From: Archangium gephyra
Lineage (GTDB): Bacteria > Myxococcota > Myxococcia > Myxococcales > Myxococcaceae
DNA length: 64,000 bases
Direction of reading: 5' to 3'
Assembly (NCBI RefSeq): GCF_001027285.1
Contig: NZ_CP011509.1
Location: 4,410,501 to 4,474,500, forward strand
Shown here: positions 1-64,000 of the stretch, one piece after another
Layout: each line of letters starts with the position of its first letter
Numbering within the stretch: position 1 is the first letter of the stretch
Made by a program: the position numbers and the translations under genes
Notes under the pieces: model-generated
What the model saw: only the letters and a program-made list of their open reading frames with translations
Database searches by the model: none
What the model was told of the DNA's origin: nothing

Positions 1-455
1 GCCAGCACCGTGAACGCCTGCGCCACCCGCAGCACGGCGGCCACCGCCATCATGTCCAGGTGCAGGCCCGGCTCCAGCGAGGTGCTGGACACGAACTGGT
101 GGAAGATCATCCACAGCATCGTCCCCAGCGGGAACACCAGCACGGTGGCGAGCGCGACGAGCAGCTTCACCCAGAAGAGCGTCCAGCGCGACGTGGGCAG
201 CGCGTCGAGGAACTCCAGCGTGCGGTCATCCTGCTCGCGCACGAGCAGGCCGCAGCCCAGCGCGAAGGCGAGGATGAACGTCATCAGGGACAGGTCGCCG
301 CCCGGTCTGAACCGCGTGAAGCTGTACGCGTAGGGCGAGAACCCCAGCGGCTCGGTCCCCAGGTCCGACACCACGTCGAGCGCGATGAAGAAGAGCGCGA
401 GCCACAGGAACGGCCGCTGGTCACGCACCTCCTTGGCCACGAGCGGGCGGATCAT
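1..455 (-). CDS. ABC transporter permease (partial, C-terminus outside window)
   Basis: This is the N-terminal ~151 residues of an ABC-2 type permease that runs off the left edge of the window. The first helix is hydrophobic (LWLALFFIALDVV). It is followed by the cytoplasmic motif REQDDRTLEFLDALPTSRW, the usual ABC-2 signature before the second helix, and then further hydrophobic segments. The ATG at 455-453 overlaps the TGA of the upstream permease (ATGA), so the two are probably translationally coupled. It is the third gene of an ATPase-permease-permease operon transcribed leftward from about 3250. The two different permeases probably pair with the shared ATPase. The substrate cannot be read from the sequence. 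Confidence 0.85.
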   Translation of the reverse strand, partial: MIRPLVAKEVRDQRPFLWLALFFIALDVVSDLGTEPLGFSPYAYSFTRFRPGGDLSLMTFILAFALGCGLLVREQDDRTLEFLDALPTSRWTLFWVKLLVALATVLVFPLGTMLWMIFHQFVSSTSLEPGLHLDMMAVAAVLRVAQAFTVL

Positions 456-2308
456 CGGATCTCCTTTCTTTCCGCGAGCAGGCGGATGGGGCACCCGAGC
501 GTCTCGGACTCCACCTGCACCACGAAGAGCCACCGGTCTCCTCTCGCGAGTCCCAGGGGAAGCCGCGTCCCGCTCGCGGAGGGCACCGTGTCCTGCCGGG
601 AGAACTCGTGCGTGACCACCTCGTTCTCGAAGGGCTCGAGCTTGTGGTGCAGCAGCGCGTACCGGGCGGGAAGTGTCTGGCCTTCCACCGCCTGGAGGGT
701 GTGCTCCAGCCGGAAGGTCTCCGCCGACTCCGCCACCAGGGACAGCGAAGGGGTCATCCCCGCCACCCGCTGCAACTCCTTCGCGTGCGTCTCGCGGTTC
801 TCACGAAGTGCCTCGGACCAGCGTTGCAGCAGCTCCTCCTCGGAGAACCCGTCCTGCTCGCGCAGCAGCGAGGCCAGCCGTGGCTCGGTCCAGTATCCCC
901 ACAAGCCCGTGCCGGAGGGGCGCGCCAGGGTGTGCCGCATCAGCGCCTGGAAGGAGGACTCCCCGAGCCGTGTGTGCAGCGCCTGGATTCCCCGGGCGGC
1001 CAGCGCTCCCGACAGGCATGGCCCGAGGCGCTCGCGCGTGGTCAACCAGCTCCGGGCGTCGAAGCCCTCCCGCGAGGCCACCGCGGCCCTCGCTGGCAGC
1101 CGCTCCGCCTGTCCGCTCCGGTGCGCCCACCACGTGGTGAAGCCATCGAGCAGCCACTGCCGCTCCTCCCGCAGCACCACGCCCTCGCTGACGTGGATGA
1201 GCACCTCGCGGAAGAGGAAGGCCTCGAAGGCCCGCTCATCGAAGTCCGGCGCCGAGAGGTTCGCCCGCACCACGATGCCATCGGCCTTCTCGAGCTTCGC
1301 GCGCTGGAACACGTCCGCATCGAGCTCGCGGATGGGCAACACCGCCATGGCCGGAAGCCGCTCGAGCCCGAGGTAGTCGCTCAGCGCGAGCAGCTCCCGC
1401 GCGAGCCGCTCCGACAGCGCCCGGGCCCGCTCCCGTGGGAAGCCCACCCCCGAGGCCACCTGGACGGCGGACTCCTTCACGCGCGTCTGCTCCGCCTCGT
1501 GCAGGGCGAAGGGCTCTCGATCCTTCGCCCTGCCCAGCAGGGTGCTCGCCATCATGGACCCGCTGATGAGGCACGCGATGAACACCTTCTCCCGGTGGCT
1601 CATCTTCTGCGAGAACAGCTCGGTCAGCGTCCCATCCCGGTAGAGGAGCAGCCCGAAGCAGAGCGCCACCACCACCGCCGTGAGGGCCCAGCACGCGAGC
1701 AGGTCGTCCCAGGGGAGGCGCTGGCGCTCGAAGGCGAAGTCGGTGCCGAGCAGCGCGAACGGCCCGGTCTTGGAGAGATCGAGCTCGGTGACGTGGTCCA
1801 CCGTGACGGCGGCGATGAACAGGAAGATGTAGAGGGGATTGCGGTAGCGGCCGAGCAGCCCGGCGAGCGCGAAGAAGCTCCAGCCCAGCAGCACCGGAGT
1901 GGCCGCGCGAAGGGAGAGCAGCAGGAGGAAGCGGGCGGTGACGTCCTCGTGGGCCCGGGCCCTGCTCCAGAGGTAGAGGAGGAACGCCGCGAGCGGCAGC
2001 AGCAGCACGGCCGCTCCCAGCACGAGCTTGGTGGCGAGGATGCGCGGGCGCGAGAGCGGAAGCGCCTCGAGGAAGAGCTGGGTCCGCTGGCCGTACTCAC
2101 GCACCACCAGCCGGTGCCCCACGAAGAGGGCGCCCACGGTGGAGAGGAAGACGGCGGGCACCTGGAGCAGCGCGAACAGGCTGCCCTTGTCGTCGATGTC
2201 CTTCTGCGCCATCAGCAGCAGGAACAGCACGACGCCGAGGAGGAGGTTGAGAAGCAGCCACGAGACCCGGTGCTCGCGCCACTCCTTGAGGATCAAAGCC
2301 CGGCTCAT
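452..2308 (-). CDS. ABC-2 permease fused to a degenerate peptidase-like domain
   Basis: The 618-residue protein has an N-terminal six-helix ABC-2 permease (about residues 1-260, starting MSRALILKEWREHRVSW) with the family motif REYGQRTQLFLEALPLSR. A long hydrophilic C-terminal half follows. The segment FREVLIHVSEGVVLREERQ followed by WLLDGFTTWW looks like the core of a gluzincin (M1/peptidase-MA) fold, where one expects HExxH, a spacer, then WLxEGxAxW. Here the HExxH is missing (REVLIH), so catalysis is unlikely. ABC-2 permeases fused to M1-like domains are known, and this looks like a shortened, inactivated version. The ATG at 2308 overlaps the upstream ATPase stop (ATGA). The long frame upstream of 2308 is antisense/out-of-frame shadow, not part of the protein. 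Confidence 0.8.
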   Translation of the reverse strand: MSRALILKEWREHRVSWLLLNLLLGVVLFLLLMAQKDIDDKGSLFALLQVPAVFLSTVGALFVGHRLVVREYGQRTQLFLEALPLSRPRILATKLVLGAAVLLLPLAAFLLYLWSRARAHEDVTARFLLLLSLRAATPVLLGWSFFALAGLLGRYRNPLYIFLFIAAVTVDHVTELDLSKTGPFALLGTDFAFERQRLPWDDLLACWALTAVVVALCFGLLLYRDGTLTELFSQKMSHREKVFIACLISGSMMASTLLGRAKDREPFALHEAEQTRVKESAVQVASGVGFPRERARALSERLARELLALSDYLGLERLPAMAVLPIRELDADVFQRAKLEKADGIVVRANLSAPDFDERAFEAFLFREVLIHVSEGVVLREERQWLLDGFTTWWAHRSGQAERLPARAAVASREGFDARSWLTTRERLGPCLSGALAARGIQALHTRLGESSFQALMRHTLARPSGTGLWGYWTEPRLASLLREQDGFSEEELLQRWSEALRENRETHAKELQRVAGMTPSLSLVAESAETFRLEHTLQAVEGQTLPARYALLHHKLEPFENEVVTHEFSRQDTVPSASGTRLPLGLARGDRWLFVVQVESETLGCPIRLLAERKEIR

Positions 2309-3249
2309 GACTCGTCCGACCGCCGCGCGTAGGCGAGGAAGATGTTCTCCAGGGACAGCGTCTCCACTGTCTCTGGAGCGAAGGAACTGGTGGCCCAATC
2401 CCCGGGTGTCCCGAAGAGCACCAGGGCCAGGCGCCCATCCGGCAGGCGCTCGCGCCTCACGAGCGACAGGCCGGGCGGGAGCGGCTCCGGTGCGCTCTCC
2501 GCCGCCACGCGACGAACCGACTGGCGGAGCGTGTCGAGGCTCCCCTGGAAGCGCAGCCGGCCCTCGTGGAGGATGCCGATGCGGTGCGCCACCTCTTCCA
2601 CCTCGCCGACGAGGTGCGAGGAGAAGAGCGCCGTCTGCCCCTCGCGCCGGACCTGGTCGCGGAGGATGTCGAGGAACTCGCGCCGCGCGACCGGATCCAA
2701 CCCGGCGGTGGGCTCGTCGAGGATGAGCAGCGGCGGGCGGTGGGAGAGCGCGAGTGCCAGCCCCAGCTTCATCCGCGTGCCGCCGGAGAGCTGCGCGGCC
2801 TTGCGCTCCTTGGGCACGTCCAGCACGTGGAGCAGGTGCTGGAAGCGCGCGTCGTCCCAGTGCGGGTAGAAGCCGGAGACGAACTTCCCCAGCTCGAGCG
2901 CCGTCATCCACGGGTAGAAGACCTGCTCCTGCGACACGTAGCCGAGGTGCTGCTTCTGGGCCGCGCGCACCCGGCGGACCCGCTGGCCCATCAGCTCGAT
3001 GTCACCGGTGTCCGGGCGGAGGATGCCCATCAGCATCCGCAGCGTGGTCGTCTTTCCCGCGCCGTTACGGCCGAGGAAGCCGTACACCTCGCCCCGCCGC
3101 AGCTCCAGGTCCACCCCGTTCACCGCCTTCACCTCGTGGAAGGCACGGGTGAGGCCCTGGGTGCGGAGGATGACCTCCGGCTCCGGCAGGGGCGCCGGCG
3201 GTGGCGCTTCGGGAGGCGGAGTGGGCACTGGCTCGACGAGCTCGGACAT
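2305..3249 (-). CDS. ABC transporter ATP-binding protein
   Basis: The 314-residue ATPase energises the two permeases encoded just downstream. It shows Walker A (GRNGAGKTT), the ABC signature LSGGTRMKLGLAL, Walker B (LLILDEPTAGLDP) and the switch His in FSSHLVGEVE. A Pro-rich leader (PTPPPEAPPPAPLPEPE) precedes the ATPase fold. The start chosen is ATG 3249 (MSELVEP), because the frame upstream is low-complexity and lacks family similarity. It is the first gene of the operon, and its stop overlaps the next start. The domain is the DrrA/CcmA-like exporter type, so it is probably an exporter or a membrane-remodelling transporter. Confidence 0.9.
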   Translation of the reverse strand: MSELVEPVPTPPPEAPPPAPLPEPEVILRTQGLTRAFHEVKAVNGVDLELRRGEVYGFLGRNGAGKTTTLRMLMGILRPDTGDIELMGQRVRRVRAAQKQHLGYVSQEQVFYPWMTALELGKFVSGFYPHWDDARFQHLLHVLDVPKERKAAQLSGGTRMKLGLALALSHRPPLLILDEPTAGLDPVARREFLDILRDQVRREGQTALFSSHLVGEVEEVAHRIGILHEGRLRFQGSLDTLRQSVRRVAAESAPEPLPPGLSLVRRERLPDGRLALVLFGTPGDWATSSFAPETVETLSLENIFLAYARRSDES

Positions 3250-3466
3250 GGGGCGGCAGTCTATGCGTTCCCGGGCGGATGGAAGCACGGCCGGTGAGGA
3301 GCAGCAGGCCTGGCACGGGCAGCAGCCGCGAGAGGCCAGCCGGGCCCCCGTTCTCCGCGCTCCCACTCCGGGTGCCGGGCCGGTTCATGCCCTCCGGGCC
3401 GCTTGTTCACCCATGGTGTCTGGGGGCCTCCTGTGGGAGCCTCCCGCCGCCGCGAGGTCCCCCATC

Positions 3467-3994
3467 ATGGAGCCACTCACCGAAGCGCAACGCAAGACAC
3501 TGGAAGACCTCTACCGGCGCATCGACGAGCGCGTGTCCCCCATCACCGGGGCTCATGCCTGGTGGCCCTGCCGGAAGGGGTGCGACCACTGCTGCCGTCA
3601 CCTGGCGGCGCCGCTGCCCGTCACCCGGCTGGAGTGGACGTACCTCTGGGAGGGCTTCCAGGCCCTGTCTCCCGAGGCGCGGGCGGAGGTCCGGGCCCGC
3701 GTGGCGGAGCTGAAGGGCACGCAGCGGCCCTATACCTGTCCCTTCCTCGACCGCGAGTCCGGCGGTTGCCGGGTGTACGCGCACCGGCCCATGGCCTGCC
3801 GGACGTATGGCTTCTACGTGAGCCGGGACAAGGGCAACTGGTGCCACTTCATCCTCGAGCTGCTGGAGAAGCACGGGGACGGGGACATCCTCTGGGGCAA
3901 CCAGGAGGCCATGGAGGACACCCTGGCCCGGCTGAGTGGAGACACCCTGTCGATCTTCGACTGGTTCGACGCGGCGCCTACTGAGGGGTGTTGA
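3467..3994 (+). CDS. YkgJ-like Cys-cluster (Zn/Fe-binding) protein
   Basis: The 175-residue protein has the Cys pattern CRKGCDHCC (about residues 36-44), then CPFLDRESGGCRVYAHRP and MACRTYGFY. This is the CxxxCxxCC...C...C...C arrangement of the YkgJ family (putative zinc- or iron-chelating proteins, biochemical role not settled). The start is ATG 3467 (MEPLTEAQRK). Residues upstream in the same frame are low-complexity. The 3' end overlaps the 3' end of the convergent CBS gene by 17 bp. A second, shorter YkgJ-like protein is encoded at 53878-54270. Confidence 0.8.
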   Translation: MEPLTEAQRKTLEDLYRRIDERVSPITGAHAWWPCRKGCDHCCRHLAAPLPVTRLEWTYLWEGFQALSPEARAEVRARVAELKGTQRPYTCPFLDRESGGCRVYAHRPMACRTYGFYVSRDKGNWCHFILELLEKHGDGDILWGNQEAMEDTLARLSGDTLSIFDWFDAAPTEGC

Positions 3995-4448
3995 GCTCGC
4001 GGAGCACCTCGCCCGCGTGACGCGCCTCGCCCGGGATGGTGGCCAGGTCGTCCAGGCTGATGATGCCCACCGGCTTCTTGTACGCGTCGAGCACCACCAG
4101 GCGCCGCACCGCCTTCTCCTCCATCAGGTGCTCGGCCTCGGAGAGGGGAGCGTCCGCATCGCAGGTGATGACGGCGTGGGTCATCGCCTCGCGCACCGGG
4201 GTGCGGTTCGGGTCCTTGCCCGCCGCCGTCGCGCGCACGGTGATGTCCCGGTCCGTCAGCATCCCAATGAGTTGATCTCCGTCCATGACGGGCAGTGCGC
4301 CGATACCGTACGAGCGCATCCGCTCCGCTGCCTCGCGCAGGGTGTCATCCGCCTCGATGGTCTCCAGGCTCTTCGTCATCAGCTCGCCGATGCGCATCCG
4401 CCGCCTCCTCGGGGCGCTTCGCGTCCCCATGTGTTCCCCGATGCTCAC
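3978..4448 (-). CDS. CBS-domain pair protein
   Basis: A ~156-residue stand-alone protein with two CBS domains, which usually bind adenosyl ligands. CBS1 contains MTKSLETIEADDTLREAAE and GALPVMDGDQLIGMLTDRD. CBS2 contains AVITCDADAPLSEAEHLM and RRLVVLDAYKKPVGIISLDD. The start is probably GTG 4448, which sits 8 nt after a clean GGAGG at 4461-4457. A TTG at 4454 is too close to that site, and ATG 4397 is a further option. It follows the sigma-factor gene by 35 nt on the same strand, so the two may be co-transcribed. Small CBS-pair proteins like this are common in myxobacteria and the target is unknown. Confidence 0.85.
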   Translation of the reverse strand: MSIGEHMGTRSAPRRRRMRIGELMTKSLETIEADDTLREAAERMRSYGIGALPVMDGDQLIGMLTDRDITVRATAAGKDPNRTPVREAMTHAVITCDADAPLSEAEHLMEEKAVRRLVVLDAYKKPVGIISLDDLATIPGEARHAGEVLRELNTPQ

Positions 4449-4483
4449 GTGCAATTCCTCCGCCGCGTGTGAGAAGGCCCGGT

Positions 4484-5452
4484 TCAGGCCGGTGCATGCT
4501 GGCGGGAGCCTGAGTCCGCGCCCAGCCAGGTGAAGTCCGGCATGTGCTCGTGCAGGTACTCCCGCATGCTGGCGATCAGCCCGGCTTCTACCTGGCGGGC
4601 CCGCTCGCGGCTGACCCGGAAGTGCTCTCCGATGGTCTGCAGCGTCTCGGGCTCCTCGGCCAGGAGCCGGTGCTCCAGGATGTAGCGCTCGCGCTCGTCG
4701 TGCAGCGCGTGGGCGAAGTCGCGGACCTTCTCGTGGAACCAGCGCGAGAGCTCCCGCCGTCCGAGCTCCTCGTCCACGTCCGGCTCGCCCGAGGGCAGTG
4801 CGCGTGCCGGGGCGGGGCGGCCCGAGTCGTCATCGGGGGTGGCCGCGTCCAGCCGCAGCTCGTCCTGGCGCAGCCGCTGATCCATCTCGACCACGTCTTC
4901 CTCGGCGACGCCCAGCCGCGCGGCCAGCAGCCGGGGGCTCGCCTCCTGCCCCGCGGCGAGCAGGCGGCCCTCCTCCTGCCTCATCCGGAAGAACAGCTTG
5001 CGCTGCACGTCCGTGGTCCCGAGCTTCACCAGCCGCCAGTTCTCCATGATGAAGCGCAGCAGGTAGGCGCGGATCCACCAGGCCGCGTAGGTGCACAGCC
5101 GCACGCCGCGCTCCGGCTCGAAGCGCTCCACGGCGATGACGAGGCCCAGGTTGCCCTCCTGGATGAGGTCCATCAGGAGGAGGGGAGGGCGGTGGTGCTC
5201 GCGGGCCAGCTTCACCACCAGCCGCAGGTTGGAGGCCACCAGCCGGGCCTGGGCCTTGGGATCTCCCCGCTCGCGGAAGTGCCGGGCGAGTGCCGCTTCC
5301 TCCTCGCGGGACAGCAGGGGATGGCGCCGCACCTCGGCCAGCCACGTGTCGAGCAGCGCGCGATCATCGGGCGTCAGCGTCCCACGGTAACCGCGGGGAT
5401 GCTTCGATGACCGCGCCAGCCGGGCGGGGCGGAAGTGGGGGACCGGAAGCAT
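4484..5452 (-). CDS. RNA polymerase sigma factor, RpoH/sigma-32 type
   Basis: The 322-residue protein is a group 3 sigma-70-family factor. Region 2 is clear: DLIQEGNLGLVIAVERFEPE for core binding, then CTYAAWWIRAYLLRFIMENW for -10 recognition. It is followed by LVKLGTTDVQRKLFFRMR, which contains the RpoH-box-like QRKLFF. Region 4 ends in the helix-turn-helix ETLQTIGEHFRVSRERARQ. Myxobacteria carry several RpoH-type paralogs (SigB, SigC, SigD in M. xanthus) used in development and stress. I cannot say which of these is orthologous. The N-terminus (MLPVPHFRPARLARSSK) is basic and unusual. Confidence 0.9.
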   Translation of the reverse strand: MLPVPHFRPARLARSSKHPRGYRGTLTPDDRALLDTWLAEVRRHPLLSREEEAALARHFRERGDPKAQARLVASNLRLVVKLAREHHRPPLLLMDLIQEGNLGLVIAVERFEPERGVRLCTYAAWWIRAYLLRFIMENWRLVKLGTTDVQRKLFFRMRQEEGRLLAAGQEASPRLLAARLGVAEEDVVEMDQRLRQDELRLDAATPDDDSGRPAPARALPSGEPDVDEELGRRELSRWFHEKVRDFAHALHDERERYILEHRLLAEEPETLQTIGEHFRVSRERARQVEAGLIASMREYLHEHMPDFTWLGADSGSRQHAPA

Positions 5453-5613
5453 TCAGGGACCTCGCGGGGATCACAGACGATCTGGGACCGGTGCCGCCGT
5501 GATGCAGCAAGCGTGCGAGGTGTTGGCCTTCCGGAGAGGCGCCCGGCTGCCCGCAAATCCTGCATGCGTGCGGGCGGCCGGGTGCAGAAGGTGCGGGGTC
5601 CCGACTCAGGCCC

Positions 5614-7098
<1,485 letters not shown>

Positions 7099-7275
7099 GT
7101 CGAAGCACCTGGGGGCAGGGGCCACTGTGGCCGCCGGGCCGCACCGTCCCGGAAATCCGCCGTTCGTTCAAGCTCCAATCGGCGTGGGTTTTCTTGGCTT
7201 GTGAGACCCTGGGACTTCGCGCGTCACCTGTCCGCCGAGCGGCGTCGTTCAAGCGTTTTCTTTGAGTGCCCAAAG

Positions 7276-7290
7276 GATTGAGCATCAATC
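7276..7290. promoter_or_regulatory. Short inverted repeat in divergent promoter region
   Basis: GATTGA-GCA-TCAATC is a perfect 6-bp dyad in the relatively AT-rich 310-bp gap between the NtrC-type regulator (leftward) and the giant subtilase (rightward). It lies about 120 nt before the subtilase start, so it could be an operator for either gene. No consensus promoter or clear sigma-54 -24/-12 element was found by eye in this gap. Confidence 0.3.
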
Positions 7291-7409
7291 AAAGACTTGC
7301 ATTGTCCGCTTCTTGTCAGTCTTTGGCCGAGTGTGATATTTCATCAGACTGCGACCTGGTGGAGCCATGGAAGCAGCCGTGGCCCGCTCGTCGTTCAAGG
7401 GGCAGACCA

Positions 7410-10400
7410 ATGAAGGAATCGGCGTACCGGACGGCCGGTATGCGCGCTCGTGGTGTATCCACGAGAGTGCTTGGAGTGGCATGGCTCACGACGGCGCTGG
7501 CGTGCGGAGGCTCGGGAAACGAGTCCGGACAGCGGCTCGAGGGCTACCGTTCAGATGCGCCGTTGCACAAGGTTCAGCTCAGCGCGCAGCGGGCGGCGGA
7601 GCTGGAGAAGCAGGGCGCCAAGGTCCTCGGGGACTATGGCGCCTTCAAGCTGGTGCAGGTGGACACCGCCACGCTGGACTCGTTGCAGGCCGCGCCGGGC
7701 GTGGAGCTGCGTGACGATTACGATCACATCCTGCTGAACGCGGGAAGGATCGACACCACGACCGCGAGCGCGACGTCCCTGCGCGGCATGCGGAAGACGG
7801 CGTTCGTCGGCAAGCGCTTCCACCTGGTGCACTTCTCCGGCCCGGTGCGTGCCGAGTGGCTCGCGGAGCTGGAGGCCACGGGCGTCAAGGTGGTGACGTA
7901 CGTCCCCAACAACGCCTACCTCGTCTACGGAGATGGCGCGGCGCTGGGCAGCCTGCAGCGGCACATCACCGCCTCTCCGGCCATCCAGTGGGACGGCGAG
8001 TACCTGGAGGACTACAAGCTGGAGCCCTCCATCCAGACGATCGACACGCCCACCTACGCCATCCAGCTCATCAAGGATGACGAGGCGAACGCGGAGACGC
8101 TGGCGCTCATCCGCGGGCTGCAGTCGCGCGAGGGCGTGGTCCAGGAGGCGATGGACTACGTGAACGTGGTGGCCTGGGTGGACCGCAAGGCGTTGGATCA
8201 GATCGTCCAGCGCCCGGACGTGCTGTCCATCCAGCCGCGCCCGCAGCGCAAGAAGTTCGACGAGCGGCAGGACATGGTCCTCGCCGGGCAGATCACCGGC
8301 ACCGGGCCCACGGGGCCGGGCTACCTGGCGTGGCTGGCGTCCAAGGGCTTCACGCAGGCGCAGTTCACCGCGTCCGGCTTCGGCGTGGACGTGAGTGACA
8401 GCGGTCTGGACAACGGCACGGGGACGCCCAACCACTTCGGCCTGTACGTCAACGGGGATGTCACCGCCGCCAGCCGCGTCGTCTACGCCCGCCTGGAGGG
8501 CACGGCGAGCTCGGGCAGCACCATCCAGGGCTGCGATGGCCACGGCACCCTGAATGCCCACATCGTGGCGGGTTTCTCCAACAAGACCGGTGCGCCCTTC
8601 ACGGACACCAACGGCTTCTCCCACGGCCTGGGCGTGGCGCCCTTCGTGAAGGTGGGCTCCTCGGTGGTGTTCGACCCGGGCACCTTCACGGATCCGGACT
8701 ACGAGGACCTGCAGTCGCGCGCGTACCGGGACGGCATGCGCATCAGCTCCAACAGCTGGGGCGCCGGCTCGGATCTGTACGATGCGGACGCGCAGCGGTA
8801 CGACGCGCTGGTGCGCGACGCGCAGCCCACGGGCTCGGCGGTGCCGAATCCGGGCAACCAGGAGATGTTCATCGCCTTCGCGGCGGGCAACGACGGCCCC
8901 ACCGTGGGCTCCATCGGCACGCCCGCCACGGCGAAGAACGTCATGAGCGTGGGCGCCTCGGAGAACGTCCGGCCCTTTGGTGCCGCGGATGGCTGCGACA
9001 CGCCGGACAGCGAGGCCAACAGCCTCTATGACGTGGCGTCCTTCTCCGGCCGTGGCCCCACCGCCGACGGCCGCAAGAAGCCGGACATCCAGGCTCCGGG
9101 CACGCACGTCGGAGGTGGCGTGGCCCAGGTGGCGGGCCAGCGCGCCACCACGCCGGCCAACCCCAATGGCTCGGCGCTCTCCTGCTTCACCAGCCTGGGA
9201 GACGGCGTCTGCGGCGGCACCGGCGGCAGCCTCTTCTTCCCGTCGAGCCAGCAGTGGTACTCGGCTTCCTCGGGCACCAGCCACTCCACGCCCGCGGTGG
9301 CGGGAGCGGCGGCCCTCGTCCGCCAGTACTTCATCAACCAGGGCAGCACTCCGCCCAGCCCGGCGATGACGAAGGCCTTCCTGATGGGCTCCACCCGCTA
9401 CATGACGGGCACGGGGGCCAACGACTCGCTCTACTCCAACAACCAGGGCACGGGCCTGATGGACCTGGGCATGGCGTTCGACGGCGCCCCGCGCCTGCTG
9501 GATGACCAGAACCCGGCCAACCTCTTCACCGCCACCGGCCAGACGCGGACCTTCTCCGGCGTGGTGGCGGACGCGACCCGGCCCTTCCGGGTAACGCTGG
9601 CGTGGACGGATGCCCCGGGCTCCACCACTGGCAGCGCCTGGAAGAACAACCTGGACCTGACCGTGACGGCGGGCGGCAGCACGTACAAGGGCAACGTCTT
9701 CACCGGGGCCAACTCCGTCACCGGTGGCAGCGCGGACACCCAGAACAACGTGGAGAACGTCTTCCTGCCGGCGGGCCTCACGGGGCCCTACACCGTGACG
9801 GTGACGGCCACCAACGTCAACTCGGACGGCGTGCCCAACCTCGGCACGGCGGTGGATCAGGACTTCGCGCTCGTCGTCTACAACGCCTGCACCAGCGCGA
9901 CGGCCACGCCCACGGACGCGGCGGTCAGCGTGAGCGGCGACAACCGCGCCAGCGTGAGCTGGACCCCGAATGGCGCGTCCTCCTACAACATCTACCGGGC
10001 CACGAAGGCGGGCGGGCCGTACACCCGCGTGGGCACCGCGGCGGCACCGCCGTTCACGGACGCCGGCCTGTCGGGCGGGACGACGTACTACTACGTGGTG
10101 CGCGCGGTGGAGTGCGCCGAGTCGCCCAATTCCAATGAGGCCTCGGTGACGGCCACGGGCGTGTGCGCGCTGCCGCCCGGCTTCGCGGGCCTCACCTTCG
10201 TCAACAACACCACGGCCAGCACCTGCGCCAACACCCTGTCCTGGTCCGCGGCCACGCCCATCTGCGGCGGCGGCATCAGCTACTCGGTGTACCGGAGCAA
10301 CACGCCGGGCTTCACCCCGTCGTCGGCCAACCGGATCGCCACGGGCGTGACGGGCACGTCGTTCGCGGATGACCTGAACCTGACGCACAACACCCCGTAC

Positions 10401-13400
10401 TACTACGTGGTGCGTGCCACCGAGACGAGCTCGGCCACCATCGAGGAGACGAACACGGTCCAGCAGGCGGCCACGCCCACGGGCGCCATCTCCCCGGGCA
10501 TCCGTTACTTCGATGACTTCGACGCCAACCGGCCGGCCAGCGCGTCCGCGTACTGGATTCCCACCGTCATCAGCGGCAACGCGTCCACGATGAAGATCTT
10601 CTCCGGCTGCCACTACCAGTCGGCGACGAACGCGTACCGCATGGCCTCGACGGGCACCTCGTGCGGCGGCACCTACTCCAACAGCCAGCAGCATGTGCTG
10701 GTGCTGGGAGGCAACGGCTCGGTGTCGGCGGACATCAACGGCTTCTCCATCCCGCCCAGCACCGTCAACCCGCAGATGACGTTCAACCTCTGGTACAACC
10801 TGGAGACGCGCTACGACGGCGTCTACCTCGTCTACAACACCACGGGGGCGAGCGGGACCTGGATTCCGGTGTCCGACGCGCCGTCGTCGACGCAGCCGTA
10901 CATCTCGGCGGGTGGCTACGACAACACGCTCAACAGCAACTCGGCGATCCGCATCTGGACCTACCAGAGCCTCAACGCCAACGGAGCGCTCAAGCCCGTC
11001 ACCGTCAACCTGGGCGCGCTCGCCGGCCAGAAGGTGTGGTTCGGCTTCCGCTTCCACAGTGACTCGACGGGGACCTTCGAGGGCTTCTACGTGGATGACG
11101 TCCGCGTCACGGCGGACGCGGCGGCGACGTGCACCACGAACATTCCGCCTCCGGGCCCGGCCGTTGCCTACAAGGTGACGGGGCTGCCGTCGTCGGTGGC
11201 CGCGGGCATCGCGTCCTCCATCACCGTGTCGGCGGTGGACTCGGCGGGTGTGGTGGCCAACAGCTACGAAGGTAGCGCGGCCCTGGCCAGCTCGGACACC
11301 AAGGCGGTGCTGCCCTCCAGCGCGGCCTTCACCGAGGGCGTGGCGAGCGGTCTCCCCGTCACCTTCGGCTCCATGGGCCCGCAGGTCATCACCGCGACGG
11401 ACCTGGCGAGCCCGGGCATCACCGGCAGTGGCGGCACCACCGTCACTCCGGGCGCCGCGTCCCGGCTGGTCTTCACCGTGCAACCCTCCAACGCGGTGGC
11501 GGGCGCTTCCATCCCCGCCATGAAGGTGGGCCTGCTGGATGTGTACGGCAACACGGTGTCCACGGGCACGCCCGCCATCACCCTCGCGATTCGTGACAAC
11601 GTGGGCGGTGGCACGCTGGCCGGCACCGCGACGGTGACGGCGGTGAGTGGTGTGGCCACCTTCAGCGGCCTGTCCATCAACAAGGTGGGCGCGGGCTACA
11701 CGCTGACGGCCAGCTCCCCGGAGCTCACCGGGGTCACCAGCTCGGGCTTCAACATCACCCCGGCCGCGGCGAACAAGCTGGCCTTCCTGACGCAGCCCTC
11801 CACCGCGCAGGCGGGCTCGTCCCTCGCTCCGGCGGTGCAGGTGGCCATCACGGACACGTACGGCAACGTGACCACGTCCACGGCCAATGTCGTCCTCGCG
11901 CTGAGCGCCAGTCCGGCGGGGGCCACGCTCTCCGGCACCACCACGGTGGCGGCGGTGAGCGGTGTGGCCACCTTCTCCAACCTGTCGCTCAACAAGGTGG
12001 GCACCGGCAACAAGCTGACGGCGACCTCGGGCTCGTACACCAGCGCGGGCAGCGAGCTGTTCGAGGTGACGCCCGGTGCTCCGTACCGCGCCCTCATCAC
12101 CCGGCAGCCTTCCGACGTGGCGGTGGGTGCGCCCATCACCCCGGCCGTGGAGGTCTCCCTGTATGACCGGCTCGGCAACCTGGCGACGCAGGTCAACTCG
12201 CCTGTCTCCGTGTCGCTGGCCTACAACACGAGCGGCGGCGCCCTGGGTGGCACCACCACCGTGGACGCGGTGAAGGGTGTGGCCACCTTCGACGCCCTCA
12301 GGGTGACCCGCCCCGGCGTCAACTACACGCTGCAGGCGGGTGGCAGCGGGCTCTTCCTGGACTCCAGCGTGAGCTTCAACGTGCGCGCGGGTGCTCCGGC
12401 CCGGCTGGCGTTCCGCGCGCCTCCGGCCAACGCGGTGGCGGGCGCGGCGCTCGCCCCCGTGACGGTGGAGGTGCAGGACCTGGAGGGCAACCTCAACACC
12501 AGCGCGACGGCGGAGGTGACGCTCTCCCTGGGCGGTCCGGCGGGCGGCTCGCTCGGTGGCACCACCACGGTGGCGGCCGTCAACGGCGTGGCTACCTTCC
12601 CGTCGCTCTTCATCCACCGGGCGGCCCTGGGCTACACGCTGGGCGCGAACGCCACGGGCCTGACGGGGGCCACCAGCCGCGCCTTCGACATCGCTCCGGG
12701 CGCGGTGGCGGCACTGGCCTTCTCCGCCCAGCCGGCCAACGTGGCGGCGGGCACGGCCTTCGCCCCGGTGGTGAAGGTCTCCATCCAGGACGAGTACGGC
12801 AACGTCGTGGCGAGCGCCCATGACGAGGTCTCCCTGTCCCTGGCGAGCAACTCGGAGGGCGCCACGCTGGTGGGCACGATGAAGGCGGCGGCCGTCAACG
12901 GCGTGGCCTCCTTCAACGAGCTGTCCGTCAACCGGGTGGGCGCGGGCTACACGCTGGTCGCGGCCTCGGGCTCGCTCAAGGGCGCGACGAGCACGGTGTT
13001 CGACGTGGAGGCCGGCAAGTCCTCCCGGCTGGTGTTCCGCACGGCTCCGGCCCACACCCCGGCGGGCGCGCTCCTGGCTCCCATCGAGGTGGAGATCCGC
13101 GATGCCTTCGGCAACCCGGTGGCGGCGACGAACAGCATCACCCTGACGCTCCAGGGCGGCACGGGTGGCACGCTGGGCGGCACCACCACGGTGACGGCGA
13201 GCGGCGGTGTGGCGGCCTTCGGTGACCTGGCCATCACCCAGGCGGCGGCGGGCTACCGGCTGCTGGCGAAGGCGGACGGGCTGGTGGACGTCACCAGCGG
13301 CCCGTTCGATGTGTCGCCCGGTGCGGCGGCGGCCCTGGCCTTCTCGGTCCAGCCCGGTTCCAGCCAGGCGGGTGCCGCGATGGGCCCGGCGATCCGGGTG

Positions 13401-14639
13401 TCCATCCGGGATGCCTTCGGCAACCTCGTCACGGGGGCGTCGGACGCCATCACGCTCTCCCTGGGCTCCAACCCGGGCAGCGCGGCGCTGGCGGGCACCA
13501 CCACGGTGGCGGCCGTCAACGGCATGGCCACCTTCGAGGGCCTGTCGCTCAACCGTCCGGGCCGCGGTTACACGCTCCAGGCGAGCGCGGCCGCGCTGTC
13601 CTCGGCGACGAGCTCGGCGTTCGAGGTCATCACCGGGGCTCCGGCGCGCCTGGTCTTCCGCGGCACGCAGGCCCGGGTCGCGGCGGGTGTCACGCTGGCG
13701 CCCATCGAGGTGGAGCTGCAGGACGCCCTGGGCAACGTGCTCTCCAGCAGCATCGCCCAGGTGACGCTGAGCCTCGGCGCGAACCCGGCGGCCGGCCTGC
13801 TGCTCGGCGCGGCGCCGGTGTCCGCGGTGAATGGCGTGGCGAAGTTCGACGGCGTGTCCCTGCGCAAGGCCGGCACCGGCTACACGCTGGTGGCCAGCGC
13901 CCAGGGCTTCGCGGGTGCGACGAGCACGGCGCTCGAGGTGACGCCGGGCCCGGTGGCCAGCTACGCGCTGTCGCTCCCCGCGAGCGTCACCGCGGGCCAG
14001 GAAGTGACGCTCTCCGCCACGGCGTATGACGCGTACGGCAACGTGGCCACCTCCTACGCGGGGGCGGTCCGGGTGGCGAGCTCGGACGGCTCGGGACACC
14101 TCCCGGCCAACGCGGCCTTCGTGGACGGGGTGCTCTCCGGCCTGAAGGTGACGTTCATGTCCTCGGGCCTGAGGACGCTCTCCCTGACGGACGCCGAGCA
14201 GGCCAGCCTGAGCGGTGTCGCGCAGACCAACGTCACGCCCTTCGCACAGCCCACCGTGGCGGTGACGGAGCCAGCGGGCGGTACGGAGGTGTCCGGTGAG
14301 GTCCGCATCACCGCCGCGGGTGCGGTGGCCGCGGGCACCACGCCGGCCCGGCTCTCCCTCCTGGTGGACGGTCAGGTGATCGCCACCGGCACGGAGGCGA
14401 CGCTGACGGCCACCTGGGACAGCTCCAAGGTGGCGGGTGGCACAGCGCACACGGTGACCGCCGTGTTCTCCGACAGCGCGGGCAACGTGGTGGGCTCCGC
14501 TCCGGTGGGCATCACCGTGAAGGCCGAGCGTTGCGGCTGCGGCGCCACCTCGGGCGCGGACGCGAGCCTGTACCTGGGGTTGTTCGCCCTGGCGCGGTAC
14601 GTGTCCCTGCGGCGGCGTCAGACGCGCAAGGCCGCCTGA
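7410..14639 (+). CDS. Giant secreted S8 subtilase with Ig-like repeats and MYXO-CTERM-like tail
   Basis: A 2409-residue exported serine protease. After an N-terminal signal (ending near TTALACGG, a possible weak lipobox) and a ~280-residue prodomain comes an S8 catalytic domain. Its triad is Asp330 (VSDSGLD), His378 (DGHGT) and Ser624 (SGTSHSTP). Next come a P-domain-like beta region, two fibronectin-III-like modules and a jelly-roll-like segment. Ten ~100-residue Ig-like repeats follow: one A-type, eight near-identical B-type, one A-type. A final Ig-like domain precedes the C-terminus CGCGATSGADASLYLG, a hydrophobic helix and RRRQ, which resembles the MYXO-CTERM sorting tail that keeps proteins at the myxobacterial surface. 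ATG 7410 is preferred; ATG 7440 is possible. A likely role is surface proteolysis or adhesion during predation. Confidence 0.9.
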   Translation: MKESAYRTAGMRARGVSTRVLGVAWLTTALACGGSGNESGQRLEGYRSDAPLHKVQLSAQRAAELEKQGAKVLGDYGAFKLVQVDTATLDSLQAAPGVELRDDYDHILLNAGRIDTTTASATSLRGMRKTAFVGKRFHLVHFSGPVRAEWLAELEATGVKVVTYVPNNAYLVYGDGAALGSLQRHITASPAIQWDGEYLEDYKLEPSIQTIDTPTYAIQLIKDDEANAETLALIRGLQSREGVVQEAMDYVNVVAWVDRKALDQIVQRPDVLSIQPRPQRKKFDERQDMVLAGQITGTGPTGPGYLAWLASKGFTQAQFTASGFGVDVSDSGLDNGTGTPNHFGLYVNGDVTAASRVVYARLEGTASSGSTIQGCDGHGTLNAHIVAGFSNKTGAPFTDTNGFSHGLGVAPFVKVGSSVVFDPGTFTDPDYEDLQSRAYRDGMRISSNSWGAGSDLYDADAQRYDALVRDAQPTGSAVPNPGNQEMFIAFAAGNDGPTVGSIGTPATAKNVMSVGASENVRPFGAADGCDTPDSEANSLYDVASFSGRGPTADGRKKPDIQAPGTHVGGGVAQVAGQRATTPANPNGSALSCFTSLGDGVCGGTGGSLFFPSSQQWYSASSGTSHSTPAVAGAAALVRQYFINQGSTPPSPAMTKAFLMGSTRYMTGTGANDSLYSNNQGTGLMDLGMAFDGAPRLLDDQNPANLFTATGQTRTFSGVVADATRPFRVTLAWTDAPGSTTGSAWKNNLDLTVTAGGSTYKGNVFTGANSVTGGSADTQNNVENVFLPAGLTGPYTVTVTATNVNSDGVPNLGTAVDQDFALVVYNACTSATATPTDAAVSVSGDNRASVSWTPNGASSYNIYRATKAGGPYTRVGTAAAPPFTDAGLSGGTTYYYVVRAVECAESPNSNEASVTATGVCALPPGFAGLTFVNNTTASTCANTLSWSAATPICGGGISYSVYRSNTPGFTPSSANRIATGVTGTSFADDLNLTHNTPYYYVVRATETSSATIEETNTVQQAATPTGAISPGIRYFDDFDANRPASASAYWIPTVISGNASTMKIFSGCHYQSATNAYRMASTGTSCGGTYSNSQQHVLVLGGNGSVSADINGFSIPPSTVNPQMTFNLWYNLETRYDGVYLVYNTTGASGTWIPVSDAPSSTQPYISAGGYDNTLNSNSAIRIWTYQSLNANGALKPVTVNLGALAGQKVWFGFRFHSDSTGTFEGFYVDDVRVTADAAATCTTNIPPPGPAVAYKVTGLPSSVAAGIASSITVSAVDSAGVVANSYEGSAALASSDTKAVLPSSAAFTEGVASGLPVTFGSMGPQVITATDLASPGITGSGGTTVTPGAASRLVFTVQPSNAVAGASIPAMKVGLLDVYGNTVSTGTPAITLAIRDNVGGGTLAGTATVTAVSGVATFSGLSINKVGAGYTLTASSPELTGVTSSGFNITPAAANKLAFLTQPSTAQAGSSLAPAVQVAITDTYGNVTTSTANVVLALSASPAGATLSGTTTVAAVSGVATFSNLSLNKVGTGNKLTATSGSYTSAGSELFEVTPGAPYRALITRQPSDVAVGAPITPAVEVSLYDRLGNLATQVNSPVSVSLAYNTSGGALGGTTTVDAVKGVATFDALRVTRPGVNYTLQAGGSGLFLDSSVSFNVRAGAPARLAFRAPPANAVAGAALAPVTVEVQDLEGNLNTSATAEVTLSLGGPAGGSLGGTTTVAAVNGVATFPSLFIHRAALGYTLGANATGLTGATSRAFDIAPGAVAALAFSAQPANVAAGTAFAPVVKVSIQDEYGNVVASAHDEVSLSLASNSEGATLVGTMKAAAVNGVASFNELSVNRVGAGYTLVAASGSLKGATSTVFDVEAGKSSRLVFRTAPAHTPAGALLAPIEVEIRDAFGNPVAATNSITLTLQGGTGGTLGGTTTVTASGGVAAFGDLAITQAAAGYRLLAKADGLVDVTSGPFDVSPGAAAALAFSVQPGSSQAGAAMGPAIRVSIRDAFGNLVTGASDAITLSLGSNPGSAALAGTTTVAAVNGMATFEGLSLNRPGRGYTLQASAAALSSATSSAFEVITGAPARLVFRGTQARVAAGVTLAPIEVELQDALGNVLSSSIAQVTLSLGANPAAGLLLGAAPVSAVNGVAKFDGVSLRKAGTGYTLVASAQGFAGATSTALEVTPGPVASYALSLPASVTAGQEVTLSATAYDAYGNVATSYAGAVRVASSDGSGHLPANAAFVDGVLSGLKVTFMSSGLRTLSLTDAEQASLSGVAQTNVTPFAQPTVAVTEPAGGTEVSGEVRITAAGAVAAGTTPARLSLLVDGQVIATGTEATLTATWDSSKVAGGTAHTVTAVFSDSAGNVVGSAPVGITVKAERCGCGATSGADASLYLGLFALARYVSLRRRQTRKAA
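11458..13950 (+). repeat. Eight tandem Ig-like (B-type) coding repeats
   Basis: Eight consecutive ~102-104-codon units lie inside the subtilase gene. Each runs LxFxxQP...AGxxLAP, then VxVxxxDxxGN, GTTTVAAVNGVATF and GYTL. They are flanked on each side by one different unit (A-type, containing SYEGSAALASSD or SYAGAVRVASSD, about 11164-11457 and 13951-14245). The short core GGCACCACCACGGTGGC and its variants recur at the DNA level, so this stretch is prone to unequal recombination and assembly collapse. Confidence 0.85.
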
Positions 14640-14807
14640 GGGGTGAAGCCGGTCCCGTGCGCGTGCTGACCGGGCGCGCCGGGGCCGGGCCGGGTGGGGA
14701 GGTGCTCTCCGCCCGGTTGCCTGGAAGACGAGCAGGTGGATGGGAACGCGCTGCCGTGGGTCACTCCCACCAGCGCGTTCTGCTTTGGAAAGGCCAGGAG
14801 GGACGGC

Positions 14808-15191
14808 ATGGCGTTGCTGACGGCGCAGGTGGGGGCGTGGGCGGTGATGGTGCTGATGGGGGCGGGCGGGGCGGAGGGGGAGGGCGGCTCGACGTGGAAG
14901 CAGCGGGCGGAGAAGCTCGCGAGCGAGGCGCGGGCGCTGGCCAACCCGCGTGGGTGCGAGAAGGTGGAGGAGTGCGAGCTGGCGGGGTTCGGCCACAAGC
15001 CCTGCGGCGGGCCGCGCGAGTTCATCGTCTGGTGCTCGCGGACCACGGACGTGAAGACGCTGCGGGCCCGGCTCGAGGCGCTCGAGAAGGCCGAGAAGGC
15101 ATGGCAGGAGGAGGCGGGGCTCAAGTCCCGCTGTGGCCTGACGCGCAGGCCGCGGCTGCGGTGGGCGGACGGGGTGTGTCTCGCGCGGTAG
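14808..15191 (+). CDS. Small exported Cys-containing hypothetical protein
   Basis: A 127-residue protein that I do not recognise. ATG 14808 has an excellent ribosome binding site (AGGAGG, 6-nt spacer). Residues 1-23 form a signal peptide (MALLTAQVGAWAVMVLMGAG). The mature part has six Cys (GCEKVEECE, KPCGGPRE, FIVWCSR, SRCGLTR, GVCLAR), suggesting disulfide bonds, and a charged helix (LRARLEALEKAEKAWQEE). It lies downstream of the subtilase by 168 nt and ends at a bidirectional terminator. Confidence 0.65.
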   Translation: MALLTAQVGAWAVMVLMGAGGAEGEGGSTWKQRAEKLASEARALANPRGCEKVEECELAGFGHKPCGGPREFIVWCSRTTDVKTLRARLEALEKAEKAWQEEAGLKSRCGLTRRPRLRWADGVCLAR

Positions 15192-15200
15192 CGTGAAGCG

Positions 15201-15241
15201 CGACCCACGCCGCACCGGCGCTCACCGGAGGGCGTGGGTCG
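15201..15241. terminator. Bidirectional intrinsic terminator
   Basis: CGACCCACGCC (15201-15211) pairs perfectly with GGCGTGGGTCG (15231-15241), an 11-bp GC-rich stem. It lies between the convergent 127-residue secreted protein gene and the small lipoprotein gene. There is no T-run, as is common in high-GC myxobacteria. Confidence 0.6.
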
Positions 15242-15269
15242 TGGCAGCGGGAAACATGCTCCGGCCCGC

Positions 15270-15491
15270 TCAGTTGTCGGTCGCGTCCTCGGCCTTGTCG
15301 CCGGCCTTCTCGACGGCGTCGCCGGCCTTCTCCGCCGTGTCCTCGGCCTTGTCGCCGGCCTTCTCCGCCGCGTCCCCCGTCTTCTCCGCGGCGCGCTCGG
15401 CGTCGGCCTTGGCGCCCTCCCGCGTGTGGCTGCAGCCCACCCCGGCCAACAGGGTCCCCAGCGCGACGGCGAGCAGTGCCTTCCTCGTCAT
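15270..15491 (-). CDS. Small LEA-like repeat lipoprotein
   Basis: A 73-residue probable lipoprotein: a signal ending LLAGVGCSHT, then a highly charged, Ala-rich helix built from repeats of EKAGDKAED/AEKTGDAAEKAG (about 11-residue periodicity, as in LEA-like and YtxH-like stress proteins). ATG 15491 has a GAGGAGGGG ribosome binding site. The DNA repeats mirror the protein repeats. A plausible role is envelope stress protection, but this is inference from composition only. Confidence 0.7.
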   Translation of the reverse strand: MTRKALLAVALGTLLAGVGCSHTREGAKADAERAAEKTGDAAEKAGDKAEDTAEKAGDAVEKAGDKAEDATDN

Positions 15492-15704
15492 GTCCCCTCC
15501 TCGTGTGGGGCTCCGGCCTTCCGCCGCCGGAACCTCGTGACGAGCAGGAAGGTACGGACGCTCCGGCCCTGTCACAGGGAGTTGAAAGCAAGTGGGCCGC
15601 CTGGCGGGACGCAGGGCGGGCGGCCGGGCTCGATTTCTTGAATTTTCGTTGTCCTATCAAGGGCTTCGAAGACGGGTGCAACCTTCCAAAAGGGACAAAA
15701 GCCT

Positions 15705-15733
15705 TTGACTCCACGTTCCCGCGCGGGCTAGAC
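15705..15733 (+). promoter_or_regulatory. Candidate promoter of the che operon
   Basis: TTGACT (15705-15710), a 17-nt spacer, then CTAGAC (15728-15733), about 60 nt upstream of the OmpA-like lipoprotein start. The -35 is close to consensus and the -10 is weak. It lies in an AT-richer 300-bp gap consistent with a promoter region. It was found by eye only. Confidence 0.3.
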
Positions 15734-15793
15734 GCGGACGGCTCGTATTTGGGTGTGACTCGTCCTTGGGACGTCCTTTTTTTTGGAGGAGAG

Positions 15794-16549
15794 ATGCGTC
15801 GGATTTCGATGGTCGCGGGGCTTGCCCTCGCTGTGACGGTGCTGGCCGGCTGCCCGCCGACCTACCCCAAGTGCAACAGCGATGAGACCTGCCAGGAGAA
15901 GGGCGAGGTCTGTGTGAACGGCTCCTGCCAGGAGTGCTCCTCCGACGCCAACTGCAAGGAGGGCTTCGCGTGCCAGGAGAACAAGTGCGTTCCCAAGGGC
16001 CCGGAGTGCTCGCGGGATGAGCAGTGCACGGGCGGGAAGATCTGCGAGGCCGGCAAGTGCGCCGAGCCGCAGTGCAACTCCAAGGCCCAGTGCCAGGGGG
16101 CCCAGGAGTGCCAGAAGGGCCGCTGCGCGCTGCCCCCGGGCGCCTGCAACTCCAACACCGACTGCGGTGGGGACCAGGAGTGCAAGGAGAACAAGTGCGT
16201 GGCCGCCGCCGCCCAGAAGGCCGAGTGCAACTATGAGCCGCTGCGCTTCGGCTTCAACGAGTCCTCCCTCACCTCCGAGGCGCAGAGCCGGCTGGGTGAG
16301 CTGGCCCAGTGCCTGAAGGACGCGGGCGGCCGTATCGAGCTCGCCGGGCATGCGGACGAGCGTGGCACCGAGGAGTACAACCTCCAGCTGTCCCAGAAGC
16401 GCGCCGCCTCGGTCAAGAAGTACCTGGTGGACCTGGGCGTGCCCGCCGGCCAGCTGAAGACGGTGGGTTACGGCGAGAACAAGCCGGCCGAGCAGGGGGC
16501 CACGGAGGAGTCCTGGGCGGCCAACCGTCGCGTCGAGTTCGTGCGCTAG
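15794..16549 (+). CDS. OmpA/Pal-like lipoprotein with Cys-rich N-terminus (CrdB-like)
   Basis: A 251-residue outer-membrane-type lipoprotein. The signal ends in the lipobox VLAGC. Residues ~25-140 form a Cys-rich region of repeated C-x(5-8)-C units (CNSDETCQEKGEVCVNGSC and similar). The C-terminal ~110 residues are an OmpA/Pal peptidoglycan-binding domain (GHADERGTEEYNLQLSQKRA, NRRVEFVR). ATG 15794 has GGAGGAGAG upstream. It directly precedes the che genes. In M. xanthus, CrdB, a predicted lipoprotein of this general kind, heads the Che3 cluster, so this is a likely CrdB counterpart anchoring an envelope sensor to peptidoglycan. Confidence 0.85.
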   Translation: MRRISMVAGLALAVTVLAGCPPTYPKCNSDETCQEKGEVCVNGSCQECSSDANCKEGFACQENKCVPKGPECSRDEQCTGGKICEAGKCAEPQCNSKAQCQGAQECQKGRCALPPGACNSNTDCGGDQECKENKCVAAAAQKAECNYEPLRFGFNESSLTSEAQSRLGELAQCLKDAGGRIELAGHADERGTEEYNLQLSQKRAASVKKYLVDLGVPAGQLKTVGYGENKPAEQGATEESWAANRRVEFVR

Positions 16550-16576
16550 CCGTCCTTGAGGTAGGCTGCGCGCGAA

Positions 16577-17011
16577 ATGGCCTCGACCGAGACCGAGACG
16601 CGGCAGTCCTACCTCGTATTCGCCTGTGGCAGCAGCTGGTACGCCGTACCAGCTGAGTGCGCGGCGGAAGTCGTCAGCTTTCCCGAGTTGACGCGGGTGC
16701 CCGGAGCCCCCGGGCACCTGTTGGGAGTCTTCGCTCACCGCGGGGAGGTCATCCCCGTGGTGGACATGAGCACCCTGGTGTCCGGGGAGAGCGAGCCCAC
16801 CCGCCGCGCCGTGCTGGTGCGGCTGACGCGGGGCACCCTGGCCCTCACGGCCAGCCGGGTGGCCGGCGTGTCCCAGGTGGATGGACGCCTGGAGCCCCTG
16901 GGCGCCAACGGGGTGCACCTCCACCTGCGCGGGCCCGCACGCAGCGCCCAGCGCGACGTGGCGGTCATCGATCCCGAGGGCCTGTTCGATCACCTCAGCC
17001 AGGGAAGCTGA
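16577..17011 (+). CDS. cheW: CheW coupling protein
   Basis: A 144-residue single-domain CheW: YLVFACGSSWYAVPAECAAE, then GVFAHRGEVIPVVDMSTLV, where the family expects hL(R)GxhhPVhDL. CheW couples receptors to CheA. It sits 27 nt after the OmpA-like lipoprotein and 3 nt before the next gene. This is the first cytoplasmic component of the cluster. Confidence 0.88.
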   Translation: MASTETETRQSYLVFACGSSWYAVPAECAAEVVSFPELTRVPGAPGHLLGVFAHRGEVIPVVDMSTLVSGESEPTRRAVLVRLTRGTLALTASRVAGVSQVDGRLEPLGANGVHLHLRGPARSAQRDVAVIDPEGLFDHLSQGS

Positions 17012-17014
17012 GCC

Positions 17015-17395
17015 ATGGCCACGGGCAGCCGCAGCATCACCGGCATGCTCCTGTGCCGGGCGGGCCACCAACGGGTGGCGTTCTCCGCGCACGAGGTGGC
17101 CACCATCGAGTCCCCCAGCACCTTCGGGGGCTGGGCCGGTTCGGCGTGCCAGGCTTTTGGCGCGGCCACCGCGGCCGAGCGCATCCTCGTGGCCGCCACG
17201 GGTGAGGCGGTGGGCGTGGACGCGCTGGAGATCGACTCCGAGCCGCTCACCCTGTTGCCGGCGCCGGCGTTGCTGGCCCGGGTGGCGGGGGGCAGCCTGC
17301 GCGGTTTCGTCCAGGTGCGTGGCGCGCTGTGGCCGTTGATGTCGTTGGTGGACTTCGGGCGTTTCCTGGCGCCCTCCGCTCGGGAGGCCGCATGA
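17015..17395 (+). CDS. Divergent CheW-like protein
   Basis: A 126-residue protein with a recognisable but weak CheW fold (FSAHEVATIESPSTFGGW near the N-terminus; GSLRGFVQVRGALWPLMSLV near the C-terminus, corresponding to the strand carrying the receptor/CheA contact). It is shorter than canonical CheW and lacks the GhhxhRG motif. It begins 3 nt after CheW and its stop overlaps the ATG of the next MCP. It may be a receptor-specific adaptor, comparable to FrzB beside FrzA. The CheW assignment is by fold-level resemblance only. Confidence 0.65.
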   Translation: MATGSRSITGMLLCRAGHQRVAFSAHEVATIESPSTFGGWAGSACQAFGAATAAERILVAATGEAVGVDALEIDSEPLTLLPAPALLARVAGGSLRGFVQVRGALWPLMSLVDFGRFLAPSAREAA

Positions 17396-19215
17396 ATGCT
17401 CTGGAGGGATTGAAGGTGAACGCACCGGAGGGCCTCAAGGGCCTGTCGGTGTGGACCACGCAGCCGTCCTGGCTGGGGGGCCTGGTGGGGCTGGGGCTGG
17501 CGCTGTTCTACGGCAAGCTCACGTACTCGGTGCCCGAGGGCCGTGGCTGGCTCTTCCTGGGGTTGTTGCTGGCGGCGCTGGTGATGAACGCCGTGCTGTC
17601 CGGCGCCCAGGAGCGTCACGCGCTGCGCGTGCTGCGGGCGGTGGAGCAGGGGCGGTTGCCGGCCAATCCGGACAACCTGCGCCGCGCGCTCCAGGAGGTC
17701 CGCCGCATTCCCGGCCGCTGCTTCTGGTTCACGCTCCAGGGGTGGCTGGGGGGAGCGCTGATGCTGGCGGTGACGTTCCCGCCCCTGGCCCAGGCCCCGT
17801 GGAGCACGGGGATGCGCATCGTCCTGGTGGGCCTGTCGATCGGCCCGCTGTCCTCCATGCTCGTCTACCTCATGGTGGTCCGCCGGGGCCGCCGGGCCTC
17901 CGAGCGCATCGCCGCGCAGGGCCTGTCCCCGCAGGAGGTCATCGCCGCGCTTCCCGCCGAGCGGCTGCGGCTGCGGCGCCGGCTGGTGATGTTCACCGCG
18001 GTGGCGGTGCTCAGCCCGTCCATCTTCATCCTCGATGTGTCGGTGAGCCGCACGCTGAGCACCGTGGATCAGCTCCTGGATGCGAGGGGGGCGCCCGCGG
18101 TGCAGCAGAAGGTGGTGCACAACGCGCGCAAGGCCACCGGCAAGCCGTTGGTGGTGCTGGCCGCGCTGGTGGTGCTGCTGGTGGTGGGCACGGCGTACGT
18201 GGCGGGCACGGCGCTGGCCGAGCCCCTGCGCGCCCTGTCCGAGGACGCCACCCGCATCGCCCAGGGCGAGGTGCGCACCCCGCGCTTCATCCCCGCCGAG
18301 GACGAGGTGTGGGCCGTGTCCGGTGCCTTCACGCGCATGCAGGCCCAGCTGGCCCAGGCGCTCGTGCAGCTGCAGCGCGCGGGACTGCAGATCTCCTCCA
18401 CCACCGAGCAGCTGGTGGCCACCTCGGCGGACCAGGAGTCCGGAGCGGGGGAGCAGGCCATCTCGCTCAACGAGACGCGGGCCACCACCGAGGAGCTGGC
18501 GCGCTCGGCGCAGCAGATCGCCGTCAACGCCGAGTCGGTGTCCACCATGGCGGAGACGACCTTCGGGGCGGCGCAGAGCGGGCAGCGCAGCGCGGCGGCC
18601 TTCCTCGCGGCCATGCACCGCATGAAGGCGGACAACCAGGGCATCGCCGATGCCGTGGTGCGGCTCAACAAGCGGGTGCAGCAGATCGGCAAGGTGGTGG
18701 AGTTCATCAACGAGATCGCCGACAAGTCGGACCTGCTGGCGCTCAACGCCGAGCTGGAGGGCACCAAGGCGGGCGAGCCCGGCCGGGGCTTCTCGCTGGT
18801 GGCCGCGGAGATGCGCCGCCTGGCGGAGAACGTGCTGTCCTCCACCCTGGCCATCGAGCGGCTCATCGACGAAATCCGTGACGCCACCCAGGCGGCGGTG
18901 ATGGCCACCGAGGCCGGTTTGAAGACGACGGAGCGCGGCGCCTCCCTGGCGGCGCAGGTGGACCAGAGCCTGGGCCTCATCCTCGAGCTGGCGCGGCAGA
19001 CGTCCCACGCCGTGCGCTCCATCTCCCTGGCCACCCAGCAGCAGCAGACGGGCACGGATCAGCTCGCCGCGGCCATGGGAGACATCCTGCGCGTCACCGA
19101 GGAGAACGCCGAGGCCACCCAGCAGATGGTGGCGGCCAACACGGACCTGTCCGCGCTGGCGAGGGACTTGAAGGCCACGGTGCAACGCTTCCGCGTGGCC
19201 GAGAGGGAGGGGTGA
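17392..19215 (+). CDS. Methyl-accepting chemotaxis protein, 6-TM (first of tandem pair)
   Basis: A 607-residue receptor with six N-terminal hydrophobic helices (about 25-270) and no periplasmic ligand domain. A HAMP-like linker (LSEDATRIAQGEV...IPAEDEVWAVSGAF) leads into the cytoplasmic signalling coiled coil. The tip reads LLALNAELEGTKAGEPGRGF instead of the usual ALNAAIEAARAGE. The ATG overlaps the previous stop (ATGA). It is most similar to the next gene, and the two are tandem paralogs. Sensing probably occurs within the membrane or through a partner such as the upstream lipoprotein. Confidence 0.9.
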   Translation: MNALEGLKVNAPEGLKGLSVWTTQPSWLGGLVGLGLALFYGKLTYSVPEGRGWLFLGLLLAALVMNAVLSGAQERHALRVLRAVEQGRLPANPDNLRRALQEVRRIPGRCFWFTLQGWLGGALMLAVTFPPLAQAPWSTGMRIVLVGLSIGPLSSMLVYLMVVRRGRRASERIAAQGLSPQEVIAALPAERLRLRRRLVMFTAVAVLSPSIFILDVSVSRTLSTVDQLLDARGAPAVQQKVVHNARKATGKPLVVLAALVVLLVVGTAYVAGTALAEPLRALSEDATRIAQGEVRTPRFIPAEDEVWAVSGAFTRMQAQLAQALVQLQRAGLQISSTTEQLVATSADQESGAGEQAISLNETRATTEELARSAQQIAVNAESVSTMAETTFGAAQSGQRSAAAFLAAMHRMKADNQGIADAVVRLNKRVQQIGKVVEFINEIADKSDLLALNAELEGTKAGEPGRGFSLVAAEMRRLAENVLSSTLAIERLIDEIRDATQAAVMATEAGLKTTERGASLAAQVDQSLGLILELARQTSHAVRSISLATQQQQTGTDQLAAAMGDILRVTEENAEATQQMVAANTDLSALARDLKATVQRFRVAEREG

Positions 19216-21035
19216 TGCGGACCCCGCGCTTCCTGCGTTACCGGCGTCCCTTCAGCCGCCGCCTGGTGATGGCGGTCGCCTACGCCAACCTCACCACCTC
19301 CATCCTCAGCGGGCGCTATGCCCAGCTCACCATCGGCGAGCGGCTGGATGACAGCCTGCCGCTGTTCCTCAAGCTGATGGGGGTGTTCTCCTGTACCGCC
19401 ATCGTGGTGCAGGCGGTGCTCTGCCTGCGCCGGCTGCGGGGGCTGCTCGAGGTGGAGGCCGCGGAAGGACCGAGCCAGCCGGAGCAGCTCGGCCAGGCGC
19501 TGCGGGAGGTCCACGGCCTCGCCGACTTCACCTTCGTCTCCACGCTGGCGATGTGGCTGCTCACCTCCGTCCTCGTCAACCTGGGGCTGTGGGTGAGCGG
19601 CGCGTCCAACGGCCTGCTGGAGGCGCTGCGCATCGGCCTGCCGGGGCTGCTCTTCGGTCCGCTCTCCGCGCTGCTGACGTACTGCATCGTCACGCTGCGG
19701 GCCCGGCGCGTGGTGCTGGACATGGGCCCCCTGGGCCTGACGCCCGAGCTGGCCATCTCCGTGGCGCCCCGGCGCTCGCAGATCCGCCTGCGGCTGAGCC
19801 TCTTCACCGCCATCGTCGTGGTGACGCCCGCGGCGCTCATCTGGGACGTGAGCTATTCGCTGGCCAACCGGGCCTTCGATCAGATGCTGGCCGAGGCCGA
19901 TCCGAAGCTGCAGGAGCAGCTGGCCGAGACACTGCGCACCGAGGCGCTGTGGTCCGGCGGCGCGCTGTGTCTGCTCGTCTTCGGAGTGGCCCTGGCCGCG
20001 GCCTACCTGGGCGGCACGCTGCTGGGCCGTCCCATGCGCCAGCTGGGCGAGGACGCCCACCGCATCGCCGAGGGAGACCTGAGCCGCCCGCGCGTCATCC
20101 CCGCCGAGGACGAGGTGTGGTCCGTCTCCGCCGCCTTCTCCACCATGCGGGCCCACCTGGCGGACGTGCTGGCGCAGCTGCAGCGCGCCGGCTACCGCAT
20201 CGGCACCACCACCGAGGAGATCCTCTCCACCTCCTCGCGCTACGAGGCCGGTGCCGCCGAGCAGGCCAGCTCGCTGGACGAGACGAGCGCCACCACCGAG
20301 GAGCTGGCGCGCTCGGCCCGGCAGATCGCCGAGAACGCGGGCTCGGTGGCGGAGATCGCCCACAAGACGCTCGCGGCGGCCCGCCAGGGCCAGGCCAGCG
20401 CCGAGGCCTTCCTGGAGACGATGAACCGCATGCGCCACGACAACCAGGCCATCGCCACCGCGGTGGCCCGGTTGAACAAGCGTGTGCAGCAGATTGGAAA
20501 GATCGTCGAGTTCATCAACGGCGTGGCCGACAAGTCGGATCTGCTCGCGCTCAACGCCGAGCTGGAGGGCACCAAGGCGGGCGAGGTGGGGCAGGGCTTC
20601 TCGCTGGTGGCCGCGGAGATGCGCCGCCTGGCGGAGAACGTCATCGAGTCCACCAAGGAGATCGAAGGGCTCATCGAGGAGGTGCAGGACGCCTCGGGCG
20701 GCGCGGTGATGGCCACCGAGGGCGGTGTGCGCGCCACCGAGACGGGCACCTCGCTGGCGCAGCAGGTCTCCGAGTCGCTGCGGCAGATCGTCGAGCTGGC
20801 CGGGCGCACGTCGGACGCGGTGCGGGCCATCTCGCTGGCCACGCAGCAGCAGCAGGGCGGAACGGATCTGCTCGCCGAGGCCATGGCGGACATCCTGCGC
20901 ATCACCCAGCAGAGCCACAACGCCACCAAGCAGGTCATCGGCGCCAATGGAGACCTCTCCACGCTGGCGCGTGACTTGAGAGGGGTGGTGGAGCGCTTCC
21001 AGATCGATCCACCCGCGCCAGGGGGCAAGGTGTGA
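19215..21035 (+). CDS. Methyl-accepting chemotaxis protein, 6-TM (second of tandem pair)
   Basis: A 606-residue paralog of the preceding receptor, with the same order: six hydrophobic helices, HAMP-like IPAEDEVWSVSAAF, then the signalling domain with the same altered tip (LLALNAELEGTKAGEVGQGF). It starts at ATG 19215 in TGATG, sharing one base with the previous stop. A GTG at 19212 is in frame. The pair matches the two receptors of the M. xanthus Che3 cluster. Differences between the two are concentrated in the membrane part, which suggests different inputs feeding one kinase. Confidence 0.9.
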   Translation: MRTPRFLRYRRPFSRRLVMAVAYANLTTSILSGRYAQLTIGERLDDSLPLFLKLMGVFSCTAIVVQAVLCLRRLRGLLEVEAAEGPSQPEQLGQALREVHGLADFTFVSTLAMWLLTSVLVNLGLWVSGASNGLLEALRIGLPGLLFGPLSALLTYCIVTLRARRVVLDMGPLGLTPELAISVAPRRSQIRLRLSLFTAIVVVTPAALIWDVSYSLANRAFDQMLAEADPKLQEQLAETLRTEALWSGGALCLLVFGVALAAAYLGGTLLGRPMRQLGEDAHRIAEGDLSRPRVIPAEDEVWSVSAAFSTMRAHLADVLAQLQRAGYRIGTTTEEILSTSSRYEAGAAEQASSLDETSATTEELARSARQIAENAGSVAEIAHKTLAAARQGQASAEAFLETMNRMRHDNQAIATAVARLNKRVQQIGKIVEFINGVADKSDLLALNAELEGTKAGEVGQGFSLVAAEMRRLAENVIESTKEIEGLIEEVQDASGGAVMATEGGVRATETGTSLAQQVSESLRQIVELAGRTSDAVRAISLATQQQQGGTDLLAEAMADILRITQQSHNATKQVIGANGDLSTLARDLRGVVERFQIDPPAPGGKV

Positions 21036-23506
21036 GCGCGCGGGAGAAGCTGCTCAAGCAATTCCGGGAGCTGGTGGGGGTGCGCCTGGAGCGCATCAAC
21101 CGCCGCATCGTGGAGCTGGAGGCGGGCGCGAGCCTGGAGGCCGGCCGCACCGTGCTGCGCGAGCTGCACGGGCTCAAGGGCGAGGCCCGGATGATGGGCT
21201 TCGACGCCATCAACTCCGTCGTGCACGAGATGGAGGAGCTGGTGCGCTCCACCGAGCGCGCCGAGCATGCGATGTCCGCCGGCTCCATCGACGCGCTGCT
21301 GCATGCCGGGGACGCGGTGCTGGTGCTGGCCGGGGCCTCGCCCGAGCCGGCCCAGACGCCCCCCGAGGTGGGCAAGCTGGTGCGCTGGCTGCAGGACTGC
21401 ACCCGCGCCGAGGTCTCCGGCCAGCCGGTGCCCGCGCCCGCCCCGAGTCCGGCGTCCCCTCCGGTCTCCCGAGGCGAGCCCGCGGCGGCCCCGGCGCGCA
21501 AGGAGGCCCAGGAGAAGGAGCGGGACGAGCGGGAGGAGGTCACCCCCGCGTGGGGCTCGGCTCCGCTGAACGTCATGGTGTCCTCGCTGGTGTCCCGGCA
21601 GGCGCCGCCCCCGCCGCCACCCCCCGTGGCGTCCCCTCCGGCGCGGCCTCCCCTGGTGGGCCGCTCGGTGCCGGTGGAGCCTCCGCGCGCGCAGGCTTCC
21701 GCGACGGTCACCGCCACCACCACCATCAGCCGGATGCCGCCGGCCACGCCCGAGGTACCGCTGCGGACGGGCTCGGCGCCGGGGGTGCGCGCGGGAGACC
21801 GTGCGGACGGCTCGGTGCGCATCGGCGTGGCCAGCCTGGATCTGCTCACGAGCGCGGTGACGAACCTCACCCAGGTGTCGCGCCGCCGCGAGCTGGCCAC
21901 CACCCGCCGCCTGGAGCTGGCGCGGGAGCTGAGCCTGCTGGCGCGGGCCGCGGAGGACCTGGGGCCGGCGGCCGCCGCGCTCTCGGAGCGGCTCGGCAAG
22001 GCGAAGGAGCTGGCCGCCGCCCTGCACCGCGAGGCGAAGCTGCTGGCCAACGAGGAGCTGCGCGACCTGGGCTACGTGGCCGACGAGGTGCAGCGCCTGC
22101 GCATGCTGCCGCTCTCCGTCCTCTTCGAGCCCTACCCGCGCATGGTGCGGGACCTGGCGCGCGAGCTGGGCAAGGAAGTGGAGCTGGTGGTGGACGGCGA
22201 GGACACCCGCGCCGACCGGGCGGTGGTGGAGGCGCTGAGGGATCCCCTGCTGCACCTGGTGCGCAACGCGCTGGACCACGGGCTGGAGTCGCGGGTGGAC
22301 CGGGTGGCCACCGGCAAGCACCCGCGCGGACGGCTGACGCTGGGGGCCGCGCGTGACGGCAACCGGCTGGTGCTGCGGGTGGAGGACGACGGCGTGGGCC
22401 TGGAGCCCGTGCTGCTGCGCCGGGCGGCGGTGCGCAAGGGCTTCCTCGACGAGGCCTCGGCATCGGCGTTGACGGATCAGGCGGCGCGCGAGCTCATCTT
22501 CCTCTCGGGCTTCACCTCGCGCGAGGTGGCCACGGACATCTCCGGGCGGGGCGTGGGGCTGGACGCGGTGCGCAGCTCGCTCCGGGCGCTGGGAGGAGAC
22601 GTGCTGGTGGCCTCCACGCCGGGCGGGGGCACGCGCTTCGAGCTGCGGGTGCCGGTGTCCCTCACCGTGTCTCCGCTGCTCTTCGTGAAGGTGGCCGAGG
22701 AGACGCTCTGCCTGAGTGCCGTCCACGTCTCGCGGGCGGTGAAGGTGGAGGCCTCGCAGATCCGCGAGGTGGCCGGGCGCGCGGTGCTGCAGGTGGATGA
22801 GCAGCCCATGCCCTTCGCCTCGCTGGGGGCGCTGCTCGGGCTGGGGCCGGAGGAGGTGGCGGACGAGGGAGCCCTGGTGCTGGTGGTGCGCAGCCAGGGG
22901 GCCACGGCCGCGCTGGCGGTGGACCGCGTCCTGGAGGAGAGCGTCCAGGCCATCCTGCCGCTGAAGGGGCTGCTGGGGCGCTTCCCCCACCTCACGGGCG
23001 CCACCACGCTGGCGGACGGACGGCTCGCCATGGTGCTCTCGGCGGCCCACCTCATCGCCAGCGCCCAGGGCGCCATGGGCCTGCGGGTGCCCCGGGCGCC
23101 CGCCGCCGCCCGTCCGCCTGCCGCTCCCCGCCGCCGGATCCTCGTGGTGGACGACTCCCCCCTCACCCGGGAGCTGATCGGCTCCCTGCTGGAGGCCGTG
23201 GGGTACGACGTCATCATGGCCACCGACGGCATGGAGGCCCTGGACATGCTCAACGCGGCCCCCAATGGTCCCAGGGTGGACCTGGTCTGCACGGACCTGG
23301 AGATGCCCCGGGTGGACGGGTTGGAGCTGACCCGCCGGCTCAAGGCCCATGCGACCCACAAGGTCCTCCCGGTGGTCATCCTCACCACGCGTGGGGGAGA
23401 GGAGGACCGGCAGCGCGGGTTGGCGGCGGGGGCGGACGGCTACATCACCAAGGGTGACCTGGTGCGTCAGGATCTGGTGGACGTGGTGGGCCGTCTCCTG
23501 GGCTGA
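21032..23506 (+). CDS. cheA: CheA histidine kinase with C-terminal receiver
   Basis: An 824-residue hybrid CheA. The Hpt domain has phospho-acceptor His46 (LRELHGLKGEARMMGF). A ~120-residue Pro-rich linker follows, then dimerisation helices and the HATPase domain (N box HLVRNALDHGLES; G boxes VEDDGVGL and DISGRGVGLDAVRSSL). A CheW-like regulatory domain comes next, and a receiver domain (from ~703) has Asp755 (VCTDLEMPRVDG). No P2 CheY-binding domain is evident. The start is GTG 21032, overlapping the MCP stop (GTGA). With no separate CheY in the cluster, the fused receiver may act as sink or output. Che3 of M. xanthus has the same arrangement. Confidence 0.92.
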   Translation: MSAREKLLKQFRELVGVRLERINRRIVELEAGASLEAGRTVLRELHGLKGEARMMGFDAINSVVHEMEELVRSTERAEHAMSAGSIDALLHAGDAVLVLAGASPEPAQTPPEVGKLVRWLQDCTRAEVSGQPVPAPAPSPASPPVSRGEPAAAPARKEAQEKERDEREEVTPAWGSAPLNVMVSSLVSRQAPPPPPPPVASPPARPPLVGRSVPVEPPRAQASATVTATTTISRMPPATPEVPLRTGSAPGVRAGDRADGSVRIGVASLDLLTSAVTNLTQVSRRRELATTRRLELARELSLLARAAEDLGPAAAALSERLGKAKELAAALHREAKLLANEELRDLGYVADEVQRLRMLPLSVLFEPYPRMVRDLARELGKEVELVVDGEDTRADRAVVEALRDPLLHLVRNALDHGLESRVDRVATGKHPRGRLTLGAARDGNRLVLRVEDDGVGLEPVLLRRAAVRKGFLDEASASALTDQAARELIFLSGFTSREVATDISGRGVGLDAVRSSLRALGGDVLVASTPGGGTRFELRVPVSLTVSPLLFVKVAEETLCLSAVHVSRAVKVEASQIREVAGRAVLQVDEQPMPFASLGALLGLGPEEVADEGALVLVVRSQGATAALAVDRVLEESVQAILPLKGLLGRFPHLTGATTLADGRLAMVLSAAHLIASAQGAMGLRVPRAPAAARPPAAPRRRILVVDDSPLTRELIGSLLEAVGYDVIMATDGMEALDMLNAAPNGPRVDLVCTDLEMPRVDGLELTRRLKAHATHKVLPVVILTTRGGEEDRQRGLAAGADGYITKGDLVRQDLVDVVGRLLG

Positions 23507-23575
23507 CATGCGCCTGCGGGACAGTGGGCCCAATTGGGTATACTCGGGGCGTCGCGCACGGGGTATGGAAGCCAC

Positions 23576-24643
23576 ATGGGCAAGAAAGTGTCAGTGCTGG
23601 TCGTTGACGACTCGCACATCTGCCGACAGCTGATCTGCGAAGCTCTGGGCCGGGATCCGGACCTGGAGGTTGTCGGGACTTGCGCCAACGGCAAGGAGGC
23701 GCTGGAGGCCGCGCGAGAGCTGCGTCCACAGGTCATCACCATGGACGTGGAGATGCCGGTGATGGATGGGCTCACGGCCGTGGAGCACATCATGGCCGAG
23801 GTGCCCACGCCCATCCTCATGCTGACGGCGGATCCTCGCCAGCAGGCGCCGGAGCTGACGTGCCGGGCGCTGGAGCTGGGCGCGCTGGCCTTGCAGATCA
23901 AGCCCGCCATCGACGCGGGCACCGAGGCGTGGAACCTGTCGCGCGAGGTGAAGCTGCTGTCCTCGGTGCGTGTCATCCGGCACATCCACAACAGCAAGCG
24001 CCGGCCGCCGTTGCCGGGCGCGGGTGGGGCGGTGGCGCCCGCGCCGGTGGTGGGCATGCCGTACGGGGTGCTGGCGGTGGCCAGCTCCACCGGTGGCCCG
24101 CAGGTCCTCTTCCGGATGCTCTCGGAGCTGCCGGCGGACTTCCCCACGCCCATCGTCATCGTCCAGCACATCAACGCCGCCTTCTCCGAGTCGCTGGCGG
24201 GCTGGCTGGCCAACTCCTCGAAGCTCAAGGTGCGGCTGGCCACGGACGGCGAGCAGCTGCTGCCGGGCAACGTGCTGATCGCCCCGCCGGGGCAGCACAT
24301 GTCCATTCCCTTCCGGGGGCGCGTGGCGCTGCGGCCGGGGGTGGAGCGGGACGGGCACATGCCCTCGGGCACGGTGCTGCTGGAGAGCGCGGCCAAGGCC
24401 TACGGGCGGCGCACGCTGGGGCTCATCCTCACCGGCATGGGCGAGGACGGGGCGGACGGCATGCTCGCCATCAAGCAGGCCGGTGGCCTGACGCTGGCGC
24501 AGAACGAGGAGTCGTGCGTGGTGTTCGGCATGCCGGGCGCGTCGGTGGCGCGCAAGGCGGTGGATCACCTCGTCCACGGTGACGACATCGCGGGAGCGCT
24601 GGTGCGGCTCGCCCGGGGTGAGTCGCTCACCGCGGGGCGTTGA
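23576..24643 (+). CDS. cheB: CheB methylesterase/response regulator
   Basis: A 355-residue two-domain CheB. The receiver is [14 protein letters not shown] with [13 protein letters not shown]. The methylesterase has the Ser in ASSTGGPQ (about residue 170), the His in IVQHIN and the Asp in [11 protein letters not shown]. It demethylates the receptors in adaptation. The start is ATG 23576 ([12 protein letters not shown]); a longer in-frame start at 23534 lacks similarity. It follows cheA by 69 nt and precedes cheR by 6 nt. Confidence 0.92.
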
Positions 24644-24649
24644 GCGCAG

Positions 24650-26023
24650 GTGGCTCCTCCCACCTTCCCGCTGGCCTCCAGTCCCTTCCACGCCTTCGTG
24701 GCGCGGCGGACGGGCATGGCCTTGAGTGATCTGCAATGCCGCCGGCTCGACGAGAAGCTGACGGCACGGCCGGGCGGGCTGAGTCCGCAGTACCTGCTGC
24801 ACCTGCAGACGCCCGCGGGCGCGGCGGACCTGGCCGAGCTCATCGACGCCATCTCCGTGCAGAAGACGGAGCTCTTCCGGGACGAGTCGCAGCTGGCGGC
24901 GCTGCGCGCGCACGTGCTGGAGCCGATGGTGGCGAGGATGCGCCGGCCGCTGCGGGTGTGGAGCGCCGGCTGCGCCACGGGCGAGGAGGTGGCCACGCTG
25001 CTGGTGCTGCTCGCCGAGGTGGGGGCGGATGCCTCCAGCACGGTGCTGGGCACGGACATTTCGGAGACGGCCATCACGCGGGCGCGGGAGCTGTGCTTCA
25101 GCGCGGAGCAGTTGCAGCGGGTGCCCTCGGGGATGCGCGAGCGCTGGTTCCTTCCCGCGGGCGGGGGCCGCTACACGCTGGTGGGGCACCTGAAGGAGCG
25201 GGCCAGCTTCGAGTGCCACAACCTGATGGATCTGCCGTACCCGACGGCGGCGGAGGGGCAGGGCTTCGACATCATCGTCTGCCGCAACGTCCTCATCTAC
25301 TTCGCCTCCGAGTCCTTCGAGCGGGTGGTGGCGTCGCTGGCGGGGCGGTTGGCCCCCGAGGGCATGTTGGTGCTTTCCGCGGCCGAGCCGCTGCTGCGCA
25401 CGCCGCCGACGCTGCGCACCGTGCGCTTCGAGCAGGCCTTCTTCTACGCGCGGGCGCAGGAGGCCATGGCCTTCACCGACGCGTCTCCGCCCGGGGCCCC
25501 GAGGACGCCGAGCTCCAGTGGACTGCCCGCGGTGGGCACCCGCCAGCCGCTGCCCAGGACGCCGAGCTCCAGTGGACTGCCCGCGGTGGGCGCCTCGCCC
25601 GCGCTGCGGACCGCGACGTCGGGCCGCTTCCCGGCGATCACGGCTCCGCCCAGGCCGGAGGCTCCCACCGAGGTGCGGCCCGGGGATGCCGGCGCGCACA
25701 CGGAGGCGGATGCCCTCTTCGCGAAGGTGCTGGAGTGGGCCTCCTCGGGAGGCGAGGCGAGCCCCCAGACGGCGGAGGCGCTGCGGCACTGCCTCGCGTT
25801 GGATCCCGACCTGTCCGCGGCGCGCTACCTGCTGGGGATGTTGCTCGAGCAGCGGGGCGCGCCCGCCGAGGCCGCCGTGGAGTACCGGCGGGCCCTGCGC
25901 TCGCTGGAGGAGGGGAGGGCGCGCAACACTCCCTTCTTCCTCAACAACGCCCGGCTCCAGGTGGCCTGTGCGCGCGCCATCGAGCGGGTGGAGCGGGGCC
26001 CCGGTCCGCCCCCGGCGCGTTGA
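24650..26023 (+). CDS. cheR: CheR methyltransferase with TPR-like C-terminus
   Basis: A 457-residue receptor methyltransferase. The CheR domain has the SAM motif VWSAGCATGEEVATLL, LGTDISETAI, and IIVCRNVLIYF with the catalytic-site Arg/Asn. After ~280 residues comes a Pro/Ser linker containing the exact duplication RTPSSSGLPAVG twice. A C-terminal TPR-like region follows (LRHCLALDPDLSAARYLLG, EAAVEYRRALRSLEEG). CheR-TPR fusions are common where methylation feeds non-motility pathways. The start is GTG 24650. It is the last gene of the che operon. Confidence 0.92.
   Translation: MAPPTFPLASSPFHAFVARRTGMALSDLQCRRLDEKLTARPGGLSPQYLLHLQTPAGAADLAELIDAISVQKTELFRDESQLAALRAHVLEPMVARMRRPLRVWSAGCATGEEVATLLVLLAEVGADASSTVLGTDISETAITRARELCFSAEQLQRVPSGMRERWFLPAGGGRYTLVGHLKERASFECHNLMDLPYPTAAEGQGFDIIVCRNVLIYFASESFERVVASLAGRLAPEGMLVLSAAEPLLRTPPTLRTVRFEQAFFYARAQEAMAFTDASPPGAPRTPSSSGLPAVGTRQPLPRTPSSSGLPAVGASPALRTATSGRFPAITAPPRPEAPTEVRPGDAGAHTEADALFAKVLEWASSGGEASPQTAEALRHCLALDPDLSAARYLLGMLLEQRGAPAEAAVEYRRALRSLEEGRARNTPFFLNNARLQVACARAIERVERGPGPPPAR
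25502..25591 (+). repeat. 36-bp exact direct repeat in the cheR linker
   Basis: The same 36-bp sequence (beginning AGGACGCCGAGC, ending GCGGTGGGC) occurs at 25502-25537 and 25556-25591. It encodes two copies of RTPSSSGLPAVG in the disordered linker. This looks like a recent in-frame duplication. Confidence 0.85.
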
Positions 26024-26099
26024 CAGGCGGGCAGGCGGGCCGCGAGCCCGTGAAGAAGCCCGCGCGGGCCTGGGGGTTTGACCGTAAGATGCGCCCCCT

Positions 26100-26963
26100 A
26101 TGCGAAGGCTTGCCCTGATCGCCCTCCCGCTCGCGCTCTCCGGCTGCTTCTACCCCGCCGACCGCGGCCGCGCCCTGGAGACCCGTCTCGAGAAGCTCGA
26201 TGCCTCCCAGGCCCAGCTCCAGGCGGAGCTGAGGCAGACCCGTGAGCAGCTCGACGCCACGCTGCCGAAGATCGACGCGAAGATCGCCGAGGTCTCCAAG
26301 GCCCTGCAGGGCCTGGACACGGCCTCGCGCCGCTCGGGCGCGGACATCGGCATCCAGCTGCAGAAGACGGTGGAGGACCTGGCCCAGCTGCGCGGCCAGG
26401 TGGAGACGTACCTCTACAAGATTGGCGAGCTGGAGGGCGCGCTCACCAAGACGAGCGAGGAGACGGAGAAGCGGCTGCAGGCGCTCAAGGGCGACGAGGC
26501 CCTCAAGGAAGCCGAGGCCCGCAAGAAGGCCGAGGAGCTGAAGCGGCCCACGGACAAGAAGGAGTTCCTCGCGCTGGCCGAGGAGAAGGCCAAGGGCGGC
26601 GACGTGGCCGTGGCCCGGCAGCTCTACTCGGAGTTCCTCAAGAAGTGGCCCAAGGACGCGCTGGCCGCCGAGGCCCACTTCGGCCTGGGGGAGACGTACT
26701 TCACCGAGGACAAGTGCCGCGAGGCCCTCTACGAGTACGGCAAGCTGCTGCAGGAGCACCCCAAGGCGGACTCCACGCCGAACGCGTACCTGCGCTCGTC
26801 CGAGTGCTTCAAGAAGCTGAAGATGCAGGAGGAGTCGCGGCTGGCGCTCGAGGAGCTCGTGAAGGGCTACCCGAAGTCGGACGCGGCCAAGACGGCCAAG
26901 GCGCGCCTGGCCGAGCTGGACAAGGCGAAGAAGGCCGAGTCGAAGAAGGGTGGCAAGAAGTGA
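26100..26963 (+). CDS. YbgF/CpoB-like coiled-coil TPR lipoprotein
   Basis: A 287-residue lipoprotein: the signal ends in the lipobox ALSGC. Residues ~25-165 are a long Lys/Glu/Gln-rich coiled coil. The C-terminal ~115 residues are three TPR-like repeats of the YbgF (CpoB) type (RQLYSEFLKKWPKDALAAEA, EALYEYGKLLQEHPKADSTP). YbgF works with Tol-Pal in envelope constriction; here the tol genes are not adjacent. The stop codon overlaps the GTG start of the next gene (GTGA), suggesting coupled expression with the putative selenoprotein. Confidence 0.85.
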   Translation: MRRLALIALPLALSGCFYPADRGRALETRLEKLDASQAQLQAELRQTREQLDATLPKIDAKIAEVSKALQGLDTASRRSGADIGIQLQKTVEDLAQLRGQVETYLYKIGELEGALTKTSEETEKRLQALKGDEALKEAEARKKAEELKRPTDKKEFLALAEEKAKGGDVAVARQLYSEFLKKWPKDALAAEAHFGLGETYFTEDKCREALYEYGKLLQEHPKADSTPNAYLRSSECFKKLKMQEESRLALEELVKGYPKSDAAKTAKARLAELDKAKKAESKKGGKK

Positions 26964-28072
26964 TCGTGCGTCTGATGCTGGCCGTGCTCGCGCTGCTGCT
27001 GTCGCCCGGGGTGGCGGACGCGGCGCCCAGGGACGTGGTCCTCCTCTTCACCGGAGACAACGGGGGCGAGATCGCCCCCTGTGGTTGACGCCACAACCCG
27101 TCTGGCGGTCTGGCCAGACGAAAGACGGCCTTCTCGCAGGAGCGCGCGAAGGGTGGGCCGGTGCTGGTGCTGGATGCGGGCAATGCGCTCTTCAAATCCG
27201 CCGCGGCGGGGAGTGAGCCCAAGGAGAAGGAGCGGGCCGAGCTGCTGCTCGAGCTGATGGATGCCATGGGCACCACGGCCATGGCCGTGGGCGAGCGCGA
27301 CCTGACGCTCGGGACGGACTTCCTCACCCGGTCCTCGAAGGGCCGGAAGATGAAGCTCCTGTCCGCCAACCTGGTGGACGCGGCGGGCAAGCCGCTCTTC
27401 CCGGCCTCCATGTCGGTGACGGTGGGCGGCGTGAAGTTCGGCCTGGTGGGCCTCTCCCCGGAGGGGCCGGTCGCCACCCAGAAGGGGGCGGTGGGCAAGC
27501 CTCCGGTTCCGGCCGCCATCGCCGAGTCCCGCCGCTTGCGCACCCAGGAGAAGGTGGACGTGGTGGTGGTGCTCGCCGCCATGCCCTACGGCGAGGCCGT
27601 CAAGCTCTCCCAGGAAGCGGGCAACGCCGTGGACCTGATCCTCCAGTCGCACGACAGACGGGGCCAGGGCATGGCCCAGCGCAACGACTTCGCCACCCTC
27701 GTCCCCACGGGCGAGCGGGGGCGGGAGCTCGGCCAGCTGGCACTCTCCGTGGGGGGCAAGGGGCCCTTCGTGGACCTGTCGGAGGCGGACCGGGCCCAGC
27801 AGAACCTGAAGCTGCTCGACGCCAACCTCCAGCAGGCGCGGCAGAGCATGGCGGCGGCCAAGGACGAGCGGACCCGCAAGACGTGGGAGGAGACCATCGC
27901 CAGCTTCGAGGGGCGCCGGAAGGCCCTCGCACTGCAGGTGGACCCGGGCAAGCAGGGGGTCGAGCGCACCCTGCGTCTCTCGTTCATCCCCCTGGGAGGC
28001 AACATTCCGGACGACGCCGAGGTGAAGAAGCGCGTGGAGCGAATCGAACCCCCGGGGTCCGCATCTCACTAG
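26960..28072 (+). CDS. Putative secreted selenoprotein, UshA/5'-nucleotidase-like fold (in-frame TGA = Sec43)
   Basis: Read straight through a TGA at 27086-27088, this is one 370-residue protein. GTG 26960 overlaps the previous stop. A signal peptide (LMLAVLALLLSPGVADA) is followed by LLFTGDNGGEIAPCG-U-RHNPSGGLARRKT, and then LVLDAGNALF, AVGERDLTLG, KLLSANLVD, KFGLVGLSPEG and LILQSHDRRG. These track the metallophosphoesterase/5'-nucleotidase fold, but most metal ligands are replaced (DxH to DNG, GNHE to GERD, GHSH to QSHD), so it is probably not a phosphatase. The UGA falls where relatives, as I remember them, carry the second Cys of a PCGC-x(5)-GGLARR motif. An 18-nt spacer after the UGA leads to a SECIS-like hairpin. 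Alternatives are a nonsense pseudogene or a truncated gene starting at GTG 27161; the hairpin and intact downstream frame argue against both. Confidence 0.75.
27086..27120 (+). promoter_or_regulatory. Bacterial SECIS-like element after in-frame TGA
   Basis: The in-frame TGA (27086-27088) is followed by 18 nt and then the loop GGTCTG (27107-27112). The loop is closed by a perfect 8-bp stem: CGTCTGGC (27099-27106) with GCCAGACG (27113-27120). From memory, E. coli fdhF also has exactly 18 nt between UGA and its GGTCTG, with the GGUCU apical loop bound by SelB. The match in spacing, loop sequence and stem is what one expects of a SECIS element directing selenocysteine insertion. Confidence 0.75.
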
Positions 28073-28097
28073 TCTGGATGGGGCCCGGTCGCGGGCC

Positions 28098-28126
28098 TTG
28101 TGCCAGGGCCGGTCCGCCGTTATAAG
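28098..28126 (+). promoter_or_regulatory. Candidate rpmE promoter
   Basis: TTGTGC (28098-28103), a 17-nt spacer, then TATAAG (28121-28126), about 70 nt upstream of the L31 start codon. A GGCCGG/CCGGCC dyad brackets the -10. This is a good housekeeping-sigma match for so GC-rich a genome. Confidence 0.45.
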
Positions 28127-28195
28127 CGCCGGCCTACCTCTAGAACGCCAGACCTCCCACCTCCGTGTGGGGGCAAGGCGCAGGGAGTTGTCCAA

Positions 28196-28495
28196 ATGAA
28201 GCCCGATCTGCACCCGGTCTACCCGGCCGCCCGTATCACCTGCGCGTGCGGTAACTCCGTCGAGACCAAGTCCACGCGTGGCTCGTTCACCGTGGAAGTC
28301 TGCTCGAACTGCCACCCCTTCTTCACCGGCAAGTACAAGCTGCTCGACACCGCGGGCCGCGTGGAGAAGTTCCGCAAGAAGTACGGGACGGGCGCGGGGA
28401 CGAGCGCCGCTGCTCCCGCCGAGGGTGCCGCCGCTGCTCCCGCCGAGGGCGCCGCCCCCGCCGCGAAGAAGACCGCCAAGAAGGCCAAGGCCTAG
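28196..28495 (+). CDS. rpmE: 50S ribosomal protein L31, zinc-binding type with Ala/Lys tail
   Basis: A 99-residue bacterial L31: [20 protein letters not shown] with CxC, then [20 protein letters not shown] with CxxC, so it is the zinc-ligated (RpmE, not YkgM) paralog. After the ~70-residue core there is an unusual low-complexity tail in which PAEGAAAA is repeated, followed by KKTAKKAKA. The start is ATG 28196. Confidence 0.93.
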
Positions 28496-28524
28496 TCTCT
28501 TCCGCATCGCTTCGTAGTACCCGC

Positions 28525-28573
28525 CGAGCACGGCGCTGGAAGGCCTCGAGGAGAGGCACTCCCGCCGTGCTCG
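28525..28573 (+). terminator. Terminator-like hairpin after rpmE
   Basis: CGAGCACGGCG (28525-28535) pairs with CGCCGTGCTCG (28563-28573) as an 11-bp stem with a 27-nt loop. It lies 30 nt after the rpmE stop, with no T-tract. Confidence 0.45.
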
Positions 28574-28612
28574 CGGCGTTTCGGGAGCTTGTGTTCCGCG
28601 TCAAGTTTCAGG

Positions 28613-28642
28613 GTGCTACAGGCCAAAATTTGGACGTAGCAC
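28613..28642. promoter_or_regulatory. Nested 30-bp dyad upstream of the DNA methyltransferase
   Basis: The outer arms GTGCTAC (28613-28619) and GTAGCAC (28636-28642) enclose an inner perfect dyad CCAAA-A-TTTGG (28623-28633). It sits 52 nt upstream of the methyltransferase ATG in an otherwise GC-rich stretch. The symmetry suggests a dimeric repressor operator, possibly autoregulation of the methyltransferase. Confidence 0.45.
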
Positions 28643-28693
28643 GCTGTTGCCCGCACATTCCCGCCCGTCACGACGACCCCTGACGGAGGCGAG

Positions 28694-29578
28694 ATGTCCG
28701 CGGAAGCCACTGCCCTGAAGCTTGTTCAGCAGCCCTCTCTGCGCGAGAGCCTTTTCGCCAAGAGCGATGGCTACCGGCTGTACCAGGGCGACAGCCTGGC
28801 GTTGCTCGAGCAGTTCGAGCCGGGCACCTTCGACATGGTGTTCGCCGACCCGCCCTACTTCCTGTCCAACGGCGGCTTCACCTGCAAGAACGGCAAGCGC
28901 GCCGCGGTGAACAAGGGCGGCTGGGACGTGTCGCGCGGGGTGGACGAGGACCACGCCTTCACCACCGCGTGGCTCAAGGCCTGCCAGCGGGTGCTCAAGC
29001 CCACCGGCACCATCTGGGTGAGCGGCACGCAGCACGTCATCTTCTCGGTCGGCTTCGCGATGCAGAAGCTCGGCTACAAGCTGCTCAACACCGTCACCTG
29101 GTACAAGCCCAACGCCAGCCCCAACCTGGCGTGCCGCTACTTCACGCACTCCTCGGAGCTGCTCATCTGGGCCTCGCCCAAGCCGGCCGCCAAGCTGCAG
29201 CACACCTTCAACTATTCGAAGATGAAGGCGGACAACGGCGGCAAGCAGATGCGCGACGTGTGGGCGCTGCCGCGCACGGGCGACGAGGAGCTGGCCGCGG
29301 ACGAGTCCGGCCGCGTGTGGACGATGACGGCGCCGCGCCGCGAGGAGAAGGCGCACGGCAGCCACCCCACGCAGAAGCCCGTGTCGCTGCTCGAGCGCGT
29401 CATCGAGGCGAGCACCCCCGAGGACGCGCTGGTGCTCGATCCCTTCAACGGCAGCGGCACCACGGGTGTGGCGGCGATGAAGCTGGGCCGTCGCTACGTG
29501 GGCATCGACATGGACGAGCAGTACCTGAAGCTGTCGCAGAAGCGCCTGGCCGAGGCCGAGCGCGCCGCCCGCCGGTAG
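28694..29578 (+). CDS. Orphan DNA (adenine-N6 or cytosine-N4) methyltransferase
   Basis: A 294-residue beta-class DNA methyltransferase. Catalytic motif IV is DPPY (VFADPPYFLSNGG) and precedes the SAM motif I (DPFNGSGTTGVAAMKLGR). It also has HPTQKP and the C-terminal YVGIDMDEQYLKLSQKRL. The order (motif IV, target region, motif I) is that of beta-class enzymes, many of which are N6-adenine methylases. There is no restriction endonuclease on either side, so it is a solitary methyltransferase with a likely epigenetic role. A dyad at 28613-28642 may control it. Recognition sequence unknown. Confidence 0.9.
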   Translation: MSAEATALKLVQQPSLRESLFAKSDGYRLYQGDSLALLEQFEPGTFDMVFADPPYFLSNGGFTCKNGKRAAVNKGGWDVSRGVDEDHAFTTAWLKACQRVLKPTGTIWVSGTQHVIFSVGFAMQKLGYKLLNTVTWYKPNASPNLACRYFTHSSELLIWASPKPAAKLQHTFNYSKMKADNGGKQMRDVWALPRTGDEELAADESGRVWTMTAPRREEKAHGSHPTQKPVSLLERVIEASTPEDALVLDPFNGSGTTGVAAMKLGRRYVGIDMDEQYLKLSQKRLAEAERAARR

Positions 29579-29711
29579 TCTTCCCCGCGGTCTCGAAGAC
29601 GTCCCTCCGGTCTCGCCAGGGTGTGTTGATTTCGACGGAATTACACGGTATTCAGTTTAAGCCGTCGTGGTTCTGTCCTCGACACCCCTCGAGTCGCCGA
29701 GAGGTACTCCC

Positions 29712-30794
29712 ATGCGGATGGACGTCAGGGTGCTGGGAGTCCTGCTGGGAGCGGTGCTCCTGGGGCTGGCGCTCTGGTGGTCCCCCGCCGGCTCCGTGGC
29801 GGCCGCTCAGGCCCCCTCCCTTCCCAAGGGGGGCGAGAGCTCTCTGGCCGGGACCCGGCGTCCGGCACCGCCCGCCTGGAGTGGGCCGGCCGCGTCCGCG
29901 AACCTCGATGCGCGAGAGCTCGAGCTGCGGGTGTTGGTGGCCAGGGTCCGCGCCTCGCTGGGCCGGAGTGTCGAGCGTGCCTCCTCGCAGGGGGACTTCG
30001 CCCTGGCTCCAGGCCGCATCCTCGAGGGCATTCTCGCGCGGCGTTGCGGGCTGGTGCGGCTCCATGCGCGGGAGCTCTCCGCTCATCGGGAGCGGCTCGG
30101 CCTCACGGGACCCGATGCCGAGGGATTCTGCCGGGATCTGCTCTTCTCGCTGCTCCAGGAGCGGCTCTCCCTGCCCGAGGGGACTTCCCAGGCGCGGTTC
30201 TGGGAGTCCCTGAAGCGGGTGGACGAGGCCGCGGCGCGGCACGTCCTCGAAAATCCCTCCACCTCGCGCGGAGAGACGTTCCGCCCGGCCTACGAGCGCT
30301 TCCGGCAGGAGCGCCGGGACCTCGTGGGCCCGGAGGTCGAGCGGAAGCTCTTCGGGCTCTCGGACGAGCTGGTGCGCCTGCCTCTCCGGGTGGACGAGCT
30401 CGCCCATGATTCGAGTCTGCCGCCCGCGCAGCGGATGGCGGCCTACGAGGACCTGCTCCAGCGCATCTCGCGGGAGTACGGCGTCGAGCTCGCCTCGGTG
30501 GTGGAGCCGCTCGAGCTGGCGAAGAATGCCTTGCGGCTCCACGAGACGGCGGGTACCCTCGGGTCCGCGCAACGACAGGCCCTCCTGGAGCGGTACGCCG
30601 GCCCCGAGACCGCGCGGCTCTACCTCGAGCACCAGTGGGAGCAACAGGACCGGGACGAGCGCCTGCGAGCCTTCAACGAGGAGCGCGAGCGGCTCCTGGA
30701 ACAATTGACCCGCGCGGGTCTCACACCGGAGCAACTGCGCGAGCGGATGCCCGGGATCGACCAACAGCTCTTCGAGAAATACCACCTGCAGTAG
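29712..30794 (+). CDS. Lipase chaperone (Lif/LipB)-like protein
   Basis: A 360-residue protein with an N-terminal membrane anchor (VLGVLLGAVLLGLALWW), a Pro/Ala linker, then an all-helical body resembling the lipase-specific foldase. Its features are RRDLVGPEVERKLFGLSDEL, SLPPAQRMAAYEDLL, and near the C-terminus RQALLERYAGPETARLYLEH and ERERLLEQLTRAGLTPEQL, the repeats that embrace a client lipase. Foldases of this family fold secreted lipases in the periplasm and are normally next to the lipase gene. No lipase is here; the next gene is a sphingomyelinase-like enzyme 33 nt downstream. The start is ATG 29712 (AGAGG, 7-nt spacer). Confidence 0.7.
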   Translation: MRMDVRVLGVLLGAVLLGLALWWSPAGSVAAAQAPSLPKGGESSLAGTRRPAPPAWSGPAASANLDARELELRVLVARVRASLGRSVERASSQGDFALAPGRILEGILARRCGLVRLHARELSAHRERLGLTGPDAEGFCRDLLFSLLQERLSLPEGTSQARFWESLKRVDEAAARHVLENPSTSRGETFRPAYERFRQERRDLVGPEVERKLFGLSDELVRLPLRVDELAHDSSLPPAQRMAAYEDLLQRISREYGVELASVVEPLELAKNALRLHETAGTLGSAQRQALLERYAGPETARLYLEHQWEQQDRDERLRAFNEERERLLEQLTRAGLTPEQLRERMPGIDQQLFEKYHLQ

Positions 30795-30827
30795 CACCCA
30801 CCGCGGTTGCGCGGGAGGAGCCAGCCC

Positions 30828-31976
30828 ATGAAGACAGTCGAGAACCAGGGAAGTCACCGCATGCTGTTCGCGGTGGTGTTGCTGCTCGGAAGCCAGGTGT
30901 GGGCGTACGATCCGTATTATTCGAACAACCCCACCGCCTGGTACAACGCGGTGGACGAGGACGACTACTTCAATCCCTCCCTCACGCCGGGCTGGCAGCT
31001 CAACGAGACGTGCGGCGATACGGATTACTTCTCTGTGGCGTCCTACAACATCTTCCACAACGTGCCCTTCGTCTACGACTTCGGAGACGAGATGGAGCAG
31101 AGCCTGGGGAAGGTGACGAAGTGCGCGGACGTCGTCCTGTACCAGGAGGCCTGGGATTATGACGACATCATCCAGGACGGCCCCAAGCAGAACATGGCCT
31201 CACGCGGCTTCAACATGATCACCCCCGGCGGCTATTACTGTGATGACAGCTTGAGTGGGGTCGAGAACGACTGCAGCGGCCTGGTGATGTTCTACAAGAG
31301 CGGCACCGCGTTGGTGAGGGTGTTCACCCTCCAGCCGTTCACCGAGGTGAACGGGACGGACGTGCACAAGGAGAAGGGCGTCTGGGGCGCCATCTTCGCC
31401 AAGGCGGGGAAGTATTACTATGTCTTCGACACGCACTTCACCTACGGGAACAAGGGGCACCTGGAGGGGGATGCGGCCTCGGACGCCTCGCGTATCTCCA
31501 ACATGAAGCAGTCGTTGGCCTATATCCAAAACCAGGTGAATGCCAACAGGCTGAGCTACCCGCCCTCGCTCGTCCTCTTCGGCGGGGACTTCAACTCCGA
31601 CTTCGCCAGCAACAACAGCTATTCGCGGGGCTATCAACTCCTCATCCAGGCCGCTGCCCAGACGTCTTTCGATGAGCCGTATGACTATGCCCTGATGAGT
31701 GCCGTGCTGGGCAGCTACGAGACCCCCGGCTTCCAGTCCAACTGGGTCGGTGGCGCCGTGGACACGGGCCCCAATGGCATGGCCACGGGGGAGAAGGCGG
31801 ACTACGACACCGTGTTGATGGGCAAGCCCGGTGCCTTCGGCTATTGCTCGCCCATCGAAATCGCCTACAGCGGCTGGGCTCCCGCGTGGAACACGACGAC
31901 CGGCGTGCGCAAGTGGCCCTACTACACCCACTCCGATCACTACGGCCGGTGGATCCGGGTGAAGCCCGGCTGCTAG
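30828..31976 (+). CDS. Secreted sphingomyelinase-like endonuclease/exonuclease/phosphatase-fold enzyme
   Basis: A 382-residue exported protein (signal MLFAVVLLLGSQVWA) of the Mg-dependent EEP/DNase I-like fold. Motifs: SVASYNIFHN (Asn), VVLYQEAWDYD (metal-binding Glu), FDTHFTYG, LFGGDFNSD (catalytic Asp/Asn) and THSDHYGRW (catalytic Asp-His). This set is typical of bacterial neutral sphingomyelinases (phosphocholine-releasing). A hydrophilic N-terminal stretch rich in Asp/Tyr/Asn precedes the fold. GC content is visibly lower than in neighbours, hinting at transfer. Start ATG 30828 with GGGAGGAG. It is probably co-transcribed with the lipase-chaperone-like gene and may use it for folding. Confidence 0.82.
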   Translation: MKTVENQGSHRMLFAVVLLLGSQVWAYDPYYSNNPTAWYNAVDEDDYFNPSLTPGWQLNETCGDTDYFSVASYNIFHNVPFVYDFGDEMEQSLGKVTKCADVVLYQEAWDYDDIIQDGPKQNMASRGFNMITPGGYYCDDSLSGVENDCSGLVMFYKSGTALVRVFTLQPFTEVNGTDVHKEKGVWGAIFAKAGKYYYVFDTHFTYGNKGHLEGDAASDASRISNMKQSLAYIQNQVNANRLSYPPSLVLFGGDFNSDFASNNSYSRGYQLLIQAAAQTSFDEPYDYALMSAVLGSYETPGFQSNWVGGAVDTGPNGMATGEKADYDTVLMGKPGAFGYCSPIEIAYSGWAPAWNTTTGVRKWPYYTHSDHYGRWIRVKPGC

Positions 31977-32004
31977 GGCCAGCGCCCGCCCGGAGTCCCG
32001 GAGG

Positions 32005-32026
32005 GGGAGCGGCCCGTGCCGCTCCC
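32005..32026. terminator. Bidirectional terminator between sphingomyelinase and msrB
   Basis: GGGAGCGGC (32005-32013), loop CCGT, GCCGCTCCC (32018-32026): a perfect 9-bp stem with a tetraloop between convergent genes. Confidence 0.65.
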
Positions 32027-32043
32027 GTCCTTCCCCTGGCCGC

Positions 32044-32466
32044 TCACTTCGTGACGAGCTGGATGGGTTGCCCTTCCGGCACGTGCTTCATCGCCACTGA
32101 GTTCATGCAGTAGCGCAGCCCGGTGGGCGGCGGGCCATCCGGGAAGACGTGTCCCAGGTGGCCATCGCACCGGCCGCAGCGGACCTCGGTGCGCAGCATG
32201 CCGTACGAGCGATCCTGGTACTCCGTCACCGCGTCCGCCTGGAGGGGCTGGGTGAAGGAGGGCCAGCCGGTGCCGGACTCGAACTTCTCGCCGGACTTGA
32301 ACAGCGGGTTGCCGCAGCCGGCGCAGACGTACGTGCCGGGCGTCTTCGTCCCCAGGAAGCACCCGCTGCCGGGGCGCTCGGTACCATGGTGCCGCAGCAC
32401 CCGGTACTCGTCGGGCGTCAGGCGCTTGCTCCACTCCTCGTCACTGAGGATGAATTTGTCAGCCAT
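32044..32466 (-). CDS. msrB: Peptide-methionine (R)-S-oxide reductase
   Basis: A 140-residue MsrB that reduces methionine-R-sulfoxide in proteins. It has the two zinc-binding CxxC pairs ([11 protein letters not shown] and [14 protein letters not shown]), the substrate motif [10 protein letters not shown], and the catalytic RYCMNSVAM with Cys. It is full length for the family and cytoplasmic (no signal). The start is ATG 32466. Confidence 0.95.
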
Positions 32467-32695
32467 GTCTCTATCCTGCTGTCCGCCCTGCCCGGGAGCA
32501 ATCGTTCCTTGAGGCGCGGCGCCCGGGGATTGACACAGGGTGGGCGGGTGCCCATCCTGGGCAACTGGCTCGCGCGGATGCCGCTGGCGCGGCGGGAGGT
32601 GTGCCATGGGACGTGTCGAAAACGGTGTCTCTGGTCTCTCCACGCCGCCGCTCGCGTAGCCGGGCGCGTTCCGTCTCACCGCTGAACGGACCCGC

Positions 32696-32727
32696 TGGCT
32701 CCGGTGCTCGGGCACCGGTGTGGAGCC
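32696..32727 (+). promoter_or_regulatory. Bulged hairpin in the rbfA-rtcB leader
   Basis: GGCTCC pairs with GGAGCC (outer), and GGTGC-TCGG-GCACC forms the inner stem, with a 5-nt bulge on the 3' side. It lies 68 nt before the rbfA-like start in the 328-bp divergent gap after msrB. It may be a leader RNA structure. The rest of this gap shows a TTGACA at 32530-32535 without a convincing -10. Confidence 0.3.
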
Positions 32728-32794
32728 TCGTCTCTTCCTGACTGATGGCGCCGTGCCCCCCTGCGGGTGCGGCGTCCAGGGAACCGTTCGCTCC

Positions 32795-33211
32795 ATGAGC
32801 TCGAAGCCTCGCCGTCCCCGCGCGTCGCACCGTCGCGCGGATGCTGACTCCTTTTCGTCCGAAGAAGCCTCTATTCCGGCGCGCCACCTGCGCCTGCAGT
32901 CCTCCATTTTCGAGGAGGTGTCCCTCCTGTTCCGAGGTGAGCTGTCCGACCCGCTGCTCGAGGGCGTCACGGTGACGACGCTCGAGCTGTCGCCGGATGG
33001 CCGCCATGCCCGCATCGGCTTCACCCTTCCGCCCGAGCGCCAGGAGTCCGGCCCCGCTCCGGTGGAGGAGGCCCTCGCGCGCGCCACGGGTTTCATCCGC
33101 TCGCAGCTCGCGCTGGGCCTGAACCTCAAGCGCGTGCCCAACCTGCGCTTCGTCTGCGTGGGCGTGGCGCCGCGCCTGCTGGCCACGGACGGGGAAGGAG
33201 ACGAGTCATGA
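32795..33211 (+). CDS. rbfA: Ribosome-binding factor A-like protein
   Basis: A 138-residue protein with a KH-type RbfA domain (about 28-125): [40 protein letters not shown] and [19 protein letters not shown]. RbfA binds the 30S subunit to mature 16S rRNA. It normally sits in the nusA-infB operon; here it overlaps rtcB by four bases, so it may be a second, dedicated copy. The N-terminal ~27 residues are basic and Ser-rich. The start is ATG 32795. Whether another rbfA exists elsewhere cannot be seen here. Confidence 0.8.
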
Positions 33212-34365
33212 TGCCTCGTGTCCTCGAGAGCCCGCCCGTGGCCCTGCCCATCCTCGCCTGGGCCCGCGAGGTGCCGCCGGGCGCGGTGAAGCAGCTCCAG
33301 CACATCGCCAGCCAGCCGTACGTGGTGGAGCACGTGGCGGCGATGCCGGACGTCCATGTGGCGCAGGGGGTGGCCGTGGGCACCGTCTTCGCCACCGAGC
33401 ACACTGTTGTTCCGGGGGCGCTCGGGGGAGACCTCGGGTGCGGCGTCAGTGCCCACCGGTTCGCCTTCCCGGCGGCGTCACTGGGGCGGGCGGACCTGGA
33501 GCGGCTGCTGTCGGCCGTGGCGCGCCGGGTGCCGGTGGGAGACGCGGTGCACCGGGGCGCGGGCCTGCCTCTGCCCCCGGAGCTCCAGGCCGCGAGCCTC
33601 TCCACCCATCGGCTCCAGAAGGAGTGGGAGCGCCTCGCGCCGCGGCACCTGGCCACGCTCGGGGGCGGCAACCACTTCCTCGAGCTGGACCGGGACGCGG
33701 GGGGAGACCTGTGGCTGCTCATCCACACGGGCTCACGGGGCATTGGCGGCGCCATTGCCTCGCACCACGTGCGGGTGGCCGCCACGCGGGGAGAGGGCTC
33801 GCTGCCGGGCCTGCGCACCGACTCGTCCGAGGGGGCCGCGTGCCTGGCGGACATCGCCTGGGCCTGCCGTTTCGCCCGCGCCAACCGGGACGTGCTCGCC
33901 GCGCGAGCGGTGGAGGTGCTGGCCGAGGCACTCGGCTGCGAGCCGGAGCCGGGCGCGAGCGTGGACGTGCACCACAACCACGTGGAGGCGGAGACGCACC
34001 TGGGCCGCACGCTGCTCGTGCACCGCAAGGGCGCGGTGGGGCTGGAGGCCGGGCAGCGGGGCCTCATTCCTGGCTCGATGGGGACGGCCTCGTACGTGGT
34101 GGAGGGGAGGGGAGAGGCGAGGGCCTTCCGCTCCTGCTCACACGGGGCGGGGCGCGTGCTCACCCGGAGCGAGGCCCGGGCGCGCATCCGCCCGGCGGCG
34201 CTGGAGCAGGCGCTGCGCCGGGTGGTGTTCGACCGGGGCCGGGTGGAGTCGCTGGTGGAGGAGGCTCCGGCGGCCTACCGGGACATCGCGGAGGTGCTGG
34301 AGGACGAGGAGGACCTGGTGACGCCCGTTCTGCGGCTCACACCCATCGCCGTGCTCAAGGGCTGA
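33208..34365 (+). CDS. rtcB: RtcB-family RNA ligase
   Basis: A 385-residue RNA-splicing ligase family member that seals 2',3'-cyclic phosphate or 3'-phosphate to 5'-OH RNA ends. Visible motifs: [27 protein letters not shown] (metal Asp/Cys), [39 protein letters not shown] and SCSHGAGR with the guanylylated His. It lacks the large insertions of the archaeal/E. coli forms. The ATG at 33208 overlaps the rbfA stop (ATGA), so the two are translationally coupled, implying a joint role in rRNA or ribosome repair. Confidence 0.92.
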
Positions 34366-34464
34366 GCCCGTGAGGGAGGTGGCAGGAAGCAAACCTGCTC
34401 TCCTCGCTCGCCTCCTCCGCACCTGCTTGAGGGAGTGCGAGGTAGGCGTGGCGCTGTGATACGC

Positions 34465-34486
34465 CGGGCGGGGTTTCCCGCCCGGT
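34465..34486 (+). terminator. Terminator after rtcB
   Basis: CCGGGCGGG (34465-34473), loop GTTT, CCCGCCCGG (34478-34486): a perfect 9-bp stem about 100 nt after the rtcB stop. It separates the operon from the low-GC patch that follows. Confidence 0.6.
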
Positions 34487-34598
34487 GGACGTCCTGGTCC
34501 GGAGCAGCGGGCGCGTCACGGTGAGTGCCAACGTAGTTGTCGCGAGTAGCTGGTAGCATGTGGACTCCCAGGGGACGTCCTGCGCTGGCGGAAACTCC

Positions 34599-36602
34599 AT
34601 GAACGGCATCGAGTACCGGGTGAAAACGGGTGACACGCTGTCCGCGATAGCCCGGCGCCACCAGGTGACGGTGGAAGAGCTCTCCCGGCTCAACGGCATC
34701 AGCGATGTCAATCGCCTCTGGGCTGGCCAGGTGCTGCGGATCGCGAGGCAGAACCCGCCCGTCTCGTTCCAGCCACCGCGGCAGCGGACCTACCGTGTGC
34801 GCGCGGGTGACACCCTGCCCGCCATTGCCCAGCGCCACAACGTCACGGTGACAGCACTGCTCCAGGCCAACGGCCTCGGCGCTTCCGAGAGCGCCAGGCT
34901 CGGCATGGTGCTGAAGATTCCCACGGACGCTCCGCCCACACCATCGGCGCCAAACCTGCTTGCGAACGTCAAGACGGCGACCCCCGCCCCTCGCAACCTG
35001 CTGGCGGAGTTGGAACTTCTCTCGGTTGACGATCCGTTCTGGAGGGGACCGAAGCCCCTGGCAATGCCGTATTTGGACCATCCCCACATGTTCAAGGTCG
35101 AGATGAAGTCCTGCTTCGGCGACGACATCCCGGACAAGGCTGTCGAGGCGGTGCTCCGCGACTTGAAATCCGGCAAGTTCCCCGGCCCGGAATATCAATT
35201 CAGCAAGGACCTTTCTGCGGATACAGTCGCCTATTACTCCAAGGGAGTCATGACCCTGTCCGAGCCTCTCGTTCGACAGGCGCAATCAGATCCAGAAAAG
35301 CGATTCACGCTCTTCCTTGGCACGGTCCACGAGTTTGGTCACCATCTGGATTTCATCCTTCGAAACCAGTACTCCACTCTTGGCGGCAGCGCACCGGGTG
35401 AAGAGGGACACCGGTTTCTTTCTGTTTTCGTACGCTTCAATGATTCCCTCACAACCGACTTCGACTTCGCCACTTTTCATTGGGGAAACAAGGCCCGTGG
35501 AGGGATGAAGGCAGTGGTCACGAAGAGCACTGTCTATTCAGTCAAGGCTGGAGAGTTTGATATCGAGGCACGCGCCAAGCACCTCCTTTTCACTGTGGAT
35601 GAATTGGAAGACCGGGGGACGGTCACCATCAACGGTGAGGAGGTCACCGTGGACTTCTTCAAGATCAGGGGCGCGGGTGCCGTTCATGAGGACATCACCA
35701 AAGCCGCCGCCTCCCTTGCCAGGGTTCCCTACGGTACACAGTTGGACGAGGGCTGTGCTTGGCCGGACGTTCCGTGCGCGGGCAACGGCGTTGAGACCTG
35801 CTATTACAAAGCCTGGAACGACATGGATACGCCAGGAACCCTGGCCTATCGATCGCATTTCGGCGATTTTCAGTACTGGCACAGCATGGCCCCCACGGGC
35901 AGCTTGACCAACCAGCAGGTGGTCGAAAAGATCATCGCTCAGGCGAAAGCCTGGTATGAGCAAGGAGTTCGTGAAGGGAAGTTGTTTCACGTTGGAAAGC
36001 TCCTGCACATGGTGCAGGACTCCTTTTCGCGCTCCCATGTCATCCGGGTCGACAAGGATGCACCGCCCACGCGCGCGGACGCACTCCAGTACAAGGTCAA
36101 GACGGGCGATACCCTGGAGTGCATCGCGACGGAACACCAGCTGACCTGGCAGCAGTTGGCGGAATTCAACTGGGGAAGCTCTGCTCCAACTGTCATCAAT
36201 ACCAAGCTCTACAAAGAGGTCGGATGCCGCAAGCCCAAACGGCCCAACGATCCGGTGGATCCCACCACCAACTATCAATTTTCATCCGACGACGTGAAGT
36301 ACGGTACTGGCGTGATCTTGATCCCCAGGCCACGTCTGAAGAATCAGATCATCTCCTTCCAGGGATACACCGCCCAGGATGGCAATAAACACGGCGAAGC
36401 GGACAAGGTCACCGGAGGAAGTTGGCGGAAAATCCCGGGCGCGCTCGATGCGCTGGATGCTTCGGTGGAGGTCCTCAAGCATTACGCGAAACGTAGTGAC
36501 TTTGCTTTGTTGGAAGTGTACTTGAGAAAGGTCGTATATCCCTTGGCCCCTGGTGCGGCGGAGGCAATCGCCGGTGGCTCCGCACCGGCGTATTCAAAGT
36601 AG
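34599..36602 (+). CDS. LysM / zincin / phospholipase-C-like modular protein (possible effector)
   Basis: A 667-residue protein without a signal peptide. Two N-terminal LysM repeats (YRVKTGDTLSAIARRHQVT and YRVRAGDTLPAIAQRHNVT) bind peptidoglycan. A middle region carries a zincin-like motif VHEFGHHLDFI (His244). A later region has FHVGKLLHMVQDSFSRSH, matching the H-x3-D-x5-H zinc-ligand spacing (His470, Asp474, His480) of phospholipase C/S1-P1-nuclease folds. A third LysM (YKVKTGDTLECIATEHQLT) follows. From about 34.9 kb the GC content drops well below the neighbours, which suggests transfer. The gene is followed 53 nt later by a small membrane protein. LysM plus toxin domain, no signal and a membrane neighbour suggest a contact- or T6SS-delivered effector, but no VgrG/PAAR is visible. 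The start is ATG 34599; GTG 34560 is possible. Confidence 0.75.
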   Translation: MNGIEYRVKTGDTLSAIARRHQVTVEELSRLNGISDVNRLWAGQVLRIARQNPPVSFQPPRQRTYRVRAGDTLPAIAQRHNVTVTALLQANGLGASESARLGMVLKIPTDAPPTPSAPNLLANVKTATPAPRNLLAELELLSVDDPFWRGPKPLAMPYLDHPHMFKVEMKSCFGDDIPDKAVEAVLRDLKSGKFPGPEYQFSKDLSADTVAYYSKGVMTLSEPLVRQAQSDPEKRFTLFLGTVHEFGHHLDFILRNQYSTLGGSAPGEEGHRFLSVFVRFNDSLTTDFDFATFHWGNKARGGMKAVVTKSTVYSVKAGEFDIEARAKHLLFTVDELEDRGTVTINGEEVTVDFFKIRGAGAVHEDITKAAASLARVPYGTQLDEGCAWPDVPCAGNGVETCYYKAWNDMDTPGTLAYRSHFGDFQYWHSMAPTGSLTNQQVVEKIIAQAKAWYEQGVREGKLFHVGKLLHMVQDSFSRSHVIRVDKDAPPTRADALQYKVKTGDTLECIATEHQLTWQQLAEFNWGSSAPTVINTKLYKEVGCRKPKRPNDPVDPTTNYQFSSDDVKYGTGVILIPRPRLKNQIISFQGYTAQDGNKHGEADKVTGGSWRKIPGALDALDASVEVLKHYAKRSDFALLEVYLRKVVYPLAPGAAEAIAGGSAPAYSK

Positions 36603-36654
36603 ATACCTGCTTGGGCTCTCCAGGCATGCAAAGACGGTACTGGCTGGAAGACAA

Positions 36655-36941
36655 TGGTAATCAAGTGGACCTTCCATGGCGTCCTGGTGCTTCAAGCCGC
36701 CTTGTATGGCTGGGCTTTGTGGGCATATCTGTTCTCGAAAGATAGCCATGTCCCCGTCGCCTATATCGTCATTCACATCGTCGCGGCCGCCAACGGGATC
36801 CTGGCCGTGCTGGGGTGCATGACGTACTTCCTCGCCAGACCCCACCCACCGCAGGCCCTCTGGCCGATACTCGCCGCACTTCCTTCCATCGGTGTGGTTG
36901 CTTGTTTGTTCCTATTGAAAATCATTCACATCCATCGCTAG
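36655..36941 (+). CDS. Small three-helix membrane protein (possible immunity protein)
   Basis: A 95-residue hydrophobic protein with three or four membrane segments (VLVLQAALYGWALWAYLF, VAYIVIHIVAAANGILAVLG, LPSIGVVACLFLLKIIHI). I do not recognise a family. It begins 53 nt after the LysM/PLC-like gene on the same strand and shares its lower GC content. Its size and position fit an immunity protein against a membrane- or envelope-acting toxin. The start ATG 36654-36656 region (MVIKWTFHG) lacks a strong ribosome binding site. Confidence 0.6.
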
Positions 36942-37002
36942 CCCGCTGCGCTGTGCAGCGACGGATGGCGGTTCTGCATTGCGGTGCAGGCATGAAGGAA
37001 GC

Positions 37003-37195
37003 GTGAGGCCGCAAGCGTTTCCCACGTGTCTTTGGAAGGGGTTTCCCTGGAGGTGACTCCAGGCGTCAACTCCCGGCCGCGGACCTGGAGCGCAAGGGGC
37101 GCGACCTGGAGCGCGTGGTCCTCGCGGAGGCGGTGCGCTGCCACCTCGAGGACCGGATCATCGCCTACGGTCACAAGACCGTGTTCTTCGAATAG
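37003..37195 (+). pseudogene. C-terminal gene remnant
   Basis: From just after a TGA near 37002 to TAG 37193-37195 one frame reads like genuine protein at its end ([20 protein letters not shown], then [10 protein letters not shown]) but has no start codon or upstream partner. The segment has the amphipathic pattern of real coding sequence with GC3 bias. It is probably the decayed tail of a gene lost when the neighbouring low-GC segment arrived. Family not recognised. Confidence 0.35.
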
Positions 37196-37211
37196 CCCCA
37201 GCGGAGCCGCC

Positions 37212-39821
37212 TCAGGGCAGGGAGACCGCCTGCTCCAGCGCCGCCTGGATCTGCGGCAGCGAGTAGGGCTTGGGCAGCACCACCACGCCCTCCAGCGGCG
37301 CGTCTCCCTTTGGGAGCGCCACGTTCCCGTGGCCCGAGGCGAGGATGACCTTCATCCCCGTCTTGCGCTCCGTCACCTCGCGCGCCAGGTCCACTCCCGA
37401 CGCACCCGGCAGCGTCACGTCGGTGAACAGCACGTCGAAGCCACTGGCGGCCATCGCCCCCCGGGCCTCCTCGGCGCTGGTGACGGACAGCACCTCGTGC
37501 CCCAGCAGATCCATCAGCTCGCAGGCCGACGAGCGCACGTCCTCGTCATCCTCCACCAGGAGCACGCGCAACCGGCGGGAGGCGGCGGCGGGCGCGGGCG
37601 TGCGCACGGACACCGGGGGAGGAGTGGGCGCCGGCGCCGCACGGGTGGGCCCGCGGACCGCCAGCTTCTGCTGCCGGCCGTCGAGCAACTGCCGCAGCTT
37701 GCGGGCCAGCTCTTCCCGGCTGTAGGGCTTGCTCAGCAGCTGCACCCCCGCGTCCAGCCGTCCACCATGGACGATGGCGTTCTCCGTGTAGCCCGAGGTG
37801 AAGAGCACCTCGATGTCCGGGTGCAGCTCCCGGGCCTGCCTGGCCAGCTCGGGGCTGCGCACCGGACCGGGCATCACCACGTCCGTGAACACCATCTCGA
37901 TGGGGACGCCGCTCTGGAGGATGACCAACGCGCTCGCCGCGTCCACGGCCTTGAGCACGCGGTAGCCCAGCTCGCTCACCATCTCCACCACCGTGGCGCG
38001 CACCTCGGCGTCGTCCTCCACCACCAGGATGGTCTCCGTGCCCCCCTGGATGGGGCCGGTGACGACCTGGGCGTCCTGCGACTCGGCCTCCACCGCCCGG
38101 GGCATGTAGAGCTTGATCGTCGTTCCATGGCCCAGCTCGCTGTAGAGCTTGATGTGGCCGCCGCTCTGCTTGACGAAGCCGTACACCATGCTCAGGCCCA
38201 GGCCGGTGCCACGGCCCTCGGGCTTGGTGGTGAAGAACGGCTCGAAGGCCCGCTCCATCACCTCCGGCGTCATGCCTCCACCCGTGTCCGACACGGCCAG
38301 CAGCACGTACTGGCCGGGGAGGACCTCGGGGTGCAACCGGCAGTAGTGCTCGTCGAGCACCGCATTGCCGACCTCGATCGTCAGCTTGCCGCTGCCATTC
38401 ATGGCATCGCGGGCGTTGACGGCCAGGTTGATGATGACGTTCTCGAACTGGTTGGGATCCAGGGCCGTGTTCCACAGCTCCTTGTGGGTGGACGTCTCCA
38501 GCTCCACCTCCTCGCCCAGCGTGCGGCGCAGCAGGTCATCCATGCCGCGTACCAGCTTGCTCACGTTGACGACGAGCGGCTGGAGCGGCTGGCGGCGCGC
38601 GAAGGAGAGCAGCTGGGAGGCGAGCTTGGCGCCGCGGTCCACGGCACGGGTGGCCGTCTGCACGCGGCTCAGGGCGCGCTCATTGCCCACCAGGTCGCGC
38701 TGCAGCAGCTGGAGGTTGCCGGCGATGACCTGGAGCAGGTTGTTGAAGTCATGCGCCACGCCGCCGGTGAGCTTGCCCACGGCCTCCATCTTCTGCGACT
38801 GGCGCAGCTGCGCCTCGGTCTTGCGCCGCTCGGCCTCGCTCTCCTCGAGCGCGCGGGTGCGCTCGCGCACCAGCTCCTCCAGGTGCTCCTGGTAGTGGCG
38901 CACCTGTGCCTCGGCGAGCACCCGCGACGTGACGTCCTGGCCATAGACGAGCACGGCCAGCACGGGCCCTCCCGGCAGGCGGATGGGCCGGTAGTCGAAA
39001 TCGAGGAACAGCTCCTGCAGCGGATCACTCTCCTTCTTGCGGAGGTTGATCTTGAAGGCGCGCATGCTGATCGACTCGCCCTGGTGGAACACCCGCTCGA
39101 ACAGGTTGTAGACGCCTTTGTTCTTGGGGTCCTTGAGCTCCGGACGCACCTGGAGCAGTGGCAGGCCGACGATGTTGCGGAAGCCAACGAACGGCAGGTA
39201 GTTCTCGTTGACCATCTCGAAGACGAAGTCAGGCCCCCGGAGGACCGCCACCACCCCGGGCAACGTCTCCAGCAGCTGGCGGAGGTAACGGCGCTCGTGC
39301 TCGAGCTTCTCGTTGTTCTCCTGCACCGTCGACATCCGGGCCATCAGGGGCGCGAGCTGGTCCAGGGAGAAGCCCTCCCGCCCATCCTCCCGCGCCCACT
39401 TCGCGAGGTCCGTGGAACGCAGGTCCGTCACGTCCACGGCCTGCTGGAGGATGAAGGCCACGTTGCCCGAGGCGTCCAGGAGGGGCTCGTGGGAGTAGGT
39501 CCAGAAACGCTCCTCGAGCACCGGCCCCGACTGGGTGGCGCGAGAGATCGGCTGGGCCACCATCGGGACCACGTCCGTCATGCGCCGGGTGAGCACCCTC
39601 TCGAGGGACTCCCGGAGGATTCGCGTGCCGTCCGGGTCCGAGGGGCGCGTGTCCTGGGGGAGCACCTCGAAGACGTTGCGTCCGATGATGTCCTCACGGC
39701 GCAGCGACGTGGCATTCAGATAGGCCTGGTTGGCCGCGACGTACTTCAACTCCCGGTCCAGCGCCATGAGGGGAGCGGGAGCGGAGTCGAACAGCTTCTG
39801 GGAATCGATCATGTGAGACAT
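37212..39821 (-). CDS. Hybrid sensor histidine kinase (PAS-PAS-HK-REC-REC)
   Basis: An 869-residue soluble hybrid kinase with no membrane helices. PAS1 (about 5-150) is of the type found in many myxobacterial kinases (ELKYVAANQAYLNATSLRRE). PAS2 (about 180-310) ends YGQDVTS. A coiled coil leads to HisKA with His357 (GGVAHDFNNLLQVIAGN). HATPase_c has NLAVNARDAM, SDTGGGM and GRGTGLGLSMVYGFVKQ. Two receivers follow: ILVVEDDAEVRATV with FTDVVMPG, and VLLVEDDEDVRSS with FTDVTLPG. An Ala/Pro linker joins the receivers. The start is ATG 39821 (MSHMIDS); an ATG at 39896 is in frame but its extension looks non-coding. No partner regulator is adjacent. Confidence 0.9.
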   Translation of the reverse strand: MSHMIDSQKLFDSAPAPLMALDRELKYVAANQAYLNATSLRREDIIGRNVFEVLPQDTRPSDPDGTRILRESLERVLTRRMTDVVPMVAQPISRATQSGPVLEERFWTYSHEPLLDASGNVAFILQQAVDVTDLRSTDLAKWAREDGREGFSLDQLAPLMARMSTVQENNEKLEHERRYLRQLLETLPGVVAVLRGPDFVFEMVNENYLPFVGFRNIVGLPLLQVRPELKDPKNKGVYNLFERVFHQGESISMRAFKINLRKKESDPLQELFLDFDYRPIRLPGGPVLAVLVYGQDVTSRVLAEAQVRHYQEHLEELVRERTRALEESEAERRKTEAQLRQSQKMEAVGKLTGGVAHDFNNLLQVIAGNLQLLQRDLVGNERALSRVQTATRAVDRGAKLASQLLSFARRQPLQPLVVNVSKLVRGMDDLLRRTLGEEVELETSTHKELWNTALDPNQFENVIINLAVNARDAMNGSGKLTIEVGNAVLDEHYCRLHPEVLPGQYVLLAVSDTGGGMTPEVMERAFEPFFTTKPEGRGTGLGLSMVYGFVKQSGGHIKLYSELGHGTTIKLYMPRAVEAESQDAQVVTGPIQGGTETILVVEDDAEVRATVVEMVSELGYRVLKAVDAASALVILQSGVPIEMVFTDVVMPGPVRSPELARQARELHPDIEVLFTSGYTENAIVHGGRLDAGVQLLSKPYSREELARKLRQLLDGRQQKLAVRGPTRAAPAPTPPPVSVRTPAPAAASRRLRVLLVEDDEDVRSSACELMDLLGHEVLSVTSAEEARGAMAASGFDVLFTDVTLPGASGVDLAREVTERKTGMKVILASGHGNVALPKGDAPLEGVVVLPKPYSLPQIQAALEQAVSLP

Positions 39822-39935
39822 ACGGAGCCCAGGATAAGAGGACGAAGCCGGACCTGGAGACAGGTATCCCACAGCGGGATCGCGGACAACGCCCATTATT
39901 TCAGGGAGGCCTTGGCCGGGGAGCCACGCCGTCCC

Positions 39936-41234
39936 TTAGTTGTCACCCCAGGTGAAGCCGGTACCGAGCGTGAACGTGACGCCCTGCGCCCAAGGGGAGG
40001 TGTGGGGAGCGAACGCGCGGTATTGCGCCTCGGCGCTGAGGGAGACCCTCCGGCTGAGCATCGTCTGGAGGCGCAGGCCCAGCGGCAGCTCCGGGGCGAG
40101 CTGGCCTGCCTGGGAGCACATCCCCGCACCCACCGAGGCGCGCAGCTCCAGCCCCCGCGAGTAGCCGAGCCGCCCCGTCAGCAGCGGGGGAGAGAGCACC
40201 GAGAGGGACCAGGCATTCGCCCGGCTTCCGCCCACGAGCGGATGGGCCAGGGCGCGCGCGAAGCTGGCCGAGAGCCCGAAGGCCCAGGGGAGGGGAAACA
40301 GGGCGCGCAGGCCCGCCACCGGCACGGCGCCGCGCAGCGTGGTGACGGCACCTCCCAGCACCTCCAGGCCGAGCACGGGAGAGGGCTGCCACTGGGGCTT
40401 CGCGGCCTGCTCGCGCGCCTCCGCCAGGGTGGTGAGCCGCTGGGCCGCGTAGCGCAGGAAGGCGCGGGAGTAGGCCACGGCCGACTCCACCCGCGCGTCC
40501 ACGAAGTCGTCGTACGCCGAGGGCTCCACCTTCCACGTGCGCCCCTGCCAGCGCACCTCCTTCGAATCGAAGGCATTGCCCACCGCACCGTAGACGCCGA
40601 AGGCCCCCGGCGCATGGGTGCCGGGCTCGGACCAGAACGCGCTCCAGGGGATGGCGCCTCCCTCCACGGGCAGCGAGCCCGTGCGCACTACCTTCAGCGT
40701 CTCCTGGGCCAGCGCCAGCTGCGCCTCCTCCCCGGTGAGCGGCGCGAGCTCCCGCCCCTCCTGGAGGACGGCCTGTCTGGCCGCGTGCTGCTCGAAGCGA
40801 TCCGACAGCCCGTGCATCACCGGCACCACGTGCAGCGGGACGGCCATGTCCTGGATGTGGTGCACCAGGTGGCCGACGCGATCGAAGGCCCGGGCCAGGT
40901 CCCCGTGGCTCGCGGCCTCCTCGGCCTCGGCCCACAGCACGCGCACGCGGGTCCCCGAGTCCTTGCGGAAGCCGGAGTCCAGCGACGTGCCCGGGTGGAA
41001 GAAGTGGTGGTAGCCCGTCCACTTGACGTGGAGGTTCAAGTCCTCGGCCCGGCTGCCCTCCACGATGGCGGCCCGGTGCGCCGCGAGCCCGGGGTACGCG
41101 CCCCCCGCGAGCACCGCGTCGACGGAGGCCCGGGTCATCGCCTCATGGTCCGGCACCGAGAAGGCACGGGCTCCCAGGGGCAGGAGGAGGGCGAGCAGCG
41201 ACAGGAGCGGCAGGCGGGCAGGAGTCATGGGCAT
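39936..41234 (-). CDS. Secreted zinc-dependent phospholipase C/S1-P1-like protein with beta-rich C-terminus
   Basis: A 432-residue exported protein: the signal ends GARA-FSVPDH. The ~260-residue N-terminal domain has the PLC/S1-P1 nuclease zinc pattern: His30 region (VPDHEAMTRASVD), GSRAEDLN, KWTGYHHFFHP, and RVGHLVHHIQDMAVPLH with His125, Asp129 and His135 in H-x3-D-x5-H spacing. The C-terminal ~150 residues are beta-rich with a regular polar/hydrophobic alternation ending GVTFTLGTGFTW, like an outer-membrane barrel or surface beta domain. Likely activity is phospholipid or nucleic-acid hydrolysis at or outside the outer membrane. It is the second protein with this zinc signature within 6 kb. 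Confidence 0.75.
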   Translation of the reverse strand: MPMTPARLPLLSLLALLLPLGARAFSVPDHEAMTRASVDAVLAGGAYPGLAAHRAAIVEGSRAEDLNLHVKWTGYHHFFHPGTSLDSGFRKDSGTRVRVLWAEAEEAASHGDLARAFDRVGHLVHHIQDMAVPLHVVPVMHGLSDRFEQHAARQAVLQEGRELAPLTGEEAQLALAQETLKVVRTGSLPVEGGAIPWSAFWSEPGTHAPGAFGVYGAVGNAFDSKEVRWQGRTWKVEPSAYDDFVDARVESAVAYSRAFLRYAAQRLTTLAEAREQAAKPQWQPSPVLGLEVLGGAVTTLRGAVPVAGLRALFPLPWAFGLSASFARALAHPLVGGSRANAWSLSVLSPPLLTGRLGYSRGLELRASVGAGMCSQAGQLAPELPLGLRLQTMLSRRVSLSAEAQYRAFAPHTSPWAQGVTFTLGTGFTWGDN

Positions 41235-41418
41235 GGCGCGGAGCCATCGTAACCGTTGCCACTCCGAACGCTTCCCGCGCTCACCGGGGGGAGGGAAGCG
41301 CCTGCCTGGATGCTCCCCTGCTATTGAGAGCCGAAAGTTCCACCCAGGATGGCGGCGAGCTTCTCCTGGGGGCCCCGGGGCTGTTCACTGTCTGTACGGA
41401 GCCTCGTATGCTGGGCCC

Positions 41419-43245
41419 GTGCAAGCCAGCGCCTCCAGCAGCTCTCTGTCGTACGACACCGGTCCGATCGTCCGCCGGATGGTCATCACGCAGCAGATCT
41501 ACACCATGTTCGGGACACCGCCCCTGGTGTACCTGATGATCCTCATCTCCGGGCTCGACAAGGCGCAGGCGATCGACGTCTCGAAGGTGTTCCTCCCCTT
41601 CATGGTCCCGGTGATGGGGGTGGCCGTTCCGTACCTCGTCATCTATCTGTCCGTGCGCAACGCCCTGAAGGAGGTGCCGGGCGAGCCCGCTGGAGCGCGG
41701 CTGGCGCGCATCCTCAAGGTCCCGGGGGTGATCGACGCCACCACGCTCGTCACCACGATGATCTCCTCGGGCCTCTTCGTGGGCCTCTCCGTGCTGCGGC
41801 ACGGCAAGAGCCTGTGGACCATTCCGTGGGCCATCGCGACCATCTGGCTGCTGGTGGCGCTGCTGACGCTGCAGGAGCGGGTCTGGTTCGAGAAGATCCT
41901 CCAGCCCTACGCGCTCGCGGAGTTCTACAAGAACCCCGGGCAGATGCCGCGGTCGTATGGCTTCCTCTGGCCCCGCCAGGCCTGGTTCCTTCCGTACGCC
42001 TTCGCCATCTTCGTGGCCTGCACCCTGGCGTCCATCGGCACCATCATCGGCCGGCAGGCGTACGACGCGCATGAGCTGCTGATGAGCCGGCTGGACACGG
42101 TGAGCCCGGCCGAAGTGGCTCCCCTGGTGCGTCAGGTCATCCAGATGCTCCTGGAGAGCTCGGTGCTGCCGATGGCCCTGGTGGGGGCCTACCTGCTGAT
42201 CAGCTCCGCGCTGGCGGCCTGGTTCCTGGCCAAACGGCAGGCGGAGGGCACACGCAGCGTTCAGCTCACCCTGGAGGGACTGGTGCAGGGCAGGCCCCGG
42301 CTGCCGGAGTGGGTGTCCACCGACGAGGTGGGAGATCTCTCCGCCACCACCGCGCGCGTCTTCGCGCAGCTCAAGGCGTTCGCCCAGTCGCTGCAGTCCT
42401 CCGCCCAGGCCCTCCGGGACTCGGCGGAGCAGCTCGGGCAGTCCACGGGCCGGCAGACGGAGGTGCTCACGCAGCAGGCCTCCGCCCTCCAGGAGACCCA
42501 GGTCACGGCGCAGGAGATCAAACACACCTCCGTGCTCGCCTCGCAGAAGGCGGATGCCATCCTCAAGCAGACGGAGCGGGCGGATCAGATCAGCGCCGTG
42601 GGCGACACCGCCCTCAAGGAGGGCTTGTCGGGCATGCAGGAGATCGGCTCCCAGGTGCGCGAGATGGCCACGAGCATCCGCGCCCTGGACGAGCGGGCCC
42701 GGCAGATCGCCCACATCACCACGCTGGTGAAGGGGCTGGCGGACCGCTCCAACATGCTCGCGCTCAACGCGGCCATCGAGGCGGTGCGCTCCGGTGAGGC
42801 CGGCAAGGGCTTTGGCGTGGTGGCGCGGGAAATCCGCACGCTGGCCGATCAGTCCATCAAGGCCACCCGCGACATCACCGACATCCTCCAGGACATCGGC
42901 AACGCCATCGTCTCCGCCATGAACCTCATGGATCAGGGCTCGGATCGCGTCGAGGTGAGCTTGCGGCAGATCCGCGACTTCAGCACCCAGGTGCAGCAGC
43001 TCTCCGGCATCGTCCGGGAGAATGCCTCCTCGGTGCGGCAGATCACCGTCGCCGTGAGCCAGCAGGACGTGGGCATCGCGCAGATCTTCGAGGCCGTGAA
43101 CGATCTGTCCAAGGGCATGGATCAGACGATGAGCCAGCTGCGCGCCTCGGACGACGTGCTCGCCCGGGTGCGGAGCGTGGCGGAGGAGGTCTCCAGCATC
43201 GTCGTGGGCTACGGCTGGCAGCAGCAGCAGGGCCCGCGCTCGTAG
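41419..43245 (+). CDS. Methyl-accepting chemotaxis protein (lone, 6-TM)
   Basis: A 608-residue receptor. Six hydrophobic helices (for example YTMFGTPPLVYLMILISG, AWFLPYAFAIFVACTLASIG, PMALVGAYLLISSALAAWFL) precede a HAMP-like linker and a signalling domain with a near-canonical tip (MLALNAAIEAVRSGEAGKGF). That tip differs from the pair at 17392-21035, so it probably signals to another CheA. The start is most likely GTG 41419; ATG 41479 is the next option. Its stop lies inside a strong terminator hairpin. Confidence 0.88.
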   Translation: MQASASSSSLSYDTGPIVRRMVITQQIYTMFGTPPLVYLMILISGLDKAQAIDVSKVFLPFMVPVMGVAVPYLVIYLSVRNALKEVPGEPAGARLARILKVPGVIDATTLVTTMISSGLFVGLSVLRHGKSLWTIPWAIATIWLLVALLTLQERVWFEKILQPYALAEFYKNPGQMPRSYGFLWPRQAWFLPYAFAIFVACTLASIGTIIGRQAYDAHELLMSRLDTVSPAEVAPLVRQVIQMLLESSVLPMALVGAYLLISSALAAWFLAKRQAEGTRSVQLTLEGLVQGRPRLPEWVSTDEVGDLSATTARVFAQLKAFAQSLQSSAQALRDSAEQLGQSTGRQTEVLTQQASALQETQVTAQEIKHTSVLASQKADAILKQTERADQISAVGDTALKEGLSGMQEIGSQVREMATSIRALDERARQIAHITTLVKGLADRSNMLALNAAIEAVRSGEAGKGFGVVAREIRTLADQSIKATRDITDILQDIGNAIVSAMNLMDQGSDRVEVSLRQIRDFSTQVQQLSGIVRENASSVRQITVAVSQQDVGIAQIFEAVNDLSKGMDQTMSQLRASDDVLARVRSVAEEVSSIVVGYGWQQQQGPRS

Positions 43246-43254
43246 CGCGGGCCC
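43230..43254. terminator. Terminator overlapping the MCP stop codon
   Basis: GGGCCCGCGCT (43230-43240), loop CGT, AGCGCGGGCCC (43244-43254): a perfect 11-bp stem whose 3' arm starts within the TAG stop (43243-43245). It serves the convergent MCP and terpene-cyclase-like genes. Confidence 0.65.
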
Positions 43255-43264
43255 CGCGGCCGCT

Positions 43265-44809
43265 TCACTCCGCCAGCCGGTCCCCGTCGAGCGCCAGCGC
43301 GAGCATGGCGCTGCGCTCGAAGACGCGATCCAGGCGGAAGGGCCGGTAGAGCTCCTTGCCCGTCCAGAGCATCTCCTGCTGCTCCGGGGACGCCTCCCGC
43401 CGGGCCTCCATCCACCGGGCGGCCCGCTGGAGGGCGCGCTTCACCTCGGGCCCGAAGAGGCCGTGGCCACGCAGGGCGCGCAGGGCATGGACGGCATAGG
43501 CCGTCTCCAGGAGCGAGGGCGTGGGCGACATGCCCCATCCTCCCTCGGTGTGCTGGGCCTGGAGCAGGGCCTCCACCGCGGGCCGGACCATGTCGGTGGC
43601 TCCCGCGCGGCACAGGGCGAGCATCACCTGGGAGGTGCTGTAGAGCCAGGAGGCGTGCCACTTGTCCATGCGCCACAGGCCATCGGCGCCCCGCTTCTCG
43701 GCCAGCCAGCGCACCTGCCGTGACACGTCCTGGCCGAGGATGGCCAGCGCCATCACGCCGTGGGCGGTCGTCGTCACCGAGGGCTGCATCTCGTGCGCGT
43801 AGGTGATGAACTGCCCGTCCGGCAGCTGGTAGCGCTGCAGCAGGCCTCCGTCCACGGCGTAGCCCGAGCCCTTCAGCATGGCGAGGCAGGTGGAGGTGAT
43901 GTCTCCGTCACACACGAAGAACTCGCTCATGCCGTAGCCCTCGGGGCGCACGGCCTGGTGCAGGGCGTCGAGCTGGGGGCGCACGACGTCGCGCAGGCCC
44001 GGGTGCTCCAGCAACCCCGTGGAGAACAGGGCCAGCAGGCTCCAGGACTGCTCGTAGTGCACGATGGGCCACACGGTGGGCACCACGCCGGGCACGCCCG
44101 TCCCGGTGGCCTCCGCGGACGCCCGGAGGAACTCCTCCGCTCCGCGCACCTCCTCGGGCAGCTCCCGAGCCCCGTCCAGGGTGGCCCGGCGCAGGCGCAG
44201 CCAGTGCGCGGTCGCCGCCGGACTGTTGCCCACGCCCTGGGAGCCATCGAGCACGTTCATGTCGGGCGTGGTGCCCCAGGCCTCGAAGGAGTGGATGGGC
44301 GCGGTGCCGGCCCGGTGCTTCATCCGGGCGATCAACCCCCGCCGCCGGGTGCCCAGCGCGCTCAGGGACTGGAAGGGCTGGTGGGGCAGGGTGATTCCCA
44401 CCGCGGCGGCCTCCTCCATCAGGCGCGGGAGGATGAGCTCGGAGGCCACGGGGATGTCATCGGGTGGAGGTCCCTCGAAGGCCCACGCCTCGACGTTGCG
44501 GCGGAAGAACTCGATGCCGCCTTCCACGGCCCTGCGGCTCTCCGGCGTGTCACTGGTGGCGCGCAGTGCCAGCACGGCCGCGAGCGTCGGGATGTGCCGC
44601 GCCAGCGGCATCCGCTCCGAACTCCATCCTCCATCCGCGTGCTGCTGGCGCATCAGCCACCCGACGGCTGGCCGGGGATCCTCGGGCGGCGCGTAGCGGA
44701 GGACCTGGGCGGTGTCATACACGGACGGAGTGAGGACTCCGCCCTGGGCGCCGAGTGACTGGATGTCTGCTTTGAGTTGAGCGATGAACCACTCGGGGAT
44801 CGAGGGCAT
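43265..44809 (-). CDS. Class II terpene cyclase-like (squalene-hopene/diterpene synthase-type) protein
   Basis: A 514-residue protein of the alpha/alpha-barrel terpenoid cyclase superfamily. QW-like repeats are visible near the N-terminus (GWLMRQQHADGGWSSE) and C-terminus (ALLQAQHTEGGWGMSPTPS). CDGDITSTCLAML around residues 300-312 resembles the DxD(D/T/S)T acid motif (Asp301, Asp303) that protonates the substrate in class II cyclases. The length (~500) fits bacterial class II diterpene cyclases (beta-gamma architecture) rather than ~630-residue squalene-hopene cyclases. No class I synthase, prenyltransferase or P450 is adjacent. ATG 44809 is favoured by AGGTG 6 nt upstream. Activity is an inference. 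Confidence 0.75.
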   Translation of the reverse strand: MPSIPEWFIAQLKADIQSLGAQGGVLTPSVYDTAQVLRYAPPEDPRPAVGWLMRQQHADGGWSSERMPLARHIPTLAAVLALRATSDTPESRRAVEGGIEFFRRNVEAWAFEGPPPDDIPVASELILPRLMEEAAAVGITLPHQPFQSLSALGTRRRGLIARMKHRAGTAPIHSFEAWGTTPDMNVLDGSQGVGNSPAATAHWLRLRRATLDGARELPEEVRGAEEFLRASAEATGTGVPGVVPTVWPIVHYEQSWSLLALFSTGLLEHPGLRDVVRPQLDALHQAVRPEGYGMSEFFVCDGDITSTCLAMLKGSGYAVDGGLLQRYQLPDGQFITYAHEMQPSVTTTAHGVMALAILGQDVSRQVRWLAEKRGADGLWRMDKWHASWLYSTSQVMLALCRAGATDMVRPAVEALLQAQHTEGGWGMSPTPSLLETAYAVHALRALRGHGLFGPEVKRALQRAARWMEARREASPEQQEMLWTGKELYRPFRLDRVFERSAMLALALDGDRLAE

Positions 44810-44976
44810 GTGGATCACCTGGGGGTGGGGGTAGTCCGACTCCTAACACGGTGGTTCCACCTGGAGGAATCCACCCCGGCCGTCCACGGGGTGGGATGCC
44901 GCCCCGCGTGGGTGTTTTTTTCTCAGCTCACGGTAGCGGCGGCGAGAGGACGTGCCCTGCGGTAGAATCGGAACCC

Positions 44977-45171
44977 ATGAGCGACTCCACCAACAAGTCC
45001 CAGCAGTTCGGACAGCCTCGGGAAGAGACGAAGAAGAACCCGAAGGTGTTCAACCTCCGGGTGAAGATCGATCCGTATCTGAAGGAGCCGGCCGAGAAGA
45101 AGAAGCGCCAGGACGAGAAGTTCGATCCCTTCGCCGTCAACTTCGCGGCCCCCAAGCCCGAGGACTTCTGA
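44977..45171 (+). CDS. Short charged hypothetical protein
   Basis: A 64-residue, highly charged protein (TKKNPKVFNLRVKIDPYLKE, then PAEKKKRQDEKFDPFAVNFA) that I do not recognise. It has no membrane segment and no Cys. Its clean codon bias and lack of competing frames support a real gene. The start is ATG 44977; the ribosome binding site is weak. It is followed by the nested hairpins at 45230-45291. Confidence 0.55.
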   Translation: MSDSTNKSQQFGQPREETKKNPKVFNLRVKIDPYLKEPAEKKKRQDEKFDPFAVNFAAPKPEDF

Positions 45172-45229
45172 GGGCTGGCGCCGGCACCGGGAGGTACACG
45201 CCCCCGTGTTGGCGCTCATGGGCACACTC

Positions 45230-45312
45230 GCGGCTACCTCCGCGAGAACACAGACATGAAAAGACTCCTCTGTCTGTGTAGACGTAGCCGCCGCATGCTT
45301 CACAAAGTCTTT
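45230..45312 (+). promoter_or_regulatory. Nested inverted repeats, possible structured leader RNA
   Basis: The outer arms GCGGCTAC (45230-45237) and GTAGCCGC (45284-45291) enclose inner arms ACACAGAC (45248-45255) and GTCTGTGT (45272-45279). Within the inner loop, AAAGACT can alternatively pair with AGTCTTT (45306-45312), just before a T-rich CTTTT. This lies 70-150 nt upstream of the lipoprotein start at 45381 and after the 64-residue gene. It could be a terminator/antiterminator-like leader or simply a terminator. Confidence 0.45.
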
Positions 45313-45380
45313 CTTTTGGGTCGAGGAGCCGCCCCGGTGACGTTAGTCTTCTGGGGAACCCGCCGTGTGCGAGGGTATCC

Positions 45381-45893
45381 ATGACACTGAAGAAAGTGAT
45401 GACCACCTCATCCATTCTCGTTGCCACGCTTTGGATTGCCCTCGTGGGAGGCTGCGGCGGAACCCAGCTGCCCGAGGAGGCGGACGGCTCGAGTCTCCAG
45501 GGCGACACCCTGGATGCGGAGGGCCCGCGGAGTGGCGCTCCGGACGGCGAGCCCGCCTCCCCGGATTCCCCCGAGGCCACGGGTGATGGGACGGGGGTGA
45601 CCCTCTGTCACATTCCACCGGGCAATCCCGCGAACGCGCACACCCTCACCGTGGGCGAGTCCGCGGTGAGGGCGCACCTGCGGCATGGAGATACCCGCGG
45701 TGCCTGTGAGGGCACCGACGCCGGCACCCCGGATGGGGACGGGGGGACGGGGGCACCCGACGCGGGCGGTTCGGACTCGCCGCCGGATGCCGGGAGCGTG
45801 TGCGCGCCCGCGGGCGCCGGGTGTGGCGCGGACGTGTCCTGCTGCAGCGGGCTCCAGTGCGCCGCGGGCCTCTGCACCATCATCCTCAACTGA
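45381..45893 (+). CDS. Lipoprotein with CHxPPGNP motif and Cys-knot-like tail
   Basis: A 170-residue probable lipoprotein (signal ending IALVGGCGG). A Glu/Asp/Pro/Ser-rich linker leads to the conserved secreted-protein motif VTLCHIPPGNPANAHTLTVG continuing to AHLRHGDTRGAC, seen in many exported bacterial proteins. After another Asp/Gly linker, CAPAGAGCGADVSCCSGLQC and AAGLC give six Cys in a knottin-like spacing (C-x6-C-x5-CC-x4-C-x4-C). Function unknown. The start is ATG 45381; a start at 45399 is also in frame. Confidence 0.75.
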   Translation: MTLKKVMTTSSILVATLWIALVGGCGGTQLPEEADGSSLQGDTLDAEGPRSGAPDGEPASPDSPEATGDGTGVTLCHIPPGNPANAHTLTVGESAVRAHLRHGDTRGACEGTDAGTPDGDGGTGAPDAGGSDSPPDAGSVCAPAGAGCGADVSCCSGLQCAAGLCTIILN

Positions 45894-45925
45894 GCCGCGA
45901 GCCCGCTCCGGCTCCACGCTTGCTT

Positions 45926-45951
45926 CCCGGCTCCTCGTCCGAGGGGCCGGG
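45926..45951 (+). terminator. Terminator after the Cys-knot lipoprotein
   Basis: CCCGGCTCCTCG (45926-45937) pairs with CGAGGGGCCGGG (45940-45951) as a nearly continuous 12-bp stem (one G-T wobble), 33 nt after the stop codon. Confidence 0.6.
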
Positions 45952-46061
45952 CGGTTGAGTGCCCACCCACTGGAAGCGTGCAACCGCTCCGTCGAAGCCC
46001 TTATGAAGGGAGAGCACGGGGTGGCCCCTGGCGGGACATGGGGCCGCACGAGGAGAGGACG

Positions 46062-46532
46062 ATGTTCCGGATCGAGACAGAGAAGGATCTGCTGCAAGCA
46101 TTCCGCCCGAGGGACCGCAAGACGCTCGAGCTTCCCGCGGGCATGAAGTTCCCGCTCTTCGTCCGCGACTACCTGTCGTGGACCGAGCCGGCCGGGACCC
46201 GGGTGTTCCTGGTGCTCCCCTCGCAGGGCAGCCGGCTGCCCGTGGGCATCGCCTTCCGCCGGGACTCCCAGGGCGGCGGACCGGGCTCGTGCATGTGTGA
46301 CTGGTGCCACTCCTACGGCACGGCGGATGAGATCGGCATGCTCACCACGGACGTGAACTCCAAGCGCCGGGTGGGCGTGAACCTGTGCCTCGACCTGCGC
46401 TGCAAGGAGAAGCTGGAGATGGCGGCGGATCTGTCCGGCCGGCACCCGCTCGAGGTCATGAAGCCGCTGATGGAGCGCATGAGCCGCTTCGCTCGCGAGG
46501 CGCTTCACATCGAGACCGTTCCGGAGGATTGA
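46062..46532 (+). CDS. FBP/FusB-type zinc-finger protein
   Basis: A 156-residue protein with an N-terminal domain (FRIETEKDLLQAFRPRDRKT) and a C-terminal four-Cys zinc finger: CMCDWCH and NLCLDLRCKEKL. This matches the FBP/FusB-FusC C-terminal zinc-finger fold, whose FusB members bind EF-G and release it from stalled ribosomes. It is followed after 14 nt by the dbpA-type helicase, another ribosome-linked protein. The start is ATG 46062 (GGAGAGGAC upstream). Confidence 0.7.
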   Translation: MFRIETEKDLLQAFRPRDRKTLELPAGMKFPLFVRDYLSWTEPAGTRVFLVLPSQGSRLPVGIAFRRDSQGGGPGSCMCDWCHSYGTADEIGMLTTDVNSKRRVGVNLCLDLRCKEKLEMAADLSGRHPLEVMKPLMERMSRFAREALHIETVPED

Positions 46533-46546
46533 GCTAGAGCCTGCTG

Positions 46547-47935
46547 ATGAACTTCTCCGCGCTCCCGCTCTCCCCGCCGCTGCTGCAGGTCCTCGAGGAG
46601 CTGGACTTCCAGACCGCCACCCCCATCCAGGCCCAGAGCATTCCGGTGTTGTTGCAGGGCCGGGATCTCGTGGGCCAGGCGAAGACGGGCAGTGGCAAGA
46701 CGGCGGCCTTCGCGCTCCCCATGCTGCAGAAGATCCGGCTGCAGGACCGGCGGCTCCAGGCGCTCGTGCTCTGCCCCACGCGCGAGCTCTGTGCCCAGGT
46801 GGCCGGGGAGCTCCGCCGGCTGGGCCGGAGATTGCCCGGGCTCCAGGTCCTCGTGCTCGCGGGGGGCCAGCCCGTGCGGCCCCAGGTGAACGCGCTCGAG
46901 AAGGGGGCCCACGTCGCCGTCGGCACTCCGGGCCGCATCCTGGACCTGCTCCAGCGCGAGTCGCTCGAGACGCGGCAGCTCGCCACCGTGGTGCTCGATG
47001 AGGCCGATCGGATGCTCGACATGGGCTTCCGGGAGGACATGGAGCGCATCCTCGGCCAGACGCCTCCCACGCGGCAGACGGTGCTCTTCTCGGCGACGTT
47101 CCCCCCGGACATCGAGGCGCTGAGCCGCACCTTCCAGAAGAAGCCCACGCGCGTGACGATCGCCGAGGCCCCCGAGGCGGCGCCCGACATCCAACAGCTC
47201 TGCTACGTCTGCGAGCCCGAGGAGAAGACGGCGCTGCTGCTGCGCATCCTGCGGCAGCACCAGCCGGCCTCGGCCATCGTGTTCTGCAACCTCAAGGCGA
47301 CGGTCGTCGAGCTGACGCGGGCGCTGCGCGGAGCGGGGGTCGGGGCGGACGGGCTCCAGGGCGACATGGAGCAGACCGAGCGGGACGACGTGATGGCGAA
47401 GTTCCGCAATCGCAGCACCCGGATCCTCATCGCGACGGACGTGGCGGGCCGCGGCATCGACGTCGAGGCGCTCGATGCGGTGGTCAACTTCGATCTGCCC
47501 TCGCAGCCCGAGCCCTACGTGCATCGCATCGGCCGCACGGGGCGCGCGGGGAGGAGGGGACTGGCCATCGCGCTCGCCACCCCGCGAGACGAGCGCAAGG
47601 TGGAGACCATCGAGGAGGCCACCGGGGTGAAGCTGGAGCGCGCGAGCGCGGAGACGCTGCCCCCGGCGGACCCGAAGGGCGGGGGGTCGCTCGAGGCGGC
47701 CTGGGAGACGCTCTCCATCTCCGCCGGACGCAAGGACAAGATGCGGCCGGGCGACATCCTCGGGGCCCTGACGGGCGAGGCCGGCGGGCTGAACGCCACC
47801 GACATCGGGAAGATCGAGATCCACGACCATCACGCCTACGTCGCCGTCTCCAGGCGCCTCGTGAGCGTGGCGCTCCAGCGGCTGCGCGACGGCCGCATCA
47901 AGGGCCGCAAATACCGCATCGAGCGGGTGCGGTAG
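46547..47935 (+). CDS. dbpA: DEAD-box RNA helicase DbpA
   Basis: A 462-residue helicase. Q motif FQTATPIQAQSIP, Walker A AKTGSGKT, PTRELCAQV, TPGRILDL, the DEAD box VLDEADRMLDMGF, SAT, then the second RecA domain with IATDVAGRGID and HRIGRTGRAGR. The C-terminal ~75 residues (GRKDKMRPGDILGALTGEAG, IGKIEIHDHHAYVAV) are the DbpA RNA-binding domain that recognises hairpin 92 of 23S rRNA. It functions in 50S assembly. It is probably in an operon with the upstream FBP zinc-finger gene (14-nt gap). Confidence 0.93.
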   Translation: MNFSALPLSPPLLQVLEELDFQTATPIQAQSIPVLLQGRDLVGQAKTGSGKTAAFALPMLQKIRLQDRRLQALVLCPTRELCAQVAGELRRLGRRLPGLQVLVLAGGQPVRPQVNALEKGAHVAVGTPGRILDLLQRESLETRQLATVVLDEADRMLDMGFREDMERILGQTPPTRQTVLFSATFPPDIEALSRTFQKKPTRVTIAEAPEAAPDIQQLCYVCEPEEKTALLLRILRQHQPASAIVFCNLKATVVELTRALRGAGVGADGLQGDMEQTERDDVMAKFRNRSTRILIATDVAGRGIDVEALDAVVNFDLPSQPEPYVHRIGRTGRAGRRGLAIALATPRDERKVETIEEATGVKLERASAETLPPADPKGGGSLEAAWETLSISAGRKDKMRPGDILGALTGEAGGLNATDIGKIEIHDHHAYVAVSRRLVSVALQRLRDGRIKGRKYRIERVR

Positions 47936-47959
47936 GGGCGGTGGGGTGAGGAGTCCCGC

Positions 47960-48442
47960 TCAGGACTTCGTGGCGCGGAACGGAAGGATGGCGCGCAGCC
48001 GCTCCTCGCGCAGCCAGAGCCCGGCCCAGAAGAAGGCCGCGACGTAGACGGGGAAGAGGATGTGGCTGAAGAGCGGGTTGCCCAGCCTCACGTGCGTCGC
48101 GATCGCGCCCCCGAGGTAGCCGGTCCACAGGACGGCTCCCAGCACCGAGGTCCGCGGCACGAGGTAGAGCACCAGGCACGCCAGTTGGACGAGGCCGAGG
48201 CCGAAGACCACGCTCTCGGGATAGCCGAGCTGGGTCGTCCCCTGCACCGCCACGGGCAGCTGGAGCACCTTCATGGTGGCATCGAACAGCATGAAGAGGA
48301 CGACGAGGCCGCTCAGGATGCGTCCCGTCCACAGCGCCTTCCTCGAGGTCCGTGAGGGGAGCGTCACGGCGTCCGGCGCGTGGCCCGCCTGCCCGTGCGT
48401 GGGGGGGATGGAGTGATGGTTCGGGGTGTAGGTCGCGGTCAT
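47960..48442 (-). CDS. DoxX-like membrane protein
   Basis: A 160-residue protein with a ~40-residue hydrophilic N-terminus and four membrane helices (LSGLVVLFMLFDATMKVLQ, VVFGLGLVQLACLVLYLVP, VLGAVLWTGYLGGAIATHV, HILFPVYVAAFFWAGLWL). The pattern GTTQLGYPES and LGAVLWTGYLGGAIATHVRL is typical of DoxX-like proteins, small quinone-reactive-type membrane proteins of unclear role. Confidence 0.82.
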   Translation of the reverse strand: MTATYTPNHHSIPPTHGQAGHAPDAVTLPSRTSRKALWTGRILSGLVVLFMLFDATMKVLQLPVAVQGTTQLGYPESVVFGLGLVQLACLVLYLVPRTSVLGAVLWTGYLGGAIATHVRLGNPLFSHILFPVYVAAFFWAGLWLREERLRAILPFRATKS

Positions 48443-48525
48443 GGGCCCTCCGGGAAGTGGTTTCGAGGGTTGGACGGCCGTGGCCGGCGAAAATCATCGG
48501 TCCCACGCGCGAAGTGACCCGGGGA

Positions 48526-48540
48526 GGTGGGTATCCCACC
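48526..48540. promoter_or_regulatory. Short palindrome between divergent genes
   Basis: GGTGGG-TAT-CCCACC is a perfect 6-bp dyad, 84 nt upstream of the DoxX-like start and about 113 nt upstream of the rightward gene. It is a candidate operator only. Confidence 0.25.
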
Positions 48541-48652
48541 CTATTTCTCCTCTGGGCCAGGGGGGCGGACCCGGACCCTCGCCCTGGCCGGACATGTCAG
48601 ACCCACCCGGTAGTGTTGCTTCATGCCCAACACCGGCAAGGAAGGGTCTTCC

Positions 48653-49336
48653 GTGGCTGATTTCCGTGAGAATCCGTGCGTCTCGGTCAACAAGCTGGGC
48701 CAGTACCTCACCGCGCGGCCCGCGCTGCGCAAGCGCATCATCCACGCCCAGAAGCACCCGTGTGATCCCAAGTACCTGCGCTACCCGGAGGCGGCCCAGG
48801 CCATCATCGAGTTCCTGTGCGGCGGCCGGGACGAGACCATCCTGCGCTACCACCAGCACCGGCTGCTCCACGCGGAGCCCGAGTCGGACTTCGACGCCCA
48901 CCGGCTGGCGCTGTGCGTCGAGGCGATCCAGCACTTCCTCAAGTCCTCGGGCGAGCTGGCGCTGACCCACGCGGTGGCGAGTCCCGCGGACGAGGGACTG
49001 CCGCCCCTGGCGCTGGCGGGGGTGGCCATCAACGTGCGGCCGGAGCTCCTCCTGCGCAGCGTGGACCGCCACGGGGTGATGCGCTCGGGGTTGCTCAAGC
49101 TCTACTTCTCCAAGCACACGCCGCTGGACGAGACCTCCGGGCAATACATCGCCACGGTGCTCCAGCTGTTCGCCGAGCAGAACCTGAAGCAGCAGGGCGA
49201 GGTGGACCACCGGCTGGTGCGCGTCTTCGACGTGTTCGCGGGCAAGGTGTTCGTGGCGCCCAAGGCCCGGCAGCGGCGGCTGGGGGACGTGCAGCTGGCG
49301 TGCGAGGAGATCGCCGCGCGCTGGGACATGAACTGA
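48653..49336 (+). CDS. Conserved-looking hypothetical protein
   Basis: A 227-residue cytoplasmic protein that I do not recognise. It begins ADFRENPCVSVNKLGQYLTA and contains ARPALRKRIIHAQKHPCD, EAAQAIIEFLCGG and a C-terminal AEQNLKQQGEVDHRLVRVFD. The helical, Arg/Lys-rich N-terminal motif resembles a nucleic-acid-associated protein but I cannot assign a fold. The start chosen is GTG 48653, 7 nt after AGGAAGG; ATG 48623 is in frame but lacks a ribosome binding site. It lies 74 nt before the DTW protein gene on the same strand. Confidence 0.7.
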   Translation: MADFRENPCVSVNKLGQYLTARPALRKRIIHAQKHPCDPKYLRYPEAAQAIIEFLCGGRDETILRYHQHRLLHAEPESDFDAHRLALCVEAIQHFLKSSGELALTHAVASPADEGLPPLALAGVAINVRPELLLRSVDRHGVMRSGLLKLYFSKHTPLDETSGQYIATVLQLFAEQNLKQQGEVDHRLVRVFDVFAGKVFVAPKARQRRLGDVQLACEEIAARWDMN

Positions 49337-49409
49337 GCGCCCGCGGCCCGGGGAGAGGGGAGTAACGAAGGCTTCTCTTCCCAGGGCCAGCGGAACAGGA
49401 TGCGGGAGG

Positions 49410-49982
49410 ATGTCTTCCCGTGTCTTCGAGCGACCGCGCTGTCCCCGCTGCAATCTCCCGTTGCACCTGTGCCTGTGTGCCGAGATTCCCCGGGTGGAGA
49501 CGCGCACCCGGATCATCCTGCTCCAGCACGTGGTGGAGACCTGGAAGAAGAGCAACACCGGGCGGGTGGCCGCGCTGGCCCTCGCCAATTCCCGGCTGCT
49601 CACCTTCGGCACGCGGGACGAGCCCCTCGACACCGCCGTGCTCTCGGAGCCCGGCACCTGGCTGCTCTTCCCCGATGGCCCCACCGCGCCGCCGGACGCT
49701 CCCGCGCCGAGGCAGCTGGTGGTGCTGGACGCGAGCTGGTCCCAGGCGCGGCGGATGACCCAGCGGATTCCCGTGCTGCGGACGCTCCCCCGGCTGGTGC
49801 TGCCGCCGCCCGCCCCCGGGACACTCCGGCTCCGCGAGCCCACCCACCCATCCGGGATGTCCACCCTGGATGCGATTGCTCGCGCCGTGGCGGTGCTCGA
49901 TGGACCGGAGATGGCGGCGCCGCTGGAGCGGCTGGCCGCGCTGCGGGTGCAGCGGATCGCCGAGTGCGGGACGCTGAATTGA
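49410..49982 (+). CDS. DTW-domain tRNA-uridine aminocarboxypropyltransferase
   Basis: A 190-residue DTW-family (TapT/YfiP-like) enzyme, which transfers the 3-amino-3-carboxypropyl group of SAM to tRNA uridine (acp3U). N-terminal zinc Cys: RCPRCNLPLHLCLCAEIP. Then HVVETWKKSNTG, and the family's D-x-x-W core LVVLDASWSQARRM (DASW in place of DTW/DGTW), followed by LREPTHPSGMSTLDAIA. The start is ATG 49410 (MSSRVFERPRC). Confidence 0.85.
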   Translation: MSSRVFERPRCPRCNLPLHLCLCAEIPRVETRTRIILLQHVVETWKKSNTGRVAALALANSRLLTFGTRDEPLDTAVLSEPGTWLLFPDGPTAPPDAPAPRQLVVLDASWSQARRMTQRIPVLRTLPRLVLPPPAPGTLRLREPTHPSGMSTLDAIARAVAVLDGPEMAAPLERLAALRVQRIAECGTLN

Positions 49983-50049
49983 CGCGCCGGGCCTTGGATG
50001 GGCGCCATTTCCTCTCGAGAAGAGGCCGTCTGAACCCGGGGGGGGCTCC

Positions 50050-50090
50050 ACTGTCCGATTTCTGGGCACTTCGTCCGAAAACAGGACAGT
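50050..50090 (+). terminator. Inverted repeat after the DTW gene
   Basis: ACTGTCC (50050-50056) pairs with GGACAGT (50084-50090) with a 27-nt loop, 68 nt after the DTW-protein stop. It could be a weak terminator or an operator for the downstream peptidase gene. The 360-bp gap 49983-50343 otherwise holds the candidate promoter listed next. Confidence 0.35.
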
Positions 50091-50151
50091 CCGGCCGTGC
50101 GCGTGCAACCCTTTGAACCCAGGGGCGATTCACCTGGAAATGTCAGGACTC

Positions 50152-50180
50152 TTTACAGGAACTCCCTGGATGGCTGGTAT
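50152..50180 (+). promoter_or_regulatory. Candidate promoter of the M57 peptidase gene
   Basis: TTTACA (50152-50157), a 17-nt spacer, then TGGTAT (50175-50180), running into an AT-rich TATATC. It is 164 nt upstream of the peptidase ATG, so a leader of ~155 nt would follow. By-eye match only. Confidence 0.35.
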
Positions 50181-50343
50181 ATCCGTGCTCCGGGATTCAT
50201 CGGGTATCGCTCTCAAGTCCTTGTTTTCTGGTGTGCCCGGGGGTTGGCCCGAGGGTTGCTCAGGAGGGAAGGGCGCGCGGTCGCGGCTGAAACCCCAGGC
50301 GGCAGCGTCCCACCCCTGTAGTCCCTCGAATAAGGAAGCCTCC

Positions 50344-51105
50344 ATGCGTAAGCTCTCCATGGCGTTGCTGGCCGGTGTTGCCCTCGTCGGTTGCGGTGTC
50401 GACTCGCAGGTCGAGAACGAGGAGATCGTCTCCAACCTGGTCGAGGCTGGCTTCCCGGCCAATGACATCCAGATCGTCGATGAGCTCGTGTACGTGGGCA
50501 ACGACGCGCACGTGAGCCTCCAGGCTTCCCGCGAGATGCTGCAGCCGGTGAAGGGCGCGGAGCAGTATCGGACGACCAACCTCGTCGGCAGCGGCGTGAC
50601 GAAGATCTGCGTCGTCCCCACCTCCCAGTTCAACGGCTACAGCACGCTGAGCGCGGGTCTGGATCTGGCCATCGAGAACTACAACAGCCAGAACCTCCAG
50701 TTCACCCTGGTGCGCGGCTCGGCCGCCGACTGCAGCGCGAGCATCTCCGCGAGGACCACCTCCGGCACCGGCGGTTCCGCTGGCTTCCCCTCGGGCGGCA
50801 AGCCCTACGGCACCATCAACATCGGCGTCGGTCTGCAGAACTACAGCGTTGACGTGAGCGAGCACGTCATCACCCACGAGCTCGGCCACTGCATCGGCTT
50901 CCGCCACTCGGACTACTACGATCGGTCCATCAGCTGCGGCGGCTCCGCCAGCAACGAGGGCGCCTCCAACGTGGGCGCCATCCTCATCCCCGGCACGCCG
51001 TCCGACGCCCGGGTGGGCGGGTCGATCATGAACTCCTGCTTCCGCGCGAGCGAGACCGGCGAGTGGAGCAGCTCCGACAAGACGGCGCTGTCCTACCTGT
51101 ACTGA
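50344..51105 (+). CDS. M57-type (HEIGH) zinc metallopeptidase lipoprotein
   Basis: A 253-residue secreted peptidase: the signal ends in the lipobox ALVGCG. A short prodomain (to ~80) precedes the catalytic domain with ITHELGHCIGFRHSDYYDR, the extended zinc motif HExxHxxGxxH (His178, His182, His188) of the M57/dual-action HEIGH family known from myxobacteria. The later GGSIMNSCF supplies the Met-turn. Cys residues in the mature domain may form disulfides. The start is ATG 50344. Likely role is nutrient acquisition or predation. Confidence 0.88.
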   Translation: MRKLSMALLAGVALVGCGVDSQVENEEIVSNLVEAGFPANDIQIVDELVYVGNDAHVSLQASREMLQPVKGAEQYRTTNLVGSGVTKICVVPTSQFNGYSTLSAGLDLAIENYNSQNLQFTLVRGSAADCSASISARTTSGTGGSAGFPSGGKPYGTINIGVGLQNYSVDVSEHVITHELGHCIGFRHSDYYDRSISCGGSASNEGASNVGAILIPGTPSDARVGGSIMNSCFRASETGEWSSSDKTALSYLY

Positions 51106-51159
51106 GAACTGGCGCGACAGCCCCCGGGGTCCGTTCCTGACTCCGTGAGCTGAGCTCTT

Positions 51160-51209
51160 CACGGGCACCGTGCTCCCGGGCGTTGAAGCCTGGGACCGCG
51201 GTGCCCGTG
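51160..51209 (+). terminator. Terminator after the M57 peptidase gene
   Basis: CACGGGCACCG (51160-51170) pairs perfectly with CGGTGCCCGTG (51199-51209). Inside, TCCCGGG can pair with CCTGGGA, giving an extended hairpin 55 nt after the stop. Confidence 0.65.
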
Positions 51210-51311
51210 GCGTTTGCGGTGCGTGGGAAGGGAAGCGCCCGGAGGTGACAGAAGCGCACGTTCGGGCTGGGCCGGCATGGTAGAAAGAGGGGCGTCTCTT
51301 GACTTCCTCGC

Positions 51312-51776
51312 ATGGGCCCACCGACTTCTATTCTCGTGGATGATTCGCTCTGGCCCATGGTCCGGGTGACGTTCCCGCGAGTGATCACGAATCAGCAACA
51401 AACGGAGCTGTTCCAGCGCGTCCGGTCCTATCTGGACCGGGGGGAGCGGCACGTCGCCTTGGTGGACTTCCGCCTGCTCCAGGCGCTCACCTCCGAGCAG
51501 CGCGAGCACCAGTGGCGCTTCCTGCGCGAGCAGGAAAAGCCGATGCGCCAATGGTCGATGGGCATCGTGGCACTCATCAACTCTCCGACCCTGGCGTTGG
51601 TCACCCGGGCCATCATCCACCGCATCAAGCCCTCGGTCGTGCCGCACTCCATCGTGGCCTCGTGGCCGGCGGCGGTGTCGTGGGCGGCGGACCGGCTGTA
51701 CGACAACGGTCAGCGCGAGCACGCCCTGCGGGTACGGCAAAGTCTCGGGACGTCTTCCGCGGGGCTCGTGGGCTGA
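51312..51776 (+). CDS. STAS-like hypothetical protein
   Basis: A 154-residue cytoplasmic protein with a beta-alpha pattern like SpoIIAA/STAS-like domains: SILVDDSLWPMVRVTFPRVI, RGERHVALVDFRLLQALTSE, and a hydrophobic core strand MGIVALINSPTLALVTRAI. C-terminal helix ASWPAAVSWAADRLY. Proteins of this shape are frequent in myxobacteria but uncharacterised. The assignment rests on predicted topology only. The start is ATG 51312. Confidence 0.6.
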   Translation: MGPPTSILVDDSLWPMVRVTFPRVITNQQQTELFQRVRSYLDRGERHVALVDFRLLQALTSEQREHQWRFLREQEKPMRQWSMGIVALINSPTLALVTRAIIHRIKPSVVPHSIVASWPAAVSWAADRLYDNGQREHALRVRQSLGTSSAGLVG

Positions 51777-51807
51777 GCCTCGGCCGAAGGTGAAGGAAGG
51801 TGAAGGT

Positions 51808-51825
51808 GCGGCTCCGAGGAGCCGC
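51808..51825. terminator. Terminator between convergent genes
   Basis: GCGGCTC (51808-51814), loop CGAG, GAGCCGC (51819-51825): a 7-bp stem between the STAS-like gene and the CocE/NonD hydrolase gene. Confidence 0.5.
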
Positions 51826-51829
51826 GACC

Positions 51830-53824
51830 CTATCGGCCCGTGGGTGCCGGACTGTTCTCCCCCTTGAGCTCCTTCGGCGTGACGAGCGGCAGCTCCACGA
51901 AACTCGCCTGGCCCGGCGCGCGGTACACCCGCTGCGTCGCCTTCCGGAAGTCGCCGGGCTTCGCGTCGAAGATGCTCTCCACGTACGTCTGCGGGTTGCG
52001 GTCGTAGAGCGGGAACCAGCTCGACTGGACCTGCACCATGATGCGGTGGCCGGGCAGGAAGACGTGGTGCGCGGTGGGGAGCCCGAAGCGGTACGTCACC
52101 GGCTTGCCGGCGGGCAGCGGCCGGGGCTTCTCGAAGCTCTCGTGGTAGCGCCCGCGGAAGATGTCGGCCGAGACCATCAGCTGGTAGCCGCCCAGCTCGG
52201 GCTGCTCGGCGACCTCGTCCGGGAACACGTCAATGAGCTTCACCACCCAGTCGGAGTCGGTCCCGCTGGTGGAGGCGACGAGGTTGGCCCGCGGGCGGCC
52301 ACTGATCTTCACCGGGGCGGTGAGGACGTCTGACACGTACACGAGCACGTCGGGCCGCGAGGCGGCCTCGCGCTGGTCACGCACGAGCCAGCTCTTCCAG
52401 GGGTCGGTCTTCGAAGCGCCGGCCTCGCTGGCGTCCTCGACGATGGGGCGCGCACGGTAGGGCACGGGCTTCGCCGGGTCGGAGACGTATTCGTCGAAGG
52501 CCGCTCCGCCCGCGGCGGGGGCCGTGAACCCGGCGCTGAACCCCGGGCGCAGGTAGAACGGGGCCGGCTTCACCTTGCAGCCACTCGCGCAACCCGAGGG
52601 CCACGACGGCAGCTCGAGCCACCGGTTCGTCCCCGTCTCGAACGCGGTCACCGGCGCGAGGTGGGCCTTGGGCGCGCCCTCGACGAGGTACTGGTCGAGG
52701 AACGGCCGGAGGAGCTCGCGCCGGAAGTGCGCCGAGGTGTCGGTGCCGAACTCGAGCGCGCCGAGGCGCGAGCCGTTCCCGATGGCCTGGCCGTGGTGCC
52801 ATGGCCCCATCACCAGGAAGACGCGATCGTTCGCGGTGTCCTTCGGCTCCAGCGCCTCGTACACCGCGGGCGCCCCGTAGAGGTCCTCCTGGTCCCAGAG
52901 GCTGTGGACGATCATCACCGGCACCGTCAACGGTCGCGCCGCCAGCAGCTTGTCCACCGCTTGGTCGCTCCAGAACGCGTCGTACGCCGGGTGCGCGAGC
53001 AGCTTGCGGAAGAAGCCCAGTTGCTCCATCCCGTGCCGCCGGCCGATTTCCCCGGCCGAGCCCGCCGCGAGGTACTCCTCGTATTGGTCACGGTAGCCCG
53101 ACGCCCACTTGAGCTCGTTCTTGCGCGTCGCCTGCTGGTCGAGGATGTACGGCAGCATCGTCTGGCGGAAGGCGCCGTGGTGGAACCAGTCGTCGCCCAT
53201 CCACCCATCGACCATCGGGTTCATCGGCACGGCCACCTTGAGCGCGGGATGCGGGTTGACCAGCGCCATCAGGGGCAGGAATCCGTCGTACGAAATGCCG
53301 ATGATGCCGGCGCGCCCGTTGGACTCGGGGACGTTCTTCACCAGCCAGTCGAGGGTGTCATAGGTGTCGGTGGCGTGGTCCACCGGCGTCGGGTTCTGCG
53401 GCCCGTGCAGTGGCCGGTTCATCACGTAGTCACCCTCGGAGCCGTACTTGCCGCGCACATCCTGGACGACGCGGATGTAGCCCCCTTCGACGATGACGTC
53501 GGTGGCGTTGTCGTAGCCGTAGAGCACCCGGGACAGGTGGGTGCTTTCGGCGTGGCGGGTGAGTCTCTCCGCGTCGTAGGGCGTACGCGTCAGGAGCATC
53601 GGCCGGTTCTTCGCGCCGCGTGGCACCAGGATGACGGTGTGGAGCTTCACGCCGTCGCGCATCGGGATGTCGACGGTGCGGCGCTCGTGGTCGAGCAGCT
53701 GGCTCGTGGGGGTGAAGGTGGCCGGCGTTTCGGAGGGAAGGTCCGGATAGCCGCCGTCCGGAGCGGGTGCGGTGGCCAGGGTGGCGAGCAGCGCGAACGA
53801 AGCGACGAGCGGAGCAATGGGCAT
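51830..53824 (-). CDS. CocE/NonD-family X-Pro dipeptidyl-peptidase-like hydrolase
   Basis: A 664-residue exported hydrolase (signal MPIAPLVASFALLATLATA). The alpha/beta-hydrolase domain has IPMRDGVKLHTVILVPRGAK, the nucleophile in GIISYDGF-type GISYDGF (about residue 175), VHSLWDQEDLYGAP with the acidic residue, and MGPWHHG with the His. The C-terminal ~200 residues form the X-Pro-peptidase jelly roll (VSDVLTAPVKISGRPRANL, GHRIMVQVQSSWFPLYDRNP). The family hydrolyses esters or acyl-peptide amides (glutaryl-7-ACA acylase, cocaine esterase). The substrate is not predictable. The start is ATG 53824. Confidence 0.88.
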   Translation of the reverse strand: MPIAPLVASFALLATLATAPAPDGGYPDLPSETPATFTPTSQLLDHERRTVDIPMRDGVKLHTVILVPRGAKNRPMLLTRTPYDAERLTRHAESTHLSRVLYGYDNATDVIVEGGYIRVVQDVRGKYGSEGDYVMNRPLHGPQNPTPVDHATDTYDTLDWLVKNVPESNGRAGIIGISYDGFLPLMALVNPHPALKVAVPMNPMVDGWMGDDWFHHGAFRQTMLPYILDQQATRKNELKWASGYRDQYEEYLAAGSAGEIGRRHGMEQLGFFRKLLAHPAYDAFWSDQAVDKLLAARPLTVPVMIVHSLWDQEDLYGAPAVYEALEPKDTANDRVFLVMGPWHHGQAIGNGSRLGALEFGTDTSAHFRRELLRPFLDQYLVEGAPKAHLAPVTAFETGTNRWLELPSWPSGCASGCKVKPAPFYLRPGFSAGFTAPAAGGAAFDEYVSDPAKPVPYRARPIVEDASEAGASKTDPWKSWLVRDQREAASRPDVLVYVSDVLTAPVKISGRPRANLVASTSGTDSDWVVKLIDVFPDEVAEQPELGGYQLMVSADIFRGRYHESFEKPRPLPAGKPVTYRFGLPTAHHVFLPGHRIMVQVQSSWFPLYDRNPQTYVESIFDAKPGDFRKATQRVYRAPGQASFVELPLVTPKELKGENSPAPTGR

Positions 53825-53877
53825 CGCCGCGGAGGCTAGCCAACTCCTGGCCGTCCCAGGGTGGGAAATCCTGAAGC

Positions 53878-54270
53878 TCAGTCGAGCCCTTTGCGGCCAC
53901 GGAACCGCTGTCGCAGAAACCTTCGGGCGTGTCCGTTGGCGATCAGACGCTGCGCCTTTTTCACGACGGCCTGGGCCTCCTCCAGGCTGACCTGGTCCTC
54001 GACCAGAGCGGTGGCGAGCACGCATTGGTACTCAGCACAGCTCGACGGACGGTGGGCGTAGATCTGGCAGTCGCGGCCCTTGAGCGCGGAGCACCGCTGC
54101 GGAAGCACCTCGGTCCCGCTGCGACGGGTCTGCGTGGGAATTCCCAGGGCGTGGAGTTGGTCGACCTCCTCGGGCTCCAGCCCGACGTGGGTGAACAGGC
54201 TGCCATCGCAGCACAGGCCGCAGCCACGGCACAGGAGCGAGAGGGGAGATTCGGGAGCGCCAGGTTCCAT
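53878..54270 (-). CDS. YkgJ-like Cys-cluster protein (short)
   Basis: A 130-residue protein with LLCRGCGLCCDGSLFTHVGL, then RCSALKGRDCQIYAHRPSSC and AEYQC: the CxxCxxCC...C...C...C set of YkgJ-family metal-binding proteins. A basic tail (RRFLRQRFRGRKGLD) follows. The start is ATG 54270; GTG 54273 is adjacent. It is 54 nt upstream of the hydrolase on the same strand. Related in type, not closely in sequence, to 3467-3994. Confidence 0.75.
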   Translation of the reverse strand: MEPGAPESPLSLLCRGCGLCCDGSLFTHVGLEPEEVDQLHALGIPTQTRRSGTEVLPQRCSALKGRDCQIYAHRPSSCAEYQCVLATALVEDQVSLEEAQAVVKKAQRLIANGHARRFLRQRFRGRKGLD

Positions 54271-54360
54271 CACCCCCCTTCAATAGCCACGGACGGAGGG
54301 GGCGTGCCCGCGCACGCGAGGTGGCAGGCGAGCGCTCGCTCTTCGTGGGGCCTGGGCTCG

Positions 54361-55629
54361 CTACGACTTGCGCGGGAGGCCCGAGGCCGCGGCCGCCTCT
54401 CGCAGCTTGTCCTTCTTGCTCTTGCGCTTGCCCTTGACGCCGCCGTGCGGGTCCAGCGGCGGCGGGGCGAGCTCGGTCGGCTCGAACCCCGCGATGCGCT
54501 CCCGCGGGAGCGCGAGGTGGTGACGGCGCTCGATGAGCCGGAAGTGGGCCTCGGTGCTCGCGGTCACGAAGCTGACCGCCACGCCCGTCTGTCCCGCGCG
54601 GCCCGTGCGCCCGATGCGGTGCAGATAGTCCACGGTCGAGCGCGGCAGATCGTAGTTCACCACCGCCGGAAGCCGCGCGATGTCCAGACCGCGGGCGGCC
54701 ACGTCCGTGGCGACGAGCACCTTCACGCGCTGGGCCTGGAAGTCCGCGACCGCCTGCGTGCGCGCGCCCTGGCTCAGCTCCCCGTGCAGGGCCGCCGCGG
54801 CGATGCCGGCGCGATTGAGCTTCAGCGCGACGTGGTCCGCTCCATGGCGGCTCGCCACGAAGACGAGGACATGGGACCACGCGTGGGTCTCGAGGAGCCG
54901 GCGCAGCAGCGGTGTGCGCTTGTCCGTGTCCACCTCGATGGCGCGCTGCTCGATGGCGCGCGGCGCCTCGGGCTCGCCGGCGGGCGGTGAGGACGGCTCC
55001 ACGCTGACGCGGGTGGGCTCGTGCAGGAGCCGCGCCGCGAGCGTCCGTACCGCGGGCGGGAAGGTCGCGGAGAAGAGCAGGTTCTGCCGGCGGGCGGGCA
55101 GCAGCGCCAGCAGGCGCGTGAGCTCGTCGGCGAAGCCTGGCGAGAGCAGCTGATCGGCCTCGTCGAGCACCAGCGTCTCCACCGAGGAGAGCCGCAGCGC
55201 GTTCTGCTTCACGAGATCCAGGGCCCGCCCGGGCGTCGCCACCACCAGGTCCGCCCCACCGCGCAGGGCCATCATCTGGGGATTGGCCGAGACGCCGCCC
55301 ACCGCGAGACAGCTCTTCAGCGGCCTGGTGAGGTAGCGTCCGTAGCGGCCAATCGCCTCGGAGATCTGCGTGGCGAGCTCGCGGGTGGGGACGAGCACGA
55401 GGGCGCGCACCTGCCGAGGCATGCGGCCCGGGTGCGCGCTCAGGGCCTGAAGGATGGGCAGGAGGAACGCGGCGGTCTTCCCCGAGCCCGTCCCCGCGCA
55501 GGCCAGGACGTCGCGGCCTCCCAGCACCGCGGGAATGGCCTCTCGCTGGACCGGCGTGGGCGCCTCATAGCCGAGGTCTGCCACGGCACGGGCGAGCGGC
55601 TCCTGGAGGCCGAGGGAAGGGAAGGTCAT
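54361..55629 (-). CDS. DEAD-box RNA helicase, RhlE-like
   Basis: A 422-residue helicase. Q motif YEAPTPVQREAIP, Walker A AGTGSGKT, PTRELATQI, TPGRALDL, DEAD box VLDEADQLLSPGF, SAT, and second-domain motifs VATDVAARGLDIARL and HRIGRTGRAGQ. The short basic C-terminus (KGKRKSKKDKLREAAAA) and the absence of a DbpA domain suit the RhlE group, involved in ribosome assembly and RNA decay. The start is ATG 55629. Confidence 0.92.
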   Translation of the reverse strand: MTFPSLGLQEPLARAVADLGYEAPTPVQREAIPAVLGGRDVLACAGTGSGKTAAFLLPILQALSAHPGRMPRQVRALVLVPTRELATQISEAIGRYGRYLTRPLKSCLAVGGVSANPQMMALRGGADLVVATPGRALDLVKQNALRLSSVETLVLDEADQLLSPGFADELTRLLALLPARRQNLLFSATFPPAVRTLAARLLHEPTRVSVEPSSPPAGEPEAPRAIEQRAIEVDTDKRTPLLRRLLETHAWSHVLVFVASRHGADHVALKLNRAGIAAAALHGELSQGARTQAVADFQAQRVKVLVATDVAARGLDIARLPAVVNYDLPRSTVDYLHRIGRTGRAGQTGVAVSFVTASTEAHFRLIERRHHLALPRERIAGFEPTELAPPPLDPHGGVKGKRKSKKDKLREAAAASGLPRKS

Positions 55630-55773
55630 AGGGCGCGGAGACTACCCCGCCCAGACCTCCCATGGCATCCAGGCGGACAAGCGCCCGAGGCCTCGCACCG
55701 CAGACGAGGGCGAGGACCGCGGCTTCGCTCCCGGAGAGCACGTCCTTGGGGACCCCGCCCTCCGCCGGGAGCC

Positions 55774-57564
55774 TCAGGGGCTCGACGGCAGCAGTCTCAC
55801 GGCCACGTTGTCGATCGCCGGGCCGCCGCACGAATCGTTCAGGCTCTCGAAGGTGAGGGTGGCCGCCGTGCCAGTCGCCGTGAACAGCAGTGCCTCCGGC
55901 CGCCAGCGCAGGCCCGTGAAGTCATTCGCGTAGGGTGTCGTGTCGTACGTGAGGACGCTTCCCGTCATGTCCTCCACGGTGAGCAGCAGGCCCTTGACGC
56001 CCGCGCCGCAGACCACGGCCGGGTTGCCGGCCAGGTCGAAGGTCAGCAGGTACGTCCGTCCGGGCATCGTGGGCACCGTCTGCGCGAGGGCCCCCGCCGT
56101 GAGGCCACTCAGGTCCACGTCGCGCCGGCCGTCCGAGGCGCCCAGCGACGAGCCGTCGTGCCAATCCACGTTCCCGCTGGTGACGACCCAACCTCCGGGA
56201 ATCGTCTCTCCCACCGACAGCGTCTTCCAGAGCTCTGGAGGCCCGTCGTAGCCGGACTCGAAGCTCCCGTTCTGGATGAGGTTGGGCGTGGACGGCTCGT
56301 AGTAGCGGGTGAAGATCGTCTCGCGGTGCACGTCCGCGTCATGGTCCACCCGCGCCCCCACGATGAGGGTGGGCCGCTCGTCGGGCGAGCTCGCCCTCGC
56401 CCAGGCGCTCAGGAAGCGCGAGCCCCCGAAGCCCACGTCCGGCTCGAAATCGGCATCCCGGCCCGGTGAGGAGAGCGCGAAGCCCGCCGCATCCAGCAGT
56501 TCGCCGTCCTCCGTCAGCCGCACCCCCTGGATGGAGGACGTGCCCTCGTGGACGCTCCGAAAGACAATCAGCGACTTCCAGTTGTGGTGGGCCAGGGCCG
56601 GAGCGCTCTCCTCGCCGGAGGTGGTGGCGATGGGCAGGCCCTCCGGGTCATCCACCCGCGCGTCCGAGCGCACGCGTGCGCCACGGATGTCGGAGGTCTC
56701 TCCGCGGTGATCCGTCCAGACGGTGAGGAACCGCCGCCCCGTCCAGACCACGTCCGGTTCGGTCTGCGCTCCCGGCGCGGCGGAGATGGGGAAGCCCAAC
56801 GGCTCGCGCACCGTGCCGTCCGGCTTCACCCGCGCGCCGTAGATGTCCGGCGTCCTCAGGTGGTCTCCGCGCGAATCGGACCAGACGACCAGGAACTCCT
56901 TGCCGTTCCACGCCACCGACGAGCCGGACGCGAACCCCCTCGAGTCTCCCAGGACGGGGAAGCCCTCGATGACGGTGCCATCGGTCCTGACCCCTCGCAG
57001 ACCGATGACCTCCTGGCGATCGCCCGAGATCGAGAAGCTCACCAGGCACAGTGTGCTGGAGCAGGCGAGGCCCACCGGCCCGGAGATCTCGTCGGAAGTG
57101 ACGACGGTGAACACCGGGCCGAGCACGGTGCCATCCGGCTTCACGCGGACTCCGGAGATGCCCGTCGACCATTCCCAGACCACCACGAAGTTGTTGCCGT
57201 CGTAGGCGATGGAAGGCTTTCTGCCCGGCTCATCCCCGAGGTTGATGCGGAAGCCCACCGGGTCCACCAGGGTGCCATCCTGCTTCATGCGCGCGCCGTA
57301 GACGCCTCCCTCGCGCACATCCGACCAGGCCACCAGGTACTTGCCCCCGCCGTAGCCCACCGCCGGCCCGCTCCTGGCCAACGTGCGTGGAAGCGTTGGC
57401 ATCGCGCGTACCAGGGACGAGGCCTCGTTCGCCACATCCTCGACCGTGGCATCGTCCTCGGGAGCCTCGCCCTCCGGGATGAGCCCGCAGGCCGACACCC
57501 ACGCCCCGAGCAACACACTCCCCCACCACGTCCTGAACGACGTCCGCTTCTTCCCGTAGGTCAT
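55774..57564 (-). CDS. Propeller-like lipoprotein with choice-of-anchor/DUF642-like C-terminus
   Basis: A 596-residue lipoprotein (lipobox AWVSAC). About residues 60-400 comprise seven to eight repeats of the form VAWSDxRxG..xIYGARVKPDGT, a pattern common in myxobacterial surface proteins and probably a beta-propeller. The C-terminal ~170 residues (LIQNGSFESGYDGP, GGWVVTSGNVDWH, DVDLSGLTAGALAQTVP, YLLTFDLAGNPAV) match the DUF642/choice-of-anchor C type beta-sandwich, a carbohydrate-binding-like module. Role: cell-surface binding, specifics unknown. The start is ATG 57564. Confidence 0.82.
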   Translation of the reverse strand: MTYGKKRTSFRTWWGSVLLGAWVSACGLIPEGEAPEDDATVEDVANEASSLVRAMPTLPRTLARSGPAVGYGGGKYLVAWSDVREGGVYGARMKQDGTLVDPVGFRINLGDEPGRKPSIAYDGNNFVVVWEWSTGISGVRVKPDGTVLGPVFTVVTSDEISGPVGLACSSTLCLVSFSISGDRQEVIGLRGVRTDGTVIEGFPVLGDSRGFASGSSVAWNGKEFLVVWSDSRGDHLRTPDIYGARVKPDGTVREPLGFPISAAPGAQTEPDVVWTGRRFLTVWTDHRGETSDIRGARVRSDARVDDPEGLPIATTSGEESAPALAHHNWKSLIVFRSVHEGTSSIQGVRLTEDGELLDAAGFALSSPGRDADFEPDVGFGGSRFLSAWARASSPDERPTLIVGARVDHDADVHRETIFTRYYEPSTPNLIQNGSFESGYDGPPELWKTLSVGETIPGGWVVTSGNVDWHDGSSLGASDGRRDVDLSGLTAGALAQTVPTMPGRTYLLTFDLAGNPAVVCGAGVKGLLLTVEDMTGSVLTYDTTPYANDFTGLRWRPEALLFTATGTAATLTFESLNDSCGGPAIDNVAVRLLPSSP

Positions 57565-57878
57565 GTACGCCCCCCCTCCGATACAGCGCGGACAAGTTCC
57601 GCCTCTCGGGTGGGAACGGCAATCGCACCGCGAGGCGGGCAGGGAAGTTCACCGGGCACGAAATGAAGCACCCCTCCACTCGACGCAGAAGGTTGGCGCT
57701 CCGGGGTGGATACGTCTTCCCTGTCGAGCAAGCGAGCCGGTCGGGTCTGGCCGTCTGTCTTTCAACTCCGGGTTCCGAGGGAGGGCGAGAAGGCGGCGGT
57801 TTCAGTGGGGACGCGGTTGGCCCGGACGCCACCGCTCCTGGGCGGGCGTGCGCTTTCCTCCACGCGAGCGCCAGAGGA
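57565..57878. other. Intergenic region upstream of the RiPP precursor
   Basis: About 310 bp between the divergent lipoprotein gene and the operator palindrome. I see no convincing gene; short frames here lack codon bias and family similarity. The GC content is ordinary until 57870, where it drops sharply. Confidence 0.5.
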
Positions 57879-57906
57879 ATTCCTGTAAATCATGATTGAC
57901 AGGAAT
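57879..57906 (+). promoter_or_regulatory. 28-bp palindrome overlapping the RiPP precursor -35
   Basis: The arms ATTCCTGT (57879-57886) and ACAGGAAT (57899-57906) surround AATCATGATT (57888-57897), itself a perfect palindrome. Over 28 bp only the A/G pair at 57887/57898 is mismatched. A consensus -35, TTGACA (57896-57901), lies inside the right half, followed by an AT-rich stretch (TATAAA at 57912-57917). This placement suggests a repressor or activator operator controlling the NHLP peptide 90 nt downstream. Confidence 0.65.
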
Positions 57907-57996
57907 AATAATATAAATGAGTATGCTCGGCGGGGGAGGCACTTCTCACGCCCAGGTCCCTGAAGTCATTCAACGACGAGAAGAGGACAACGACTC

Positions 57997-58287
57997 ATGC
58001 CTGATACGAAGAAGGGTGAAGCGTTCGCGAAGCTGGTGTTGAGGGTGTGGAGGGATCCGGACTTCAAAGCCAGACTGTTCAAGGATCCCATGCCGCTGCT
58101 GGCGGAGTACGGCGTCGAGACCCCGCCGGGCCTGAAGGTGAAGGTGGTGGAGAACGAGCCGGGGACCATCCACCTCGTCCTGCCGAGCGCTCCCGCGAAG
58201 GTCTCACAGCAGCAGGAGGAGCCCGTCTATACCATTCAGTGCGCTGTCTGCCATTCCCGCGACAGCTGTCTGACGCACCACAGCTAG
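57997..58287 (+). CDS. NHLP-type RiPP precursor peptide (orphan)
   Basis: A 96-residue peptide whose first ~70 residues match the nitrile-hydratase-alpha-like leader (NHLP) of natural-product precursors: LVLRVWRDPDFKARLFKDP, then EYGVETPPGLKVKVVENEPG and TIHLVLPSAP. After a Gln/Glu spacer the putative core is VYTIQCAVCHSRDSCLTHHS, rich in Cys (3), Ser, Thr and His, suitable for thiazole formation or thioether chemistry. The usual Gly-Gly cleavage site is absent. No cyclodehydratase, LanM, radical SAM enzyme or C39 peptidase-transporter is nearby, so maturation enzymes must be encoded elsewhere, or it acts unmodified. The start is ATG 57997 (AGAGGAC upstream). A terminator follows directly. 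Confidence 0.85.
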   Translation: MPDTKKGEAFAKLVLRVWRDPDFKARLFKDPMPLLAEYGVETPPGLKVKVVENEPGTIHLVLPSAPAKVSQQQEEPVYTIQCAVCHSRDSCLTHHS

Positions 58288-58324
58288 ACGTCTGATACCG
58301 CCGCAGGCGGGGTCACGAGGAGGG

Positions 58325-58345
58325 GCGCCCTTGATTCAAGGGCGC
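58325..58345. terminator. Bidirectional terminator after the RiPP precursor
   Basis: GCGCCCTTGA (58325-58334), a single T, TCAAGGGCGC (58336-58345): a perfect 10-bp stem (tip opens to a small loop), extendable by G-T and G-C pairs. It lies between the convergent precursor and the PPC lipoprotein. Confidence 0.65.
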
Positions 58346-58371
58346 TCTCCGGCCGCGCCAACCTCCTGGGC

Positions 58372-60690
58372 CTACCGGAGGGTGACCGAGAGCCGGTAGC
58401 TGAAGACGGTCGCGCTGTCCTCGGCTCTCGGCGCGGCCCGGACGCGCAGGTAGTAGGTCCCAGCCGTGAGCTCACTGGCCCCCCAGTTATCCGGCGACTC
58501 ACCGCGCCCATCGATGCGCGAGCAGTAGCCGCGACCCGCGTCGTCATTCGCGCTGAGCAGCTCGCCGCTCGCATCGAACAGCGACAGCTCGCTGTCGAGC
58601 TCCAGGCCGTCACAGCTCTGGGTTCCGCCCTCGACGATCTCCGCGCGAATCGAGGCACCGGCCGGTACGGTGAGGCGGTAGTAGTCCTCGTCCGTGCCGG
58701 TGGCGAGGCTTCCGGCCACGAAGAAGTCCACACCGCTGACGGAGTTGGCGGCCGCCGGGGTGTTGTTCGGCTCCGCTTCGGAGCCCGCGGAGCTCTGGAA
58801 CACCGCATCGAGGGCATAGGCCTCCGGACCGTAGTAGTCCCAGGCCTTCGTCTGGACGTAGTAGATGCCCGGCTGCAGGTAGCTGGCGAGCGCGGAGCAG
58901 TTCCCCATGCCACTCACGGTGTCGGACACCAACGTCACGCCGGTGGAGTCCATCAACCGCAGCTCGGTGCCCAGGCCGCTGTCGCACCGGTTGAAACCAC
59001 CGTGGAAGGTGTCGAACCGGACGAGCGACGGCGCGGACACGTCCATCCGATACAGGTCCACGTCATCACTCCTGGGGAAGGCACCGCTCAGCCGCTTGCT
59101 GCCGTTGATGAGCACCGGCGTCGCCTCGCCCGCCCGGGCACTCGCGTCGGCGCGGGTGTTGTTCGGCTCCACCTCGGACTGCAGGCCCTCGCCCTTGCAG
59201 ACGTTGCTGCAGCCGTCCCCGTTGGCCGTGTTGCTGTCGTCACAGAACTCGGGGTAGTCGAGGAGGCCATCGCCACAAAAGGGGATCCGCTCGCACGTGG
59301 CGGAGCAGCCCGCCGTGCCATCACACTCCTCGGAGCCCGACACGCGGCCATCCCCACAGAGTGCCTCGAACCGCGCCATCAGGATGTAGCCGGGAATCAC
59401 GTCGCCATAGGAGGTGACGCGGGCGTAGTACGTCCCGGGCGCCAGCCGCCTCGCATTGGGCTCAGCCTGCGGGAGGAGGGCGCTGCAGAGCTCGAGGCCC
59501 CCATCGTCATTGGTGGCCAGCGACGTCGTTGCATCCGGGGCGACCAGCTCGAGCAGCGTGTCGATGTCCGCGCACGACGCCCTGCCACTGCCATCGAAGA
59601 GCTCGAGCCGCACATCCGCCGTGGCGGGGATGGTGAAGCGGAACACGTCCTGGTCGGAGCCCGAGCCGATGGCGCCCTTCACCGTCATCGGCAGCGTGAA
59701 CAGCCCATTCGAGGTGGCCGCGCTGTCATTGGGCTCGGTCTCCGGAGTCCCCGTGGGGCGGCAGTACGCGCCGCACGCATCCGTGTTGGAGAGGTTCCCA
59801 TCGTCACACATCTCCGAGCCCTCGCGCTGACCGTTGCCGCAGAGCGCCGGGTACTGGAGCCGCAGGACATAGGCGGGAATGCTCGAGCTGTAGGAGGAGA
59901 CGCGGACATAGTAGATGCCTGGCGCCAGGCTCCGCGCGCCCTGGTCGTGCGCCGGGTCCACGGAGCTGCAGCCGTTGAGCCCACTGTCATCGTCCGAGGC
60001 GATCAGCACGCCGTCCGCCCCGAGGAGCTCCACCACGGTGTCGAGGTCGTTGCAGCGCTCCATTCCGCTGCCGTCGAAGGTGTCGAGCCGCAGGTCAACC
60101 GTGGAATTCAGGGTGATGCGGTACACGTCCACGTCGGTGCTCGTGCGGATGGAGCCCCGCATCCACCGGGCGAGCCCGGCCGCGCTGGCGGTCTCGGGCG
60201 TGTCGTTGGGCTCGACCTCCGTGAATTCACAGCGGCTCGGCTCCCCCCAGCACGTGAAGCCCGGCTCCACGCCGCAGCTCGCGCTGCAACCATCGGTTGA
60301 CGTGGTATTGCCGTCGTCGCAGTGCTCGGCACCTCCGAGGCGGCCATCCCCGCACACGAGGGGCGTCACGCACCGGCCCGCTGAGCAGGTGTCTCCGGCC
60401 GGGCACACGTTGCCGCACGCGCCGCAGTTCTGCGTATCGCTCTGCAGCACCTTGCACGCGCCGGAGCAGAGGGCCTGCCCGGACGCACAGTTGACCGCCG
60501 CGGGCTCGCAGCGCCCCGCCTGACAGGTGGAACCCGCCGCGCAGGCGTTGCCACAGGCCCCGCAGTTCTGGGCGTCGGTCTGCAAATCCGCCGAACACTC
60601 CTCCTCGGGCGGTGGCGTCGTGCATGCAGCCAGGGCGCAGAGCGCGGCCACGGCCAGCGCTCCCGCCAGGAGTCTCTCGACACGAATCAT
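58372..60690 (-). CDS. Lipoprotein with four PPC domains and DUF4215-like Cys repeats
   Basis: A 772-residue lipoprotein (lipobox CALAAC). Two Cys-rich units follow (DAQNCGACGNACAAGSTCQAG and a close copy). Then DUF4215-like repeats (CGDGRLGGAEHCDDGNTTST, CGNGQREGSEMCDDGNLSNT and CGDGLLDYPEFCDDSNTANG) alternate with four pre-peptidase-C-terminal (PPC) beta domains, each starting EVEPNDT/EAEPNNT and containing DVDVYRITL-like strands and APGTYYVRV. No catalytic domain is present. This is a surface display protein of a kind characteristic of myxobacteria. The start is ATG 60690; upstream frame is not coding. Confidence 0.85.
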   Translation of the reverse strand: MIRVERLLAGALAVAALCALAACTTPPPEEECSADLQTDAQNCGACGNACAAGSTCQAGRCEPAAVNCASGQALCSGACKVLQSDTQNCGACGNVCPAGDTCSAGRCVTPLVCGDGRLGGAEHCDDGNTTSTDGCSASCGVEPGFTCWGEPSRCEFTEVEPNDTPETASAAGLARWMRGSIRTSTDVDVYRITLNSTVDLRLDTFDGSGMERCNDLDTVVELLGADGVLIASDDDSGLNGCSSVDPAHDQGARSLAPGIYYVRVSSYSSSIPAYVLRLQYPALCGNGQREGSEMCDDGNLSNTDACGAYCRPTGTPETEPNDSAATSNGLFTLPMTVKGAIGSGSDQDVFRFTIPATADVRLELFDGSGRASCADIDTLLELVAPDATTSLATNDDGGLELCSALLPQAEPNARRLAPGTYYARVTSYGDVIPGYILMARFEALCGDGRVSGSEECDGTAGCSATCERIPFCGDGLLDYPEFCDDSNTANGDGCSNVCKGEGLQSEVEPNNTRADASARAGEATPVLINGSKRLSGAFPRSDDVDLYRMDVSAPSLVRFDTFHGGFNRCDSGLGTELRLMDSTGVTLVSDTVSGMGNCSALASYLQPGIYYVQTKAWDYYGPEAYALDAVFQSSAGSEAEPNNTPAAANSVSGVDFFVAGSLATGTDEDYYRLTVPAGASIRAEIVEGGTQSCDGLELDSELSLFDASGELLSANDDAGRGYCSRIDGRGESPDNWGASELTAGTYYLRVRAAPRAEDSATVFSYRLSVTLR

Positions 60691-60747
60691 GTTGAATTCC
60701 CCTCCTCGAATAGACGCGGGCACTCTGCCGGAGGGACAGACCGCGGG

Positions 60748-60769
60748 GCATACCACCCAAGTGGTATGC
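60748..60769. promoter_or_regulatory. Perfect 9-bp hairpin/operator upstream of the PPC lipoprotein
   Basis: GCATACCAC (60748-60756), loop CCAA, GTGGTATGC (60761-60769). It lies 58 nt upstream of the PPC-lipoprotein start and 113 nt downstream of the LVIVD-lipoprotein stop (both genes leftward). It could be the operator of the former or the terminator of the latter. The lower GC content of the arms favours a protein-binding site. Confidence 0.45.
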
Positions 60770-60881
60770 GGCGGCGGAGGCGGAGACGGTGTCAAAGGAC
60801 TCGAAACGAGGAACTCGAGCGAGAACAAGGCTCGGCGTAGGAGACACCTTCCCCGACACCTTCCCCGCACCCCAGGCTACG

Positions 60882-62555
60882 TCACGGCTCGTGGAGGATG
60901 AGCAGGCCGCGCGTCACGTCCACCGAGTACACGTATCCGTCGCCTGGCACGCGGATGCCGATCGCGCCCACGAGGAGGCCCTCGGTGCGGCCCGGGTCCG
61001 AGTCGCGGAAGCTGTTGTAGTGGGCGATCTGCTTCGGCTGGGTGGGGTTGGCCACGTCGAAGACGCGCACGCCGTCGGCGTACCACGTGACGTAGAGGCG
61101 CTTGCCCACGAGCACCATGTTGTGGATGGACGTCTGGGTGCGCATCCGCGCCTCGCCAATCTTCACGATTTTCGCGGGGTCGGTGACGTCGAGCACGCGC
61201 AGGTAGGCGCCGTCGACCTCGCCGCCCTCGAAGGCGATGGTGCGGCCGGCGAAGGTGCCCACGACGTTGGTGTGGCTCCAGTTATTTTCAACGGCGTACG
61301 TGTACGCGCCGAGCGGCTTGGGGTTGGCGGGATCCGCCACGTCCACCACGTAGTAACCCAGGCCCATCTGGTTGATGTAGAGCCGGTTCTGGTAGGCGAA
61401 GGCATCGTGCGGGATGCCGGAGAGGTACTCGCCGCCGGGCACCGAGTAGGCGCCGAGCAGCAGGGGCTGGAGCGGCTCCTTCACGTCGTACATGAGCACC
61501 CGGTTGTTCCGGATGTCCATGGCGTAGAGCCGCTCGCCGTCCACGACCACGGTGTGCACGCTCGCCGCTGAGCCTGGCAGGGTGCGGACGAGCTGCGGGT
61601 CGGCGGGGTTGGAGATGTCGTAGACGAGCACGCCCCACTTGGTGCTGGTGATGTAGAGCCCGTCACCCCTGGCCCACACGCCGTTCCAGGAGCTGTCGCC
61701 AGTGAGGGAGATCGTCTTGCGGAGGATGGGGTGGGCCCGGTCGGTGACGTCGAAGACGGAGAGGCCGCCGGTGGCGCCGGTGTCGGCATCGTTCTGAGAC
61801 ACCACGTAGGCGTGATTCTTCGCGACGTAGAGGTCCGAGGGAAACCCCAGCCCCACCCGGTGCTCCGAGACGAGGGTGAGGCCACCGGAGGACTCGGGCT
61901 CGTCGAACCGCTGGAGGCGCACGCCCTCGAAGGTGCCCCAGGTGCGCCGGGCCCCGCCGTTGGTGCACGTCTGGTAGCAGCCGGTGAAGCGCTGGACGCT
62001 CTCGGCCTTGCACCCGGCGTAGGCGGTGAGAAAGGTGCCGCCGTCCGCCCGCGTGCGCTGGCTGGCGACGTAGAAGCCTTGGCTGTCCACCTGCTTCTGG
62101 ACGATGGGGTCTCCGTCGTGGCTCTCCCGGCCGCCGTCGGCGGAAATCGTGAAGTTGGTCGTGAGGAGAAAGAGGTTGATGACGTCGCCACGCTGGGCCG
62201 CCGCGTAGATGCCGCTGGGCGAGAGCTGGCCGAGGGTGGAGGACTCGCACGAGGAGAGGTCGAAGGACTCGGGGCTGCCGCAGGCGGGGCCGGTGCCCCC
62301 GTCGCCGGGGAAGATGAAGCCACAGGCGGCGAAGCGGCCCGGGTCGAGGTAGTCCCATTCATCCGTCTCCTCGAGGGGGACGTAGGTGCCGTCCCAGTCC
62401 TCGGACACGGAGGCGTCCGGCACGGAGGCGTCCGGCACGGAGGCATCTGGCGGGGTGCCCGCGTCTGGGTTCCGCGGGGTGTTGGACTCGCAGCCCATCC
62501 AGGTGGTGCACACGGCCAGCACGGCGAGCAGACATCGGGTTCGATGTGTTGTCAT
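60882..62555 (-). CDS. LVIVD-repeat beta-propeller lipoprotein
   Basis: A 557-residue lipoprotein (signal ending CTTWMGCES). A short repeat PDASVPDASVPDASV lies at residues ~37-51. An N-terminal ~200-residue region contains paired Cys. The C-terminal half consists of LVIVD-type repeats of ~42 residues (GLSVFDVTDRAHPILRKTIS, GVLVYDISNPADPQLVRTL, YLRVLDVTDPAKIVKIGEA, GVRVFDVANPTQPKQIAHYN) forming a propeller. It is probably a surface protein; no enzymatic residues are evident. The start is ATG 62555. Confidence 0.85.
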   Translation of the reverse strand: MTTHRTRCLLAVLAVCTTWMGCESNTPRNPDAGTPPDASVPDASVPDASVSEDWDGTYVPLEETDEWDYLDPGRFAACGFIFPGDGGTGPACGSPESFDLSSCESSTLGQLSPSGIYAAAQRGDVINLFLLTTNFTISADGGRESHDGDPIVQKQVDSQGFYVASQRTRADGGTFLTAYAGCKAESVQRFTGCYQTCTNGGARRTWGTFEGVRLQRFDEPESSGGLTLVSEHRVGLGFPSDLYVAKNHAYVVSQNDADTGATGGLSVFDVTDRAHPILRKTISLTGDSSWNGVWARGDGLYITSTKWGVLVYDISNPADPQLVRTLPGSAASVHTVVVDGERLYAMDIRNNRVLMYDVKEPLQPLLLGAYSVPGGEYLSGIPHDAFAYQNRLYINQMGLGYYVVDVADPANPKPLGAYTYAVENNWSHTNVVGTFAGRTIAFEGGEVDGAYLRVLDVTDPAKIVKIGEARMRTQTSIHNMVLVGKRLYVTWYADGVRVFDVANPTQPKQIAHYNSFRDSDPGRTEGLLVGAIGIRVPGDGYVYSVDVTRGLLILHEP

Positions 62556-62869
62556 AGGTGGAGGATCTCCCTTTTGATGCCACAGGCGGACAGGGCTCCC
62601 TGGCTGGGACCCTTCTCGGGCTTGCGACTGACAGTAGCGCTACGGCCCAGACAGTAAAGCAGACATCGGGGAACCCGAACCCGGCCGGGATGTGGGCGGT
62701 GCCCTGTATGGGCAAGCACGTACGTGCTGCGGGGAACTCACGGGGTGACACAGCACCCGGTGGCCACGGCCAATACAGTCAGTCGGCAAAAAATTACCTG
62801 TGCGGGGTATTCAGTCCTGGGGGCGCGCGCCGCAAGGGCACAGCACCCGCCTACCCGACCCGAACACCT
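62556..62869. other. Intergenic region, no gene seen
   Basis: About 310 bp between the LVIVD lipoprotein (leftward) and the transposase-like remnant. It contains a short palindrome GCACGTACGTGC at 62715-62726. No start codon with a credible frame is seen. Confidence 0.4.
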
Positions 62870-63032
62870 CAAGCGCAGCCCGAGGCCGGTGGGGCATGCC
62901 TCCACGCCCCAGGCGCTACGGGAATTGCGCGAGCAGTACCGTCCCTTCGTCGCGGCGTTCCGAGAGGCGGCGGCTTGGTTTTTCTCCTTGCCGCCGCGTG
63001 GTGTGCCGGGTCGCGTCGCTCGAATTTTTTGA
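62870..63032 (+). pseudogene. Possible transposase C-terminal remnant
   Basis: One frame reads STPQALRELREQYRPFVAAF then REAAAWFFSLPPRGVPGRVA before a stop at 63030-63032. The pattern (L)REQYxxFxxAFREAA followed by a Phe-Pro-rich end is reminiscent of the C-termini of some IS transposases found in myxobacteria. No start, no inverted repeats and no remainder of the gene are visible, so it would be a decayed scrap. Confidence 0.3.
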
Positions 63033-63043
63033 CACCTTCCCGG

Positions 63044-64000
63044 TCAGGGCCTGGAACGGCTGTGGGGAGGCCTGAGCCGGCGCCTGCCAAGAGACAGGAC
63101 CAGCGCCAGCAATGCCCAGGAGGCAGGGGAGGCGGGGGCTGTGGTGCAACTCCAGCCGTAATGGCTCTTCTTGAGGAAGAAAGAATACTCTTCTGAGAGT
63201 TGGCTGATATTCCCGATGGCATCAGTGGCTCGGGCTTTGACTTCGTGGTGCCCGGGTCCTAGCGCGGTGGTCAAGACAAAGCTCCAATTCCCCTCCTCGT
63301 CCACGACGATGTCTGTACCTGGAATTTCCTTGCCATCCAACCACACTGTCACCGTGCTACCAGCCTCCGCCAGGCCGCCAAGGGTTGGCTTCGGATTGCT
63401 GATGAAGGACCCATCCTCAGGTGCTGTCACCCTGGGCGGTGCCGGGGCCTCCGTGTCCACGGTGAAGTCACTGGGCTCGGATTGGGGACTGACATTGCCT
63501 GCTTCATCCATGGCGGTGGCCTGGGCCTGGTGGCGTCCCTCCGTCAGTGCGGTGCTCGGGGTGAAGCTCCAGTTCCCCTGCGGGTCCGTCCTGGTTGTTG
63601 TCCCCGCCATGGCGCCATCCAGCCACACCGTCACCGTGCTGCCGAGCTCCGCGGTGCCGCGAATGGCTGGCCGCGGGTTGTTGACGAAGGCACCCTCCGC
63701 AGGTGCGGTCACCTTGGGCATCTCCGGCGCATCCATGTCCACGGTGAAGTTGCGGGGCTCGGATGAAGGGCTGACATTGGCCACCGCATCCGTAGCGATA
63801 GCTGTCACCTGGTGGTTGCCTGAAGTCAGCGGGGTGGTCAGCTCTATCATCCATTTCCCATCCTCGGCGGTCTCGGTTGTCCCCGCCATGGCGCCATCCA
63901 GCCACACCCGCACCGTGTTACGGGCCTCCGCGGTGCCGTGAATGGCTGGCTTCGGGTTGTTGATGAAGGCTCCCTCCGCGGGTGCTGTCACCTTGGGGGC
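63044..64000 (-). CDS. Ig-like repeat surface protein with MYXO-CTERM-like tail (partial)
   Basis: The C-terminal ~318 residues of a larger protein that continues beyond the right edge. Three Ig-like repeats of ~90 residues are visible, each starting TAPAEGAFVNNPRPAIRGTA and containing STVTVWLDGAMAGTTT-like, GNWSFTPSTALTEGRH and SPQSEPSDFTVDTEAP elements. The end is SHYGWSCTTAPASPASWALL, then a hydrophobic helix and GRRRLRPPHS, matching the Cys-hydrophobic-Arg layout of MYXO-CTERM sorting signals. GC is a little below average. Repeats of this type occur in adhesins and gliding-related surface proteins. Confidence 0.85.
   Translation of the reverse strand, partial: APKVTAPAEGAFINNPKPAIHGTAEARNTVRVWLDGAMAGTTETAEDGKWMIELTTPLTSGNHQVTAIATDAVANVSPSSEPRNFTVDMDAPEMPKVTAPAEGAFVNNPRPAIRGTAELGSTVTVWLDGAMAGTTTRTDPQGNWSFTPSTALTEGRHQAQATAMDEAGNVSPQSEPSDFTVDTEAPAPPRVTAPEDGSFISNPKPTLGGLAEAGSTVTVWLDGKEIPGTDIVVDEEGNWSFVLTTALGPGHHEVKARATDAIGNISQLSEEYSFFLKKSHYGWSCTTAPASPASWALLALVLSLGRRRLRPPHSRSRP

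Follow-up and report, generated by a model that had tools for sequence, protein, structure and literature searches.

Selenoproteins built on a UshA-like domain have been reported before. A 2008 GOS survey describes one as 'COG0737, UshA-like, CxU' (PMC2398784), and the UshA-like CxU family appears again in a 2026 prokaryotic selenoproteome list, the accessible part of which gives it no function (PMC13188914). Our literature search, which covered few subscription journals, found no biochemistry for the UshA-like CxU family and no paper on selenoproteins in myxobacteria. Two curated models describe proteins of this kind. Members of NF041198 (UshA_like_PCGU, 'UshA-like (seleno)protein') have PCGU or PCGC after strand 1 of a UshA-like domain, with Sec and Cys alternating at the last position, and the full-length members end in a cytochrome c domain with 3-4 haems; the full-length matches in our searches had a tail resembling cytochrome c554, with 3-4 CXXCH motifs in the protein. 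NF049981 (UshA_like_Sel_2) is likewise UshA-like, with its motif given as CxxU in the 2026 article (PMC13188914).

Within the window, the 64,000-nucleotide stretch of Archangium gephyra DNA analyzed here (source genome: 12,489,432 bp in one contig, C1), one forward-strand frame at 26960-28072 contains a single internal stop, TGA 27086-27088. Read through this codon, the gene starts at GTG 26960, ends at TAG 28070-28072, and encodes 370 amino acids with Sec at position 43 (...TGDNGGEIAPCG-U43-RHNPSGGLARRKT...). On the 5' side of the TGA lie a signal-peptide-like N terminus and then FTGDNGGEIAPCG; on the 3' side are RHNPSGGLARRKT and the remainder of the 327 codons that run up to TAG 28070. The putative signal peptide (26960-27025, + strand; about residues 1-22) consists of a hydrophobic run followed by an AxA-like site, and is proposed from the sequence, the alignment and a predicted helix at residues 2-13; in some distant relatives a lipobox-like Cys replaces the signal-peptide site in the alignment. 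The codons of the PCGU motif (Pro40, Cys41, Gly42 and Sec43) occupy 27077-27088 (+). As the initial annotation had anticipated of standard gene callers, a plain ORF listing returned a truncated protein of 303 aa (27161-28072), together with a fusion in an unrelated frame (26645-27088).

Compared with the curated models, the best match of the window protein was to NF041198, at 189.8 bits over profile positions 4-374 of 519, which does not reach the cut-off of 275; only 5 of the 195 Myxococcota genomes searched contained a protein above 275 bits. The window protein shares with NF041198 the motif after strand 1, the UshA-like domain and the Sec/Cys alternation, but it stops at position 374, and we found in it no CXXCH and no counterpart of the C-terminal multihaem region (profile positions ~375-519). 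Two paired long helices (residues 273-327; 27776-27940, +) lie near the point where full-length members of the known family run on into the haem c tail. NF049981 aligned in the N-terminal region around the Sec motif at 45.6 bits, below its cut-off of 140 and over ~90 residues. Because the window protein ends where the haem tail would begin, we conclude that the gene is a short, haem-less variant of the known UshA-like (CxU) selenoprotein family, which is itself not new. The curated model's cut-off misses this variant, and the plain ORF caller truncates it.

No Pfam family matched the window protein. A model built from 36 homologs (mean pLDDT 88, pTM 0.85) superimposed on the N-terminal domain of 5'-nucleotidases with Z 31.6 and 2.3 Å over 270 residues, and on SoxB with Z 30.4; across UshA, CD73 and SoxB, the shared N-terminal metallophosphatase domain (27029-27769, + strand, in our gene) matched with Z 30-32 and 2.3-2.9 Å over ~270 residues. 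Unlike these enzymes, the window protein lacks the C-terminal domain, has CxU after strand 1, and has lost most of the metal ligands and the catalytic His. The metal ligands of UshA are DxH, D, N, H and HxQ/H. Mapping them by profile alignment to 2z1a, guided by what is established for UshA, we found D33, G35, N75, E112, A207, H231 and R233 at the equivalent positions and R113 in place of the catalytic His. Thus, G35, N75, E112, A207 and R233 stand in place of the usual residue at five of seven ligand positions, and of the two-metal set (DxH, GD, GNH[ED], H, GHxH/Q) just D33 and H231 align with ligands; in the family alignment D33 is the sole invariant ligand-equivalent position and H231 is not conserved. 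The proposal in the initial annotation of a 5'-nucleotidase-like fold whose metal ligands are mostly lost therefore agrees with both comparisons. The Cys-Gly-Sec motif follows D33 by eight to ten residues, within the loop that comes after strand 1, although its predicted placement is approximate (residues 41-50, mean pLDDT 72).

With so few of the ligands left and Arg at the place of the catalytic His, the protein is unlikely to hydrolyze substrates by the two-metal route of these enzymes. The initial annotation had suggested a redox or metal-binding protein; we regard a redox role for Cys41 and Sec43 as the more probable function, by analogy and with no great assurance. The strongest alternative accepts that Sec is inserted and disputes just the redox part of our reading, leaving the exported selenoprotein untouched: the protein could still be a hydrolase, either a phosphoesterase or a SoxB-like sulfur hydrolase with Sec or Cys as metal ligand or nucleophile, or it could be a carrier of metal or selenium. 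The fold shared with 5'-nucleotidases and SoxB, the weak but consistent SoxB profile matches (E 1e-8 to 3e-15) and the invariance of Asp33 would fit such a role, whereas the altered metal site, the missing C-terminal nucleotide-binding domain and the electron transfer suggested by haem-fused relatives speak against it. We consider this alternative rather unlikely, if far from negligible.

The source genome encodes all four components sought after the initial annotation: a tRNA-Sec (C1:5552058-5552152; 73 bits against a cut-off of 47), selB (C1 2690322-2692232), selA (C1 7492343-7493662) and selD (C1 4081289-4082215). As a separate observation, selD has its own in-frame TGA (ELANCAG-U-AAKI; L065 1531-1533, C1 about 4081319), by which SelD of this genome is probably also a selenoprotein. 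We searched for homologs of the window gene in 59 relatives and then in 195 Myxococcota genomes. A full-length homolog whose single stop is TGA was found in 85 Myxococcota genomes, and nearly every Myxococcaceae genome searched has the Sec gene. This presence in dozens of independent genomes disposes of a sequencing error, which the initial annotation had named as a way for its reading to fail. selA was present in 84 of the 85 TGA genomes; the exception (G103, 80% complete) has a tRNA-Sec and a selB match. A TGA without selA was recorded for G029, whose genome is 87% complete. Conversely, selA was missing in four of the five genomes having only a non-TGA version (Fisher p about 1e-5 for co-occurrence of TGA and selA, phylogeny not corrected).

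In the genes read in detail, the TGA stood in PCGU or, in one distant case, ECGU, and where it was absent the codon was TGC or TGT, always Cys. C41, G42 and Sec/Cys43 are invariant in the family alignment. The statement in the initial annotation that relatives have PCGC at this position is borne out by TGC in homologs, two of them paralogs in the same genome. These paralogs carry HCGC at C1:8060743-8061849 (61% identical to the window protein) and PCGC at C1:11589740-11590843 (50% identical), with a TGC codon in both. A separate search of genome contigs for related loci used a Cys pattern and accordingly gave Cys forms only; the nearest named relatives in it were Archangium violaceum and A. 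lansinium. A third, haem-fused relative at C1:10192458-10194053 (L094 2459-4054) has PCGC, four CXXCH motifs and a tetraheme cytochrome c tail, and adjoins a LysM/transglycosylase-like gene. Elsewhere in the phylum, one genome that is 92% complete (G069, L107) has an in-frame TGA in PCGU together with a 4-CXXCH tail; tRNA-Sec was present there, and selA and selB were looked for and not found.

The clearest single replacement was found in a congener. In G125 (100% complete, two contigs), selA, selB and tRNA-Sec were all absent, whereas its congeners such as G126 have all three. The syntenic ortholog in G125 (L095 600-2900), with the same TPR gene upstream and L31 and methyltransferase genes downstream, has TGC at the codon position of the TGA. 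The next 12 amino acids, RHNPSGGLARRK, are the same as in a TGA congener; five of their codons are synonymously changed, and the hairpin is gone. Judged from these genome comparisons, G125 is a natural Sec-to-Cys replacement in a congener that lost the whole Sec pathway. In another genome (G017, L030; 92% complete), a Cys ortholog was accompanied by selA and selB, and tRNA-Sec was not found, which may reflect recent or ongoing loss of Sec use.

The hairpin missing from G125 lies at 27099-27120 (+) in the window gene. It has a perfect 8-bp stem (27099-27106/27113-27120) and a 6-nt loop, GGUCUG (27107-27112), which begins 18 nt from the TGA. Folded alone it reached -16.4 kcal/mol, against -10.5 for shuffles (z -2.4). 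The initial annotation had likened it to the E. coli fdhF element, and the MG1655 record, TGA-CACGGCCCATCGGTTGCA-GGTCTG-CACC, upholds the comparison: the spacing is 18 nt and the loop is identical in its six bases. The upper stem of E. coli fdhF contains a bulged U, in contrast to the perfect 8 bp here. The bSECIS model quoted in the 2026 article allows a loop of 3-9 nt with a G among its first two positions, a stem of 4-16 bp, a distance of 16-37 nt from the UGA and an MFE no higher than -7.5 kcal/mol (PMC13188914), and the window hairpin falls within every one of these limits (6-nt loop, 8 bp, 18 nt and -16.4 kcal/mol). Rfam at gathering score gave no match on the window, as expected for a hairpin this short.

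TGA-N18-GGTCT as a stand-alone signal was rejected, since 1.28 occurrences are expected per window by chance; the longer form, GGTCTGGCC, occurred twice in the genome against once for its reversed control. A local motif expected about once per window proves nothing by itself; what gives it weight is that it is conserved, that its stem covaries and that it occurs together with the Sec machinery. Of the 32 Sec genes, 31 had GGT at codon +7; the 13 Cys genes all had another codon there, and the codon usage of these genes would predict GGT in 5%; TCT, GGT, AGA and CGA were kept by Sec genes, while Cys genes mostly used other synonymous codons at those places. Compared with five relatives, the window gene shows zero synonymous changes over the 12 codons that follow the UGA, whereas flanking codons vary. 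Stem pairs in Sec genes averaged 7.2 of 8 against 5.2 expected under synonymous recoding, compared with 5.4 against 5.0 in Cys genes; such counts come from related sequences and hence are not probabilities. An alignment of 20 divergent sequences that share a 6-nt loop had pairing in 92.5% of its core cells, and 13 cells were double-changed versus 4.2 in shuffles. The covariation score was 0.320 against 0.145 for shuffles, none of 500 of which reached it, and slid controls stayed at or below 0.137; kinship inflates the pair and covariation counts, but the slid controls share the same kinship. In three Sec genes (L026, L034 and L049) the loop has 5 nt; these lie off the common register and were omitted from the second covariation test, and counting them in left the score higher than that of any shuffle. 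Several genera have lost outer stem pairs, leaving a 5-bp core. Because folding energy is weak evidence across the family (mean z -0.57 against synonymous recoding), we relied on stem pairing and codon choice. We take these comparisons to show that the hairpin is under selection in Sec genes, with compensatory changes present.

Conservation, machinery, Cys replacement and selection on the hairpin agree with the original proposal of a selenoprotein with an in-frame UGA, and from these sequence comparisons we regard UGA 27086-27088 as almost certainly recoded as Sec. The same evidence bears on two further alternatives. The UGA might be read as some other residue, such as Trp or Cys, by near-cognate suppression and without Sec machinery, a reading for which the open frame speaks and nothing more; we hold it to be highly improbable, as the TGA tracks selA across genomes, the replacing residue was always Cys in the genes read, and a hairpin with the loop and spacing of fdhF persists only alongside TGA. 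That the UGA is a real stop, through a pseudogene, a sequencing error or two products (a short peptide and a protein from GTG 27161), would match the two pieces of the mechanical ORF listing exactly but is hardly credible given that 85 genomes share a single TGA flanked by conserved protein sequence on either side, that codons after the UGA are unchanged beside neighboring codons that vary, and that a protein begun at 27161 would have neither signal peptide nor invariant PCG-GG-R block.

The GTG start of the selenoprotein gene overlaps the stop codon of the upstream gene by 4 nt. This gene (26100-26963, +) encodes a YbgF/CpoB-like TPR lipoprotein with an LSGC lipobox and a coiled coil plus TPR, and Pfam assigned it TPR_6, with weak YfiO and TolA_bind_tri matches. 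Among TGA orthologs with sufficient flanking sequence, nearly all those examined had a TPR gene directly 5'; so did the Cys orthologs in four genomes (G026, G017, G106 and G125) and a class-level relative with 33% identity (L104). Around the paralogs of the window's genome, the 2-7 kb of flank that we read showed no such gene. By lying beside orthologs and not paralogs, the TPR gene therefore marks the true ortholog line, and its persistence suggests that the TPR lipoprotein and the selenoprotein form a functional pair. No cytochrome gene was adjacent to the window locus. Farther upstream (window 19212-26023), ORF translations resemble a chemotaxis-type cluster (MCP, CheA-like, CheB-like and CheR with TPR). 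On the - strand at about 32000-32450, 4 kb downstream of the selenoprotein gene, an ORF with CAGC/CGRC zinc motifs and RYCMNS resembles methionine sulfoxide reductase B and would be a further redox gene.

We conclude that the gene very probably encodes an exported selenoprotein of the UshA-like kind. SelB with Sec-tRNA-Sec would read the UGA as Sec43, directed by the downstream hairpin, and the signal peptide would take the protein out of the cytoplasm. There, the metallophosphatase fold, with most of its two-metal-holding residues replaced, would serve as a scaffold, and the Cys41-Gly42-Sec43 loop, near Asp33 in the sequence, would most likely act as a selenol/thiol redox center in the cell envelope with the TPR lipoprotein of the same operon-like pair as its partner. 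Because longer relatives fuse the motif to a tetraheme cytochrome c, exchange of electrons with c-type cytochromes would be the most plausible route, and we put such a cytochrome partner forward tentatively.

Myxococcaceae are generally known as aerobes. The 2026 review states that aerobic bacteria seldom retain selenoproteins (PMC13188914), and against this rarity a predicted-secreted Sec protein has been kept in this aerobic group. Because Sec and Cys forms sit as paralogs in a single genome, and a complete congener has lost the Sec pathway, the group offers a natural experiment on what Sec gives the protein. Our broadest proposal, which we offer as a speculative possibility, is a selenium-dependent envelope redox system common to most aerobic Myxococcaceae. 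At its core would stand a protein without haem that carries Cys-Gly-Sec on a dead metallohydrolase fold; a TPR lipoprotein would be its partner, and paralogs with Cys or with a tetraheme fusion, encoded in the same genome, would back it up. If this is true, aerobes would in this case have retained selenocysteine almost without exception, for chemistry yet to be described.

Follow-up and report, generated by a model that had tools for sequence, protein, structure and literature searches.

Gene Content of the Locus

The window, that is, the whole 64,000-nucleotide stretch of DNA analysed here (C1:4410501-4474500), belongs to a complete single-contig genome of 12,489,432 bases from a predatory soil bacterium of the genus Archangium. 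At approximately 4.4685 Mb of this contig lies a short open reading frame, hereafter referred to as the orphan, which starts with ATG, stops with TAG and encodes a product of 96 amino acids (Table 1). The tail of this product (18 residues) contains three Cys, three His and five Ser/Thr residues, with the Cys and His residues arranged as C-x2-C-H-x4-C-x2-H-H, and the C-terminal sequence quoted in the original prediction (IQCAVCHSRDSCLTHHS) is correct. The flanking genes are lipoprotein-like and lie on the minus strand, in agreement with that prediction. A second species, Archangium violaceum Cb vi76 (the sister genome, G003; L036, NZ_JPMI01000140.1), has a copy at an unrelated site that is 93% identical and carries the same tail. 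Judged from its sequence, the orphan is therefore a real gene, more than a chance open frame.

Table 1. Features of the orphan gene and its surrounding unit (positions within the window).
Feature	Position	Strand	Basis and remarks
Autonomous unit, 531 aligned columns	57817..58345	+	89.1% identical to A. violaceum Cb vi76 L036:9819-10349
Candidate promoter-like element, TTGACA-17 nt-GAGTAT	57896..57924	+	GAGGAT in sister; TTGACA conserved; under consensus-scan threshold
Ribosome-binding-like AGAGGA	57982..57987	+	9 nt 5' of ATG; kept in sister
NHLP-family precursor gene, 96 aa	57997..58287	+	Open reading frame and profile matches
Structured NHLP domain, residues 1-65	57997..58191	+	Profile match and predicted structure
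Linker, residues 66-78	58192..58230	+	No L(x)4L docking motif, no GG; 5/13 residues not shared with sister
Putative core / Cys-His tail, residues 79-96 (TIQCAVCHSRDSCLTHHS)	58231..58284	+	Identical in both species
Terminal hairpin, likely transcription terminator, no T run	58320..58349	+	Folds in sister too

A sigma-70 consensus scan of the upstream region gave no promoter above the threshold, and the promoter-like element is therefore only a candidate. No T-tailed terminator was found at the gene end; the hairpin there gave z values of -2.92 and -6.69 for the orphan and sister sequences, respectively.

A Single-Gene Unit in Two Archangium Species

At the DNA level, the window and the sister contig were alike only in the unit listed in Table 1, which comprises the upstream box, the gene and the terminal hairpin, and the sequence on either side was unrelated. 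Inside the unit, identity amounted to 94.8% in the open reading frame, 83.3% upstream and 81.0% downstream. The two neighbourhoods, with 84 and 37 called genes, had no gene family in common besides the orphan, and a conserved local partner gene was rejected on this basis. The orphan was present in two of the six genomes of the genus Archangium, the other four giving no match at E <= 0.001. At the same threshold, a search of 96 genomes of the family returned some match in 13 of them, a close match being found only in A. violaceum, and no further close copy was found among 195 genomes of the phylum.

Sequence matches to other genomes make the surrounding region look mosaic: the region of a DEAD-box gene in the window was 96% identical in genome G001 and a 596-aa gene was 79% identical in G002, both in other gene contexts. 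We found no clean empty insertion site, as neighbours on both sides of the unit sit in different contexts in congeners. A phage origin was rejected with no match in phages or viral contigs, as was a plasmid origin, since the plasmid matches were generic NHLP or nitrile hydratase (NHase) sequences of <60% identity. As separate observations, the DEAD-box helicase region (54341-55710), with its different context in G001, may reflect a recent single-gene exchange; a sequence of ~120 bp located ~150 bp 3' of the sister's unit (L058:15938-16057) has ~30 copies in genome G004, at 84-92% identity; and a sequence of ~540 bp (L058:11505-12058) occurs in several copies per genome in the five Archangium-genus genomes searched, at ~74-92% identity.

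Family Membership and Predicted Fold

The orphan had been proposed to carry an NHLP leader, and this was borne out by the curated model TIGR03793 (leader_NHLP), which matched residues 8-75 with 56.8 bits against a cut-off of 50.9 (E 1.5e-15; 56.4 bits in the whole-genome search). The profile match thus places the orphan in the NHLP family through its leader. The NHase alpha model PF02979 also scored above its cut-off (62.2 versus 27.2 bits), although this model has no power to tell NHase from NHLP. On the other hand, the NHase alpha equivalog TIGR01323 gave 59.5 bits, far under its cut-off of 249.85, indicating that the orphan is not an NHase alpha subunit. The score for TIGR03795 (22.1 bits) was likewise far under its cut-off of 41.

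The original prediction had named homology to a fragment of nitrile hydratase as a finding that would overturn it. Strong sequence similarity to NHase alpha does speak for a fragment of, or an accessory to, nitrile hydratase, but we consider this reading very improbable: besides the low TIGR01323 score, the alignment with NHase stops short of the CTLCSC metal site (the claw), to which the tail does not align, and the orphan is an autonomous gene with its own start, conserved in two species as a single-gene unit. Near it, no gene for an NHase beta subunit was noticed, short of a search by family. A fragment was thus rejected on the TIGR01323 score and the end of the alignment. The idea that the core is a remnant of the claw was also rejected, because the alignment ends earlier and an unmatched linker lies between.

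A structural model of the orphan, predicted with AF2, showed helices at residues 4-19, 21-29 and 31-37 and strands at residues 49-54 and 57-61, with a mean pLDDT of 76-82 for residues 11-40 and of less than 50 for residues 64-84. The best structural match of this model in the PDB was not an NHase but the proteusin precursor MprE7 (8tb1; Foldseek E 1.7e-3, probability 1.00). In the VIA ranking, 8tb1 (Z 5.0) was followed by another proteusin, DprE2 (9cjx; Z 4.0). In MprE7 the leader is helical and rigid, while the tail lacks order (PMC10858898), as it does in 8tb1; the tail of the orphan is of low confidence in the model. These predictions give moderate support to a three-helix NHLP nucleus with a flexible C-terminus, as in the proteusin-type fold; the support is only moderate since the model was built from a two-sequence alignment and has an overall mean pLDDT of 61.

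Processing Motifs, Linker and Tail

No GG, GA, AG or GS was present after residue 55 in either the orphan or its sister ortholog. The missing GG site had been taken as a hint of unusual processing. We found, however, that several myxobacterial NHLPs clustered with YcaO genes likewise lack GG, which makes it a usual rather than a strict feature, and NHLP-Burk precursors also lack it (PMC2887384), so that its absence is not special. The L(x)4L docking motif was also absent in both orthologs, the aligned site reading VSQQQE in the orphan and VSLLQE in the sister, as compared with LQDESL, MREVAL, LSDSEI or LQAVAL in most clustered relatives. MprC, the YcaO acting on MprE7, depends on both helix 1 and L(x)4L and does not accept the leaders of other NHLPs (PMC12455567). 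The absence of this motif in the orphan is nevertheless not decisive, since two precursors clustered with YcaO (L021 and L022) also have no L(x)4L-like motif.

Between the two orthologs, 2 of 65 residues differed in the leader, 5 of 13 in the linker and none of 18 in the tail, so that the linker is the sole fast-changing part of the protein. The overall dN and dS were 0.047 and 0.079, respectively. These values suggest purifying selection on the orphan, which, with so few substitutions, is not proved. Orthologous genes around a LanM locus shared by the two genomes showed dS values of roughly 0.10-0.36, and comparison with the dS of the orphan leaves both vertical descent and recent exchange possible.

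One reading of the patchy presence in the genus is that the orphan is a stranded precursor, carried away from a RiPP cluster on a one-gene fragment and by now neutral or in decay. The non-syntenic single-gene form, the lack of docking and cleavage motifs, and the neighbouring genes, which likewise turn up one at a time in unrelated surroundings in congeners, are consistent with this. We nevertheless regard it as unlikely, as the frame is open, free of indels and better conserved than the attached non-coding parts (94.8% versus 81-83% DNA identity), and as the identical tail, the nearly identical leader and the hairpin formed in both copies suggest selection, albeit from few substitutions.

RiPP Enzymes in the Genome

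The orphan had been reported to have no maturase nearby. Local tblastn searches covering the window, 20 kb before it and 40 kb after it found no YcaO, LanM, radical SAM or SagB homologs, the radical SAM queries being four RiPP radical SAM proteins. Whole-genome family searches found no YcaO, LanM, C39 or MNIO gene within 150 kb of the orphan. The nearest C39 gene was located at 4.624 Mb (~155 kb away), the nearest MNIO at 4.707 Mb (~238 kb), the nearest LanC-like/LanM at 4.043 Mb (~425 kb) and the nearest YcaO at 2.616 Mb (~1.85 Mb). Thus the orphan status was confirmed, and the sister copy was similarly without a maturase on its 38-kb contig.

Elsewhere in the genome, several families of RiPP enzymes were present (YcaO, 4 matches; LANC_like, 4; C39, 8; MNIO, 5), and two of the LANC_like matches, at 8.18 and 4.04 Mb, lay in frames of ~1,080-1,100 aa, the size of LanM. 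A complete lack of RiPP enzymes, which the original prediction had given as a reason for abandoning it, therefore does not apply. The YcaO gene at C1:2616023-2616985 encodes a fusion of a TIGR03882 "TOMM precursor leader peptide-binding" domain and a TIGR03604 SagD domain, and adjoins TIGR03795 precursors. Such TIGR03882/TIGR03604 fusions occur in both orphan-bearing genomes; these NHLP-type fusions share, however, only ~46% identity and differ in the cognate precursors that they serve. The TOMM cluster around the fusion in the orphan's own genome (L062, C1:2613432-2618615) also contains an amidohydrolase, and two of its open frames each carry two tandem NHLP-like leader segments.

The LanM-type cluster at 8.18 Mb (L104, C1:8164000-8183900) has its own mersacidin/lichenicidin-family precursor (TIGR03898) together with a C39 transporter, and the sister's LanM locus carries orthologs of several of its genes. 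An MNIO route was rejected on a reading of two of the five MNIO loci: at the first, the MNIO gene adjoins its own secreted-type Cys-containing small protein, and at the second no NHLP-like open reading frame was noticed. At 4.77 Mb, an MNIO gene is accompanied by one for a small secreted-type protein containing Cys (L114:8177-8413), an arrangement resembling a bufferin pair.

NHLP Relatives in Other Loci

We examined ~16-20 kb around NHLP relatives in genomes of the family by tblastn with YcaO, radical SAM, SagB, LanM and C39-ABC proteins. YcaO and/or radical SAM genes were found close to the relatives at 13 loci (L063, L142-L145 and L148-L155), and the same was true of the TIGR03795 cluster in the orphan's own genome. 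In the sister genome, NCBIfam models identified TIGR03975 radical SAM and SagB as cluster partners. These results suggest that NHLPs of this lineage are normally RiPP substrates.

Outside the family, NHLP genes with no YcaO seen nearby were noted in genome G175 and on the Tistrella plasmid pTM2, indicating that lone NHLPs are not unique to the Archangium unit. The gene in G175 (L146:7376-7705) has GG and LSEDEL motifs, and the 16 kb searched gave no match to YcaO, LanM or radical SAM proteins. On pTM2, three tandem NHLP precursors (L147:11986-13055) adjoin a cyclic peptide export ABC transporter, and no YcaO is annotated within ~12 kb. NHLP precursors can be distant from their enzymes (Haft et al. 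2010, PMC2887384).

Discussion

Since its relatives in the family are RiPP substrates, the most likely single reading of the orphan is an autonomous NHLP-family RiPP precursor that is matured in trans, to which we assign a probability of roughly 0.45. According to this hypothesis, the protein would be a proteusin-type precursor in which a flexible linker joins a folded nitrile-hydratase-like leader to a short C-terminal Cys/Ser/Thr/His core, and its gene would travel alone, as an autonomous unit that brings along its own upstream region and terminal hairpin. We infer that the orphan would be expressed and its core modified by a RiPP enzyme that recognises NHLP leaders and is encoded at another site. 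The foremost candidate in this genome is the TOMM cyclodehydratase fusion at 2.616 Mb, a leader-binding domain joined to YcaO, which may recognise the folded leader. The release of an active peptide would then fall to some protease outside the GG-type C39 peptidases. The TIGR03793 score, the proteusin fold match, the identical tail and the occurrence of a leader-binding YcaO fusion in both genomes support this reading. Against it stand the lack of a local partner in either genome, the absent L(x)4L motif, the freely diverging linker, and the low identity of the two fusions with their different cognate precursors. Of the earlier interpretation, NHLP membership and orphan status held, whereas the proposed step by a distant promiscuous maturase fared less well, given the missing motif and the divergence of the fusions.

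Given the absent docking motif and the free divergence of the linker, there is a real chance that the Cys/His tail works unmodified. In this main rival explanation, which we consider possible but less probable, the orphan has ceased to be a RiPP precursor and encodes a small protein derived from an NHLP, whose folded domain is retained to act as a scaffold or to bind a partner and whose tail has, for instance, a metal-binding or redox role. Such a role would fit two orthologs devoid of GG and L(x)4L, a linker that diverges freely beside an invariant tail, and the lack of an adjoining maturase or transporter at either copy. However, the leader belongs to the same family as those of clustered RiPP precursors, and the tail matches no known family, its sole match being a sub-threshold one to the SorB cytochrome on CxxCH (E 0.061). 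Attachment of haem c is unlikely, since the sequence shows no evident secretion signal. A more specific form, in which a proteusin leader domain has turned into a stand-alone protein encoded by a mobile single-gene unit and its invariant tail is used directly, e.g., in metal or thiol chemistry, appears somewhat doubtful.

If the tail is modified in trans, as we prefer, a myxobacterial RiPP enzyme would serve a distant precursor without a known docking motif, and the orphan would test how far the folded NHLP leader alone suffices. If the tail is unmodified, an NHLP leader would have been repurposed as an ordinary small protein, which calls for caution in automated RiPP precursor calls. The pair of species renders this question testable.

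Distant or stray NHLP precursors have been known since 2010 (PMC2887384), and the orphan is a further example, its sole unusual feature being the two-species, motif-less, single-gene form. It resembles NHLP/proteusin precursors (TIGR03793; Haft et al. 2010; MprE7, 8tb1) in leader sequence, predicted fold and a flexible C-terminal part rich in Cys/Ser/Thr, but differs from them in having no Gly-Gly, no L(x)4L and no nearby enzyme or transporter, and in being a single-gene unit. TOMM precursors of the NHLP-Burk/BMA_0021 family (TIGR03795), which this genome encodes at 2.61 Mb alongside the YcaO fusion, also have an NHLP-clan leader without GG; the orphan is far under the cut-off of this family and has a longer Cys/His tail. 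With the NHase alpha subunit, it shares the common ancestry of the leader domain, but it lacks the CTLCSC metal site, is about half as long and is not expected to have an enzyme function. In prochlorosin/ProcM-like systems, one promiscuous, non-dedicated enzyme modifies the precursors, as would be the case for the orphan if trans-maturation is real. In contrast to the trans-maturation that we infer here, those systems combine a Nif11-type leader bearing GG with numerous precursors in each genome and a LanM of demonstrated promiscuity.
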